Below are positions 1 to 64,000 of a stretch of DNA of 64,000 nt, piece after piece (position 1 is the stretch's first letter; the number at the start of each line of letters is the position of its first letter). Source of the DNA: Yersinia rochesterensis (lineage in GTDB: Bacteria; Pseudomonadota; Gammaproteobacteria; Enterobacterales; Enterobacteriaceae); contig NZ_CP032482.1 of the NCBI RefSeq assembly GCF_003600645.1, forward strand, positions 744,001 through 808,000. The letters run 5' to 3'. The translations under genes were made by a program, and so were the position numbers. The notes beneath the pieces are model-generated. The model saw only the letters and a program-made list of their open reading frames with translations, was not told the DNA's origin and did not search any database.

Positions 1-1051
1 CTTCATTGAAGTTATTTATTATTATTTCTGGTTGTATGTTAGTTTCGGAATCCCAATTAAAGGATATAATGGGTGACGTATCCACAACGTTATGTTTCAG
101 TGTTTGAACGAATTGAGTTTGTACCGTATCTTTTTGTATTTGTATAATGAATGATAGATTATCGATATTAATATAACGGTCAAAATAAAATTTATTAGTC
201 ATTTTATGATCAGAGAGTATAATTTGTCTTTTATTTAAAGTAATGTTCGGGCCGTTATATAAATTAAGCGTATAATTATCGTGTTCCCCAAGATCGCTTG
301 TGTTAAAAACAAGTAGAATCTGTTTGTTTTTTAAACGCTCGTCATCCCAATACTTACCAAAAGCATCGATAAGATCTATTCTATAGCTGTCGCTAATAAC
401 GCATTGTTGATCGCAACTAAGGCCTTCATTTTTTGATACTCTGATGCTAGTAATGGCATCACTCATTCGTAGGGCTTTTAAGCTATGATTAGCCATGCTC
501 TCTGTTAATGAAAAAAAAGGAGAATGGAAATTATCATTCTTATATATCTTAGCCATCATTCCTTGGGGGACTGTTATGGATTTAATACTATCATTATGAA
601 TGGGTAATACTTCTCGGCCAGACTCAATGAGGGGTTCGCTATCATTATATAAATCTATCTGTTGGTTTGATGCTAAACAGGTGCTATCCCCTTGGAATTT
701 ATCTTCTGTATAAAAACAGATGGCAGGTTCTATTTCGTATGAGTTTATTGTGTTATATAACCCAGATAACTTTAATTCTGGCAGATTAATATCATTCTTT
801 AATGTTGTTTTTTTTCCAGAAAAATCGACGCCATCATAAAGGGTCACAATCATCCCGGGCGGGACAGAGATTGATTCTATTTTATTATTAAAACCATCAT
901 TGAAAACTGAGTTTGATTCACTTTCTGCGGAGCAAAATGATTCTCCACCAAAATCCGCTAGTTCATAAAAACAAACTTTAGCTTTATATGAATAGGCTGG
1001 TTGCGATATTATTGATACAATCATTATTAATAGTTTTATGACTATTCGCAT
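1..1051 (-). CDS. Exported beta/gamma-crystallin domain protein (3' end outside window)
   Basis: The frame is open for 350 codons from the ATG at 1051 to the window edge, so the C-terminus is missing. An AAGGA motif precedes this ATG; an in-frame ATG 24 nt upstream is possible but lacks such a site. Residues 1-21 form a signal peptide ending in AYS. Two beta/gamma-crystallin domains follow at about 25-107 and 110-205. Each opens with a CFY motif, and a second cysteine lies 13 residues on (C27/C40, C112/C125). Calcium-type (N/D)(N/D)xx(S/T)S motifs appear as NNKIES (55-60), HNDSIKS (152-158) and SDAITS (197-202). The region after 210 is unlike the crystallin domains and unassigned. A two-domain calcium-binding crystallin exported protein is known from Y. 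pestis, and this looks like its relative. Its cellular role is unknown. Confidence 0.85.
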   Translation of the reverse strand, partial: MRIVIKLLIMIVSIISQPAYSYKAKVCFYELADFGGESFCSAESESNSVFNDGFNNKIESISVPPGMIVTLYDGVDFSGKKTTLKNDINLPELKLSGLYNTINSYEIEPAICFYTEDKFQGDSTCLASNQQIDLYNDSEPLIESGREVLPIHNDSIKSITVPQGMMAKIYKNDNFHSPFFSLTESMANHSLKALRMSDAITSIRVSKNEGLSCDQQCVISDSYRIDLIDAFGKYWDDERLKNKQILLVFNTSDLGEHDNYTLNLYNGPNITLNKRQIILSDHKMTNKFYFDRYINIDNLSFIIQIQKDTVQTQFVQTLKHNVVDTSPIISFNWDSETNIQPEIIINNFNE

Positions 1052-1210
1052 AGGCGAATCCTTAATTTTAGGCATTGCGTTATCTATAGGGGGCGATGTT
1101 ATATGATGCTATCCCTCTTCACATTATTTATTTTTATTGTTCTTATTTATTATTTTATTGTATTGATTTTAATGAGGCTATTTATTTTTTAGAACTAATG
1201 TATAGATATA

Positions 1211-1243
1211 AAAAAACACTCTGAATATAAATGTTCAGAGTGT
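1211..1243 (-). terminator. Rho-independent terminator of satP
   Basis: A perfect 10-bp stem (1216-1225 with 1234-1243) and an 8-nt loop lie about 33 nt past the satP stop. On the minus strand a run of six T follows. Confidence 0.85.
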
Positions 1244-1275
1244 CATTAAATATAAACTTTCTCAGTGGACTGTAA

Positions 1276-1869
1276 TTAAGCTACAGATTGCACATGCAAA
1301 GTCTGGTTTGGTTCACCAATTGGCAGGACCGTACGGCCATATTGTTCGTTCAAAACTTCAGCCATGGCCAGGTAAATAGCGCTGGCACCACAAATAATGC
1401 CTTCGAAACCGGCGAAAACCAGCAGCGAATGGTTGCCGGTGAAGTTACCGACCGCCAACAGAGCAAACAGTAGCGTCAGGCTACCGAAAACAAACTGCAA
1501 AGCGCGGTTCGCTGGCAAGGTACCGAAGAACATAAACAGTGTGAAGATACCCCATAGACCTAAATAAACGCCGAGGAACTGTGCGTCGGTGGCTTCTGCC
1601 AGACCCATTTTGGGTAACATCAGCAAACCGACCAGGCTCAGCCAAAATGCGCCATATGAGGTAAATGCAGTTGCAGCAAAAGTATTGCCTTTCTTATACT
1701 CCAGCATACCTGCCAGAATTTGTGCCAAACCGCCATAAAAAATCCCCATACTCAAAATAACAGAGGTTAAAGGGAAGAAGCCTGCATTGTGCAGGTTAAG
1801 CAAGACGGTAGTCATCCCAAAACCCATCAGGCCTAATGGGCCAGGATTCGCCAACTTGGTGGTGTTCAT
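1276..1869 (-). CDS. satP: Succinate-acetate/proton symporter SatP (YaaH)
   Basis: Inner-membrane acetate/succinate:proton symporter of the GPR1/FUN34/YaaH family. The 197-residue protein starts with the family signature region [14 protein letters not shown] and has six predicted membrane segments. FYGGLAQ and GVYLGLWG are typical, and the ending RTVLPIGE matches E. coli SatP, with a few extra C-terminal residues. The ATG at 1869 is preceded by AGAGGA. It stands divergent from dnaK as a single transcription unit with its own terminator. The role in acetate uptake is inferred from the family. Confidence 0.95.
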
Positions 1870-2046
1870 AAGTCCTCTGCAAGTAACAGAATGCTAAAAA
1901 AAATGGATAATTATCCGAATAAGTATAAATCGCCTGAATGACCAAGAAGTCGTCGATATCCCTCAGTGCGCGCGGCATCATAATGATCCGCGCGGTTGGA
2001 AACAATGATCTGGAGAGTAATAAAAAGTAATTTTTTTTCATCTCCC

Positions 2047-2078
2047 CCCTTGATGCTGCGTTTCGTGGCCCCATCTTA
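2047..2078 (+). promoter_or_regulatory. Heat-shock (sigma-32) promoter P1 of dnaK
   Basis: CCCTTGA at 2047-2053 and CCCCATCTTA at 2069-2078, spaced 15 bp, match the sigma-32 consensus and closely resemble E. coli dnaK P1. Confidence 0.85.
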
Positions 2079-2168
2079 TTTCCAACCGCAGGGACTAATT
2101 ACTCTTCAATGGAGACATACATCAGCAGAATGCTGGGTATGAAAGCATTGATTATGAAAATACGGGCA

Positions 2169-2195
2169 GTTGAAAATCAACAATTCGCCCACATA
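2169..2195 (+). promoter_or_regulatory. Second heat-shock promoter P2 of dnaK
   Basis: GTTGAAA at 2169-2175 followed after 11 bp by CGCCCACAT at 2187-2195. Position and sequence resemble E. coli dnaK P2, about 50 bp before the start codon. Confidence 0.7.
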
Positions 2196-2243
2196 TAGAT
2201 TAGTAACTTGACCGAATATGACTTTTTAGTGGAGGCGTTTTAG

Positions 2244-4154
2244 ATGGGTAAAATTATTGGTATCGACTTGGGTACTACCAACTCTTGTGTAGCAATTATG
2301 GATGGTACTAAAGCACGTGTGCTGGAGAACAGCGAAGGCGATCGCACCACGCCTTCTATTATTGCTTATACCCAAGATGGTGAGATTCTGGTTGGTCAAC
2401 CGGCTAAACGTCAGGCTATTACTAACCCGCAAAATACACTGTTTGCGATCAAGCGTTTGATTGGCCGTCGTTTCCAGGACGAAGAAGCACAGCGTGATAA
2501 AGACATCATGCCGTACAAAATCGTGGCAGCTGACAATGGTGATGCGTGGGTTGAAGTAAAAGGCCAGAAAGTTGCACCGCCGCAGATTTCTGCTGAAGTG
2601 CTGAAGAAAATGAAGAAAACAGCTGAAGATTTTCTGGGTGAACCAGTTACTGAAGCGGTTATCACTGTACCTGCATACTTTAACGATGCTCAGCGTCAGG
2701 CAACTAAAGATGCTGGCCGTATCGCAGGTCTGGAAGTAAAACGTATCATTAACGAACCAACAGCGGCTGCATTGGCTTATGGTTTGGACAAAGAAGTCGG
2801 TAACCGTACTATCGCGGTTTATGACCTCGGTGGTGGTACTTTCGATATCTCAATTATCGAAATCGATGAAGTCGACGGCGAAAAAACCTTTGAAGTTCTG
2901 GCAACCAACGGTGATACCCACTTGGGGGGCGAAGACTTCGATAGCCGCCTGATCAACTATCTGGTTGATGAATTCAAGAAAGACCAGGGTATGGATCTGC
3001 GTACCGATCCACTGGCCATGCAGCGCCTGAAAGAAGCCGCTGAAAAAGCAAAAATTGAGCTGTCTTCCGCTCAACAGACCGACGTTAACCTGCCGTACAT
3101 TACGGCTGATGGTAGCGGTCCAAAACACATGAACATCAAAGTGACCCGCGCTAAGTTGGAGTCACTGGTAGAAGATTTGGTCAACCGTTCTATTGAACCA
3201 CTGAAAGTGGCTCTGCAGGATGCTGGCTTGTCTGTTTCCGATATCCAGGACGTTATCCTGGTCGGTGGTCAGACTCGTATGCCAATGGTTCAGAAAAAAG
3301 TAGCTGATTTCTTCGGTAAAGAACCACGTAAAGACGTTAACCCAGATGAAGCTGTAGCTATTGGTGCGGCAGTGCAGGGTGGTGTTCTGTCTGGTGAAGT
3401 GAAAGACGTTTTGTTGTTGGACGTGACTCCACTGTCACTGGGTATTGAAACCATGGGTGGTGTGATGACTCCGCTTATCACCAAAAACACCACTATCCCA
3501 ACTAAGCACAGCCAGGTGTTCTCTACTGCGGAAGACAATCAGTCTGCGGTAACCATCCATGTGCTTCAGGGTGAGCGTAAACGTGCTCAGGATAACAAGT
3601 CTCTGGGGCAGTTCAATCTGGATGGTATCCAGGCGGCACCTCGCGGCATGGCGCAAATCGAAGTGACCTTCGATATCGACGCCGATGGTATTTTGCATGT
3701 GTCTGCTAAAGACAAAAATACCGGTCGTGAGCAGAAGATTACCATCAAGGCATCTTCTGGTTTGAACGAGGAAGAAATCCAGAAAATGGTTCGCGATGCT
3801 GAAGCAAACGCTGAAGCAGACCGTAAGTTTGAAGAACTGGTACAGACTCGTAACCAAGCTGACCACCTGATTCACGGTACTCGTAAACAGTTGGAAGAAG
3901 CCGGTGACAAACTGCCAGCAGAAGACAAAACTGTCATCGAAGATGCAGTGAAAGCGCTGGAAGCGGCTTTGAAAAGCGAAGATAAAGCTGAGATCGAAGC
4001 CAAAACTCAGGCTCTGGTGCAAGTTTCTGGCAAATTGCTGGAAATGGCTCAGCAGCAGCAAGCAGCCGCAGGCGGTGATGCTGGTGATACCAGTGCTAAG
4101 AAAGAAGACGACGTCGTAGACGCCGAATTCGAAGAAGTAAAAGACAAAAAATAA
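2244..4154 (+). CDS. dnaK: Hsp70 chaperone DnaK
   Basis: ATP-dependent cytoplasmic Hsp70 chaperone that binds exposed hydrophobic segments and works with DnaJ and GrpE. It has 636 residues, near the E. coli 638. The ATPase domain begins [13 protein letters not shown] and contains the phosphate loop DLGGGTFD and the late motif [11 protein letters not shown]. The linker [13 protein letters not shown] leads into the substrate-binding domain, and the lid ends in a Q/A/G-rich tail closed by acidic EEVKDKK. The start follows a GGAGG-type site. Two sigma-32 promoters lie upstream and dnaJ follows after 112 bp, the classical heat-shock operon. Confidence 0.99.
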
Positions 4155-4173
4155 TAGCCCTTAAGCGGGCACT

Positions 4174-4237
4174 GCAACAGTAGGCCTTACTGTTGCTGGG
4201 AACCAGCACGGGCGTCGAGGAAACTCTACGCCCGTGC
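4174..4237 (+). other. Two RNA hairpins between dnaK and dnaJ
   Basis: Hairpin A: a 9-bp stem (4174-4182 with 4188-4196). Hairpin B: a 10-bp stem (4206-4215 with 4228-4237), continued inside by GAG/CTC that closes a GAAA tetraloop at 4220-4223. Neither is followed by a T run, so they are better read as mRNA-stability, processing or partial attenuation elements than as a full terminator. Confidence 0.7.
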
Positions 4238-4266
4238 ACGCATGTTAAGGGTAGGAAAAAAAGAGA

Positions 4267-5397
4267 ATGGCGAAGAGAGATTATTACGAGGTTTTAGGCG
4301 TTGCAAAGGGTGCCGATGAACGTGAAATCAAAAAGGCCTATAAACGCCTGGCAGTAAAGTATCATCCGGACCGTAATCAGGATGAGAACGATACCGGCGA
4401 AAATTTCAAAGAAGTTAAAGAAGCCTATGAAATTTTGACCGACCCACAAAAGCGCGCAGCATATGATCAGTATGGTCATGCAGCCTTTGAACAAGGTGGC
4501 ATGGGCGGCGGTGGTTTTGGTGGTGGCGGTGCTGATTTTAGCGATATTTTTGGTGATGTTTTCGGTGATATCTTCGGCGGTGGCCGTCGTCAGCGAGCTT
4601 CCCGTGGTTCAGATTTGCGCTATAACATGGATCTGACACTGGAAGAAGCGGTGCGCGGTGTAACCAAAGAAATCCGCATCCCAACGCTAAATGAATGTGA
4701 TGTTTGCCATGGTAGCGGTGCTAAACCGGGCAGCTCACCAGTGACTTGCTCGACTTGCCGTGGTGCAGGTCAGGTGCATATGCGCCAAGGTTTCTTCACC
4801 GTACAACAGGCGTGTCCGACTTGTCATGGCAGCGGCCAAATTATTAAAGATCCGTGCAACAAATGTCATGGGCATGGTCGCGTTGAGAAATCAAAAACAC
4901 TGTCGGTTAAAATTCCGGCGGGCGTTGATACCGGTGACCGCATTCGTTTAAGTGGTGAAGGTGAAGCCGGCGAACACGGCGCACCAGCAGGCGATTTATA
5001 TGTTCAGGTACAGGTTAAAGCGCACCCAATCTTCGAACGTGAAGGCAATAATCTGTATTGTGAAGTGCCGATTAACTTCGCTATGGCGGCCTTAGGTGGC
5101 GAGATTGAAGTCCCGACGTTGGATGGCCGCGTTAAACTGAAAGTGCCTGCGGAAACGCAAACCGGCAAACTGTTCCGTATGCGCGGGAAAGGGGTTAAAT
5201 CTGTTCGTGGTGGTAGCCAAGGTGACTTGCTCTGCCGCGTTGTAGTTGAGACTCCAGTCCACCTAAGTGAAAAACAGAAACAATTACTGCGCGAACTGGA
5301 AGAAAGTTTTGTTGGCGCTGCGGGTGAGAAAAACAGCCCTCGCTCTAAAAGCTTTTTAGACGGTGTTAAGAAATTCTTTGATGACTTGACCCGCTAA
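4267..5397 (+). CDS. dnaJ: Hsp40 co-chaperone DnaJ
   Basis: Co-chaperone that delivers substrates to DnaK and stimulates its ATPase. The 376-residue protein has the N-terminal J domain with HPD (in KYHPDRN, about 32-37), then a Gly/Phe-rich linker. A zinc-binding region with four CxxCxGxG repeats follows ([32 protein letters not shown]), then the C-terminal substrate-binding domains. The order and length match class I DnaJ. It is the second gene of the dnaK operon and ends before a strong terminator. Confidence 0.99.
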
Positions 5398-5440
5398 TCA
5401 TGGCTAAGCAGTTAACCTGCTAATAAAAATGAAAATTAAA

Positions 5441-5470
5441 AATCCTCGATAAATATCGGGGATTTTTTTT
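5441..5470 (+). terminator. Rho-independent terminator of dnaKJ
   Basis: A 10-bp stem with one G-T pair (5441-5450 with 5455-5464) and AAAT loop, followed by a run of T to 5470. Confidence 0.9.
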
Positions 5471-5633
5471 CATTATTTGGTGTAAAAATATGTGATGCAT
5501 ATGCTCAATTGATCGGTTTTTTCGAGTATTACTTGCCATAAAAACGACTTTTTTCGAGTTAAGGGTTATCCTAAAATTCATGAATTGATTTGTCGAGCAG
5601 CAGCTCATTGTCTGATGTAAGGAGCTATTCATT

Positions 5634-6803
5634 GTGACAAACATTATTCGTCAATTTTTACGCCAAGAGGCCGCGGGCGGTCTGATTTTAATTTTTGCCG
5701 CCATCGTCGCCTTATTTATGGCTAACAGCGCTCTTCAAGGGGCTTATCAATCATTTTTAGATGTCCCGGTATCGATAAAAATTGCGTCACTGGATATCAG
5801 CAAACCGCTGCTGTTGTGGATTAATGATGGCTTAATGGCCGTATTCTTCTTGGTTGTCGGCTTGGAAGTTAAACGGGAGCTGATGGAAGGCTCACTGGCG
5901 GGGCGCGATAAAGCCGTTTTTCCGGCGATTGCTGCTTTGGGCGGTATGCTCGCCCCGGCCTTGATTTATCTACTGTTTAATGGGGCTGATGAAGTCACTC
6001 GCCAAGGTTGGGCAATTCCAGCTGCAACCGATATTGCTTTTGCATTGGGTGTGATGGCATTACTGGGGAACCGGGTTCCAACCAGCCTAAAAGTCTTTTT
6101 ACTGGCATTGGCCATTATTGATGACCTGGGCGTCATCATTATTATTGCATTGTTCTATACCCATGAGGTTTCTCTGCAAGCTTTAGGGATTGCCGCCGCC
6201 GCTATTGCTTTGCTGGGCTATATGAACTGGCGTGGGGTGGGGAAAACATCCGCCTATCTGCTGGTCGGATTGGTTCTGTGGGTCTGTATTCTTAAATCAG
6301 GAGTACACGCGACCTTAGCTGGTGTGATTGTCGGCTTTATGATCCCGCTGCACACCAAAGATAAGCGCTCGCCTTCGGAATCATTGGAGCATGGTTTGCA
6401 CCCGTGGGTTGCCTATTTGATTCTGCCGTTATTTGCTTTTGCCAATGCGGGAGTTTCGTTGCAAGGCGTTTCAATCGCTGGATTGACATCGCTATTGCCT
6501 TTGGGGATTGCGAGCGGCCTGTTTATTGGTAAACCACTGGGGATTTTTCTCTTTAGTTGGCTCGCGGTTAAGTTAGGGATTGCTAAACTGCCCGATGCCA
6601 TCAACTTTAAGCAAATTTTTGCGGTGTCAGTGTTATGCGGTATCGGCTTTACTATGTCGATATTTATTGCCTCGCTGGCATTCGATGGGGCCGATCTTGC
6701 TTTGCTTACCTATTCTAAGTTGGGCATATTACTAGGTTCCACCACCGCAGCTATTGTGGGTTATAGCTTGTTGCGCCTGGCTTTGCCGGCAAAGAAGAAA
6801 TAA
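5634..6803 (+). CDS. nhaA: Na+/H+ antiporter NhaA
   Basis: Inner-membrane antiporter that expels sodium or lithium in exchange for two protons, active at alkaline pH. It has 389 residues with 12 predicted membrane spans. The ion-site residues of E. coli NhaA are conserved at the same numbers: D133 in AATDIA and the pair D163-D164 in IIDDLG. The start is GTG at 5634, with TAAGGAG nine bases upstream. nhaR lies downstream, separated by an ERIC element. Confidence 0.97.
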
Positions 6804-6921
6804 CTTATTGATTAATATTTGAATGGCCAGTACCGCTCGTCAAGGTACTGGCGTTCTACCTGATGGATTTCTAGGCTAAGTCTCGGAACAGGGAATGTTT
6901 AGTCGTGCATAGGGCTGTATC

Positions 6922-7047
6922 TACTCTAAATAATTCGAGTTGCAGGAAGGCGGCAATTGAGTGAATCCTGATGAGCTTACACAGATAAGTGATTCGGGTG
7001 AGCAAGAGCAGCCAACGCATATGCAGCTTGAAGTATGACGAGTTTAT
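6922..7047 (+). repeat. ERIC element (full length) between nhaA and nhaR
   Basis: An imperfect palindrome of about 126 bp. The core GTGAATCCTGATGAGCTTAC followed by AAGTGATTCGGGTGAGC matches the ERIC consensus. The ends AATAATTCGAGTTGCAG and CTTGAAGTATGACG reappear in inverted orientation in the copy at 63582. The element stops about 15 bp before the nhaR ribosome-binding site. Confidence 0.85.
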
Positions 7048-7077
7048 AGCTCGCCGATATGTTAAGGAGATAACAAC

Positions 7078-7977
7078 ATGCGAATGTCGCACATCAATTT
7101 CAATCATCTTTATTATTTTTGGCAGGTCTGCAAGGAAGGCTCTGTCGTAGGCGCGGCTGAGGCTCTGTTTTTGACGCCACAAACGATTACCGGGCAAATT
7201 AAAGCATTGGAAGAGCGTCTGGGCGGTAAATTGTTTAAGCGCCAGGGGCGTGGGCTGGTGCCATCAGAATTGGGGCAATTGGTCTTTCGCTATGCTGATA
7301 AGATGTTCATGCTCAGCCATGAAATGCTTGATATCGTTAACTATCGTAAAGAATCTAACTTGTTATTTGATGTTGGCGTTGCTGATGCTTTATCCAAGCG
7401 CTTGGTTAGCCAGGTGCTGGAAACTGCCGTGGTGGATCATGAAAAAATTCATTTACGCTGTTTTGAATCGACCCACGAAATGCTGCTGGAGCAATTAAGT
7501 CAGCATAAGTTGGACATGATACTGTCTGATTGCCCGGTGGATTCCAGTCAGCAAGAGGGGCTATTTTCGGTGAAGCTTGGCGAATGTAGTGTGAGTTTTT
7601 ATTGTCGCCAGCCCATTCCAGATTTGCCTTTCCCGGCTTGTTTGCAACAAAAACGTTTGTTGGTGCCCGGTCGCCGTTCAATGTTGGGGCGTAAATTATT
7701 AAACTGGATTAACAGCAAAGGCCTACAAGTGGAAATTCTGGGAGAATTTGATGACGCGGCGTTGATGAAAGCCTTTGCTATCTATAACAATGCTATTTTC
7801 GTTGCGCCAACTCTGTATGCCGCAGATACCTATGCCAAAGATGACGAAATTGTAGAAATTGGCCGTTTAGATAATGTGCAGGAAGAGTATTACGTTATTT
7901 TTGCCGAGCGCATGATTCAACATCCTGCGGTGCAGCGGGTATGTAACAAGGATTTTTCCGCACTTTTTAGCGGTTAA
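7078..7977 (+). CDS. nhaR: LysR-family activator NhaR
   Basis: Transcription factor that activates nhaA in response to sodium in E. coli. The 299-residue protein opens with NHLYYFWQV and a LysR helix-turn-helix (about residues 10-65, with [15 protein letters not shown]). The effector domain follows, with [11 protein letters not shown] and [12 protein letters not shown] conserved as in E. coli NhaR. AAGGAGA precedes the ATG at 7078. It probably has both read-through from nhaA and its own promoter. The upstream ERIC places a long hairpin in the leader. Confidence 0.96.
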
Positions 7978-8070
7978 ACCGATTGATTCGAATCGTAAGT
8001 GGCATAGCTATCAGCTATTCGTAGCTAGCATTAGCTTTACGATTTGATGAGTTAGCCAAATTTTAGATAT

Positions 8071-8097
8071 AAAAAAACCGGCCTAGGCCGGTCTTTT
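8071..8097. terminator. Bidirectional terminator between nhaR and rpsT
   Basis: A 7-bp GC stem (8077-8083 with 8086-8092) has an A run on one side and a T-rich tract on the other. It can end both nhaR (plus) and rpsT (minus). Confidence 0.85.
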
Positions 8098-8121
8098 TAC
8101 GAAGCAGCCAACATAATGCAA

Positions 8122-8385
8122 TTACTGCATTGCGTTGATTTGCGCTACTAAGTTTGACTTATGGCGCGCTGCTTTGTTTTTGTGGATCAGACCTTTACAG
8201 GACTGACGATCCACGATTGGTTGCATCTCATTAAATGCTTTTTGCGCTGCGTCTTTATCGCCAGCTGCGATTGCCGCATACACCTTCTTAATGAAGGTAC
8301 GCACCATTGAGCGACGGCTAGCGTTATGCTTGCGGCGTTTCTCAGACTGTACGGCGCGTTTCTTAGCTGATTTGATATTAGCCAA
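8122..8385 (-). CDS. rpsT: 30S ribosomal protein S20
   Basis: Primary 16S rRNA-binding protein of the small subunit, 87 residues and highly basic, starting [10 protein letters not shown] and matching bacterial S20 throughout. The start codon is TTG at 8385 with GGGAG upstream. E. coli rpsT also starts with UUG, where the weak start is tied to autogenous translational control, so the same control is likely here. Transcribed divergently from ribF. Confidence 0.97.
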
Positions 8386-8798
8386 GGTCCAACTCCCAAA
8401 TATATTCTATTGAGGACAATTCAAAGGCCGAGGAATATGCCCTTTTAGCCTTCGTTTGTCAATGGATTTGTGCAAATAAGCGCCGTTTGTACGGGCGGCA
8501 CTTGCTACGTTGTGATGGAGCGGGATTTTACCAGCTTCGCGCTGCGGAATACAGTCTTTCGAAAGAAAATTCCACAGTTCACTGCCTCGAAGGGATTCGA
8601 CGGTGGTTCTTGTAAAAATCTCAGCCTGCTTCTGTATTCAACGGCGTGCGTATTCTACAGGATAAAGTGAGTAAAAGGGATTTTACCTGCGTATTTTTAG
8701 CAAAATGGCATGACTTTCGGTTAAAGGTACCAATCGCGGGTTAACCTTAACCGCGGTACAAGGTATAATCCGGCGATTTCCACTGTTTTGAGCCAGCT
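8386..8798. other. rpsT-ribF divergent promoter region
   Basis: 413 bp without a credible gene. It must hold the rpsT promoters (minus) and the ribF-ileS promoter (plus). Around 8500-8600 a plus frame encodes CDGAGFYQL, resembling part of E. coli yaaY, but it has no start codon, so I do not call a gene. Confidence 0.6.
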
Positions 8799-9737
8799 AT
8801 GGAGCTAATTCGCGGTATACATAATATCCGGGCACGCCACCATGGTTGCGTGCTAACTATCGGTAACTTTGATGGTGTCCATCGCGGACATCAGGCCTTA
8901 TTGGAGCAGTTAAAGCGCGAAGGTCAGCGCTTGGGGCTGCCCGTTATGGTGATGATATTTGAACCGCAACCACTGGAATTGTTTGCAGCGGATAAAGCAC
9001 CGGCTCGACTGACGCGTTTACGCGATAAAGCCAGATATCTGAGCGATGCCGGTGTTGACTATTTATTGTGCGTTAAATTTGATCCGCGTTTTGCTGCTAT
9101 TACTGCGCAAGCTTTTGTTGCTAAGTTGCTGGTAGAGAAGTTGGGTGTTAAGTTTTTAACTGTTGGCGATGATTTCCGCTTTGGCGCAGAGCGTCAGGGG
9201 GATTTTCAGCTATTACAACAAGCGGGTGCTGAGTTTGGCTTTGATGTCATCAGCACTGACAGCTTTTGTGATGGTGGTCTGCGCATTAGCAGCACCGCGA
9301 TTCGTCAGGCACTTCATGACGACAATTTGGTGTTGGCTGAGACATTGCTGGGTCACCCATACAGTATTTCCGGCCGAGTGGTTCACGGGGACGAACTGGG
9401 ACGGACGATAGGTTTCCCCACGGCGAATTTGCCGTTAAAACGTTTAGTTGCTCCCGTAAAAGGAGTGTATGCGGTTGATGTGTATGGCTTAGGTCCAAAG
9501 CCATTGCCCGGTGTTGCCAATATTGGCACTCGGCCTACCGTTGCTGGTGTCCGCCAGCAGCTAGAGGTTCATCTGCTTGATATAACTATGGATCTTTATG
9601 GGCGTCATATTGATGTGGTGCTCCGCGCGAAACTGCGCAACGAACAGCGTTTTGCTTCGCTCGATGCTTTGAAGCAGCAAATCGCCCATGATGTGGTGAC
9701 GGCCCGAACATTTTTCGGGCTAAAGACACCGGTTTAA
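8799..9737 (+). CDS. ribF: Bifunctional riboflavin kinase / FAD synthetase
   Basis: Converts riboflavin to FMN and then FAD. The 312-residue protein has an N-terminal adenylyltransferase domain with [13 protein letters not shown] (about 21-33) and the ISSTAIR motif. The C-terminal riboflavin kinase domain has [10 protein letters not shown] (about 204-213) and [10 protein letters not shown]. First gene of the ribF-ileS-lspA-fkpB-ispH cluster, 31 bp before ileS. Confidence 0.97.
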
Positions 9738-9768
9738 TATTTCTAGCCGAAACGGAACCGAGAATCTA

Positions 9769-12585
9769 ATGAGTGACTACAAGAATACCCTGAATTTGCC
9801 TGAAACAGGGTTCCCGATGCGCGGCGATCTGGCTAAGCGTGAACCTGACATGCTGAAACGTTGGTATGAGCAGGATCTGTACGGGATTATTCGTACGGCC
9901 AAGAAGGGTAAAAAGACCTTTATTTTGCACGACGGCCCTCCTTATGCGAACGGCAACATTCACATTGGTCACTCTGTTAACAAAATTCTCAAAGATATTA
10001 TTGTTAAATCGAAAGGAATGGCTGGCTACGACTCACCTTATATTCCAGGTTGGGACTGCCATGGTTTGCCGATCGAGTTAAAAGTTGAACAATTAATTGG
10101 TAAGCCAGGCGAAAAAGTCAGCGCCGCGGAATTCCGTACTGCGTGCCGTAAATACGCAGCTGAGCAGGTCGAAGGCCAGAAGAAAGATTTCATCCGCTTG
10201 GGTGTGTTGGGCGATTGGGACCATCCTTATCTGACGATGGATTTCAAAACTGAAGCCAATATCATTCGCGCATTAAGCAAAATCATTGATAACGGCCACT
10301 TGCACAAAGGCGCGAAGCCAGTGCATTGGTGTACAGACTGCGGCTCGTCACTGGCTGAAGCCGAAGTTGAATATTACGATAAAACCTCCCCCTCCATTGA
10401 TGTGCGTTTTAACGCGGTCGATGTGGCTGCAGTGTGCGCTAAATTCGGTGCAGCAAATGCTAACGGCCCGATTTCACTGGTTATTTGGACCACCACGCCG
10501 TGGACTTTGCCAGCGAACCGCGCCATTTCACTGAATGCTGAATACATTTATCAGCTTGTACAGATCCAAGGCGAATACCTGATTCTGGCGGAAGATCTGG
10601 TTGAAAGCGTTATGAAGCGCGCTGGCATTACGGAATGGACGGTATTAGGCAGTTGCAAAGGTTCTGATCTGGAACTGCTGCGCTTCAATCATCCGTTTAT
10701 GGGCTTTGATGTCCCAGCAATCTTGGGCGATCACGTAACACTGGATGCCGGTACCGGCGCAGTTCATACCGCCCCTGGCCACGGCCCGGATGACTTTGTT
10801 ATTGGTCAGAAATACGGTTTGGAAGTGGCTAATCCGGTCGGCCCGAACGGCTGCTATTTGGCGGGGACTTACCCGACGCTGGACGGCATGTTCGTGTTTA
10901 AAGCCAACGATGTGATTGTTGAGCTGCTGCGCGAAAAAGGCGCATTGCTGAAAGTTGAAAAACTGGTTCACAGCTACCCATGCTGCTGGCGTCACAAAAC
11001 GCCAATTATCTTCCGTGCTACACCGCAGTGGTTCATCAGTATGGATCAAAAAGGTCTGCGCAAGCAGTCGCTGGAAGAGATAAAAGGCGTGCAGTGGATC
11101 CCCGAGTGGGGCCAGGCGCGTATTGAAACCATGGTCGCAAACCGCCCAGATTGGTGTATTTCGCGCCAGCGTACCTGGGGTGTGCCGATGTCTCTGTTTG
11201 TTCATAAAGAGACCGAAGCGCTTCACCCGCGCAGCACTGAGCTGATGGAAGAAGTAGCCAAACGTGTTGAACAAGATGGCATTCAAGCATGGTGGGATCT
11301 AGACCCGGCTGAGATCTTAGGTGCCGATGCTGCTGATTATGTCAAAGTGCCAGATACATTGGATGTGTGGTTTGACTCCGGTTCAACCCACTCTTCTGTG
11401 GTTGACGTCCGCCCAGAGTTTGGTGGTCATAGCCCGGATATGTATCTGGAAGGTTCTGACCAGCACCGCGGCTGGTTTATGTCTTCATTGATGATTGCGA
11501 CCGCGATGAAAGGCAAAGCGCCTTATCGTCAGGTATTGACTCATGGATTCACCGTTGATGGTCAGGGGCGTAAAATGTCCAAGTCCATCGGTAATACCAT
11601 CAGCCCGCAAGATGTCATGAACAAATTGGGTGGCGATATCCTGCGTTTGTGGGTGGCTTCTACCGATTACACTGGCGAAATCGCGGTTTCTGATGAAATC
11701 CTGAAGCGCTCTGCGGACTCTTATCGCCGTATCCGTAACACCGCGCGTTTCTTGCTGGCTAACCTTAATGGCTTCGATCCAGCATTGCATCAGGTGGCCT
11801 CAGAAGAGATGGTGGTGGTAGACCGCTGGGCCGTGGGCCGCGCGCAAGCCGCACAAGCCGAGATCATGGAAGCGTACGAAAATTACGATTTCCACTTAGT
11901 TGTGCAGCGTTTGATGCAGTTCTGTTCGGTCGAGATGGGTTCTTTCTACCTCGATATCATTAAAGACCGTCAATACACCGCCAAAGGCGACAGTGTTGCC
12001 CGTCGTAGTTGCCAGACCGCGCTGTTCCATATTGCAGAAGCATTGGTTCGCTGGATGGCACCAATTATGTCATTCACCGCAGATGAAATCTGGAACCAAC
12101 TGCCAGGTGAGCGCCCGCAGTATGTCTTTACTGAAGAGTGGTATGAGGGGCTGTTCGGGTTGGCGGGCGATGAGAGTATGAACGATACTTTCTGGGCCGA
12201 GCTGTTAAAAGTTCGCGGCGAAGTGAATAAGGTGTTGGAGCAAGCCCGTAGCGATAAACGTATCGGTGGTTCGCTGGAAGCTGCCGTGACTTTGTTTGCC
12301 ACACCTGAATTGGCAGCGCGTTTGAACAGCTTGCAAGATGAGCTGCGTTTTGTGTTGCTGACATCGGCTGCGAAAGTCGCAGATTATGCTGATGCCGGTG
12401 ATGATGCGCAGCAAAGCGAGCTAATCTCTGGGCTGAAAATTACCTTTAATAAAGCTGACGGTGAGAAGTGCCCGCGTTGCTGGCATTACACTCAGGATGT
12501 CGGTTTGGTGGCGGAACATGCTGAATTGTGCGGCCGCTGTGTCACTAACGTTGCCGGAGACGGCGAAGAGCGTAAGTACGCCTGA
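9769..12585 (+). CDS. ileS: Isoleucyl-tRNA synthetase
   Basis: Charges tRNA-Ile and edits misactivated valine. The 938-residue class I synthetase has the HIGH motif in NIHIGHS (about 64-70), the editing domain ([12 protein letters not shown], and [10 protein letters not shown]), KMSKS at 602-606, and a C-terminal zinc finger with CPRC and CGRC. Length matches E. coli (939). The stop codon overlaps the start of lspA, as in E. coli. Confidence 0.98.
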
Positions 12586-13094
12586 TGAGTAAACCTATTT
12601 GTTCGACCGGATTGCGCTGGTTATGGCTGGCTGTACTGGTGGTGATTGTGGATCTCGGCAGCAAACAGTGGGTTATGACCCACTTTGCACTGTATGAGTC
12701 CGTGCCACTGATTCCTTTTTTCAACCTGACCTACGCGCAGAATTTTGGCGCGGCATTTAGCTTCCTTGCGGATAAAAGCGGCTGGCAGCGTTGGTTCTTT
12801 GCAGGGATAGCTATCGGTATTTCAGTCCTATTGATGGTGATGATGTATCGGTCTACGGCCAAACAACGTCTGCTTAATTGCGCTTATGCCCTAATTATTG
12901 GTGGGGCATTAGGTAACTTATTTGATCGTATGGTACATGGCGCGGTAATCGATTTTATCGATTTTCACGTCAATAACTGGCATTTCCCAACATTTAACTT
13001 CGCCGATACCGCCATCTGTATCGGTGCTGCGCTGGTTATCTTTGAAGGCTTCTTAAGCCCGGCTGAAAAAACCGCGATGAATAAAGGGGAGTGA
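12585..13094 (+). CDS. lspA: Lipoprotein signal peptidase (signal peptidase II)
   Basis: Inner-membrane aspartyl protease that cleaves the signal peptide of diacylglyceryl prolipoproteins. The 169-residue protein has four membrane spans. Catalytic aspartates are D123 (AVIDFIDF) and D141 (FNFADTA), and the conserved GNLFDR and NFGAAF motifs are present. The ATG overlaps the ileS stop as TGATG, indicating translational coupling. Confidence 0.97.
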
Positions 13095-13095
13095 T

Positions 13096-13596
13096 ATGTC
13101 TGAACAGGTAGAAAGTCATCAAGTACAAGACCATTTTGTACAAAACAGTAGTGCCGTATTAGTGCATTTCACTCTGAAATTGGAAGATGGCTCAACGGCC
13201 GAATCTACCCATATTCACGGGAAGCCCGCGCTATTCCGCTTAGGCGATAACAGCCTAAGCGACGCGCTGGAGCAACAGTTAATTGGTTTGACAGTGGGTG
13301 ATAAACACACTTTTACTTTACAACCTGAAGATGCATTTGGCTTGGAAAGTCCTGATTTGATTCAGTACTTTACACAGCGTGACTTTGCGCAAACTGGCGT
13401 ACCGGATGCGGGCACTATTATGCTGTTTACCTCCCGTGATGGCAGTGAAATGCCGGGCGTAGTGCGGGAAGTAGCAGAAGAGTCCATTACTGTTGATTTT
13501 AATCACCCGTTGGCCGGGCATGTCGTCAGCTTTGATATTGAAGTGCTGGAGATTGACCCCCAACAGGAGGCTATGCATGCAGATATTGCTGGCTAA
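13096..13596 (+). CDS. fkpB: FKBP-type peptidyl-prolyl isomerase FkpB (SlpA)
   Basis: Small cytoplasmic prolyl isomerase of the SlyD/FkpB type, 166 residues. The FKBP core has [12 protein letters not shown] near the start, then [15 protein letters not shown], which borders the insert-in-flap domain. It begins 1 bp after lspA. Its 3' end overlaps ispH by 20 bp, and the ispH ribosome-binding site lies inside it. Confidence 0.93.
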
Positions 13597-14530
13597 TCCA
13601 CGCGGCTTTTGTGCCGGAGTTGATCGGGCTATCAGTATTGTTGAACGCGCGATCGAAATGTACGGCGCGCCAATTTATGTGCGCCATGAAGTGGTGCATA
13701 ATCGCTATGTGGTTGATAGCCTGCGCGATCGCGGGGCTATTTTTATCGAGGATATCTCTGAGGTACCTGATGGTTCCATTTTGATTTTCTCGGCCCATGG
13801 TGTGTCACAGGCTGTTCGTGCCGAGGCGCGCGCGCGCGAATTGACGATGCTGTTTGATGCAACCTGTCCATTGGTCACTAAAGTTCATATGGAAGTTGCT
13901 CGAGCCAGTCGCAAAGGGAAAGAAGCTATCCTGATAGGCCATGCTGGCCATCCGGAAGTGGAAGGGACTATGGGCCAATATAACAACCCGAAAGGGGGGA
14001 TGTATTTGGTCGAGTCACCTGATGATGTTTGGAAACTGAACATTAAAGACGAGAATAACCTCTGCTTTATGACCCAGACCACTTTGTCAGTTGATGATAC
14101 TTCCGCCGTGATTGATGCCTTGCGCCAGCGTTTCCCGAAGATTATCGGCCCGCGTAAAGATGATATCTGCTATGCCACAACCAACCGGCAAGAAGCGGTA
14201 CGGAATTTGGCGAATGATGCCGATGTGGTTTTGGTGGTAGGGTCGAAAAACTCGTCCAACTCGAACCGCTTGGCTGAGCTTGCGCAGCGCATGGGGAAAG
14301 CGGCATATCTGATTGATTCTGCAGCTGATATCCAAGAGTCCTGGTTACAGGATGCGGCATGTATTGGTGTGACGGCTGGCGCTTCGGCACCGGATATTCT
14401 GGTACAGCAAGTCATTGCTCGCTTGAAAGATCTCGGTGCGGATGCGTCTGTTGAACTGCGTGGCCGTGAAGAAAATATCATTTTTGAAGTGCCAAAAGAA
14501 TTGCGTGTTGAGGTTAAGCAGGTCGACTGA
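13577..14530 (+). CDS. ispH: 4-hydroxy-3-methylbut-2-enyl diphosphate reductase
   Basis: Last enzyme of the MEP isoprenoid pathway; an iron-sulfur reductase making IPP and DMAPP. The 317-residue protein has cluster cysteines at C12 (GFCAGV), about C97 (DATCPL) and about C198 (DDICYATT). I chose ATG 13577 because CAGGAGG stands directly upstream and the protein then begins [12 protein letters not shown] like E. coli IspH. A longer open frame from 13493 is an artefact of the fkpB overlap. Confidence 0.97.
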
Positions 14531-14559
14531 TTTCAGTTAGGTGTTAATCGGCAATATCA

Positions 14560-14585
14560 AGCAGCCCTAAGTGGCTGCTTTTTTA
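14560..14585 (+). terminator. Rho-independent terminator after ispH
   Basis: Stem AGCAGCC (14560-14566) with GGCTGCT (14573-14579), then a T run. Confidence 0.88.
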
Positions 14586-14763
14586 TGGGTGTATTTCGCC
14601 ATAACTGCATGAATATGCGAAATAACCACAGGACGCCAGATGAAGTGTTACCGAGTATTATATAAGGAATTAAGTGGTTTCACTGATAAAAGTGAGCGTA
14701 TATCATTTTTTTCTAATACAGATTAAATAGGCTGGCAGAGTGCATGGCGGGCGGCTAATCTGA

Positions 14764-15624
<861 letters not shown>

Positions 15625-15856
15625 AGGTGTAAAGCACAACCCGTGATGTGGTTGTTTTTATCATAATCATATGATAACAGGGCAATATTTTATTGTCCTT
15701 TTTTATACTTGTTGTAAATAATGGATTTGATTTATTTTATTATCATTATCCTGTTTTTTATTGTGTTTTCTCACTTTTTTTTATCTTTTCCTCTCTCTAT
15801 TAAGTGATAATGTTTGATTTCATTACGCCAGAACGATTTTTTCCAGTCACTTACCC

Positions 15857-15872
15857 TCGCAACCGTTTACTA
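15857..15872 (+). promoter_or_regulatory. Probable PurR operator of carAB
   Basis: TCGCAACCGTTTACTA resembles the PurR palindrome (ACGCAAACGTTTGCGT). It lies about 120-135 bp upstream of the predicted P1 start, close to the PurR site position in E. coli carAB. Confidence 0.6.
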
Positions 15873-15957
15873 TGTTAAGTTAGCATGTGTTTTTGCCACT
15901 ACAATCCACTCATTTCAATGAAAACGGTAAAAAACAGAGAAAAAAAGGCACTTTGGC

Positions 15958-15986
15958 TAGACAAAAGCGTCACTCATCATTAAAAT
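15958..15986 (+). promoter_or_regulatory. carAB promoter P1 (pyrimidine-responsive)
   Basis: TAGACA (15958-15963), 17-bp spacer, TAAAAT (15981-15986). Its place upstream of the arginine-controlled promoter matches E. coli carP1. Confidence 0.65.
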
Positions 15987-16024
15987 GCGCCCAATTTGCC
16001 AAAAATTGGCTCTGAGGGCGGTTT

Positions 16025-16086
16025 TTGCATTGATTTAGATCGCTAGATATGAATTAATATGCAAATAATGTGACTGTTTATTCCCT
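16025..16086 (+). promoter_or_regulatory. carAB promoter P2 with two ArgR boxes
   Basis: TTGCAT (16025-16030), 17-bp spacer, TATGAA (16048-16053). Two 18-bp ARG boxes, 16048-16065 (TATGAATTAATATGCAAA) and 16069-16086, are 3 bp apart, the usual ArgR spacing, and cover the promoter. Arginine repression is therefore expected. Confidence 0.75.
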
Positions 16087-16096
16087 GGAGGATGTT

Positions 16097-17260
16097 TTGA
16101 TTAAGTCAGCGCTATTGGTTCTCGAAGACGGAACCCAATTTCACGGTCGGGCCATCGGGGCAGAAGGTACGGCAGTGGGGGAAGTGGTCTTCAATACGTC
16201 GATGACCGGTTATCAAGAAATCCTTACTGATCCTTCCTACTCCCGCCAGATCGTCACTCTTACTTATCCTCATATCGGCAATGTCGGCACTAATGCCTCC
16301 GATGAAGAATCCTCCGCAGTACACGCCCAAGGTCTTGTTATTCGCGACCTGCCATTGATTGCCAGCAACTATCGTAATGAAGAAGGCTTAGCTGAGTATC
16401 TCAAGCGTCACAACATTGTTGCGATTGCAGATATCGATACGCGTAAGCTGACACGGTTGCTGCGCGAGAAGGGCGCTCAAAACGGCTGTATTATTGTGGG
16501 TGACTTATCTGATGCTGCGCTGGCGCTGGAAAAAGCCAAAGCATTCCCCGGTTTGAAAGGGATGGATCTGGCCAAGGAAGTTACCACCAAAGAAGCTTAT
16601 CACTGGCTGCAAGGTAGCTGGACTCTGGAAGGTGACTTACCTGCGGCGAAGCCAGCGGAAGACCTGCCATTCCATGTTGTGGCTTATGACTACGGTGTAA
16701 AACGCAATATTCTGCGCATGTTGGTTGATCGCGGTTGCCGCCTGACGGTGGTTCCGGCCCAGACCCCGGCTGAAGAGGTTCTGAAGCTCAATCCAGATGG
16801 CATTTTCTTATCCAACGGCCCTGGTGACCCAGAGCCATGCGATTATGCCATCGCGGCGATTAAACGCTTCCTCGAAACCGACATTCCGGTGTTTGGCATC
16901 TGTTTAGGTCATCAACTGCTGGCATTGGCTAGCGGCGCAAAAACCATCAAAATGAAATTTGGTCATCATGGTGGCAACCATCCGGTGAAAGATTTGGGTG
17001 CTGATTGTGTGATGATCACCGCGCAGAACCACGGTTTTGCTGTCGATGAAAGCACATTGCCATCTAACTTGCGCACTACACACGTTTCTTTGTTCGATGG
17101 TTCCCTGCAAGGGATTCACCGCACTGATAAAGCAGCATTCAGTTTCCAAGGTCACCCGGAAGCCAGTCCTGGGCCGCACGATGCCGCCCCGCTGTTTGAT
17201 CACTTTATTGAGTTGATTGAAGCTTACCGTGCGACGGCTGCTAGCCATACCCATAAATAA
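16097..17260 (+). CDS. carA: Carbamoyl-phosphate synthase small subunit
   Basis: Glutamine amidotransferase subunit that feeds ammonia to CarB for carbamoyl phosphate, shared by arginine and pyrimidine synthesis. 387 residues. The catalytic cysteine is in GICLGHQLL, with [11 protein letters not shown] near the end. The start is TTG at 16097 with CTGGAGG upstream, as in E. coli carA (which begins [12 protein letters not shown]). A longer frame from ATG 16070 overlaps the second ArgR box and is rejected. carB follows after 16 bp. Confidence 0.96.
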
Positions 17261-17276
17261 TCAGGAGCGTCAAACC

Positions 17277-20200
17277 ATGCCAAAACGTACAGATATAAAA
17301 AGCATCCTGATTTTGGGCGCTGGCCCCATTGTTATCGGTCAGGCCTGTGAATTTGACTATTCCGGTGCTCAGGCTTGTAAGGCACTGCGTGAAGAGGGTT
17401 ACCGCGTTATTCTGGTGAACTCTAACCCCGCCACTATCATGACCGACCCAGAGATGGCCGATGCCACTTATATCGAGCCGATTCACTGGGAAGTTGTGCG
17501 CAAAATCATTGAAAAAGAGCGCCCGGACGCAGTATTGCCGACCATGGGCGGCCAAACCGCACTGAACTGCGCATTAGAATTAGAACGCGAAGGTGTTCTA
17601 GCTGAATTCGGTGTCACCATGATTGGTGCTACCGCTGATGCTATCGATAAAGCGGAAGACCGCCGTCGCTTTGATATCGCGATGAAGAAAATTGGTCTGG
17701 ATACCGCCCGTTCAGGTATCGCGCACAATATGGAAGAAGCATTGGCTGTTGCAGCTGACGTCGGCTTCCCTTGCATTATCCGCCCATCCTTTACCATGGG
17801 CGGCACCGGTGGCGGCATTGCGTATAACCGCGAAGAGTTTGAAGAAATTTGCGAGCGCGGTCTGGATTTATCGCCAACTAAAGAGTTGCTGATTGATGAG
17901 TCACTGATTGGTTGGAAAGAATATGAGATGGAAGTTGTCCGCGACAAAAATGACAACTGCATCATCGTTTGCTCCATCGAAAACTTCGATGCCATGGGCA
18001 TTCATACCGGCGACTCCATCACTGTTGCACCGGCGCAGACCCTGACTGACAAAGAATATCAAATCATGCGTAACGCCTCGATGGCGGTATTGCGTGAAAT
18101 TGGCGTAGAGACCGGCGGCTCTAATGTGCAATTCTCGGTGAACCCGAAGAATGGCCGTTTGATCGTGATCGAAATGAACCCGCGCGTGTCCCGCTCCTCC
18201 GCTCTGGCCTCTAAAGCCACTGGCTTCCCGATCGCCAAGATTGCCGCCAAACTGGCGGTGGGCTATACGCTGGATGAGTTGATGAATGACATCACCGGTG
18301 GCCGTACTCCGGCTTCCTTCGAGCCATCCATCGACTATGTTGTCACCAAAATCCCGCGCTTTAACTTCGAAAAATTTGCTGGCGCTAATGACCGCCTGAC
18401 CACACAGATGAAATCTGTGGGTGAAGTGATGGCGATTGGCCGCACATTACAGGAATCACTGCAAAAAGCATTGCGGGGTCTGGAAGTTGGCGTGACCGGT
18501 TTTGATCCTAAAGTCAGCCTTGATGATCCAGAGGCCCTGACTAAGATCCGCCGTGAATTGAAAGAAGCGGGTTCTGACCGAATTTGGTATATCGCCGATG
18601 CATTCCGCGCCGGTATGTCTGTTGATGGCGTCTTTAACCTGACTAACGTCGACCGCTGGTTCCTGGTGCAGATTGAAGAACTGGTGCGCTTAGAAGAAAA
18701 CGTGGCGGAGTGCGGTATCAATGGCCTGAATGCTGAGTATATGCGCCAGTTGAAACGCAAAGGTTTCGCCGATGCCCGTCTGGCGAAATTGGTCGGCGCG
18801 GCTGAAAGCGAAGTGCGCAAATTACGTTACAAACAGGGTTTGCACCCGGTTTATAAGCGCGTAGATACCTGTGCGGCTGAGTTCTCCACCGACACCGCTT
18901 ACATGTACTCGACCTATGAAGAAGAGTGCGAATCCAACCCAACCAGCGATCGCCCGAAAGTGATGGTGCTGGGCGGCGGCCCGAACCGTATCGGCCAGGG
19001 GATTGAATTCGACTATTGCTGTGTACATGCATCACTGGCACTGCGTGCAGATGGTTATGAAACCATCATGGTGAACTGCAACCCAGAAACGGTTTCCACT
19101 GATTACGACACTTCTGACCGCCTCTATTTTGAGTCAGTGACACTGGAAGATGTGTTGGAGATCGTCCGTATCGAGAAACCGCAGGGCGTTATCGTGCAAT
19201 ATGGTGGTCAAACACCACTGAAATTAGCGCGTGAGTTGGAAGCGGCCGGTGTACCTATTATCGGCACCAGCCCGGATGCTATTGACCGTGCCGAAGACCG
19301 CGAGCGTTTCCAACAGGCGGTTAATCGTCTGGGTTTGAAACAGCCGGCAAACGCCACGGTAGCGACTATCGAGCAAGCTGTTGAAAAAGCAGCGGGTTTG
19401 GGTTACCCGCTGGTGGTTCGCCCCTCTTATGTGTTGGGTGGCCGCGCGATGGAAATCGTGTATGACGAAGTCGACCTACGCCGCTACTTCCAAAATGCTG
19501 TCAGTGTGTCAAATGATGCGCCGGTGCTGCTCGACCGCTTCCTTGATGATGCAGTAGAAGTGGATGTTGATGCCATTTGTGACGGCGAGCGCGTGTTAAT
19601 CGGCGGCATTATGGAACACATCGAGCAAGCAGGGGTTCACTCCGGTGACTCAGCTTGTTCATTGCCAGCTTACACCCTGAGCAAGGAAATTCAGGATGTT
19701 ATGCGCCAGCAAGTAGAAAAACTGGCCTTTGAGCTTTGTGTTCGTGGCTTGATGAACGTGCAGTTTGCGGTGAAGAATAACGAAGTTTATCTGATTGAAG
19801 TTAACCCTCGTGCGGCGCGTACTGTGCCATTCGTCTCTAAAGCAACTGGCATGCCACTGGCAAAAATTGCCGCTCGTGTGATGGTGGGGCAGACATTGGC
19901 ACAGCAAGGGGTTCTGGAAGAAATTATCCCGCCTTACTACTCGGTCAAAGAAGTGGTGCTGCCATTCAACAAATTCCCTGGTGTTGACCCGATTTTAGGG
20001 CCAGAAATGCGCTCTACCGGTGAAGTTATGGGGGTTGGCCGTACCTTCGCTGAAGCTTTCTCTAAAGCGATGCTGGGCAGCCAGTCTGGTATGAAAAAGA
20101 GTGGCCGCGCACTGTTATCTGTACGCGAGGGGGATAAGCATCGGGTGGTTGATTTAGCCGCGAAGCTGCTGAAACAGGGCTTTGAATTGGATGCAACTCA

Positions 20201-20510
20201 CGGTACAGCGGTGGTGCTGGGCGAGGCGGGGATAAATCCGCGCTTGGTCAACAAGGTGCATGAAGGCCGTCCGCACATTCAGGATCGCATCAAGAATGGC
20301 GAATACACTTATATCGTGAATACCACAGCCGGGCGTCAGGCGATTGAAGACTCTAAGCTGATCCGCCGTAGTGCATTGCAATACAAAGTGCATTACGACA
20401 CGACCTTGAATGGCGGCTTCGCGACGGCAATGGCGCTGAATTCTGACCCAACCGAGCAAGTGATTTCAGTACAAGAGATGCACGCCAAGATTAAGAATAT
20501 GAAAGGTTAA
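17277..20510 (+). CDS. carB: Carbamoyl-phosphate synthase large subunit
   Basis: Synthetase subunit with two homologous ATP-grasp halves. The N-terminal half activates bicarbonate and the C-terminal half phosphorylates carbamate. The C-terminal allosteric domain binds ornithine and UMP. 1077 residues. The paired motifs [11 protein letters not shown] (about 13-23) and [12 protein letters not shown] (about 562-573) mark the two halves. ATG 17277 has AGGAG upstream. Slightly longer than E. coli (1073). Confidence 0.98.
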
Positions 20511-20528
20511 TTTAGATTGTAAGAAAGC

Positions 20529-20554
20529 GGGCGATGGAAACATCGCCCTTTTTT
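20529..20554 (+). terminator. Rho-independent terminator of carAB
   Basis: A perfect 8-bp GC-rich stem (20529-20536 with 20541-20548) with a GAAA tetraloop, followed by six T. Confidence 0.95.
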
Positions 20555-20724
20555 ATGCTTATTATTTATAAAATCGCGCTTTTTACTCACCGATACAGTG
20601 TTTCTTATACGCAGAAGTATTATTCATAAACGATAGTATTGTTCATAAACAACATTGGTGAAGATCAATGTTCGTGCGGGTTGTGGGGAGTAGCTTATAG
20701 TCCGGCGGCTCACAGCCGGTTTAA

Positions 20725-21339
20725 CTAGCTTAAAGCGACTTTGATACCCAAACCGATTAATAGCCCACCGAGTAGCTTATCGACAACTTTTTGCGCTTTC
20801 GCCAAACCACGGCGTACTGGTGCACTTTGAATCAGAATAACCAGCAAAGGCCACCAAATGACGGCCAGTACCCAGATGATTGAGGCGTACCACAGTTTTT
20901 CACCCACGCCGGAGTTAATCTGCAATATTTGGGTGAAAACGGCGAGGAAAAAGAGAGTTGCTTTGGGATTCAATAAATTGCAAAGGTATCCCTGCAAGAA
21001 TGCGGCTTTCAGTGTAATGGGGGAGAGAGTGGTGCTACCGATGCTGAGTTTACTTTCTCCGCGCGACAGCAGTGCCTGGATACCAATCCAGATTAAATAG
21101 CAGGCCCCGGCATATTTCAGGAAATTGAACAGCCACGGTGTGGTGGTGATAACCACGGCCAGGCCAGCTACGCAATAAGACATATGTGTAGCGACGCCCA
21201 AAATGACGCCGAGTGCTGTCATCATTGCTGCGGGGCGACGATAGCGGGCGGCGTTTTTAATCACCAGAAAAAAATCAGGGCCGGGGGAGAGCATCCCCAA
21301 TGTAGCAATAGTTGCGACGAATAAAGAGGTTTCAAGCAT
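20725..21339 (-). CDS. LysE/RhtB-family amino-acid exporter
   Basis: Predicted inner-membrane exporter of amino acids or related compounds, substrate unknown. 204 residues from ATG 21339, which gives the usual N-terminus of this family. SPGPDFFLVIKNA (about 18-30) is the LysE/RhtB signature. Five to six hydrophobic segments follow, with NPKATLFFLAVF in the middle. A longer frame to 21402 adds a hydrophilic extension not seen in the family. It is divergent from yjjP, and this pair occupies the place of kefFC in E. coli. Confidence 0.85.
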   Translation of the reverse strand: MLETSLFVATIATLGMLSPGPDFFLVIKNAARYRRPAAMMTALGVILGVATHMSYCVAGLAVVITTTPWLFNFLKYAGACYLIWIGIQALLSRGESKLSIGSTTLSPITLKAAFLQGYLCNLLNPKATLFFLAVFTQILQINSGVGEKLWYASIIWVLAVIWWPLLVILIQSAPVRRGLAKAQKVVDKLLGGLLIGLGIKVALS

Positions 21340-21440
21340 AAGGGATACCCAGTGAGAGTGGCGCGTTCTGACGATAATAGCGCTACCGGGGTTTCCCTGC
21401 ATTTATCTTTTACTCTTTTGATGGATAGTGATGCGCGAAT

Positions 21441-22238
21441 ATGAGTCTGGACAATGTGATAAGCAGTGACGTACCAAATCAGAAACAGCGGGAAATCACA
21501 CGCTTGTGTATCAAGTGTGCATTGCTGCTGCTACAACACGGTGCAGAAAGTATGCTGGTTGAGCAGCTATCCGCGCGCCTTGGTATCGCTTTGGGGATGG
21601 ACAGTGTCGAAAGTTCCATTTCAGCTAATGCCGTGGTGTTAACCACCATCAGCCAGGGCAATTGCCTGACATCTACCCGCAAAAATATTGACCGTGGCAT
21701 CAATATGCATGTCGTGACGGAGGTGCAGCATATTGTGATTATGGTGGAACATCATTTGTTAGATATAAAAGATGTGGAAAAACGCCTTGAGCATATTAAG
21801 CCGCTGCGGTATCCGCGCTGGCTAGTGGTGGTGATGGTCGCCTTATCATGCGGCTGTTTTAGCAAGTTAAATGGCGGCGGTTGGGATGCATTTTCCATCA
21901 CTTTCTTAGCCAGTGGGCTGGCGATGTTTGTGCGCCAAAGCTTAACGGCACGCCATATGAACCCGCTGATTAACTTCTGTATTACCGCGTTTGTCGCAAC
22001 ATCCGTTTCTGGGCTATTAATGCGTTTACCGTTTTTCCACGAGGCTTCCAGTGTAGCAATGGCGGCGAGTGTGCTGTTGTTAGTTCCCGGATTCCCACTG
22101 ATCAATGCAGTCGCCGATATGTTTAAAGGGCACGTGAATACGGGTCTTGCTCGTTGGGCAATGGCCAGTTTATTGACGTTATCAACCTGTATTGGGGTGA
22201 TATTCGCGATGGCGGCGTGGGGATTACGCGGATGGTGA
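21441..22238 (+). CDS. yjjP: YjjP, large subunit of YjjPB dicarboxylate exporter
   Basis: ThrE-type membrane protein, 265 residues. It has a soluble N-terminal part with [14 protein letters not shown] and [10 protein letters not shown], then five hydrophobic segments with [17 protein letters not shown], matching E. coli YjjP. In E. coli YjjP and YjjB together act as a succinate exporter; that function is inferred here. It overlaps yjjB by 7 bp, so the two are coupled. Confidence 0.92.
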
Positions 22239-22702
22239 TGAATTTACTCTGGGCATTATTGCAAGATATGGTGTTGGCGGCTATTCCGGCGCTGGGTTTT
22301 GCTATGGTATTTAATGTGCCGGTGCGGGCATTACGCTACTGCGCATTGCTGGGGGCTGTTGGGCACGGCTCGCGCATGCTGATGATTCATTTTGGTATGA
22401 ATATCGAGCTAGCTTCATTATTGGCTTCAGTTATGATTGGCGTCATCGGAATTAATTGGTCGCGCTGGTTGTTGGCGCACCCGAAAGTCTTCACTGTTGC
22501 TGCCGTCATTCCGATGTTCCCTGGGATTTCTGCTTACACCGCGATGATATCAGTCGTAGAGATTTCTCATCTGGGTTACACCGAGGCATTAATGTCCACG
22601 ATGGTGACTAATTTCTTGAAGGCATCATTTATTGTCGGTGCGTTGTCGATTGGTTTATCCTTGCCTGGATTATGGTTATATCGCAAACGTCCTGGTGTAT
22701 AA
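22232..22702 (+). CDS. yjjB: YjjB, small subunit of YjjPB dicarboxylate exporter
   Basis: Membrane protein of 156 residues, the C-terminal half of the ThrE fold. [30 protein letters not shown] and [15 protein letters not shown] match E. coli YjjB. ATG 22232 has GGGGA eight bases upstream, inside the yjjP end; ATG 22238 is the alternative. An upstream extension to 22154 would overlap yjjP and is not supported by family length. Confidence 0.92.
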
Positions 22703-22852
22703 GGGTTTTTTTCTTCCCTGTCTTTTGCATCGGGCTAGGAGCAGTCTTATATGTGTGATTAGTCTGCTTATCGCTATCGACGCTGGATTAGGCTTTCCGT
22801 ATAGTGTGAGCAATTTTTCGGGACTGGCTCTCGCAGCCTACAGGGTTTAATA

Positions 22853-23335
22853 ATGATTATCAGCCTGATCGCTGCATTGGCAGCAGATCGCGTTATTGGT
22901 ATGGAAAACGCCATGCCATGGCACTTACCGGCTGACTTAGCGTGGTTCAAACGTAACACGCTAAATAAACCGGTAATTATGGGTCGCAAGACATTCGAAT
23001 CTATCGGCCGCCCTCTACCTGGGCGGTTGAATATTGTTATCAGTAGCCAACCGGGCACTGATGACCGCGTGACATGGGCTACCTCTATTGATGATGCGCT
23101 GGCCTTGGCGGGGAATGTAGAAGAAGTGATGGTGATGGGGGGGGGGCGTGTCTATAAGCAATTTTTAGACCGCGCTAACCGCATGTATCTCACTCACATT
23201 GATGCTGAAGTTGGTGGTGATACTCATTTCCCAGACTATGAGCCTGATGAATGGGAAAGCACCTTTAGTGAGTTCCATGATGCAGACGAGGCTAATTCAC
23301 ACAGCTATTGCTTCGAGATCCTTGAGCGCCGCTAA
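22853..23335 (+). CDS. folA: Dihydrofolate reductase
   Basis: Reduces dihydrofolate to tetrahydrofolate with NADPH; the target of trimethoprim. 160 residues. [20 protein letters not shown] leads to the catalytic acid at D28 (LPADLAWF). [20 protein letters not shown] and [12 protein letters not shown] are the NADPH-binding motifs. A chromosomal housekeeping copy, one residue longer than E. coli FolA, with its own terminator. Confidence 0.98.
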
Positions 23336-23358
23336 TTGCGATAACAATATGATCAGAC

Positions 23359-23397
23359 AGAAAGGCTCATTATTAATTGATGAGCCTTTCTTTTTTT
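23359..23397 (+). terminator. Rho-independent terminator of folA
   Basis: A perfect 12-bp stem (23359-23370 with 23380-23391) and 9-nt loop, followed by a T run. Confidence 0.95.
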
Positions 23398-23551
23398 GGA
23401 ATACTACTTATTAATTAATAATGATATTTTATTATTATTTGATGTTTTCAATTCTCTCATGAATGTTAATCTTTTAATCGTAGCGATAGCTATATGAATA
23501 GAGATAATGAAACCAACCTAATATTGCATACCTAAAACATGAGAGAGTAAG

Positions 23552-24022
23552 ATGACAACTAAACTAGTAGCGCTATCTTTGTTTTTATTTAGTCAATATA
23601 TATTAGCGGATGAAAAATTTTCATGTCCCAGTAAATCTGAAATTAACCATCAGCAAGGTGTTTACACCAGTAATGATGGTAAATGGCTGGGAGTTTCTCT
23701 TGGTACTGAAAATAATGGGTATATTAATTCTTTTATGCATGTTATTTATATCCCATATAAAAACCTCGATCAGAAAATTGGCACATTAACCAGTTGTAAA
23801 TATTCTCTGGAGTTTGGTTCAGTTGATATGTATTTTCGAGATGAGGATAGCTTGGGTGATGGCGGAATGTATCTTTCGATTGAGGGGGAAATAAATTGGT
23901 TAAAAAGCCCTGAGTTATTATATGGTAGCGAAGCTTATATGTGTACTGCGACTCACACTAACCAATGTATTTTAAAGCGGCTTACCCATGATATTGTATC
24001 GGCTTATAAAGCAACATTCTGA
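23552..24022 (+). CDS. Small secreted protein, possibly DUF3757 type
   Basis: Not firmly recognised. 156 residues with a signal peptide (residues 1-19, cleaved after ILA) and four cysteines in the mature part (25, 82, 131, 139), suggesting two disulfides and a periplasmic or secreted location. The opening CPSKSEI followed by GVYTSNDGKWLGVS resembles DUF3757 proteins; this is from memory and uncertain. GAGAGTAAG precedes the ATG. The gene is markedly AT-rich compared with folA and apaH, a hint of acquisition. The stop codon lies in the first unit of a tandem repeat. Confidence 0.7.
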   Translation: MTTKLVALSLFLFSQYILADEKFSCPSKSEINHQQGVYTSNDGKWLGVSLGTENNGYINSFMHVIYIPYKNLDQKIGTLTSCKYSLEFGSVDMYFRDEDSLGDGGMYLSIEGEINWLKSPELLYGSEAYMCTATHTNQCILKRLTHDIVSAYKATF

Positions 24023-24073
24023 TAACGTATTGTAGTTCTGATAACATATTGTAGTTCTGATAACGTATCGTCA
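24017..24073. repeat. Three tandem copies of a 19-bp unit
   Basis: Units at 24017-24035, 24036-24054 and 24055-24073. The first two differ by one base and the third is diverged at its end. The unit core is TTCTGATAACGTATTGTAG. The first copy contains the stop codon of the preceding gene. Confidence 0.95.
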
Positions 24074-24200
24074 CAATGATATTTTATTCTACATTTTAAT
24101 GTCATATTTCCTTCATGATCTATTCTTATTATTAGGATGTCTTCATTTTTTTAACTGTTTAATGGCGATGTCTTGGTGTGATGAAAAGAGAAATCATAAT

Positions 24201-24389
24201 ATGACTAACAGTAAATTGAACGTTGATAGATTATGTCATGCTGAGCGGCGTGAAATTTGTGATTTTAGTATGAGTGATATGGGATTGGTCGGACTACTCA
24301 GTGGCGTAATTGGGTTGGTTTCGGCGGAAATTGAAATGTTAGAAAATAATATTGACGACACCCTAATAAAAGATAAAGGTACATTTTAG
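24201..24389 (+). CDS. Small hypothetical protein
   Basis: Not recognised. 62 residues from ATG 24201, which has AGAG ten bases upstream. The frame is open back to ATG 24099, but that start has no ribosome-binding site and the added part looks like translated AT-rich spacer. It has a short hydrophobic stretch (MGLVGLLSGVIGLVSAEIE) then an acidic end. The last codons and the stop lie inside the terminator hairpin. Coding status is uncertain. Confidence 0.35.
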   Translation: MTNSKLNVDRLCHAERREICDFSMSDMGLVGLLSGVIGLVSAEIEMLENNIDDTLIKDKGTF

Positions 24390-24406
24390 TATGCACCTTT
24401 ATCTTT
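24369..24406. terminator. Bidirectional terminator before apaH 3' end
   Basis: A perfect 12-bp stem (24369-24380 with 24395-24406) with a 14-nt loop and an A/T-rich tract on each flank. It can serve the small plus-strand gene and apaH on the minus strand. Confidence 0.75.
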
Positions 24407-24414
24407 GTTGTAAT

Positions 24415-25293
24415 TTATAAATAGTTGGGAGGATTCTCTGCTGTTGGCGATAATTCATCAGCATGACTTATTCCAGCTTCAACTTTGAAAGCAGGTTGTG
24501 TGAAATAACATTTATCTTCCCAACGGAGCAAGGTTAAATTGCCTCCCCAACAACAACCGGTATCCAGCCCATAAATTCCTTCAGGGACACCTTTTCCTTC
24601 CAGCGATGCCCAGTGACCAAAGATAATTGAATACTCAGGGCTGACCAGTCGCGGTAGCTCAAACCAAGGTTTAAGTGGGGCAGGGGCATTTTCTGGCGTG
24701 TCTTTACAGATCATATCCAGTTGCCCATTTGGGAAGCAAAAACGCATGCGGGTCAATGCATTAGTGCTAAAACGCAAACGCGCTAACCCCGTCAATTCTG
24801 GTGACCAGTTGTTGGGCATATCACCGTACATTGCATCAAGGAATAGCGGGTAACTATCACTACTTAAGACGGCCTCGACTTCACGGGCACACATCTGGGC
24901 TGTTTCTATATCCCACTGAGGGGTAATACCGGCATGGGCCATAATCAATTTTAATTCGTCATCAACCTGCAAAACCGGTTGGCGGCGTAACCAATTAATG
25001 AGTTCGTCAGCATCCGGGGCTTCAAGCAGCGGAGTGATGCGGTCTTTGGGTTTATTGCGGCTGATGCCAGCATAAACCGCCAGCAAATGCAGGTCATGAT
25101 TCCCCAGAACCATCCGTACGGCTGGCCCTAGTGAGCGGACGTAACGTAATACATCCAGTGAGGCCGGGCCTCGGGCAACTAAGTCACCGGTCAGCCACAA
25201 GGTATCTTGCTGCGAGTCAAAGTTCACTTGCGCTAATAGCGCGAGTAACTCATCAAGGCAGCCATGAACATCGCCAATAAGATAAGTAGACAT
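24415..25293 (-). CDS. apaH: Diadenosine tetraphosphatase (symmetrical)
   Basis: Hydrolyses Ap4A to two ADP and also removes NpN caps from RNA in E. coli. 292 residues. The metallophosphatase motifs GDVHGC (about 7-12), GDLVARG (about 36-42) and GNHDLHLL (about 64-71) are present, and MAHAGI supplies a later metal ligand. The C-terminal tail is about ten residues longer than in E. coli. Last gene of the lptD-surA-pdxA-rsmA-apaG-apaH operon, 14 bp after apaG. Confidence 0.97.
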
Positions 25294-25307
25294 AGTTGAG
25301 GTCAGGG

Positions 25308-25685
25308 TTAATGGATAAGTGCGGGGATCGCTAAACGGAACACCGGAATCACAGTACGGAAAGCCTGACCGAGGTGGTCAACCATCTCATAATGCCCTTC
25401 CATGGTACCCAGCGGCGTTTCTAGAACAGCTCCGCTGGTGTATTGGAACTCGTTACCTGGCAGGATCAACGGCTGTTCGCCAATGACTCCTTCGCCCTGA
25501 ACTTCTGTCTGTCGGCCATTGCTATTGGTAATTAACCAATAGCGGCCAATAAGTTGCACATTTGAACGGCCTAAATTACGAATTGTCACGGTATAGGCGA
25601 AGACAAAACGCTCTTCATCAGGTATCGACTGAGTTTCCACATAGATACTTTGTACCTGTACACAAACGCGGGGCTGTTCAATCAT
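25308..25685 (-). CDS. apaG: ApaG protein (cobalt/magnesium efflux-associated)
   Basis: 125-residue protein of a fibronectin type III-like fold. [11 protein letters not shown] and the central [14 protein letters not shown] are the family signature, with GTMEGHY near the end. The molecular function is unclear; Salmonella ApaG (CorD) is linked to metal resistance. Sits 13 bp downstream of rsmA in the same operon. Confidence 0.95.
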
Positions 25686-25698
25686 AATGTGCTCCTGC

Positions 25699-26517
25699 TT
25701 ATTCTTGTGGTGCCGATTGAGCTGAAAGCCAGTTAGCCAGCTTACAGTATTGTGCTACCGAGATATTCTCTGCCCGCATTATCGGGTCAATACCTAATTC
25801 GATTAATTGCTCTGAAGTGAATAGGTCACCCAAGCTATTACGCACGGTTTTTCTGCGCTGGTTGAATGCTTGCGTGGTAATGCGGGTCAGCATTCGCACA
25901 TCACCCACTGGATTTGACATATTCACATGAGGAATAAGACGCACCACGGCCGAATCCACTTTCGGGGCCGGGGTAAATGCAGTTGGCGGCACTTCCAGCA
26001 CAGGGATGACGTTGCAATAGTATTGCGCCATTACTGTCAGACGGCCATAAGCTTTACTGTTAGGCCCTGCAACCAGGCGGTTAACCACTTCTTTTTGCAA
26101 CATGAAATGCATGTCGCGGATTGCATTAGTATAGCTGAAAAGATGAAACATCAGCGGGGTAGAGATATTGTAGGGCAGGTTACCAAAGACCCGTAATGAT
26201 TGCCCTGCTTGCTCTGCTAGCTCAGAAAAATTGATTTTCATCGCATCTTCTTGATGAATAGTGAGCTTGTCTTTCAGTTGAGGATGGCTGGCCAGACGAG
26301 CAGCCAAATCGCGGTCTAGCTCGATGACTGTCATATGATCCATACGAGCGGCAACTGGTTCAGTCAATGCGCCTAAACCGGGGCCAATCTCAACTACCGC
26401 TTCACCGGGAACCGGATGGATAGCGGAGACAATGCTGTCGATGACAAACTGATCGTTTAAAAAGTTTTGTCCAAAGCGTTTGCGGGCAAAGTGCCCTTGG
26501 TGGACTCTATTATTCAT
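25699..26517 (-). CDS. rsmA: 16S rRNA dimethyladenosine transferase
   Basis: Dimethylates A1518 and A1519 near the 3' end of 16S rRNA; loss gives kasugamycin resistance. 272 residues. It begins with FGQNFLND, has the SAM motif [10 protein letters not shown] (about 43-52) and the catalytic NLPYNIS motif (about 114-120). The C-terminal domain includes [10 protein letters not shown]. Its start overlaps the end of pdxA by 8 bp. Confidence 0.97.
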
Positions 26518-27505
26518 TGCTATTATTTATCATTTTAATGGCTAAGTTTAATGCCGTAATGAAACTGCCGACATCGGCAGAACCGGTTGCGGCGAGTTCT
26601 AAAGCGGTACCGTGATCCACAGATGTGCGGATATAAGGTAGTCCAAGTGTGATATTGACAGCTCGGCCAAACCCTTGATATTTCAGTACTGGCAGCCCTT
26701 GATCATGGTACATGGCAAGAACGGCATCCGCATGTTGCAGATATTTAGGCTGAAATAGTGTGTCTGCGGGGAGCGGACCGATAAGGTTTATTCCTTGCTG
26801 ACGCAATGCATCTAACGCGGGAATAATGGTATCGATCTCTTCATGGCCCATATGGCCACCTTCACCCGCATGCGGATTAAGCCCACACACATAAATCTGT
26901 GGTTGGCTAATACCAAATTTGGTTTTCAAGTCATTATCAAGAATGGTGATAACTTCATGCAGACTCGCCTGAGTGATAGCCCCCGGCACTGCCAGTAAAG
27001 GCAAGTGAGTGGTTGCCAGCGCGACCCGCAACTCTTCTGTTGCCAACATCATCACCACCCGTGGGCAGAGACTACGGTCAGCAAAGAACTCAGTGTGCCC
27101 GATAAAGGGGATACCCGCATCATTGATAATACTTTTCTGTACCGGGCCGGTGACCAATGCAGCAAATTCGCCACTGATTGCACCATCACAGGCTTTAGCC
27201 AGTGTCTCCACCACATAGTGGCTATTTCTGACATCAAGCTGACCGGGAATCACCTCAACGACAGTTTTCACCGGCAAGATAGTCAGAGTGCCCGCTTGTT
27301 GCGCCAATGCGGGCTTACCTTGCTGATATTCACGTAGCTGCAATGGCAGGTTAAGTTGACTGGCACGAGCAAGTAGCAAGGCCGGATCAGCGCACACCAC
27401 CAGCTCAACAGGCCAATCCTGCTGCGCTAAGGCGACGACTAAATCCGGCCCAACCCCGGCAGGCTCGCCGGGGGTGATAACAATCCGATTATTGTGTTTT
27501 CGCAT
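26510..27505 (-). CDS. pdxA: 4-hydroxythreonine-4-phosphate dehydrogenase
   Basis: NAD-dependent zinc enzyme of pyridoxal phosphate synthesis. 331 residues from ATG 27505, giving an N-terminus with [14 protein letters not shown] like other enteric PdxA. The metal ligands are in [17 protein letters not shown] and [12 protein letters not shown] at 27517 and an ATG at 27514 are in frame further upstream but are less likely. It overlaps the 3' end of surA by 17 bp. Confidence 0.95.
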
Positions 27506-28793
27506 CACTACCATCAAGAATTTTCACATAAGCTGCGGCGCGTTGCTCTTGCATCCAGGTTTGAGCTTCTTCTGCAAACTTACGGCTAAAGAGCATACGG
27601 TACGCCCGATCTTTCTGTGCTGCATCAGTTTTGTCTACCTGACGGGTATCAACAACCTCAATTAAATGCCAGCCGAAAGAAGAATGAACCGGTGTACTGA
27701 TTTCGCCTTTTTTCAGTTTCATCAGCGCATCACGGAATGCGGGATCATAAATATCTGGCGAAGCCCAACCCAAGTCACCGCCTTGCATAGCAGAACCCGG
27801 ATCCTGAGAAATTTCTTTGGCGATAGTGGCGAAGTTGGCTTTTCCGCTCTTAATATCCGCAGCCGCAGCCGCTAATTTGGCACGAGCTTGATCGTCAGTC
27901 ATAAGAGGTGACGGTTTCAACAAGATGTGGCGGGCGTGAACTTCGGTAACGGAAACCGTGTTATCAGCCCCACGGATATCATTCACTTTCAGAATATGGA
28001 AGCCGACACCGGAACGGATTGGACCAACAACATCACCTTTGTTAGCCGATTGCAGTCTTTCCGCAAACAAAGAAGGTAATTCCTGCAATTTACCCCAACC
28101 CATCTGGCCGCCTTTCAACGCCTGAGAGTCAGCTGAGTTGGCAATAGCCAATTTACCAAAATCAGCTCCGCCTTTAATGTCAGATACTAACTTGTTAGCC
28201 ACATTTTCAGCCTGATCAACCTGTTGTTGCGACGGATTTTCAGGTAATGGAATCAGTATGTGGCTGAGGTTCAATTCCGCATCACCGCTAGTTTGGTTAC
28301 CCACTTGCTTGGCCAGCGATTCAACTTCTTGCGGCAGAATAGTAATGCGACGGCGCACTTCATTGTTGCGCACTTCTGACGTCAGCATTTCTTTGCGGAT
28401 CTGTTCACGGTAAGTGTCGTAATTCAGACCGTCGGCCGCTAAACGGCTACGCATCTGGTCAGGAGTCATTCGGTTTTGCGCGGCAATATCAGCAATAGCT
28501 TTATCCAGCGCTTCGTCGCTGATGGTAATGCCCATCTTCTTAGCCATCTGTAATTGGATATTATCCATAATCAGACGCTCAAGAATTTGATGACGCAAAG
28601 TCGCATCATCCGGCACTTCTTGTCCGGCTTGCTGTGCATTCAGTTTCACTGATTGTAACAGACCGTCGACATCGCTTTGCAGGACGACGCCGTTATCAAC
28701 CACTGCGGCAACTTTATCAACTTCTTGTGGTGCTGCGAACGCGGTATTGGCACAGACAACCAATCCGAGAATAAGCGTTCTCCAGTTCTTCAT
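27489..28793 (-). CDS. surA: Periplasmic chaperone / prolyl isomerase SurA
   Basis: Main periplasmic chaperone for outer-membrane beta-barrel proteins. 434 residues with a signal peptide cleaved after AFA (about residue 20). The N-terminal chaperone domain includes [11 protein letters not shown]. Two parvulin domains follow (ELNLSHILI, about 175-275; ARHILLKPS, about 285-385). LptD, encoded just upstream, is a known client. Operon position is conserved. Confidence 0.97.
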
Positions 28794-28860
28794 ACCTTTT
28801 CCATTTATGTAATCCGCTTTTGCGGGTTAAAATTCACTGTATTCAGTGTGTTACACAGTA

Positions 28861-31224
28861 TCAGAATGCACTTTGATAAGGCAGAATACCTGAGCCTAGC
28901 ATCTGCGTAGTCCCCAGGCTATGGTCGCTGCTCAGACCACGTAATTCGATGTTAAAGCTAACTCTGTTGTCATACTTACTGGTTTCATTTTGCGCATTCC
29001 AGCCCGTAATTTTCCGCTCATAACCTAAGTTAATTGCCCAACAGCAAGTATTGTATTGTACGCCAACCAATTGACTTGCAGGCTGATTGGCTTTGGTATC
29101 GTAATAATAAGCTCCAACCAATGCCCAGCGGTCAGCAATTGGCCAACTGGCCGTAGTACCAATCTGAGAAATACCCTGTTGGTAGCCTGGGCTTCTCACG
29201 TTAGGAACTGTTGCTTGAATATATTCCGGGCTGGCATAGCGATAATTCAATTGAATCATACGCTCTGAGTCTTTCCTATACTCCATTACCGCATTACCCT
29301 GAGTCAAACTCCCCAAGCGGGTATCATACTGCGCGCCGCCTTTCATACCCAGTTGATCACTAATGCGCCAGAAGCTATCACCCGCCCAAACCAAGCTACC
29401 GGTATCATCACTATTATCAATGCTTTCGATTTTACCGGTACGCGAACGGCTAAAGTAATAGATTTGACCCACTGAAACGTTAAAACGTTCAACCAGTTCA
29501 TCATCATAAATGCGAGAAGTTAAACCGGTAGACACCTGATTTGCTGAAGCTATGCGGTCCAGACCACTATAAGTACGGTCACGGAACAGGCCGGAGTAAT
29601 CCGACTGCATCAACGTGGTGTCGTAAATATAGATATCATCCTGATTTCGGTAAGGAACGTAAAGATACTGTGCGCGCGGCTCCAAGGTTTGGGTGAAACC
29701 TGTCGCCCAGTCCATTGGCCGGTCAAAGACCACTTTACCGTCCACTTTAAACTGTGGCATCACGCGATCAACCGAGTCTTTCAAGTTTGGCGGGGTTGCA
29801 CCACCATTTTGCCTTTTATAGTAGTTGGCAAAACCGTCTGGCACATCTTGCTGATAATGTGTCGCCAGTAATTTAGCTTCAGTATTTAAGCTACCCCAAC
29901 CATTGGACAAGGGCAGATTAACTGAGGGTTCGAGATGGAAACGGCTGGCTTCCGGATTATACGGACTGACACTGGTGAATTTGACCGCTTGGCTATAGAC
30001 GTGTAAATCAAATGGACCAATATCATTTTTATAGTAGTTCATGTCCAGCTGCGGCTGGGCGCGGTAAGCATTACTGTTACCACCGGTAGCAAATACCTGG
30101 AACTGTTTGGAGGCCAAGGTGGCATCCCAGTTTTGGTTTGCATAACCCACACTGAAAATTTGTGTGGCATAGCCGTCAGTCGTCGAACCGTATTGTGAGG
30201 TTAAATCGGTAAAGTAATCTGGGTCACTGACACGGGTATAGTTGACGTTGAAGCGCCAGACTTTATCCATCACCCCTGAATGGCTCCAGTAGTACAACCA
30301 GCGGGTCGCATCTTTATCGGTGCCGTCAGCGCCGTGATATAAGCGGTCATTCGGTAGCCAATCCAACGCCATGGTGCCAGAACCGGGAGCCAGCAAATAG
30401 CGGAACTCATTTTGCCATTGCAAACCACGCCGCTCCATATAATGAGGGGTGATGGTGGCATCAAAGTTTGGCGCAATGTTCCAGTAATACGGCAGTATAA
30501 ATTCAAAGCCGTTATTATTGGTGTAATTAGCATTTGGGATCAGGAAACCAGACCGGCGTTTGTCGCCCACCGGTAATTGCATGTACGGACTATAGAACAC
30601 CGGTACTTTGCCAATTTTAAAACGCGCATTCCAGATTTCTGCGACTTGTTCTTCGCGGTCATGGATCACTTCGGAGCCCACTACGCTCCAGCTATTATCG
30701 CCAGGCAAGCAAGAGGTGAATGTCCCATTTTCTAAAATGGTATAGCGGTTTTGGCCACGTAATTTCATCTGGTCTGCTTCACCACGCCCCTGACGACCAA
30801 CCATCTGATATTTGCCTTTATCCATATCAGTGTCTTTGGTATTCAGGTTTGACCAGCCTTTCGGCCCTTCCAGCTTAATTTGCGGATCGTCATAATTAAC
30901 GTCACCGGTCGCGGTGACGGTACGCACCGGGATAGCTTCGCCCGGTTTCTGTACTTGATTGAGTTCGACCTGATTAGCCGTCAGGGTTCTATTGCCTTGC
31001 TGGACAATAACATTGCCGATAAACAGGGCATTATCCGGGTAATTGGCTTCGGTTTTATCCGCATTAATACGGACCGGCAGCTGATTCGGATCGCCAGTGA
31101 CCAAAGGTTGGTCATAGGTCGGTACCCCAAGCATACATTGCTCGGAAAGGTCAGCCAGAGTGTGCTGGCTATATAGTGCCGTCCATATCAATGTGGCCAG
31201 CAGTGTTGGGAATCTTTTTTTCAT
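28861..31224 (-). CDS. lptD: LPS-assembly outer-membrane protein LptD
   Basis: Outer-membrane barrel that, with LptE, inserts lipopolysaccharide into the outer leaflet. 787 residues from ATG 31224, where the protein begins [12 protein letters not shown] like other enteric LptD; an earlier ATG at 31260 adds a non-signal extension. A signal peptide is followed by an LptA-like jellyroll domain, then a beta-barrel ending in F. The four disulfide cysteines are visible: QCMLG near the mature start, SCLPG, and the pair in NTCCW near the end. First gene of the operon. Confidence 0.97.
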
Positions 31225-31408
31225 ACGCGGTTTTGGTGTTCCGTCATCGGGGGGCATCATGCCGGCAAACGGTCTGAGACTATATTACTCATCACAGTTG
31301 CGCTAGTGTTAAATCCGGCCGTTTACACGTCTCGTTGTTAGGCGCTGAGCTGAATGCCGAGTATGATAATGCAAATTTTGACTGACGGCATGATGAATTG
31401 AGGAGTAT

Positions 31409-32236
31409 ATGCGGTATTGGGGAAAACTGCTCGGTCTGATATTGGGCTTTATGTCCGGTGGCGTCTGGGGTGCAATCTTGGGGTTGCTTGTTGGCCATAT
31501 GGTCGACAAGGCGCGTAGCACAAAGCGCCGCGGCTATTTTGCCGATCAACAAACACGACAATTAATTTTTTTCCGCACCACTTTTCAGGTCATGGGGCAT
31601 TTAACCAAGGCTAAGGGGCGCGTGACGGAGGTCGATATTCAACTTGCCAGCCAATTGATGGATAGAATGCAATTGCATGGCGAGGCGCGAACAGCGGCAC
31701 AGCAAGCGTTCCGCGAGGGGAAAGAGAGTGGGTTCCCGTTGCGTGAAAGATTGCAGGAACTCCGTGGTGTTTGCTTTGGTCGTTTTGATTTAATTCGGAT
31801 GTTTCTGGAAATTCAGTTACAAGCCGCATTTGCTGACGGCTCTTTGCATCCTAATGAACGGCAGGTTTTGTATGTCATTGCTGAAGAATTAGGGATCTCC
31901 CGTGGTCAGTTTGATCAGTTCCTGAGCATGATTGAGGGCGGGCGTCAGTTTGGTGGTGGCGGTTGGCAGGGCCAACAGAGTGGTTATTCTCAAGGAGGCT
32001 ATCAGCAAGCGCCACAAGGCCCGACATTAGAGGACGCCTGCAAAGTGCTGGGGGTGAGTAGCACGGATGATAGTGTGACCATCAAACGGGCTTACCGTAA
32101 GCTTATGGGAGAGCATCATCCAGATAAGCTGGTGGCGAAAGGTTTGCCGCCGGAAATGATGGAGATGGCTAAGCAAAAAGCCCAAGAAATTCAAGCCGCG
32201 TATGATTTGATTAAGCGCGAGAAAGGATTTAAGTAA
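31409..32236 (+). CDS. djlA: Membrane-anchored J-domain protein DjlA
   Basis: DnaK co-chaperone anchored in the inner membrane. 275 residues. A single N-terminal hydrophobic helix (about 6-30, glycine-rich) is followed by a TerB-like central domain, a short Gly/Gln-rich linker (about 184-203) and a C-terminal J domain with HHPDKL. Divergent from lptD. GAGGAG precedes the ATG. Confidence 0.96.
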
Positions 32237-32259
32237 GGATTGTGGTGTTAGCAAAACCA

Positions 32260-32293
32260 AAACTAGATCGGATCTTCTGTTCCGATCTAGTTT
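32260..32293. terminator. Bidirectional terminator between djlA and rluA
   Basis: A perfect 13-bp stem (32260-32272 with 32281-32293) and 8-nt loop, between convergent genes. The U tracts are short on both strands. Confidence 0.75.
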
Positions 32294-32321
32294 GATTCTG
32301 GTGCGATCTTCTAGTGAAAAG

Positions 32322-32975
32322 TTAAAACTCGGGATCGCATTTAAAATGCATTGCTGTGCCAAATTCCGGGTGAGTAATACATAACTCTTGAGCATGTAAC
32401 TGCAACCGGGGGGCCATGGCTTTTGCTTCGGGATGGGCATAGAAGCCATCGCCGAGGATCGGATGACCCATCGCCAGCATATGAACCCGTAATTGGTGTG
32501 AGCGGCCTGTAATGGGGGATAACTTCACTCGCGTACTGCCGTCAGCATCCCGAGACAGCACTTGATACTGAGTTTGCGAGGATTTACCGGTTTCGTAACA
32601 CACTTTTTGTTTGGGCCGGTTCGGCCAGTCGCAAATTAAAGGCAAGTCAATCAACCCTTCATCTTGCGCCAAATGGCCCCATACCCGCGCAATATAAGAT
32701 TTTTTCGGTTCGCGCTCGCGAAATTGCCGCTTCAGCTCGCGCTCAGCCGCTTTGGTCAACGCCACGACAATCACGCCACTGGTCGCCATATCCAGCCGGT
32801 GAACAGATTCCGCCGTAGGATAATCCGCCTGAATACGCGTCATGATGCTGTCTTTGTTCTCCGGCGCACGACCAGGTACAGAAAGTAATCCGCTCGGTTT
32901 ATTGACCACCATGATGTGCTCATCCTGAAACAGGACGAGCAGCCAAGGGTTGCGTGGGGGATTATAGGGTTCCAT
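32322..32975 (-). CDS. rluA: Dual-specificity pseudouridine synthase RluA
   Basis: Makes pseudouridine at position 746 of 23S rRNA and position 32 of several tRNAs. 217 residues. The catalytic aspartate is in VHRLDMATSG (about 58-67), and the later motif GRSHQLRVHM is present. The ATG overlaps the rapA stop codon (TAATG), indicating coupling. Confidence 0.96.
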   Translation of the reverse strand: MEPYNPPRNPWLLVLFQDEHIMVVNKPSGLLSVPGRAPENKDSIMTRIQADYPTAESVHRLDMATSGVIVVALTKAAERELKRQFREREPKKSYIARVWGHLAQDEGLIDLPLICDWPNRPKQKVCYETGKSSQTQYQVLSRDADGSTRVKLSPITGRSHQLRVHMLAMGHPILGDGFYAHPEAKAMAPRLQLHAQELCITHPEFGTAMHFKCDPEF

Positions 32976-35881
32976 TACTGGTGCGTCACCACGACTAAAC
33001 GAATAGCATCCAAACGCCAGCCCGCCTGATTCAGGTTTTCCAGCACCATTTTACGGTTATGTTCCAGAGTCTCTATTTCGTCATCACGAATATTGGGGTT
33101 AACCGCTTTTAGGGCTTCCAGACGTGAAAGTTCAGTGCTCAGTTTGTCATCCGCTTCATGTTTAGCCGCTTCAATCAGTAAACGCGCCTGTTCTTCAATC
33201 AGGGCTTCTGCTTGCTGCAACATTGCATGAACTTCTTGCTGAACCGCATTGACCAATTTGCTGGAGGTATGGCGATTGACGGCATTTAGTTGGCGATTAA
33301 AGCTTTCAAATTCAACCTGCGCGGCCAAATTGGTGCCATTTTTGTCCATCAGCATCCGCACCGGCGTCGGCGGTAAGAAGCGAGTCAGTTGCAAGTGTTT
33401 TGGCGCTTGTGCTTCGACCACATAGACCAACTCCGCGAGCAGAGTACCGACCGGCAATGCTTTGTTTTTCAACAAAGAAACTGCACAACTGCCGGTGTCG
33501 CCGGATAAGATCAGATCCAAGCCGTTACGGATGATCGGGTGCTCCCAGCTGACAAACTGAGCATCTTCACGCGATAACGCCTGTTCGCGATCGAATGTCA
33601 CTGTGCAGCCATCTTGCGGCAGCCCTGGGAAGTCCGGCACCAGCATGTGGTCAGAGGGGGTCAGCACAATCAAATTGTCGCTGCGATCTTCTTGGTTAAT
33701 CCCAACAATATCAAACAGATTCAGGGCGAAACTGACTAAATTGACGTCATTGTCTTGGTCGGCAATGATTTGCGCCAGTTCTTGCCCATGTTCGCCGCCG
33801 TTGGAGTGCATTTCTAGCAGGCGGTCACGACCCTGTTCCAATTGGAGCTTCAGGCCTTCGTGCTGCTGGCGGCAGGCGTGGATAAATTCATCCAAACCTT
33901 CCTGCTCATTCGGCGTCGCCAGATAGGTAATCAATTCCTGATAGCCACTGTCATAAATGGTGCGACCGGTCGGGCAGGTGTGCTCGAAAGCATCCAAACC
34001 TTCGTGATACCAGCGCACCAGCACCGCTTGCGCAGTATTTTCCAGATAAGGCACCATGATTTGAATTTCACGGTTTTGACCAATCCTGTCCAGGCGGCCA
34101 ATACGTTGTTCGAGCAAGTCCGGGTTAAAAGGCAAATCGAACATCACCAATTGGCAAGCGAACTGGAAGTTGCGCCCTTCGGAGCCGATTTCTGAACACA
34201 GCAATACCTGCGCGCCATCTTCTTCAGAAGCAAAATAGGCCGCCGCACGGTCGCGTTCAATCAGTGACAAACCTTCATGGAATACGGCTGCGCGGATAGC
34301 TTCGCGCTCGCGCAATATTTGCTCAAGCTGCAAGGCGGTGGCGGCTTGGGCGCAGATAACCAGCACTTTCTCACTGCGATTCGCTGTCAGGTAGTTAAGC
34401 AGCCATTCAACTCGCGGATCAAAGTTCCACCAAGTGGCATTTTCGCCCTCAAACTCTTGGTAGATTTGTTCTGGGTAAAGCATGTCTTTGGCGCGTGCTT
34501 CCAGGGTTTTCTTCGCCGACATAATGCCAGAGACTTTAATGGCTGTTTGGTATTGGGTCGGCAGCGGCAGCTTAATCTGATGCAAAACACGGTGTGGGAA
34601 GCCTTTCACCCCATTGCGGGTGTTGCGGAACAAGATACGGCTGGTGCCGTGTCTGTCCATCAGCATGGTCACCAGCTCTTGGCGCGCGGCTTCGCTGTCT
34701 TCAGTTTGACTGTTTGCTGCTTTCAGCAGCGGTTCAATATCCTGCTCATTAATCAGCTCACCGAGCAGATTCAGCTTGTCATCAGTTAAGCGCTCACCGC
34801 CCAGCAGCAATGTCACTGCATCGGCGATTGGGCGGTATTTTTGCTGCTCATTAACGAATTCTTCGTAATCGTGGAAGCGGTCGGGATCAAGCAAGCGCAA
34901 ACGGGCAAAGTGACTTTGTTGGCCTAATTGCTCTGGGGTGGCGGTCAACAGCAACACGCCGGGGATATTCTCGGCCAGCTGTTCAATAACTTGATATTCG
35001 CGGCTTGGGGCTTCTTCACTCCAGGCCAGATGGTGTGCTTCATCCACCACCAGCAAATCCCAAGAGGCATCCGCCAGCTGTTCCAGACGCTGTTTATTAC
35101 GGCGCACAAAATCCAGTGAGCAAATGACCATTTGTTCAGTTTCAAACGGATTGGTGCTGTCGAGCAAAGATTCGGAATAGCGGCTGTCATCAAACAGCGA
35201 GAAGCGCAGATTGAAGCGGCGCAGCATTTCGACCAACCACTGATGTTGCAAGCTTTCTGGCACCACAATCAGGATGCGTTCAGCACGGCCTGACAGCAGT
35301 TGCTGGTGGATAATCATCCCGGCTTCGATGGTTTTACCCAAGCCGACTTCATCAGCCAGCAATACACGTGGTGCATGGCGCTGGCCCACTTCATAAGCAA
35401 TATGTAATTGGTGCGGGATCAGGCTGGCGCGGATGCCGCGCAGGCCACTCCACGGCAAGCGGAACTGCTCACTTTGATATTTACGGGCGCGGAAACGCAG
35501 CGCGAATCGATCCATACGATCGATTTGTCCAGCAAATAACCTATCCTGCGGTTTGCTAAAAGTCAGTTTGCTATCGAGCAACACTTCACGCATAGAAACG
35601 CCGGTTTCTTCGGTATCCAGGCGGGTGCCGATATAGGTAATCAGCCCATTCTCCTCAGACACCTCTTCCACTTTCAGCTGCCAGCCTTCGTGGTGAGTGA
35701 TGGTATCACCCGGATTGAACATGACACGGGTAATTGGCGAGTCATTTCTGGCGTAAAGGCGGTTTTCACCGGTGGCGGGAAACAGTAAGGTGATCATGCG
35801 TACGTCAATGGCAACGACGGTACCCAATCCAAGTTCGCTTTCTGTATCGCTGATCCAGCGTTGACCAAGTGTAAAAGGCAT
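32975..35881 (-). CDS. rapA: RNA polymerase-associated SWI2/SNF2 ATPase RapA
   Basis: ATPase that binds RNA polymerase and helps recycle it. 968 residues, the same as E. coli RapA. Two N-terminal Tudor-like domains precede the helicase core. Walker A is in [14 protein letters not shown] (about 170-183), the DEAH box in [10 protein letters not shown], and motif VI in [11 protein letters not shown]. The C-terminal Spacer/Rpb2-like region is intact. Transcribed with rluA. Confidence 0.97.
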
Positions 35882-36155
35882 AAATTATCGGCTCGATTTT
35901 TTTGTTGGACAGTTATTAGTAAAAAGGCTTTTGTAAATTTAAGAGCGTATAGAGAACAAAAATAAAATGACTGGCAATAGTTTACCGCCCACGCAGCTTA
36001 CGTGGCTGACGAGTCTGTCTGAAAATGACAGGATTCGATTACACGGTTAATTATAACCAGTCGGTTATGTAAATGTGATTGATGCGAATTTTGGCAAGGG
36101 CGCTATGGTAATGGAAGCAGAGCCTTTCGTCACCCGTAAAAAAACGTTATTACGA
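35882..36155. other. rapA upstream / polB downstream spacer
   Basis: 274 bp between two minus-strand genes. A short hairpin CCACG...CGTGG lies near 35989-36005. I see no gene. The rapA promoter should be here, but I cannot fix its elements. Confidence 0.5.
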
Positions 36156-38528
36156 TTAAAATAGCCCCATCTGACCGGTTATTAGTGTCGTGAAGTCATC
36201 ATGCATAAAGGGCAGTATAGCATCGGCCACGGGCTGGAGCTGCCGAGTCAGGTAGTGATCGTAATCAATCGGGGACTGTCGGGTTTCGAGGGGTTCGGGG
36301 CCAGCGGTGGTCATGACATAACTTATCCAACCGCCATTCTGATATTGCAATGGCCGCCCAAGCTTACGGTTGAATTCATCCGCCAGGCGCGCCGCTCTGG
36401 CATGTGGCGGGACATTGCGCTGGTAGTCGTCGAGCCGGCGGCGCAGGCGCTTGCGGTAAATCAGTTGTTCATCCAGCTCGCCATTGAGGGTTCGGGCGAC
36501 ATAATCGCGCACATAGTCTTGATAGGGTTGTTGCTGAAAAATCCGCAGGTACAGCTCGCGCTGGAATTGCTGGGCCAATGGTGTCCAGTCAGTGCGTACC
36601 GTTTCCAGCCCCTTATAGATCATTTGATCGCCCGTCGGGGTGGAAATTAGCCCGGCATAGCGCTTTTTACTGCCTTGCTCCGCGCCCCGGATGGTGGGCA
36701 TCAAGAAGCGCCGATAATGAGTTTCAAATTCTAATTCCAGCGCGCAGGGCAAATCATAGGTTTCACGGATATGGGTTTGCCACCATTGATTGACATACCG
36801 CACCAGCTCTTGGCCAATGCGCGAAGCTTGTTCTTCACTGTGGGCGCTTTTCAGCCAAACAAAGGTTGAATCGGTATCGCCATAAATAACCTGATAGCCC
36901 CGTGCTTCAATCAATTCACGGGTTTGGCGCATGATGTCGTGGCCGCGCAGGGTAATTGAGGATGCCAGCCGGGGATCAAAAAATCGGCATCCGCTGGAAC
37001 CCAATACACCATAAAAGGCATTCATGATTATCTTCAGTGCTTGGGATAATGGCTTGTTTTGTTGGCGTTTTGCGGCTTCGCGCCCCTGCCAGATCTGGTT
37101 AACAATCGCCGGTAGACAGTGTTTTTCGCGTGAGAACCAGGCACCACGAAAACCCGGCACCGAATGTTGTTCATCGGGTTGAGACATTCCCTCAACCAAG
37201 CCAACTGGATCAATCAAAAAAGTGCGGATAATCGAGGGATACAGACTTTTGTAGTCGAGCACCAGCACCGAGTCATACAAGCCCGGCTGAGAGTCCATCA
37301 CAAAACCGCCGGGGCTATGTTCCTCCGGCAACTCACCTAAGTTGGGCGCAACATAGCCAACACGGTGCATCCGTGGCATATAAAGGTGGGTAAATGCCGC
37401 CACTGACCCGCCACTGCGGTCCGCCGCCAGACCGGTGACGGTCGAGCGCTCAAGTAAGAAACTCAGCAGCTCGGTTTTGGCAAAAATCCGCGTCACTAAC
37501 TCGCAGTCTTTCAGGTTGTAGTGGGCCAGCGCCGGTTTATCATGAGCAAAACGGTGGTTGATTTCATCCATTCGCTGATAGGGGCTATCACTGGCTTTTC
37601 CCTCGCCCAGCAAGGTCTGGGAGACAGATTCCAGACTAAATGACGGGAAATTCCAGGTGGCAGATTTCAATGCTTCAATCCCATCGATAATCAACCGCCC
37701 GGCAGCAGAAGCAAAAAAATGCCCCTGTTTAAAACCGTGTTCCCGCCACTCTAGCAGGTTGCCGCCCCGGCCAAAGCGCAATGGGATTTGATAGCGGTCG
37801 GCGTGCTTTTGTAACACACGCAAATCAAATTGCACCAGATTCCAGCCGATGATGGCATCGGGATCATGCTGTTCCAGCCATTGATTCAGTTTTTCCAGTA
37901 ACAGCGGGCGGCTGGCGACATATTCCAGCTTGAAATCCAGTGCGGCTTCATCGGCCTGATTGCCATTGGGTGGCCCCAGCATGTAAACCTGCCGCTGGCC
38001 GCAGCCCTCCAAACCAATGCAATAAAGCTCGCCGTGTTCACTGGTTTCGATATCCAGTGACAGCAGTTTTAGGATCGGGCGGTAGTCATCGGCCGGTTTC
38101 ATTTGGGTATTGAGCAGCGGCCCGTTGCCATTATCTTCGCCGCTAAACCAGACCGGTGCGGTAATAAAACGCTCCATTAAAAAGCGCTCTGGTGGGCGAA
38201 TATCACCTTCGTAGACATTCACGCCACTTTCTCTGAGCAGTTTCTCCAGGCGGATTAATTGGCGATGTTGGCTGCAATACAGCCCCAAAACCGGGCGCTG
38301 ATGGAAATCGGTCAGTTCAAGTGGGCGCAGTTGCCAGCGGCGTTCATTGCGCAGCACGGTTTCAGCCCGTTGCCGTTGTTCGGCCGGGATAAATGCCACC
38401 GAGGGTTGAGGCGGCAGCCTGACTTGCTGCGGGCCATCATCGGTGGCTAACCAGAATTCAACTTCGGTGCCAGCCTGCGTGTCGCGCCAGTGGCGGGTGA
38501 GCAGGAAGCCCTGACGGGTTTTCCCCAC
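36156..38528 (-). CDS. polB: DNA polymerase II
   Basis: Family B polymerase with proofreading, involved in replication restart and damage tolerance. 790 residues. Exonuclease motif [13 protein letters not shown] (about 153-165), polymerase motif [11 protein letters not shown], and motif C YGDTDSTF are intact. The start is GTG at 38528 with AAAGG upstream. E. coli polB is in the LexA regulon; see the site at 38578. Confidence 0.96.
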
Positions 38529-38577
38529 GGTGCTAACCTTTAATAATGAATAACGTCTGAGAGTTTATGCTATCTTA

Positions 38578-38597
38578 GTATGGGTATTTATACAGTG
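38578..38597 (-). promoter_or_regulatory. Degenerate LexA-box-like sequence upstream of polB
   Basis: Read on the minus strand the site is CACTGTATAAATACCCATAC. The left half CTGTATA and central A/T bases fit the SOS consensus, but the right half lacks ACAG. It lies about 50 bp before the polB start. Confidence 0.35.
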
Positions 38598-38704
38598 TTT
38601 GTCTATTTTAATGATGATTTACCATTAATTCACACAATTCCCTGATTGACTCATTTCATGGGGCACTGGACAATCTCCCGCGCCTGAACCCAACGGACAA
38701 ATCT

Positions 38705-39472
38705 ATGGAAGCCTATTTATTACATTTATTGACGCAATCGCTGGCTTTCACGCTATTTGTCGTCATGTTAGTCACTTTTCTCGAATCTTTAGCTTTGGTG
38801 GGGATGTTGCTGCCTGGCACGGTGATGATGACCACGGTGGGCGCGTTGATTGGCAGCGGGGAAGTGGGCTTTTATTCTGCCTGGGCCGCAGCGACTGTGG
38901 GCTGTCTGGTGGGGGATTGGGCTTCGTATTTTATTGGCCGCCGCTTCAAAGAGCCGCTGCATCGCTGGTCTTTCCTGAAAAAGCATAAATCGCTGTTGGC
39001 GAAAACTGAGCATGCTTTGCATAACCACAGCATGGCAACGGTGCTGTTGGGGCGCTTTATCGGCCCAACGCGGCCTATCGTCCCGATGGTGGCGGGGATG
39101 TTAAACCTGCCGCCAGTAAAATTCGCGTTGCCGAATGTGATTGGTTGCCTCACCTGGCCGCCGCTTTATTTCTTCCCTGGCATACTGGCTGGCGTCGCCA
39201 TAGATATCCCGCCGAATGCCAACAGTTATATGTTTAAGTGGCTATTATTTGCCGTGGTGGTACTGATTTGGCTGGCATTGTGGTTGGCATGGCGCTGGTG
39301 GCGCTTTGGTAAACGCAGCCCAGACCGCCTGAGCAAATGGCTGCCTTTGGCCCGCTTGCGCTGGGTGACGGTGCTGTCCATTATGCTGGCGATAGCCAGT
39401 TTTGTCTGGCTCCATATGCAACCCATCATGCCGCTTTATCGTCATCTATTATGGAAGGTTCTTGCTGGGTAA
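38705..39472 (+). CDS. yabI: DedA-family membrane protein YabI
   Basis: Inner-membrane protein of the DedA family, whose members act in lipid-carrier recycling and membrane homeostasis; the specific role of YabI is not settled. 255 residues. FLESLALVGMLLPGT (about 25-39) and GRFIGPTRPIVPMVAGM (about 117-133) are the re-entrant loop motifs. Four or more membrane spans. Divergent from polB. Confidence 0.95.
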   Translation: MEAYLLHLLTQSLAFTLFVVMLVTFLESLALVGMLLPGTVMMTTVGALIGSGEVGFYSAWAAATVGCLVGDWASYFIGRRFKEPLHRWSFLKKHKSLLAKTEHALHNHSMATVLLGRFIGPTRPIVPMVAGMLNLPPVKFALPNVIGCLTWPPLYFFPGILAGVAIDIPPNANSYMFKWLLFAVVVLIWLALWLAWRWWRFGKRSPDRLSKWLPLARLRWVTVLSIMLAIASFVWLHMQPIMPLYRHLLWKVLAG

Positions 39473-39516
39473 TCCCCTTCGGCCTTGACGCCGCAGGGGG
39501 TTAGCGGTTCCATCAA

Positions 39517-40221
39517 CTACCGCTGGGGAGTAATCCCTAGCACCCTGGCTTCCGGCGCAGTGCCGTTGACCAGTGCCTGAGTGGGGCCGTCATAGTAAAT
39601 ACGGCCATCCACCACCAATAAAGTGCGCTCAGCAATGCGGGCGGCGTCATCCAGATTGTGCGACACCATCAACAAGGTCAATTGGCGATTTTCGCAGACG
39701 TTTTCGACCAATTGCAGCATTTCATTGCGCAGTGCCGGGTCTAATGCGGAAAAGGGTTCGTCCAGCAGCAGGATGGGTTGGCTGCGCACCAGACAGCGCG
39801 CCAGTGCTGCCCGTTGGCGTTGGCCGCCGGAAAGCTGTGCCGGTAGCCGGTCAAGACACTCTTCCAACCCAACTTGTTGCGCAATCTGGCCGAGCAGTAA
39901 TTTTTGCTCATGATTGAGTTTTAGCCCCGGATGCAAACCCAGCCCAATGTTTTGTTCGACATTCAAATGCGCGAACAGATTATTTTCCTGAAATAACATG
40001 GATACCGGCCTTTGGGCGGGCGGTGTTAGGGTATGATCTTGATTATTCAGCAGCATTTGACCACTGGCCGGAGCTAAAAAGCCCGCAATTAAGCTCAATA
40101 GCGTGCTTTTACCCGCCCCACTGGGGCCAAGAATAGCCACCCGCTCACCGGCTTGCATGCGCAAATCAAAACGCATCGGTAAGTGGTCGTATAAATAGGT
40201 GATTTTCTCAAGCTTTAGCAT
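39517..40221 (-). CDS. thiQ: Thiamine ABC transporter ATPase ThiQ
   Basis: ATP-binding subunit of the thiamine/TPP importer. 234 residues from ATG 40221, giving [16 protein letters not shown] as in E. coli. Walker [11 protein letters not shown]-loop FQENNLF, signature LSGGQRQR and Walker B ILLLDEP are intact. It overlaps thiP by 14 bp. Third gene of thiBPQ. Confidence 0.96.
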
Positions 40222-41815
40222 GGCGGCTCGGCAGTTTTTCAATCAGAGTAAACAGCAGGAAACACAGTAACAGCAGCAGCAGGGCGGTCACCGCGCCATC
40301 ATTGCTGCGATAAGACCCTATCTGTTGATAGAGATAAAATGGCAGGGTGCGGAAATGTTCGTTACCAAACAGCGCGACCACGCCAAAATCCCCGATAGAA
40401 AGCACACTGGCGAAGGCCAACGCTTGAGCCAGCGGGCGTTTCAGCGCCCGTAACTCAATGTGGCGCACACGGTGCCAGCCGCGAATATCCAGTGATAAAC
40501 ACAGCGGCGTATAGCGCTCAGCCAAGTCTCGCATCGGGTTATCCAACACTTTTAATGCATAGGGCACCGCCATCAGCGCATTGGTCAGAATCACCAGTGC
40601 ATAAGGCGATTGCGGCAAGCCCAGAGTGTCATTGAGCAATAAGAAAAAGCCGGTTGCCAGCACGATCCCCGGCATCGCCAGAATCACCATGCCGCTGATG
40701 TCCAATACTTGCCCGTAAGCCGTGTGGTGGCGCAGTTTCAGCTCACGGCTGCTCCATAACAGCATCATAGTCAGAGTGACACACAATAATCCGGCCCCAA
40801 TAGCGATAGTTAGTGAGGTAAAGAAAGCTTGCCACAGCGCCGGTTGTTGTAGCACGGTCAATATCGTTTTATTGCTGCCATCAATTACAACAGCCAGCAA
40901 TGGTGGCACCATCAATAATAACGCCGCCCCGATTAACAAGGTATCGCTAATGCGCGACCAGGTACTATCCTGCTGACTGCGCCACTCCTGAGCATGGGTA
41001 TTCCCCACCGCCAACACTGAACTTAGCCGTTGGCTCAGCACCACCAATCCCAGACAGCAACCCAGTTGAATCAGTGCCAATAATGCGGCGCGCCCTAAAT
41101 CATAGTCATAACTAAGTGCCTGATAAATAGCCAGTTCGATGGTGGTAGCTTGCGGCCCGCCGCCCAGAGAGAGCACGGTGGCAAAGCTGGCAAAACACAG
41201 CATGAAAATCAGCGCGGCAGTCGGCAGAATTTGGCGGCGCAGATAGGGCCACTCGATCCAGCGAAAATGCTGCCAGCCGTTCATGCCCAATTGGGCGGCT
41301 AACTGGCGCTGCTCAACGGCAATGCTTTCCAATGACTGCAATAACAAGCGGGTTGCCAGCGGCATATTAAAGAAAATATGCGCCAGCAAAATCCCTTGTA
41401 AACCATAGGGCGAGAAGCGGTAATCCACTCCTAGCCAGCCCAATAGTGCCGCCAGCCAACCTTGGCGGCCATAAACCGTCAGGATGCCGAAAATGGCGAC
41501 CAGCACCGGCAGCACCAATGTCATGGCACATAAGCGCAGCATCAATTGGCGGCCGGGGAAGCGGCGGCGATATAAGGCGCGCGCCAAAAAAATCGCCGGA
41601 ATAACGGACAGCAGCGCAGAGAGAAACGCCTGCCAGAAAGTGAAGCGAATCACATGCCACAGATAACTGTCATGCCAGATGCTTTGCCAGTCTGCCGCTG
41701 GCGCGTGACGCCAGATAGCGGTGAACGCCAGTAAGGCGACACCGGTTATCAGCAAGGCGGCCAGTAGCCCCGGCCATAGCCACGCGGGGATTAGTGGCTG
41801 ACGGCGGATTGCCAT
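40208..41815 (-). CDS. thiP: Thiamine ABC transporter permease ThiP
   Basis: Membrane subunit of the thiamine importer, 535 residues with about 12 spans in two homologous halves, each with a binding-protein-dependent permease loop ([14 protein letters not shown] in the first). The chosen ATG 41815 gives [12 protein letters not shown] as in E. coli; GGATT lies upstream. The start sits 25 bp inside the end of thiB. Confidence 0.95.
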
Positions 41816-42780
41816 GCTTGAATCCATTTACCGCGATTATCAGCCACGTCTTTTGCATCAAACTGCAAAGCTTTTTGCGGCACGGTGAGTGTTTCAAATC
41901 CAGCCGGTAAGTCCATTTTGATTACCGGATACATCCAGTTGCCGGTCGGGATATGATTCTGGAATGCAGGAGTGACCATAAATTGCATAAAGCGCTGGGC
42001 CAGTTCCGGTTGTTTGCTGGACGCGACCACACCGGCCACTTCCACTTGCAGATAGTGGCCTTCACTGAAATCAGCCGCCGCATAGTTGTCTTTCTTCTCT
42101 GCAATCAGATGATAAGCCGGAGAAGTGGTGTAGCTCAGCACGAAATCCCCTTCACCTTTCAGGAACAAGCCGTAAGCTTCACTCCAGCCTTTGGTCACGG
42201 TGACGGTTTTTTTCGCTAATTTCTGCCAGGCTTGCGGGGCTTGGTCGCCATAGACTTTTTGCATCCACAACATTAAACCGAGGCCCGGGGTACTGGTGCG
42301 CGGGTCTTGATAAATCACTTTCCACGGTTCTTTGCTGTCGACTAATTCTTGCAGGCTTTTCGGCGGGTTTTTCAATTTATTTTTGTCATACACAAACGCA
42401 AAATAGCCATAATCGTAGGGGACGAAAATTTTATTCTGCCATTTTTCTGGCAAAGTCAGATGGCTGGTATCTACCTGACTTGGTACGAATAATCCGGTTT
42501 GCTCTGCCGCTTGCAGCAGATTGTTATCTAAGCCCAACACCACATCGGCCTGGCTATTTTTACCCTCCATCCGCAGGCGGTTCAGCAGGGAAACACCATC
42601 TTCCAGCGCCACAAATTTAAGCTGACAATCACACTCGGCTTCAAAGGCTTTTTTAATCGACGGCCCCGGGCCCCAATCAGCCGCGAAAGAATCATAGGTA
42701 TAAACAGTCAAGGTGGGTTTATCAGCAGCGACGGCAGCGGCAGACAGAAAAAACAAGCAGGAAATCATGCGTTTAAACAC
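41791..42780 (-). CDS. thiB: Thiamine-binding periplasmic protein ThiB
   Basis: Periplasmic receptor that captures thiamine, TMP and TPP. 329 residues. I chose GTG 42780 because AAGGAG lies six bases upstream and the product then has a normal signal peptide (MFKRMISCLFFL, cleaved after VAA). The mature protein begins DKPTLTVYTYDSF and shows GPGPSIKKAFE and GLDNNLL as in E. coli. A longer frame to 42843 is not needed. Preceded by a TPP riboswitch. Confidence 0.96.
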   Translation of the reverse strand: MFKRMISCLFFLSAAAVAADKPTLTVYTYDSFAADWGPGPSIKKAFEAECDCQLKFVALEDGVSLLNRLRMEGKNSQADVVLGLDNNLLQAAEQTGLFVPSQVDTSHLTLPEKWQNKIFVPYDYGYFAFVYDKNKLKNPPKSLQELVDSKEPWKVIYQDPRTSTPGLGLMLWMQKVYGDQAPQAWQKLAKKTVTVTKGWSEAYGLFLKGEGDFVLSYTTSPAYHLIAEKKDNYAAADFSEGHYLQVEVAGVVASSKQPELAQRFMQFMVTPAFQNHIPTGNWMYPVIKMDLPAGFETLTVPQKALQFDAKDVADNRGKWIQAWQSAVSH

Positions 42781-42862
42781 TTTGCACTCCTTAAAGATAA
42801 AGGTGGCAAAGGTATCTGAGGCGGTAAATAACATGAATATCAAGAAGATACAGCGTTATTTT

Positions 42863-43117
42863 TCTCAAATCCCTCCGCCGGTGTTAACCGGATCAGGTTC
42901 GACGGGTTTGCTCTCAGCGAAAAAACTTGCTGCGGTTAGGTTGATCCGGTGTTGGGCAGTACTCGAAATCCTCACGTACTACGTGTACGCTCCGGTTTCT
43001 GCGTGCTGTCCGCTTCCGGCTGAACCTACCTCGCGACGTTTTTGTTTCATTGTTAATGGAACGAACCAGTATAAATTCTGGACACGACCACAACAGTTTT
43101 TCCGCACCCCGTTGAGA
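42863..43117 (-). promoter_or_regulatory. TPP riboswitch (Thi box) with greatly expanded P3 arm
   Basis: Reading the minus strand, P1 is TCTCAA (43117-43112) with TTGAGA (42868-42863). The conserved core is GGGGTGC (43110-43104), GCTGAGA (42918-42912), then ACCCG, GAACCTGATCCGG and a GGAGGGA end. These are the hallmarks of the TPP aptamer, directly before thiB. Between GGGGTGC and GCTGAGA lie about 185 nt instead of roughly 20. The insert base, GCGGAAAAACT with AGTTTTTTCGC, can still close P3. Confidence 0.9.
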
Positions 43118-43159
43118 CGGCGCTATTGTAGAGTTTAATTGCAGTGGGCGAAAGCGGGT

Positions 43160-44821
43160 TTAATCCTCTGGTGGCGTAAACCAGGCCGATTTGAAGTCAA
43201 ACCAGCCGAGTGTGTTCATGCGCACCCCGCGCATACTGTGCTGCCCATATAATTCTAGCCAGTGATGGAACAGTGGGTGAAATTGATTCTGGCTGACCAA
43301 ACGCTGGCTCCATTCCGCCATTGGCAGAGTATTATTTCGCCATAATTCAACATCTTGGTGCAGTTTTTCATCCAGGCAATATTGCAGCAGCGGCAGCTCA
43401 TACAAGGTGGCAAACAGGGAAAATTCCAGCGGCAGATAAAAATTGGCGCTGCCGAGCCAGATGTCGCTCTGTGCATCCCCTTGATACCAACTGGCATAAT
43501 CCACCACATTTATGATCAATTTGACCCCATGTGCCGCTAATAATGTGGCCAATGTTTGGCTGATAGCATCAAACTCTGAATGGTGACTATAAAAAGTCAG
43601 TGTCAGTTCGGTCAAACCTTCCGGTTTCGCTTCCAGTACCCTGAGCCGGTTATGGTGCCAGCGCGGTAACATGCCGTAAGCCGGTGACCAGTAGCGTTGG
43701 TAAAAAGGGTCGGCATGGCTGAGTAGGGCGACGGGGGTGATGAGTTCACAGAGCCAACGGCGGATATCAGGATTGCAGGTTTGGGGAGATCGCTGGTCGA
43801 ATAGCAGAAAATAACAGCCTTCTTCCAGCCGGCTTTCCAGCTCATTTTTACTGGTATCATCAGCTTGCAATTGCACACCGGAATAAACCAACTCTTCGGA
43901 CAGCTCCGGTAATACCCAAATATTGACCTCATCAATAAGTGCGCGAAAACCAAAATAATTATCAAATGCCTGAATTTTCAATTGGCTATGATGATTTCGA
44001 ATCACGGAATAAGGGCCAGTCCCAATAGGTTGTCGGCGGAAATCCGGCTGATTCTCCCACTCTTGCGGCAAGATCATGGCGTGTACACTGCCCAACAACC
44101 ACGGCAGCCAGCTGTCCGGGGTACTGAGATGCACATCAATCACATACGGGGTGGGTGAGCGCACCGCGGTGATATGTGAAAACAGCGGTTGGGGGATTAA
44201 CCGAGTCAGGCTGGTCATCACATCATTCATTTCCAGCTCACGGCCATGGTGAAAATGAATCGCCGGGCGCAAATAAAAGCGCCAATGCAATGGGCTAATG
44301 GCTTGCCAGTGATGAGACAAATCCGGCTCCAGTTCCCCATTTTCCTCATTTATCCGCGTCAGACCATTAAAAATCTGCCGCACCATATGGGTTTCTGAGC
44401 GGCGCAGCGCGGTGCCGGGTAATAGATTTTGTAAGGGGCGATAATAGAGCACCCGCAGAATATGTTTACCTTGCCGGAAGCTGCGCCCTAACTGAGAGAG
44501 CAGCATTTGGCGCACCGCTTTTTTATCCCCGACCAACTGCACCAGTTGATCAATACTTTCTTGTTCCAGTAACTCTTCGGCCCGCTGTTGCTGTAAGGCC
44601 AGGCCGGAGCAGAGGAAAGTCAGTTGTGAGCGCTTACCTCGGCCAGCTTCCGCCTGCCAGCTCAGCCATCCCTCTTGCTGCATACTGCCCAATAAGGAAC
44701 GCACATGGCGGCGCGAGCAACAGAGCACGTCAGCCAGCTCCTGCAAGGTGGTTTCTGTGGGCAAACCGCTAAAACGTTGCCAAAGGCGAATGAACTGCTG
44801 TTGCAAGCGGGAGGTAGACAT
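43160..44821 (-). CDS. sgrR: Sugar-phosphate stress regulator SgrR
   Basis: Transcription factor that activates sgrS and setA during glucose-phosphate stress in E. coli. 553 residues: an N-terminal winged helix (about 1-75, [17 protein letters not shown]) and a C-terminal domain like periplasmic oligopeptide-binding proteins, with [13 protein letters not shown] and [12 protein letters not shown] 44821 gives [15 protein letters not shown] as in E. coli; ATG 44842 is an alternative. Here the divergent neighbour is ybiY rather than sgrS. Confidence 0.95.
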
Positions 44822-44925
44822 AAAAGGGGAACTCCTCGGCAAACTTCATCAATTTTTCTTTCCCTATATTACGCGGATACTGCTTGTTAATGAAAGCGGG
44901 TTAGTCAGCGAATGGGAGGAATAAG

Positions 44926-45825
44926 ATGATTTTTAATTTACAACGTTATTCCACTCATGACGGCCCCGGCATTCGTAGCGTGGTGTTCCTCAAAGGCTGT
45001 TCGTTGAGTTGTCGCTGGTGCCAAAACCCCGAAAGCCGCTCACGTGAGCCGGAGATGTTATTTGACCCGCGCCTGTGTTTATCCGGCTGCGATTTGTGTC
45101 ATCAGACTTGCCCACAAGCAATCCAACATATTGATAATAAAATTGTTATTCATCGCCAGCTATTGGCTGAAGACGACTTTCAAGCACTGAAAACGCGCTG
45201 CCCCAGTGGTGCGTTGACGGTGTGCGGTGACCCCATTGATATTGACGGCACTATGGCGATATTGCTGCGCGATTTGCCATTTTATCGGCGCAGTGGTGGC
45301 GGGGTGACATTATCTGGCGGCGAACCTTTTATGCAGCCGGAAGTGGCCGCTGAATTATTGCAGCGCTGCCATCAACTGGGCATCCATACCGCGGTTGAAT
45401 CTTGTTTGCACACCCCGTGGCGCTATATCGCCCCCTCTTTGCCGTGGCTGGATTTGATGCTGGCAGACTTGAAACACACCGATGAGCGCCGTTTTCAACA
45501 GTGGACTGGCGGCTCTGCCAAACGGGTGATGGATAACTTCCGCAAATTAGCGGCCGCGGGCACCGATATCACGGTGCGGGTGCCTTTAATCCCGGATTTC
45601 AATGCTGACCGCCGCTCGGTACAAGGAATTGTCGATTTTGCTGCGGATGAGATTGGCATGAAAGAAATTCATTTTTTGCCTTATCACACTCTGGGCATCA
45701 ATAAATATTCGCTGCTGGGTGAAAAGTATCTGGCGGCAAGTACACCTTTGGACTCTCCTTCCCTGCTGGCCTTCGCGGAAAGTTATGCCCGTGAAAAGGG
45801 CCTGACGGCAATCTTAAGAGGATGA
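44926..45825 (+). CDS. ybiY: Glycyl-radical enzyme activase YbiY
   Basis: Radical SAM enzyme that installs the glycyl radical on the next gene's product. 299 residues. The radical cluster motif is [13 protein letters not shown] (about 24-36, CxxxCxxC). A ferredoxin-like insert with [12 protein letters not shown] (about 46-57) and a further Cys near CPSG follows, as in activases with extra 4Fe-4S clusters. TLSGGEP is the SAM-binding motif. Sequence follows E. coli YbiY closely. GGGAGG precedes the ATG. Starts 104 bp from the divergent sgrR. Confidence 0.93.
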
Positions 45826-45829
45826 CGCA

Positions 45830-48262
45830 ATGACCACTCTCGATTTGGTAACCTTAAGCGAACGGACAAAACAGCATAAAAACGCGCTGATTCATATTGT
45901 AAAACCGCCGGTTTGTACTGAGCGGGCGTTGCATTATACCGAGGCTTATCAACAACATCAGGATAAACCGCTGCCGGTTCGGCGGGCGCTGGCACTGGCC
46001 CATCACTTACAGCAACGCACTGTTTGGATTAAAAATGATGAGCTAATTATTGGTAATCAGGCCAGCCAATTACGCGCCGCGCCGATTTTTCCTGAATACA
46101 CCGTGGGCTGGATTGAGAGTGAAATTGACGCGTTAGCCGACCGCCCCGGTGCCGGTTTCTCAGTCAGTGAAGCCGACAAAACGGTATTACACCAGCTGTG
46201 CCCATGGTGGCGCGGGCAAACAGTGCAAGACCGCTGCTACGGCATGTTTACTGATGAGCAAAAAGCGCTGTTGGCGACCGGCATTATAAAAGCCGAGGGC
46301 AATATGACCTCCGGCGATGCGCATTTGGCGGTTAACTTCCCGTTATTGCTAGAAAAAGGGCTGGATGGTCTGCGCAGTAAAGTGGCCAGCCGTCGCTCTC
46401 GGCTGCAACTGACTGACTGGAGTGACCTGCACAAAGAACAATTCCTGAAAGCGATTGATATCTCGCTGGCGGCTCTGAGCGCACATATTGAGCGCTATGC
46501 CACAGTGGCCCGGCAAATGGCGGAAGAAGAAACGCGTGAATGGCGGCGCACTGAACTACAAGAAATCGCCGAAAACTGTGAGCTGATTGCTCATCAGCCG
46601 CCGCAAACTTTCTGGCAAGCTCTGCAATTGTGCTATTTCATTCAACTGATTTTGCAAATTGAATCCAATGGTCATTCCGTCTCGTTTGGCCGTTTGGACC
46701 AATATCTGTATCCATGGTATCGCCGCGATGTTGAGTTGGAAAACACCCTCAGCCGCGAGCATGCTATTGAGATGCTGCATAGCTGCTGGCTGAAATTGCT
46801 GGAAGTGAACAAAATCCGCTCCGGTTCGCACTCCAAGGCCTCGGCGGGTAGCCCGCTTTATCAAAACGTCACTATCGGCGGGCAAAAATTGGTGCAGGGC
46901 AAAGCCATTGATGCGGTGAATCCGCTCTCTTATGCGGTGTTGGAATCCTGTGGGCGCTTACGTTCAACCCAGCCGAATCTCAGTGTTCGCTATCATGCCG
47001 GTATCAGTGATGATTTCCTCGATGCTTGCGTGCAAGTCATTCGCTGTGGTTTTGGTATGCCTGCATTTAATAATGACGAAATTGTTATTCCCGAATTTAT
47101 CAAACTGGGTGTCGAGCCGCAGGATGCCTATGATTACGCGGCGATTGGCTGCATTGAAACCGCCGTCGGCGGCAAGTGGGGCTACCGCTGCACCGGTATG
47201 AGTTTCATTAACTTCGCCAGAGTGATGTTGGCTGCGTTGGAGCAAGGTCGCGATGCCACTTCCGGCCAGGTGTTCTTGCCACAAGAGCAAGGATTGTCGA
47301 AAGGTAACTTTAGCGATTTCTCTCAAGTCATGGCGCAATGGGATGCGCAGATTCGCTATTACACCCGCAAATCCATTGAAATAGAGTGTGTGGTGGACAC
47401 TATCTTGGAAGAAAACGCCCACGATATCGTCTGTTCAGCGCTGGTGGATGATTGCATTGAGCGCGGCAAAAGTATCAAACAGGGCGGGGCGCGCTACGAC
47501 TGGGTTTCTGGCTTGCAAGTCGGGATTGCCAATTTGGGTAACAGTCTGGCGGCTGTGCGCAAATTGGTATTTGAACAACAACTTATCAGCCAAAAACAGC
47601 TGGCCACTGCATTAGCCAATGATTTTGCTGGTCTGAATGGCGAGCAGCTACGCCAGCATTTGATTAATTCAGCGCCGAAATACGGCAATGATGTTGATGA
47701 TGTCGACCAACTGTTAGTGCGGGCTTATCAGACTTACATTGATGAGCTGAAGCAATATCACAATACGCGTTTTGGTCGCGGCCCGATTGGCGGCACTTAT
47801 TATGCGGGAACCTCGTCTATCTCTGCCAACGTGCCATTTGGCGCGGCGACCATGGCAACACCCGATGGCCGTAAAGCGCACAGCCCATTGGCGGAGGGGG
47901 CAAGCCCCGCTTCTGGCACTGACCATCTGGGGCCAACGGCGGTGTTTAACTCATTGTCAAAATTGCCAACGGCTTCGATTCTGGGCGGCGTGTTGCTCAA
48001 TCAAAAGTTGAACCCGTCCACATTGGATAATCCGCGTGACCGCGAAAAGTTGATGATGATGCTGCGCACTTTCTTTGAGGAGTATTTGGGCTGGCATGTG
48101 CAATACAACATTGTGTCGCGTGAAACCTTGCTGGAAGCCAAGCAGCACCCGGATCGCTACCGTGATTTAGTGGTCAGAGTTGCCGGTTACTCGGCATTCT
48201 TCACCGCGCTGTCGCCGGATGCACAGGACGATATTATCGCCCGCACTGAACATACTTTGTAA
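45830..48262 (+). CDS. ybiW: Glycyl-radical enzyme YbiW (PflF)
   Basis: Glycyl-radical enzyme of 810 residues, the same length as E. coli YbiW and very similar along its whole length. The thiyl-radical cysteine is in AAIGCIETAVGG (about 434-445), and the glycyl radical loop is RVAGYSAFFTAL near the C-terminus. My recollection is that E. coli YbiW was recently assigned to ring-opening of 1,5-anhydroglucitol-6-phosphate, which I cannot check here; older annotation calls it a putative formate acetyltransferase. It needs anaerobic activation by YbiY, 4 bp upstream. The stop codon directly precedes an SgrS-like RNA. Confidence 0.92.
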   Translation: MTTLDLVTLSERTKQHKNALIHIVKPPVCTERALHYTEAYQQHQDKPLPVRRALALAHHLQQRTVWIKNDELIIGNQASQLRAAPIFPEYTVGWIESEIDALADRPGAGFSVSEADKTVLHQLCPWWRGQTVQDRCYGMFTDEQKALLATGIIKAEGNMTSGDAHLAVNFPLLLEKGLDGLRSKVASRRSRLQLTDWSDLHKEQFLKAIDISLAALSAHIERYATVARQMAEEETREWRRTELQEIAENCELIAHQPPQTFWQALQLCYFIQLILQIESNGHSVSFGRLDQYLYPWYRRDVELENTLSREHAIEMLHSCWLKLLEVNKIRSGSHSKASAGSPLYQNVTIGGQKLVQGKAIDAVNPLSYAVLESCGRLRSTQPNLSVRYHAGISDDFLDACVQVIRCGFGMPAFNNDEIVIPEFIKLGVEPQDAYDYAAIGCIETAVGGKWGYRCTGMSFINFARVMLAALEQGRDATSGQVFLPQEQGLSKGNFSDFSQVMAQWDAQIRYYTRKSIEIECVVDTILEENAHDIVCSALVDDCIERGKSIKQGGARYDWVSGLQVGIANLGNSLAAVRKLVFEQQLISQKQLATALANDFAGLNGEQLRQHLINSAPKYGNDVDDVDQLLVRAYQTYIDELKQYHNTRFGRGPIGGTYYAGTSSISANVPFGAATMATPDGRKAHSPLAEGASPASGTDHLGPTAVFNSLSKLPTASILGGVLLNQKLNPSTLDNPRDREKLMMMLRTFFEEYLGWHVQYNIVSRETLLEAKQHPDRYRDLVVRVAGYSAFFTALSPDAQDDIIARTEHTL

Positions 48263-48347
48263 TTTAGTCTTGCTTTACCGAGTAGCAAAAGTTTCTGAGT
48301 AATGGTGTATTTCACCAGCCAGTGGTTTATGCCACTGGCTTTTTTTA
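48263..48347 (+). ncRNA. sgrS: SgrS small RNA, conserved 3' half
   Basis: CTGAGTAATGGTG (48295-48307) corresponds to the E. coli SgrS seed CTGAGTATTGGTG, which pairs with the ptsG ribosome-binding region. It is followed by the small hairpin TGGTG/CACCA (48303-48317) and a terminator: 8-bp stem GCCAGTGG/CCACTGGC (48318-48339) with eight T. The order, spacing and sequences match the SgrS 3' end, and setA lies downstream as in E. coli. The 5' boundary is unknown: homology fades at the ybiW stop, and I see no sgrT frame. Confidence 0.75.
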
Positions 48348-48362
48348 TTACCTTTCGCACTC

Positions 48363-48410
48363 GAAGCTGTGGCGTTGTTAGCGACGTTCGCGCACCCGAA
48401 TCATTGGGAT
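48363..48410 (-). repeat. Degenerate partial ERIC sequence
   Basis: GAAGCTG, GCGTTG and CACCCGAATCA occur in the same order and similar spacing as in one half of the ERIC copies at 6922 and 63582. The other half is missing. Lies between sgrS and setA. Confidence 0.4.
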
Positions 48411-48505
48411 GTGAAATTTATGCGGCTTTTATATTTTTCTCTATATAAATCTGCGCGCTTCTGTAGCATAGCGTTTAATAGCTGTTTCTGGCGCTGGAGC
48501 CTGGA

Positions 48506-49687
48506 ATGAAATCTGCATTAACCTTTTCCCGCCGTATCAACCCGGTTTTTCTCGCTTTCTTTGTGGTGGCTTTTCTTTCTGGTATTGCGGGTGCCTTGCA
48601 AGCTCCGACCTTAAGTCTGTTTTTAAGCACCGAAGTCAAAGTGCGGCCACTATGGGTTGGGCTGTTTTACACTGTGAATGCTATTGCCGGGATTACCGTC
48701 AGCTTTGTGCTGGCCAAGCGCTCGGACTCGCGCGGGGATCGGCGCAAACTCATTATGGTTTGCTACTTAATGGCGGTGGGGAACTGCCTGTTATTTGCCT
48801 TTAATCGTGATTATCTGACCTTGATCACCGCCGGAGTGGTGTTGGCCGCCGTGGCTAACACCGCCATGCCGCAAATTTTCGCTCTAGCGCGTGAATATGC
48901 TGATAGCTCGGCCCGAGAAGTGGTGATGTTCAGCTCCATTATGCGTGCGCAGCTCTCATTGGCTTGGGTTATCGGGCCGCCGCTGTCATTTATGCTGGCG
49001 CTGAATTATGGCTTTACCCTGATGTTCAGTATTGCGGCCGGTATTTTTGTGCTGAGCGCGCTGGTGGTGTGGTTTATTCTGCCGTCGGTGCCGCGGGCAG
49101 AGCCGGTAGCGGATGCCCCTGCGGTGGCGCAAGTGAGCTTGTTTGCTGATAAAAACGTGTTGTTATTGTTTATTGCTTCAATGCTGATGTGGACTTGCAA
49201 TACCATGTATATCATTGATATGCCTTTATATATCACCGCAAACTTGGGGTTACCTGAGCGGTTAGCGGGTTTATTGATGGGGACGGCGGCCGGGCTGGAA
49301 ATTCCTATCATGTTGTTGGCGGGGTATTCAGTCAGACGTTTTGGTAAGCGCAAAATCATGTTGTTTGCGGTGCTGGCTGGCGTGCTGTTTTATACCGGAT
49401 TGGTGCTGTTTAAATTCAAAACCGCCCTGATGTTATTGCAGATTTTTAATGCCATTTTCATCGGCATTGTCGCCGGGATTGGTATGCTTTATTTTCAGGA
49501 TTTAATGCCCGGCAGGGCAGGAGCCGCTACCACGTTGTTTACCAACAGTATTTCAACCGGGGTGATTCTGGCAGGGGTGCTGCAAGGGGTATTAACGGAA
49601 ACTTGGGGACATGATTCGGTGTATGTCATGGCGATGATTCTCGCCATTCTCTCACTTATCATTTGTGCGCGAGTCAGAGAAGCTTAG
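48506..49687 (+). CDS. setA: Sugar efflux transporter SetA
   Basis: Major facilitator superfamily exporter of glucosides, lactose and glucose analogues. 393 residues with 12 predicted spans. GALQAPTLSLFLS near the start, VMFSSIMRAQLSLAWVIGPP in the middle and QDLMPGRAGAATTLFTNS near the end match SET-family proteins. In E. coli setA is part of the SgrR-controlled stress response, and its position after sgrS is kept. TGGAG precedes the ATG. Confidence 0.95.
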   Translation: MKSALTFSRRINPVFLAFFVVAFLSGIAGALQAPTLSLFLSTEVKVRPLWVGLFYTVNAIAGITVSFVLAKRSDSRGDRRKLIMVCYLMAVGNCLLFAFNRDYLTLITAGVVLAAVANTAMPQIFALAREYADSSAREVVMFSSIMRAQLSLAWVIGPPLSFMLALNYGFTLMFSIAAGIFVLSALVVWFILPSVPRAEPVADAPAVAQVSLFADKNVLLLFIASMLMWTCNTMYIIDMPLYITANLGLPERLAGLLMGTAAGLEIPIMLLAGYSVRRFGKRKIMLFAVLAGVLFYTGLVLFKFKTALMLLQIFNAIFIGIVAGIGMLYFQDLMPGRAGAATTLFTNSISTGVILAGVLQGVLTETWGHDSVYVMAMILAILSLIICARVREA

Positions 49688-49764
49688 CACCCCGCAGGTT
49701 CGGGCAGGATAGGGGCGATGGTGTTAATCGCCCGGACAGTTAAACCAATATAATCATGAGAATA

Positions 49765-49795
49765 CCCCCAAAACCCAATGCAGTGATCTTGGGGG
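49765..49795. terminator. Possible terminator between setA and tnaA
   Basis: A 7-bp stem CCCCCAA/TTGGGGG (49765-49771 with 49789-49795) with a 17-nt loop between convergent genes. No good T run on either strand, so function is uncertain. Confidence 0.45.
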
Positions 49796-49805
49796 AAATT
49801 GTTGT

Positions 49806-51206
49806 TTATTCGACCGGTTTTAATCGGGCCACAAAGTGGCGTAGAACTGGCGGTTCGTAGGTGAAAGTCAAACCTTTGATTTCCTCGGCGCGTGATTTGA
49901 GTGAAATCAGTGCATCCGCAATATAGTCCATATGGTCATTGGTATAGACCCGGCGCGGGATGGTCAAGCGCAGCAATTCCAATGGCGATGGTTTTTGTTG
50001 GCCGGTTTCCGGATCACGGCCTAGCAACAATGAACCAATCTCCACACTGCGGATTCCCGCCTCCAGATACAGGGCATTATTCAGGGCTTGTGCTGGGAAT
50101 TGTTCGGCTGGAATATGTGGCAGCAGGATTTTGGCATCAACAAATACGGCATGACCGCCAGTCGGATATTGAATGGGGATGCCGCCAGCCCGCAGGCGCT
50201 CGCCCAAATATTCGACCTGACCAATACGGTAAGTCAGGAAGTCTTCATTCATTCCCTCTTCCAGCCCAATCGCCAGCGCTTCCATGTCGCGGCCAGCCAA
50301 ACCACCATAAGTCACAAAACCTTCCATTGGCACACAACGGATGCGAACGTCGTTGAACAGGTCTTCATCGGCACGGAAACAGCATAAACCGCCAATGTTT
50401 ACCAGCGAGTCTTTTTTGGCTGACATGGTGAGCATATCGCCATACTGATACATTTCCAGAATGATCTCTTTGATCGACTTATCGCCATAACCCGGCTCGC
50501 GCTGCTTGATAAACCAGGCGTTTTCACAGAAGCGGGCGGAGTCAATCACCACTGGAATATTATGCTGTTGAGCAATTCGATATACTTCGCGCATATTACT
50601 CATTGAAACTGGCTGCCCGCCGGAGCTGTTGCAAGTGACGGTGGTAATAATTGACACCACATTGTCAGCACCATGCTCGGCAATAGTGGCTTTCAGTTGG
50701 TCTAAATCGAAATCCCCTTTCCAGTCATAATAAGTCACAGTATCAAAGGCTTTCGGGGTGACCACGTTGATAGCTTTCGCCCCATTGATCTCAACATGGG
50801 CGGCGGTGGTATCAAAGTGGAAGTTGGAAATAAAAACGGGATTCTTGGCTCCCCCTGCTTTTTGTTTTTTGGCAATGAGGCAAGGGAATAGAATTTGTTC
50901 CGCGCCGCGGCCCTGATGTGTTGGGATAGTAAATGGGTAGCCAATCAGTTTTTTAACCTGGTCACACAAGTGATAATAGTTACGCGAGCCAGCATAGGAT
51001 TCATCGCCCATCATTAAGCCAGCCCACTGGCGGTCACTCATCGCCCCAGTGCCAGAGTCAGTCAGTAAATCAATATAAATATCTTCACTGGGGAGTAAGA
51101 ATGGGTTGTAGCCCGCCTCAATCAGTGCTTTCTCACGATCCTCCCGGTTAGTCATCCGAATATTTTCTACCATTTTAATACGGAAAGGTTCAGGAATGCG
51201 TTTCAT
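49806..51206 (-). CDS. tnaA: Tryptophanase
   Basis: PLP enzyme that splits tryptophan to indole, pyruvate and ammonia. 466 residues. PLP lysine is K265 in TMSAKKD. Tyrosine phenol-lyase is the close alternative, but FHFDTTAAH (130-138), IRSVEIGS and the late LRHF carry the tryptophanase residues (Asp, Val-Glu-Ile, His) rather than those of phenol-lyase. The sequence is nearer to Proteus vulgaris TnaA than to E. coli TnaA. A TnaC leader lies upstream; no tnaB permease gene is adjacent, since setA follows. Confidence 0.95.
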
Positions 51207-51220
51207 GGCTTATAACTCCA

Positions 51221-51287
51221 AATACCCGTCGTACTTGAAACCGCAGGGGCGTTAGCTGCCGACCTGCAACTCCAATGACTTTGGCTA
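51221..51287. repeat. Short ERIC-like relic in the tnaC-tnaA leader
   Basis: AATACCCGTCGTACTTGAAA followed by GGGGCGTTAGCTGC resembles one ERIC end, and CTGCAACTCCAATGACTTTGG resembles the other. The central ERIC core is missing, leaving about 67 bp. It starts 15 bp upstream of the tnaA start codon. Confidence 0.55.
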
Positions 51288-51403
51288 TATATTAAAAATG
51301 CTGTCATTTAGTGACGAGCGAAAGTCATTATTCGCATCACCTATGACGGCAAAAAAATAAAGAAATGAGATTTTCAGCCGAAGCTGAATAAGCAATGGGG
51401 GAA

Positions 51404-51502
51404 TTAACGCGGGAAATCGTTGGCGAGGCGGTAATCTATATTAAACCAAGCTCGGCTATCGCCGGAGATACGTGCTTCGTAACGCAATATAATGCGTGTC
51501 AT
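51404..51502 (-). CDS. tnaC: Tryptophanase operon leader peptide TnaC
   Basis: 32-codon leader from ATG 51502, with GAGG upstream. The end AWFNIDYRLANDFPR carries the sensor residues of TnaC: Trp19, Asp23 and Pro31. Trp-to-Asp (4) and Trp-to-Pro (12) spacings equal those in E. coli TnaC (W12, D16, P24). One residue (Arg) follows Pro before the stop, as Proteus TnaC also has residues after its Pro. In E. coli free tryptophan stalls the ribosome on TnaC and blocks Rho termination before tnaA. Tryptophan induction is expected here. Too small for standard gene callers. Confidence 0.9.
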   Translation of the reverse strand: MTRIILRYEARISGDSRAWFNIDYRLANDFPR

Positions 51503-51535
51503 AAGGCGACCTCTAGGGAGGAAATAGTCAATTAC

Positions 51536-51577
51536 AGCATAGCGTTGTTGAGGAAATAAAAAGTGACCGTCAGCACA
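51536..51577 (-). promoter_or_regulatory. tna promoter with class II CRP site
   Basis: AGTGA-6-GCACA at 51562-51577 matches the CRP half-sites at 8 of 10 positions. A -10 element TATGCT on the minus strand lies at 51541-51536. The predicted start is about 41 bp from the CRP centre, the class II position. E. coli tnaCAB is also CRP-dependent. Confidence 0.55.
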
Positions 51578-51826
51578 AATTACAATCAATGCAGAATATA
51601 TTATAATTATTAATGTTTATGCAATTGTATAGATTAAGGTGCTGATTTGTATTCTGTTGATTATCATCATATTTTTATTATTTCTCGGGTGAGGGATAAA
51701 ATGGTAATGGGTTTTTTATTAGGGTTTTTGATTTTTTTTTTTTTGATTAGAGTTTAGATGGGGTTTGAATTGTTGGGTCAGGGAACCTGACACCAACAAT
51801 ATACTCACAAAATGAATTAAAAATAA
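51578..51826. other. AT-rich spacer between tna promoter and leuD
   Basis: About 250 bp of very AT-rich DNA with a long T run near 51730-51744. A hairpin (51772-51782 with 51786-51797) lies about 30 bp past the leuD stop. On the minus strand it lacks a T tract, so it is only a possible leu operon end. No gene seen. Confidence 0.5.
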
Positions 51827-52465
51827 TTAACGTAGGAATTCTGGCTGTTGTTTTTCGTAGGCTGAAATATTACTTTCATGCTGTAGTGTCAGGCCAATGC
51901 TGTCTAAACCGTTAATCATACAATGACGGCGGAAACTATCAATTTCGAAAGAATAACTTTTTCCACCGGCATTTACCGTCTGGTGCTCTAAATCGACAAT
52001 AAATTCGATGCCTTCATTTTCTTTAACCAATTGAAATAAAGTATCAATATCCGCTTCATTTAATGTGACCGGCAATAACTGGTTATTAAATGAATTGCCG
52101 TAAAAAATATCAGCAAAACTTGGGGCGATAACCACTTTGAAACCGAAATCTGTCAGTGCCCAAGGCGCATGTTCGCGTGATGAGCCGCAGCCGAAGTTTT
52201 CGCGGGCTAACAAAATGGTCGCGCCCTGATAGCGCGGTTGGTTCAGCACAAATTCAGGGTTGGGCACTTTGCCAGCATCATCGAGAAAACGCCAGTCGTT
52301 AAACAGATGTTGACCAAAACCGGTGCGCGTCACTTTTTGCAAAAACTGTTTCGGGATAATCGCGTCAGTGTCGACGTTTGCCGCATCCAATGGAACGACC
52401 AAACCCTTATGTTGAACCAAACCCGTTTGTTGAGCCAAACCAGAGTGTTGAGTAAATTTTGTCAT
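51827..52465 (-). CDS. leuD: 3-isopropylmalate dehydratase small subunit
   Basis: With LeuC isomerises 2-isopropylmalate to 3-isopropylmalate in leucine synthesis. 212 residues. The swivel domain shows [18 protein letters not shown], then [16 protein letters not shown] and [10 protein letters not shown]. It is about 11 residues longer than E. coli LeuD (201), explained by extra copies of a six-residue N-terminal repeat ([17 protein letters not shown]). Last gene of leuABCD, 14 bp after leuC. Confidence 0.97.
52398..52451. repeat. Three tandem 18-bp repeats in the leuD 5' end
   Basis: Units 52398-52415, 52416-52433 and 52434-52451 share the pattern (A/G)CCAAACC......GTTGA. They encode a six-residue repeat at LeuD positions about 5-22. 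Confidence 0.9.
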
Positions 52466-52479
52466 GGTGGTGTCTCCGA

Positions 52480-56568
<4,089 letters not shown>

Positions 56569-56608
56569 GGGTTGTTCCTTGTCGTGTTTACATTTGCGCT
56601 TAGCGGGT

Positions 56609-56638
56609 AAAAAAAAGCCCGCGCATTTGCGCGGGCTT
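56609..56638 (-). terminator. leu operon attenuator
   Basis: A perfect 10-bp GC-rich stem (56615-56624 with 56629-56638) followed on the minus strand by a run of eight T, between leuL and leuA. This is the classical leucine attenuator. Confidence 0.95.
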
Positions 56639-56657
56639 GTTAATCTTGATGGCTGAA

Positions 56658-56741
56658 TCAGTTCTGATTTCCGTCCACCAACATACCGCGCAAGTGAGAT
56701 GCGTTGAGTAGTAGGCCTAGTAGACGGGTTGAGTAGAACAT
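56658..56741 (-). CDS. leuL: leu operon leader peptide LeuL
   Basis: 27-codon leader from ATG 56741, beginning [19 protein letters not shown]. Five leucines fall within six residues (7-12), four coded by the rare CTA codon. The stretch aligns with E. coli LeuL (RFTGLLLLNAFIVRG). When charged Leu-tRNA is scarce the ribosome stalls at these codons and an antiterminator can form. The attenuator follows 20 bp after the stop codon. Confidence 0.92.
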
Positions 56742-56784
56742 AATTTTTCAGTTTCTCATTAGTTAAAATATTGCGTTGCCTAAA

Positions 56785-56813
56785 TTGATACGTGAATTCT
56801 ATGGTTGTGTCAA
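56785..56813 (-). promoter_or_regulatory. leuLABCD promoter
   Basis: On the minus strand: TTGACA (56813-56808), 17-bp spacer, TATCAA (56790-56785), about 45 bp before leuL. Confidence 0.75.
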
Positions 56814-57653
56814 CATTTGTTTAAAATGGCGTGTTCAACTGGTTACGAGGATACTGAATTCAGTATGACGGCACAAAAAACTTAAAAATTAATTTTTAAA
56901 GATTTTTAATCTAACTATCTAAACTGTGGATTTTGCATTATTTGGCATAATACTCAAAATGCGGGGGATTGTGCTTTTTGTCTATGTGATGAATTGATAG
57001 CCTGTTTACTTTCTCTCTGTGGCTCTGATGAGTTGTTTTTCAACTCTGTTCAGGGATAATTAAATTAACAGGTTAATAATTAACCACAAGCAGTCTTATT
57101 TTTTATACAGATAGTGAATTTACACAGCAGTTATTTTATCTTAATGTATATCTTTGCTCTTGTTTTTTATACTTCATGACTATTTATATTAATTATAATT
57201 AGATTTAGTGAGGTATTTTATGTTTTTTGTGTTTTTCTTAATATAATTAAGAGTTAATAAGTTATAAGTGAAGAATTTATTATTCATTAATGTCATAGTT
57301 GTTAATCCTCTCATTTTGTGATGTGAACATGTCAAAAGTTCTATTATTAATATTGATGAGGTATGGCCTTAATATTGACAATTTAGATTGATTTTATTTA
57401 CCATGCAAAATATTTTGCATATTCTTCTTGTTTATATATTTGTCTATGGGTTTTACTGATCACCAAATGCATTAGGTGTGATTTATATTTTCACACTTAT
57501 ACAAGGATGAGACTCGATTTTACCTCTTAAGGTATTAAAGAGAATATTGGTATTATTAATGATAAGTGTTCAAAGATATTTTGAAACAATAATGAATATC
57601 TATGAGATTATTTATTAATCATACCATCTGCATAAAGCTTAGTGGAGTTAAGC
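56814..57653. other. Long AT-rich control region between leu and leuO
   Basis: 840 bp without a credible gene and very AT-rich. A perfect 16-bp palindrome ATACTGAATTCAGTAT sits at 56851-56866. leuO in E. coli is silenced by H-NS over AT-rich DNA, and this region fits that role. I cannot place the leuO promoter with confidence. Confidence 0.6.
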
Positions 57654-58610
57654 ATGTTTGAACACAACTTAGGAATCGACAGTCAAGTCACTAAAAAGGA
57701 AGGGAGCGACGTCCATTTACGCAGTGTCGACCTCAATCTATTAACTGTTTTCGATGCTGTGATGCAAATGCATAATGTGACACGTGCTGCACAGTCACTG
57801 GGGATGTCCCAGCCTGCAGTGAGCAACGCCGTTGCTCGTCTCAAAGTGATGTTTAATGACGAGCTGTTTGTTCGCTATGGCCGAGGTATCCAGCCAACCG
57901 CCAGAGCGCGCCAGCTTTTTGGGCCGGTACGACAGGCATTACAATTAGTGCAAAATGAGTTGCCAGGTGCGGGGTTTGAAGCCAAAAGTAGTGGGCGAGT
58001 ATTTAATTTATCTATTTGTAGCCCTCTGGATATTAGGCTAACCGCACAAATCATACAGCAGGTTAATCAATTAGCACCCAGTGTTCAGCTCATTATTAGA
58101 TCTTATCTTAATGAGAATATTGAACATCAGTTACGTTATCAAGAAACCGAATTTGTTATCGGTTATACCAAGTTCGAACGCTCCGATTTTCATGATATAT
58201 CATTATCCTTGGATGAATCCGTTTTGGCAGTGTCTAAAGATCACCCGCGTATTGATAATTCAATCACTCAAGAACAACTTCTTTCTGAATTACATGCGGT
58301 GGTGTCCTTAGATAAAGTAGGTTCTTTCAGTGAGCTTTATTATGATTCGACCATCAGTAGCCAAACTATCGCTTATGAAAGCACGGATATGAACAGTGTG
58401 CTGAATATTGTCTCTCAAACTAGCCTTGTTGCAATTGCGCCTCGTTGGTTAGTTCAAACATACAGCGAGGCCCTTAATCTGAAACTTATCCCGTTACCGT
58501 GGGAGGAAACATGTCGCTCATGTTATCTCACTTGGCATGAATCAACGGATAGAGATAAGGGACATCAATGGATGAAAGAATTACTCGGCCAGCTTAGTAT
58601 TCCTTCTTAA
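57654..58610 (+). CDS. leuO: LysR-family regulator LeuO
   Basis: Pleiotropic regulator that antagonises H-NS at many enteric loci. 318 residues from ATG 57654 with GGAG seven bases upstream; a GTG at 57642 is also in frame. The helix-turn-helix segment (about 20-85) contains [14 protein letters not shown] and [17 protein letters not shown], essentially identical to E. coli LeuO. The effector domain is more diverged but keeps VAIAPRWL and DKGHQWM. Confidence 0.95.
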
Positions 58611-58625
58611 TTATTATCGTTAAGT

Positions 58626-58660
58626 CCTGCTACTGAAATGGTTTTATTCTCAGTGGCAGG
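58626..58660 (+). terminator. Possible leuO terminator hairpin
   Basis: An 11-bp stem with one G-T pair (58626-58636 with 58650-58660) and 13-nt loop, 15 bp past the leuO stop. No T tract follows, so termination may be weak. The rest of the spacer to 58927 shows nothing I can name. Confidence 0.45.
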
Positions 58661-58927
58661 CAAGGGCCACAGCCTAATTTAAAATGAATCTTTTTGTATC
58701 CCATCCAGCAAAATATTTTTACCCATCTTGATTCCCTTTCCGTCGTCCTGAATGCTGTATTTTTCGTCAAAATCTATTTCAGCTCACACTTCTGCGCTGA
58801 ATTTTGTTTGCCATAAGCGATAGAGTGGGTAGACTGCGCGAAAAAAGTGAACGACTGTAAGCTGAAAGCCCATAAGCAAAAGCGGTAGTACACTTTAACA
58901 AATGATTTCTCAGCGAGCTGCGATGTT

Positions 58928-60727
58928 ATGACTCAACTATTAGATAAATATCACCTTGTGCGCCGGTTGCGCCAACAAATAAGCCAGAGAGCTGACAAGG
59001 TCGCGTTCCGTGAATGGTCGCCAGAAGGCGAAAATCAACTGACCTGGCGGCAGATTGATACTCATGTGACGCGAATTTCAGCGGCTTTGTTGTCTTTGGG
59101 TGTTGCAATCCAAGAGCGTGTTGGGATTTTTGCTAATAACAGCATGGCTTGGTCATTAGCCGATTTAGCTATTTTACAAATTCGCGGTGTGAGCGTGCCG
59201 TTGTACGCCACCAATACAACCGCTCAAGCTGTTTATGTAATGAATGATGCTGATGTGCGCATTTTATTTGTCGGTGGACAAGCGCAGTTTGATGTCGCAA
59301 TTACACTCAAGCCGCTATGCCCACAATTGAGCCAAATTGTGGTATTAGACCCCCATGTAGATTTACGTGGCTGTGAATATGCCCAACATTTAGCTGATTT
59401 TGAACAGCAGCCAGATGCGGTTCTGCAACATTTATTAACCGCACGTATAGATGGTTGCGATTTAAGTGATTTATTCACATTGATTTATACTTCGGGCACG
59501 ACCGGCGAGCCGAAAGGGGTGATGCTGGAGTACCGGAATATGGCCGCTCAGCTCTATTTGCATGACCAGCGCTTGACCCTGACACCTGAAGATACCTCTC
59601 TTAGTTTCCTGCCGCTGTCTCATGTGTTTGAGCGGGCCTGGAGTTTCTATGTCATGCATACCGGCGCGCAAAATGTGTATATCAGTGACACCAATTGGGT
59701 GCGAGCCGCGATGCAGGCAGTAAAACCGACGGTTATGTGTGCGGTTCCGCGCTTCTACGAAAAAGTGTTCAGCGCTATAAATGATAAAGTTGCCTCGGCA
59801 AAATGGCATCGCCGGATGTTATTTAACTGGGCGGTTCGGTGCGGCGAGCGCAAATTCCAAGCTTTGCAAAGTGGGCAAACCTCCTCGTGGCTCTCAGAGC
59901 AGATGTTTAAGCTGGCGGATCGTCTGGTATTGAGTAAATTGCGCGACCTGCTGGGGGGGAAAGTGCGTTTCTTACCGGCCGCCGGTGCACGGCTGGATGA
60001 CAATATTATTCTGTTTTTCCAGGCCATTGGCGTCAATATCAAGTACGGCTATGGTATGACAGAAACCTGCGCCACGGTTTCTTGTTGGGAGGATAAAGAC
60101 TTCCGGTTTGGTTCTATCGGTAAGCCATTACCGGGGATCGAAGTGCGTTTGGGCGCTGAAAATGAAATTCAAGTGCGCGGCCCGGTTGTCATGCGCGGCT
60201 ATTTCAATAAACCTCAAGAGACCGCAGAATCTCTCACTGAGGATGGTTGGCTCAAAACCGGTGATGCCGGTGCGCTAGATGCTCAGGGGAATTTATTCAT
60301 CACCGAGCGGCTGAAAGATTTGATGAAAACATCGGGCGGAAAATACATTGCGCCGCAGATGATTGAGGGCACTCTCAATCAGGATCGCTTTATCGAGCAA
60401 GTTGCGATTATTGCCGATACCCGCAAATTTGTTTCGGCGCTGATTGTCCCGTGCTTCGAATCGCTGGAAGAATATGCGCATTCGATAAACCTGAAATATC
60501 ACGACCGGCTCGAACTGTTACGTCATAGTCATATTGTCAGTTTGTTCGAGCAACGGCTGAAAGATATGCAAAAAGAGCTGGCAAAGTTCGAGCAAGTTAA
60601 GCGCTTTACTCTGTTGCCGCAGGCTTTCACGATGGAAACAGGTGAATTGACACCTACTATGAAATTACGGCGTAAAATCATTCTCCAGAACTATCAGAAT
60701 GAAATTGACTCCATGTACCGCGATTAA
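58928..60727 (+). CDS. AMP-forming long-chain acyl-CoA synthetase family protein
   Basis: Activates a carboxylic acid, probably a fatty acid, as acyl-AMP and then acyl-CoA. 599 residues. The P-loop motif YTSGTTGEPKGVML (about 188-201) and GYGMTETCA (about 375-383) define the family. The hinge motif GWLKTGDAG and the late ERLKDLMKTSGGKYIAP carry the catalytic Lys region. It resembles FadD15-like enzymes rather than E. coli FadD. The substrate is unknown. A single gene inserted between leuO and ilvI relative to E. coli. Confidence 0.9.
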   Translation: MTQLLDKYHLVRRLRQQISQRADKVAFREWSPEGENQLTWRQIDTHVTRISAALLSLGVAIQERVGIFANNSMAWSLADLAILQIRGVSVPLYATNTTAQAVYVMNDADVRILFVGGQAQFDVAITLKPLCPQLSQIVVLDPHVDLRGCEYAQHLADFEQQPDAVLQHLLTARIDGCDLSDLFTLIYTSGTTGEPKGVMLEYRNMAAQLYLHDQRLTLTPEDTSLSFLPLSHVFERAWSFYVMHTGAQNVYISDTNWVRAAMQAVKPTVMCAVPRFYEKVFSAINDKVASAKWHRRMLFNWAVRCGERKFQALQSGQTSSWLSEQMFKLADRLVLSKLRDLLGGKVRFLPAAGARLDDNIILFFQAIGVNIKYGYGMTETCATVSCWEDKDFRFGSIGKPLPGIEVRLGAENEIQVRGPVVMRGYFNKPQETAESLTEDGWLKTGDAGALDAQGNLFITERLKDLMKTSGGKYIAPQMIEGTLNQDRFIEQVAIIADTRKFVSALIVPCFESLEEYAHSINLKYHDRLELLRHSHIVSLFEQRLKDMQKELAKFEQVKRFTLLPQAFTMETGELTPTMKLRRKIILQNYQNEIDSMYRD

Positions 60728-60749
60728 CCCATCCACGTTTTCACTACAT

Positions 60750-60785
60750 TGGCCGGTATTTGTCTGACGATACCGGCCAGTTTTG
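60750..60785 (+). terminator. Rho-independent terminator of the acyl ligase gene
   Basis: A perfect 10-bp stem (60750-60759 with 60770-60779) followed by G and a T run. Confidence 0.9.
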
Positions 60786-61193
60786 CTGTTTTTCTAACCA
60801 GCCGTTTCTCTTCCCCTCCCTACATGCGTAACAGCGATTATTTTGCTGTAGCCATGGATAAAAATTATCAGCCTGATTTAGTTCTATAATTTGGTGTTAA
60901 TGCGACGTTAAAAACAAGAATTCCTATCATCATGCAGTGTTTTATTTTCAGAATGAAGTCAAATACAGGGTGTGGCCGACAGAATTGACTTTAGTTGAGA
61001 GAATTGTTGTTTGCCTGCCAGAAATTCTGACGTTATGTTAATGAGTTAGTTACGTTAATAAATATCCCAATACTTATAAGCAAAGAATAACAAGCAAAGA
61101 ATAGGAATACGGGGCGTTGTGCCTCTCCTACCGGGTTTCGTGGAAATGATTTCCCGTTATCCAATGAGCAAACTAAGCCTGGAGGCAAAACCC
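60786..61193. other. ilvIH upstream control region
   Basis: About 400 bp, AT-rich in its 3' part, with no credible gene. E. coli ilvIH is controlled by Lrp through several upstream sites, and this stretch is the expected place. I cannot assign individual Lrp sites by eye. Confidence 0.5.
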
Positions 61194-62921
61194 ATGGAGA
61201 TGTTGTCAGGAGCCGAGATGGTTGTCCGATCGTTAATCGATCAGGGCGTTAAGCATGTATTCGGTTATCCCGGCGGGGCCGTACTTGATATCTACGATGC
61301 CCTGCACACGGTCGGAGGCATCGATCACGTGCTGGTGCGCCACGAACAAGGTGCAGTTCACATGGCCGATGGTTATGCACGAGCTACGGGCGAGGTTGGT
61401 GTGGTGCTGGTGACGTCCGGCCCCGGTGCAACCAATGCGATTACCGGTATTGCGACGGCGTATATGGATTCAGTGCCGATGGTGGTGCTTTCTGGTCAGG
61501 TACCTAGCTCACTGATTGGCTATGATGCTTTCCAGGAGTGTGACATGGTTGGGATCTCCCGCCCGGTGGTCAAACACAGCTTCCTGGTCAAGCGCACCGA
61601 AGATATTCCAACTGTATTGAAAAAAGCATTTTATCTGGCGTCGACAGGCCGCCCTGGGCCGGTAGTCATTGATCTGCCAAAGGATATTGTTGGCCCAGCA
61701 GTCAAAATGCCTTATGCCTATCCAGAGCAGGTCAGCTTGCGCTCTTATAATCCGACGGTGCAAGGTCATCGCGGGCAGATTAAACGCGCGCTGCAAACTA
61801 TTCTGGCGGCTAAAAGGCCGATTATGTATGTCGGGGGCGGGGCGATTAACTCGGCTTGCCACCAAGAGCTACTGACATTCGCTGAGAAGCTGAATTTACC
61901 GGTCACCAGTTCTCTGATGGGGCTGGGGAGCTTCCCTGGGACTCATCGCCAAAGTGTCGGCATGTTGGGGATGCATGGGACGTTTGAGGCCAATATGGCC
62001 ATGCACAATACTGATCTGATTTTTGCTGTGGGCGTGCGCTTTGATGACCGCACCACCAATAATCTGGCGAAATATTGCCCGAATGCGACTGTGGTACACA
62101 TTGATATCGACCCAACATCTATATCAAAAACTGTGGAAGCTGATATCCCGATTGTCGGCGATGCCAAACAAGTTTTGACGCAAATGCTGGACTTATTGCC
62201 GCAGATTGATTGCGCACAAGATTTCGATAGTTTGCGTGATTGGTGGCAATCCATTGAACAATGGCGTGCCCGTGATTGTCTTGGCTACGATAAAAAGAGT
62301 GGCAAAATTAAACCGCAGGCGGTGATTGAAGCACTGCATCGCCTGACCAAGGGTGACGCTTATGTCACGTCAGATGTCGGCCAACATCAAATGTTCGCTG
62401 CACTTTACTATCCTTTTGATAAACCACGCCATTGGATCAACTCCGGCGGTTTGGGCACCATGGGCTTTGGTCTGCCCGCAGCCCTTGGGGTGAAACTGGC
62501 TTTACCTAATGAAACCGTGGTGTGTGTTACCGGTGATGGCAGTATCCAAATGAATATTCAGGAATTATCTACTGCGCTGCAATACAACTTGCCAGTGTTG
62601 GTTTTGAACCTGAATAACCGCTATCTCGGCATGGTGAAACAATGGCAGGATATGATTTATTCTGGCCGACATTCACAGTCTTACATGGATTCTCTGCCTG
62701 ATTTCGTCAAATTGGCGGAAGCTTATGGTCATATTGGTGTTTCCATTCGGACACCGGATGAGTTGGAAAGCAAACTGGCCGATGCTTTGACACAATTATC
62801 CAAGACTGAACGTCTGGTATTTGTGGATGTGACTGTCGATGAAACAGAGCATGTTTACCCAATGCAGATTCGCGGTGGTGGCATGGACGAAATGTGGCTT
62901 AGTAAAACGGAGAGGACATAA
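61194..62921 (+). CDS. ilvI: Acetolactate synthase III large subunit
   Basis: TPP-dependent catalytic subunit of acetohydroxyacid synthase III for valine, leucine and isoleucine. 575 residues. ATG 61194 has GGAGG eight bases upstream and gives [14 protein letters not shown], as in E. coli; the longer frame to 61119 is rejected. [15 protein letters not shown] carries the region before the catalytic Glu in RHEQGA, and the TPP-binding GDGSIQMN motif is near 439-446. Paired with ilvH 2 bp downstream. Confidence 0.98.
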
Positions 62922-62923
62922 TT

Positions 62924-63418
62924 ATGCGCCGCCGGATTTTATCAGTTCTGCTGGAAAACGAATCAGGTGCCCTATCAAGAGTGGTCGGCCTGTTTTCTCA
63001 GCGCGGTTATAACATTGAAAGTTTGACGGTTGCGCCGACCGATGACCCGACACTGTCCAGAATGACCATCCAAACTGTGGGTGATGCTAAAGTTCTGGAA
63101 CAAATTGAAAAACAGCTACATAAGCTGGTGGATGTCTTGCGGGTTAGCGAGCTGGTTTCGGGGTCACATGTTGAGCGCGAAATCATGCTGGTGAAATTGC
63201 AGGCCAACGGCTACGGGCGTGAAGAAGTAAAGCGCTGCGCTGAAATCTTCCGTGGGCAGATTGTGGATGTTACCGCCACGCTTTATACCGTGCAGCTTGC
63301 CGGTACCAGCGACAAACTGGATGCATTTTTGAATGCCGTGCGGGAAGTGGCCGAAATTGTTGAGGTTGCTCGCTCCGGTATTGTCGGTGTCTCCCGTGGC
63401 GACAAGATAATGCGTTAA
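62924..63418 (+). CDS. ilvH: Acetolactate synthase III regulatory subunit
   Basis: Regulatory subunit that gives the holoenzyme full activity and valine sensitivity. 164 residues. The N-terminal ACT domain shows [29 protein letters not shown], cited here as [11 protein letters not shown] and RGYNIESL. The C-terminal domain includes the IEVARSG-like [14 protein letters not shown]. Ends before a terminator. Confidence 0.97.
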
Positions 63419-63455
63419 TCATGGTGATTAATACTGACTAATCTCCAATTGTTAG

Positions 63456-63483
63456 GCTCAGCAGGTATGTTGAGCTTTTTTTT
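63456..63483 (+). terminator. Rho-independent terminator of ilvIH
   Basis: An 8-bp stem with one G-U pair (63456-63463 with 63468-63475) and GGTA loop, followed by a run of T. Confidence 0.9.
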
Positions 63484-63581
63484 TCTTATTTTTTAACCTG
63501 GATAGCGTTATATAGCAGTGAAAGCGGTTGCTCAATAGTGAGTTCTGCGGTTAGATCATATCCATGGTTAAACTATGTCTA

Positions 63582-63700
63582 TATACCCGTCATACTTCAA
63601 GTTGCATGTGCGTTGGCTGCACTCAATCACCCGAATCACTTACTCGTGTAAGCTCATCGGGATTTTCTCGCTTGCCGCCTTCCTGCTACTCGAATTATTT
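63582..63700 (-). repeat. ERIC element (full length) upstream of cra
   Basis: About 119 bp, in opposite orientation to the copy at 6922. Ends TATACCCGTCATACTTCAAG and CTCGAATTATTT, and the core ACCCGAATCACTTACTCG then GTAAGCTCATCGGGATT, are shared. Lies 60 bp before the cra start codon. Confidence 0.85.
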
Positions 63701-63760
63701 AGCGTACAGATATCTTAGTCTAACCTACAACATCACTTTACAGGGTAATAAGGGGTCAAT

Positions 63761-64000
63761 GTGAAACTGGATGAAATCGCGCGCCTTGCGGGTGTTTCGC
63801 GCACTACGGCCAGTTATGTCATTAATGGCAAAGCGAAACAGTATCGGGTCAGCGATAAAACAGTAGACAAAGTTATGGCGGTTGTCAGGGAACATAACTA
63901 TCACCCAAATGCTGTCGCGGCAGGGTTGCGCGCGGGCAGAACCCGTTCGATCGGCTTGGTTATCCCGGATCTGGAGAATACCAGCTACACCCGTATCGCC
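63761..64000 (+). CDS. cra: Catabolite repressor/activator Cra (FruR), 5' part
   Basis: LacI-family regulator of carbon flow that releases DNA on binding fructose 1-phosphate or fructose 1,6-bisphosphate. Only the first 80 codons are in the window. They begin [20 protein letters not shown], the Cra helix-turn-helix, and run through the hinge helix ([17 protein letters not shown]). The start is GTG at 63761 with AAGGGG upstream. The frame is open to the window edge. Confidence 0.96.

Follow-up and report, generated by a model that had tools for sequence, protein, structure and literature searches.

Sugar-phosphate stress loci and YbiW

The two described systems closest to the locus reported here occupy separate places in the Escherichia coli genome. 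One is sgrR-sgrS(sgrT)-setA, the sugar-phosphate stress locus, and the other is ybiYW, which in E. coli is divergent from fsaA, as the first-pass annotation of the present locus had anticipated in placing it elsewhere in that genome. According to excerpts of a 2014 review, the inducers of SgrR that it names are laboratory ones (alpha-methylglucoside and glycolytic blocks), export of alpha-methylglucoside by SetA was tested and found unsupported, and setA aids recovery under some conditions (PMC4021124). The efflux role that the annotation had given to setA is thus weak, its help in recovery standing and its export of alpha-methylglucoside not. For YbiW, the consulted part of a 2025 review reports that the E. 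coli enzyme cleaves 1,5-anhydroglucitol-6-phosphate, that it requires anaerobiosis, and that the YbiW pathway supports anaerobic growth of E. coli and other gut bacteria on 1,5-anhydroglucitol (PMC12441222). The substrate that the annotation had suggested therefore holds at second hand, for the E. coli enzyme, and the role of YbiW would be conditional, since it needs anaerobiosis.

Gene order at the Yersinia rochesterensis locus

The window analysed is a 64,000-nucleotide stretch of the Yersinia rochesterensis chromosome. Within it, the order is sgrR (minus strand), ybiY, ybiW, the 3' module of SgrS, and setA, with the following features.

43160..44821, minus strand: sgrR, transcriptional activator of the sugar-phosphate stress response (NCBIfam NF010149, SgrR, 1039 bits, cutoff 476)
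44822..44888, plus strand: ancestral sgrS promoter region, now before ybiY (invariant 25-bp core at 44847-44871; -10-like GATACT at 44876-44881)
44889..44925, plus strand: predicted transcript 5' end and 37-nt leader, probably derived from the SgrS 5' end (aligned to the E. coli sgrS +1)
44926..45825, plus strand: ybiY, radical-SAM activase of YbiW (TIGR02494, 342 bits; CxxxCxxC motif in the sequence)
45830..48262, plus strand: ybiW, glycyl-radical enzyme, predicted 1,5-anhydroglucitol-6-phosphate lyase (84% identity to E. coli YbiW; Cys441 and Gly786 motifs)
48272..48346, plus strand: SgrS 3' module, comprising base-pairing seed, small stem-loop and intrinsic terminator, the probable ybiYW 3' UTR (Rfam RF00534)
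48290..48308, plus strand: stretch complementary to the ribosome-binding site of the organism's own ptsG (19 contiguous pairs, including G-U)
48506..49687, plus strand: setA, sugar efflux transporter family (TIGR00899, 525.7 bits, cutoff 522.3)

Profile matches and comparison across the genus bear out this order, which had first been read from the letters of the window, and the 104-bp gap between sgrR and ybiY is the same value as that given before. It is measured from the homologous sgrR ATG at 44821, the start at 44842 in the list of open reading frames being an upstream TTG. The earlier description of ybiYW as filling the space that separates sgrR from SgrS is correct as to adjacency but not as to a mere gap: comparison with related genomes places ybiYW inside the sgrS gene, in the position of SgrT. 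There is no room for sgrT in either the 37-nt leader before ybiY or the 32-nt spacer after ybiW.

YbiW is identical to E. coli YbiW at 683 of 810 positions. Its best matches in the PDB, 8id7 and 8yjn, are both entitled "Probable dehydratase YbiW," and a score of 1586 bits to YbiW chains versus 487 bits to PflD, together with the YbiW tree described below, identifies it as an ortholog of E. coli YbiW and rules out a PflD-type enzyme. The roles of the Cys441 and Gly786 motifs in YbiW are our assumption, and the CxxxCxxC of YbiY is what we take to be the radical-SAM motif. By homology, Yersinia YbiW is probably able to degrade a sugar phosphate that the cell cannot use, predicted to be 1,5-anhydroglucitol-6-phosphate. 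Among the 25 Yersinia genomes, 24 encode an FSA-type aldolase and 23 a GldA-type reductase (at 57 to 59%). One genome with the ybiYW insert (G150, 94% complete) gave no FSA match; the sole GldA relative in G165 is at 33%, and in G171 the GldA frame contains a stop. Both genes are also found in the three genomes that lack ybiW and therefore do not mark the pathway.

The SgrS 3' module

The Rfam SgrS match in the window, at 37.6 bits, barely exceeds the gathering score of 37 (E. coli SgrS scores 228.8). In one search at the gathering score none of 10 Yersinia sgrR or sgrR-linked ybiW loci was recovered, and at E <= 0.1 all of 12 related loci matched (26.2 to 40.1 bits), 2 of them reaching the gathering score and 10 falling below it. 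Because these scores are marginal, the identity of SgrS rests also on its seed, terminator and position. SgrS RNAs are expected to carry a near-invariant seed of about 13 nt facing the ptsG start region, and in this genome the seed can form the 19 contiguous pairs across the ptsG Shine-Dalgarno sequence; none of 5,000 mononucleotide-shuffled leaders reached 19 pairs, and when hairpins were included in the duplex energy, 19 of 500 shuffles reached the observed value. The stem-loop is followed by a Rho-independent terminator, whose hairpin (48317-48340) precedes a T run. The 3' module is present in all 25 genomes, with a terminator stem that varies on both sides. The RNA does not follow the sgrR-side promoter directly, ybiYW lying between them and the seed lying 3.47 kb from the sgrR start. 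In all 21 insert genomes the terminator ends 83 to 155 nt past the ybiW stop codon, near the length of about 85 to 140 nt given for Yersinia SgrS in excerpts of the 2014 review (PMC4021124). SgrS is absent from the main text of the Yersinia transcriptome papers examined.

Distribution of the ybiYW insert

ybiYW lies within the sgrS locus in 21 of 25 genomes of the genus, with setA downstream in every one, and all seven named Yersinia loci share the order, which rules out a chance arrangement or an artefact of a single assembly, the outcome that had been named in advance as refuting the earlier interpretation. Three early-branching genomes (G156, G164 and G168) instead have sgrR-SgrS(sgrT)-setA, in which SgrS carries a 58-amino-acid SgrT (that of G164 is 47% identical to E. 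coli SgrT over 38 residues; E value, 2e-9), and ybiW has no match in them at E <= 1e-100. The remaining genome, G169, has a short SgrS without sgrT or ybiYW, and an unrelated ybiYW-fsaA elsewhere.

The comparison with Serratia that had been proposed alongside that with Yersinia turned out otherwise: the 13 named Serratia loci have ybiYW beside fsaA and no sgrR in the flank examined, so that an order common to the two genera is rejected. More broadly, sgrR is beside ybiW in none of 73 named non-Yersinia ybiW loci (flanks of up to 5 kb), 62 of which have ybiYW divergent from fsaA, and ybiYW is beside sgrR in none of 29 non-Yersinia sgrR loci (1.5 kb inspected). The family survey was a selection from a larger group, at about one genome for each genus, and some of its assemblies are fragmented. 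SgrR is encoded in 80 non-Yersinia genomes; the flank upstream of sgrR was inspected in 28 of these and in E. coli, and adjacency in the remainder was judged by coordinates alone.

A quick tree of YbiW from 72 of the 73 named non-Yersinia loci (without L175, which a contig end truncates), 22 Yersinia loci and E. coli K-12 places the 21 insert proteins in one clade (SH-aLRT, 100), which groups with 12 of the 13 Serratia proteins (support, 98). The YbiW of G169 groups with Enterobacteriaceae. In the SgrR tree G169 branches next to the 21 insert genomes, and the node that bears on a single move is weak (81/54).

The promoter region upstream of ybiY

The 25-bp promoter core is identical in all 21 insert genomes, and in each of the 25 genomes it has one match (up to three mismatches). 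A position weight matrix (PWM) whose training set was confined to 26 blocks preceding SgrS, from the 47 of 54 promoter regions that fit the anchor (the other 7 were divergent non-Yersinia ones), scores 57.0 at the locus, the next best score in the 64 kb being 1.9. The 21 ybiY-linked blocks score 55.1 to 60.6, inside the training range of 36.7 to 61.8. Control of ybiYW by SgrR before the move was also considered; no block was found upstream of ybiY in the 73 non-Yersinia loci (best PWM score, -2.0). The first-pass annotation had raised the possibility that SgrR controls ybiYW through the intergenic region they share. This is the best reading, since the promoter and start region of the ancestral sgrS lie immediately upstream of ybiY.

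A model for the locus and its alternatives

We consider it likely that ybiYW moved once into sgrS and that the SgrR-activated sgrS promoter now makes a single ybiY-ybiW-SgrS RNA. The nested order, the retained promoter block, the retained pairing module with its terminator, and the single clade can all be read directly from the sequence. The move would have occurred in the ancestor of most Yersinia, into a dual-function SgrS gene and in the place occupied by sgrT in other enterics. Under sugar-phosphate stress SgrR would activate the old sgrS promoter, giving one RNA of about 3.46 kb. It would begin with a short leader derived from SgrS, continue through ybiY and ybiW, and end with the pairing module and terminator of SgrS. 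SgrS, which would be a 3'-UTR-derived small RNA of the ybiYW mRNA, would then be released from the 3' UTR, probably by RNase E, and repress ptsG, and YbiW, an FSA-type aldolase and a GldA-type reductase would together remove 1,5-anhydroglucitol-6-phosphate anaerobically. Because ybiYW lies inside the SgrS gene, one stress-controlled message would probably yield both an enzyme and an uptake-blocking RNA. The plan of SgrS, in which a small RNA blocks new uptake while a protein acts on the same stress, would thus be kept, the protein now being an enzyme that destroys the stressor and not a transporter inhibitor.

If SgrS instead had its own promoter, weak or SgrR independent, in the ybiW end or the spacer, ybiYW would merely separate SgrS from sgrR. 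A discrete small SgrS RNA has been detected in two Yersinia species, according to excerpts of the report (PMC4585118), which fits either processing or such a promoter, and many spacers contain a stretch similar to AGTCTTGC. A sigma-70 scan found six sites against 6.0 expected and failed to pick up the known sgrS promoter region, so that it leaves room for an internal promoter. However, no copy of the promoter block occurs in the spacer or the final 500 nt of ybiW in any of the 21 genomes (best PWM score, -6.7), the spacer from stop codon to seed is poorly conserved (32 to 104 nt), and synonymous conservation is not raised at the ybiW end (last 30 codons, 63rd percentile; last 100, 81st; 20 of 21 genes, G170 being left out for an in-frame insertion). 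We regard a separate SgrS promoter as unlikely.

Less probable still is that the block is kept only for SgrR autoregulation, ybiYW being driven otherwise and its position accidental. SgrR probably regulates its own gene, and in E. coli the block is also directly upstream of sgrR. Against this, the -10 GATACT on the ybiY side is kept in 21 of 21 insert genomes and is followed by a ribosome site (GGGAGG at 44914-44919 in the window), the gap between sgrR and ybiY measures 103 to 125 bp in 19 of 21, and the SgrS module kept downstream needs a promoter. A third alternative, rather doubtful but the most credible of the three, accepts nested SgrR control and has the enzyme supply the cell with carbon, drawn from 1,5-anhydroglucitol or from a different sugar phosphate, with SgrS tuning ptsG during such growth, as the reported anaerobic growth on 1,5-anhydroglucitol would allow. 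Detoxification is the better match for an enzyme under a stress activator and linked to a ptsG repressor, and the two roles are not exclusive.

With the single ybiY-ybiW-SgrS message as the preferred reading, a fixed coupling is predicted, with a lag of roughly a minute between enzyme message and SgrS (our estimate, from polymerase speed). The 84% identity of Yersinia YbiW to an enzyme reported to cleave 1,5-anhydroglucitol-6-phosphate suggests that compound as a candidate natural trigger of SgrR, and a selected link between SgrR and an enzyme for one dead-end sugar phosphate would name a trigger candidate testable in E. coli K-12. The fuller proposal, that with the exchange of sgrT for ybiYW a gene for a dual-function small RNA became the 3' UTR of a metabolic operon, and that SgrR thereby gained control of an enzyme for 1,5-anhydroglucitol-6-phosphate, which would be a natural ligand or trigger of SgrR, we advance tentatively, as somewhat harder to accept than to doubt. 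A literature search that ran without the 2009 founding papers on Yersinia SgrS (PMC2760817, PMC2760806) turned up no publication that connects YbiW with SgrR or SgrS, and excerpts of PMC2527527 and PMC13293527 contained nothing bearing on the ybiYW insert.

Comparison with known systems

Among 3'-UTR-derived small RNAs, the searched literature, represented by excerpts, described none that is elsewhere a dual-function small RNA. Staphylococcus aureus RsaG, from the uhpT 3' UTR, is similar in lying 3' of a hexose-phosphate gene that a hexose-phosphate sensor switches on; unlike SgrS, it is a different RNA whose parent gene encodes a transporter and which is made by RNase J1/J2, and CpxQ/cpxP likewise gives mRNA and small RNA from a single transcript (excerpts of PMC9438474). 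The same holds for the 3'-UTR small RNA SdhX, as far as the sources excerpted for it go. With E. coli ybiYW-fsaA the Yersinia locus shares a closely related YbiW and an adjoining activase, but Yersinia ybiYW is divergent from sgrR and under another promoter. With E. coli sgrR-sgrS(sgrT)-setA it shares SgrR, the promoter block, the SgrS seed and terminator, setA, and ptsG as a target; at the present locus, however, ybiY-ybiW replaces sgrT, and SgrS is apparently the 3' end of a 3.46-kb mRNA.

A glycyl-radical enzyme pair inside the sgrS gene

All five features named in the first-pass annotation were found in the window, where 104 bp separate sgrR, the activator gene of the sugar-phosphate stress response, from ybiY:

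43160-44821, minus strand: sgrR
44926-45825: ybiY, radical-SAM activase, 4 bases before ybiW
45830-48262: ybiW, glycyl-radical enzyme
48272-48346: 3' module of the small RNA SgrS
48506-49687: setA, sugar efflux transporter family gene

Rfam matches to tpke11 and Leu_leader also occur in the window, at 4188-4264 and 56611-56757. YbiW shares 84% identity with its E. coli counterpart across 810 residues and is the single enzyme of its type in this genome; the two weaker matches look like pyruvate formate-lyase and a spare glycyl-radical protein.

Among 25 Yersinia genomes, SgrR was found in all and YbiW in 22 (E <= 1e-100). Twenty-one genomes have ybiYW between sgrR and the SgrS seed, the stretch that pairs with the ptsG leader, with setA 236 to 840 nt past the ybiW stop; the gene order thus extends beyond one assembly. 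A ybiW match at the same cut-off is absent from G156, G164 and G168, where a full-length SgrS carrying a 58-aa SgrT comes after sgrR (loci L085, L084 and L086); the peptide of G164 aligns with E. coli SgrT at 47% across 38 residues. G169 has a short SgrS after sgrR, with neither sgrT nor ybiYW there, and its ybiW (82% identity) lies beside fsaA on a different contig from sgrR (locus L111, G169:C29). By eye, G169 matches the insert's left side in its leader and the right side in the sequence ahead of the seed. This series (21 genomes with the insert, three with SgrT, and G169 with neither) places ybiYW inside what is SgrS elsewhere. The order proposed in the first-pass annotation holds, but ybiYW does not merely fill a gap, since it lies within the sgrS gene.

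Several local variations were seen. Retention of SgrT by three early-branching genomes runs contrary to the published claim that Yersinia SgrS lacks sgrT. YbiW of G170 (locus L095) carries a 12-residue in-frame insertion resembling a local repeat, and the sgrR-ybiY gap widens to 205 bp in G149 and to 261 bp in G167, the latter by short tandem repeats 3' of the inferred transcript start. In some genomes, units of ~124 bp between SgrS and setA (L105:1119-1366, L005:1036-1360 and L099:1111-1358) resemble Rfam V_AS5, under its gathering score.

Promoter and SgrS 3' module

A retained block spanning the sgrR start codon to the SgrS start precedes ybiY. In all 21 insert genomes it comprises 25 identical bp and GATACT, followed by AATGAAAG or close variants at the position where E. 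coli SgrS begins GATGAAG. Each of the 25 genomes contains a single copy of the 25-mer (<= 3 mismatches allowed), and a position matrix built from 26 SgrS-linked blocks scores 57.0 at the window block and <= 1.9 anywhere else in the window. This matrix detected no promoter block across the final 500 nt of ybiW and the spacer in any of the 21 genomes (best -6.7); ahead of ybiY it likewise found none in 73 non-Yersinia loci (best -2.0). Synonymous variation toward the ybiW end is as in the rest of the gene, with no extra conservation, and the 32 to 104 nt between the ybiW stop and the seed are poorly conserved. From this pattern of conservation we infer, as the simplest account, that one transcript would run from ~44889 to the SgrS terminator.

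The seed, a small stem-loop and the terminator are present in all 25 genomes; the upper terminator stem is variable, with both sides changed at some pairs and a few mismatches. In the insert genomes the terminator ends 83 to 155 nt past the ybiW stop, close to the ~85 to 140 nt given for Yersinia SgrS in a review (PMC4021124). The Rfam match to the window module is weak (37.6 bits); 12 of 12 related loci match at E <= 0.1, two of them above the gathering score. The seed and this genome's own ptsG leader form 19 contiguous pairs, which span the ribosome site; none of 5,000 shuffled leaders reached 19 (best 15). Reviews, including PMC4021124 and PMC4585118, report that Y. pestis SgrS represses E. 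coli ptsG and lacks SgrT.

Another SgrR-like protein, 604 aa long (L218:4806-6620; G000:C1 around 2582829) and 51% identical to SgrR in its first 309 residues, is present in 17 of the 25 genomes (E <= 1e-60). About 8 kb from ptsG, its gene adjoins a radical-SAM and peptide-export cluster and diverges from a shikimate-dehydrogenase-like gene (names by eye).

Enzyme function and the SgrR trigger

A 2025 review (PMC12441222) attributes to E. coli YbiW and PflD the cleavage of 1,5-anhydroglucitol-6-phosphate, and of its manno form, with 1-deoxyfructose-6-phosphate as the product; the reaction follows PTS uptake and takes place only without oxygen. This agrees with the substrate named in the first-pass annotation. 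Sugar phosphates unusable by glycolysis are the kind that raises SgrS, as stated in PMC4021124. On that ground we propose that 1,5-anhydroglucitol-6-phosphate may be a natural SgrR trigger. The pathway reportedly continues by aldolase and reductase steps, according to the original study. An FSA-type aldolase occurs in 24 of the 25 genomes; 23 carry a GldA-type reductase at 57 to 59%, which has an in-frame stop in one of them. Because both genes also occur in genomes lacking ybiW, their presence makes the pathway possible and does not prove its use. The "efflux" label for SetA is not justified by PMC4021124.

Origin and distribution of the insert

In a YbiW tree built by a quick method with SH-aLRT support only, the 21 insert proteins form one clade (support 100) that groups with 12 of 13 Serratia sequences (support 98), and G169 YbiW falls among Enterobacteriaceae. 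The fsaA-ybiYW of G169 is of Enterobacteriaceae type, apparently a separate acquisition. A single change suffices for the insert on the SgrR tree, at a weakly supported node (81/54). A single move of ybiYW would be the simplest account, its source probably an fsaA-linked copy like that of Serratia.

Across 149 family genomes, about one per genus, YbiW was found in 47 (E <= 1e-150) and SgrR in 82 (E <= 1e-60); judged by coordinates, just two genomes have them adjoining, that of the window and another of its genus. The literature searched gave no account of this enzyme inside the SgrS gene, of conversion of SgrS to a 3'-UTR sRNA or of the candidate SgrR ligand; the bare order sgrR-ybiYW-SgrS-setA may already be in print. 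Among 80 named loci, all seven from Yersinia show the order sgrR-ybiY-ybiW-setA, and none of the 73 others has sgrR in the available flank. No ybiYW lies within 1.5 kb of sgrR in the 29 non-Yersinia sgrR loci read, 26 of which have the SgrS seed 105 to 354 nt from the sgrR start. As in E. coli, fsaA is divergent from ybiYW in 62 of the 73 non-Yersinia loci, whereas in the window ybiYW has sgrR on one side and the SgrS module on the other.
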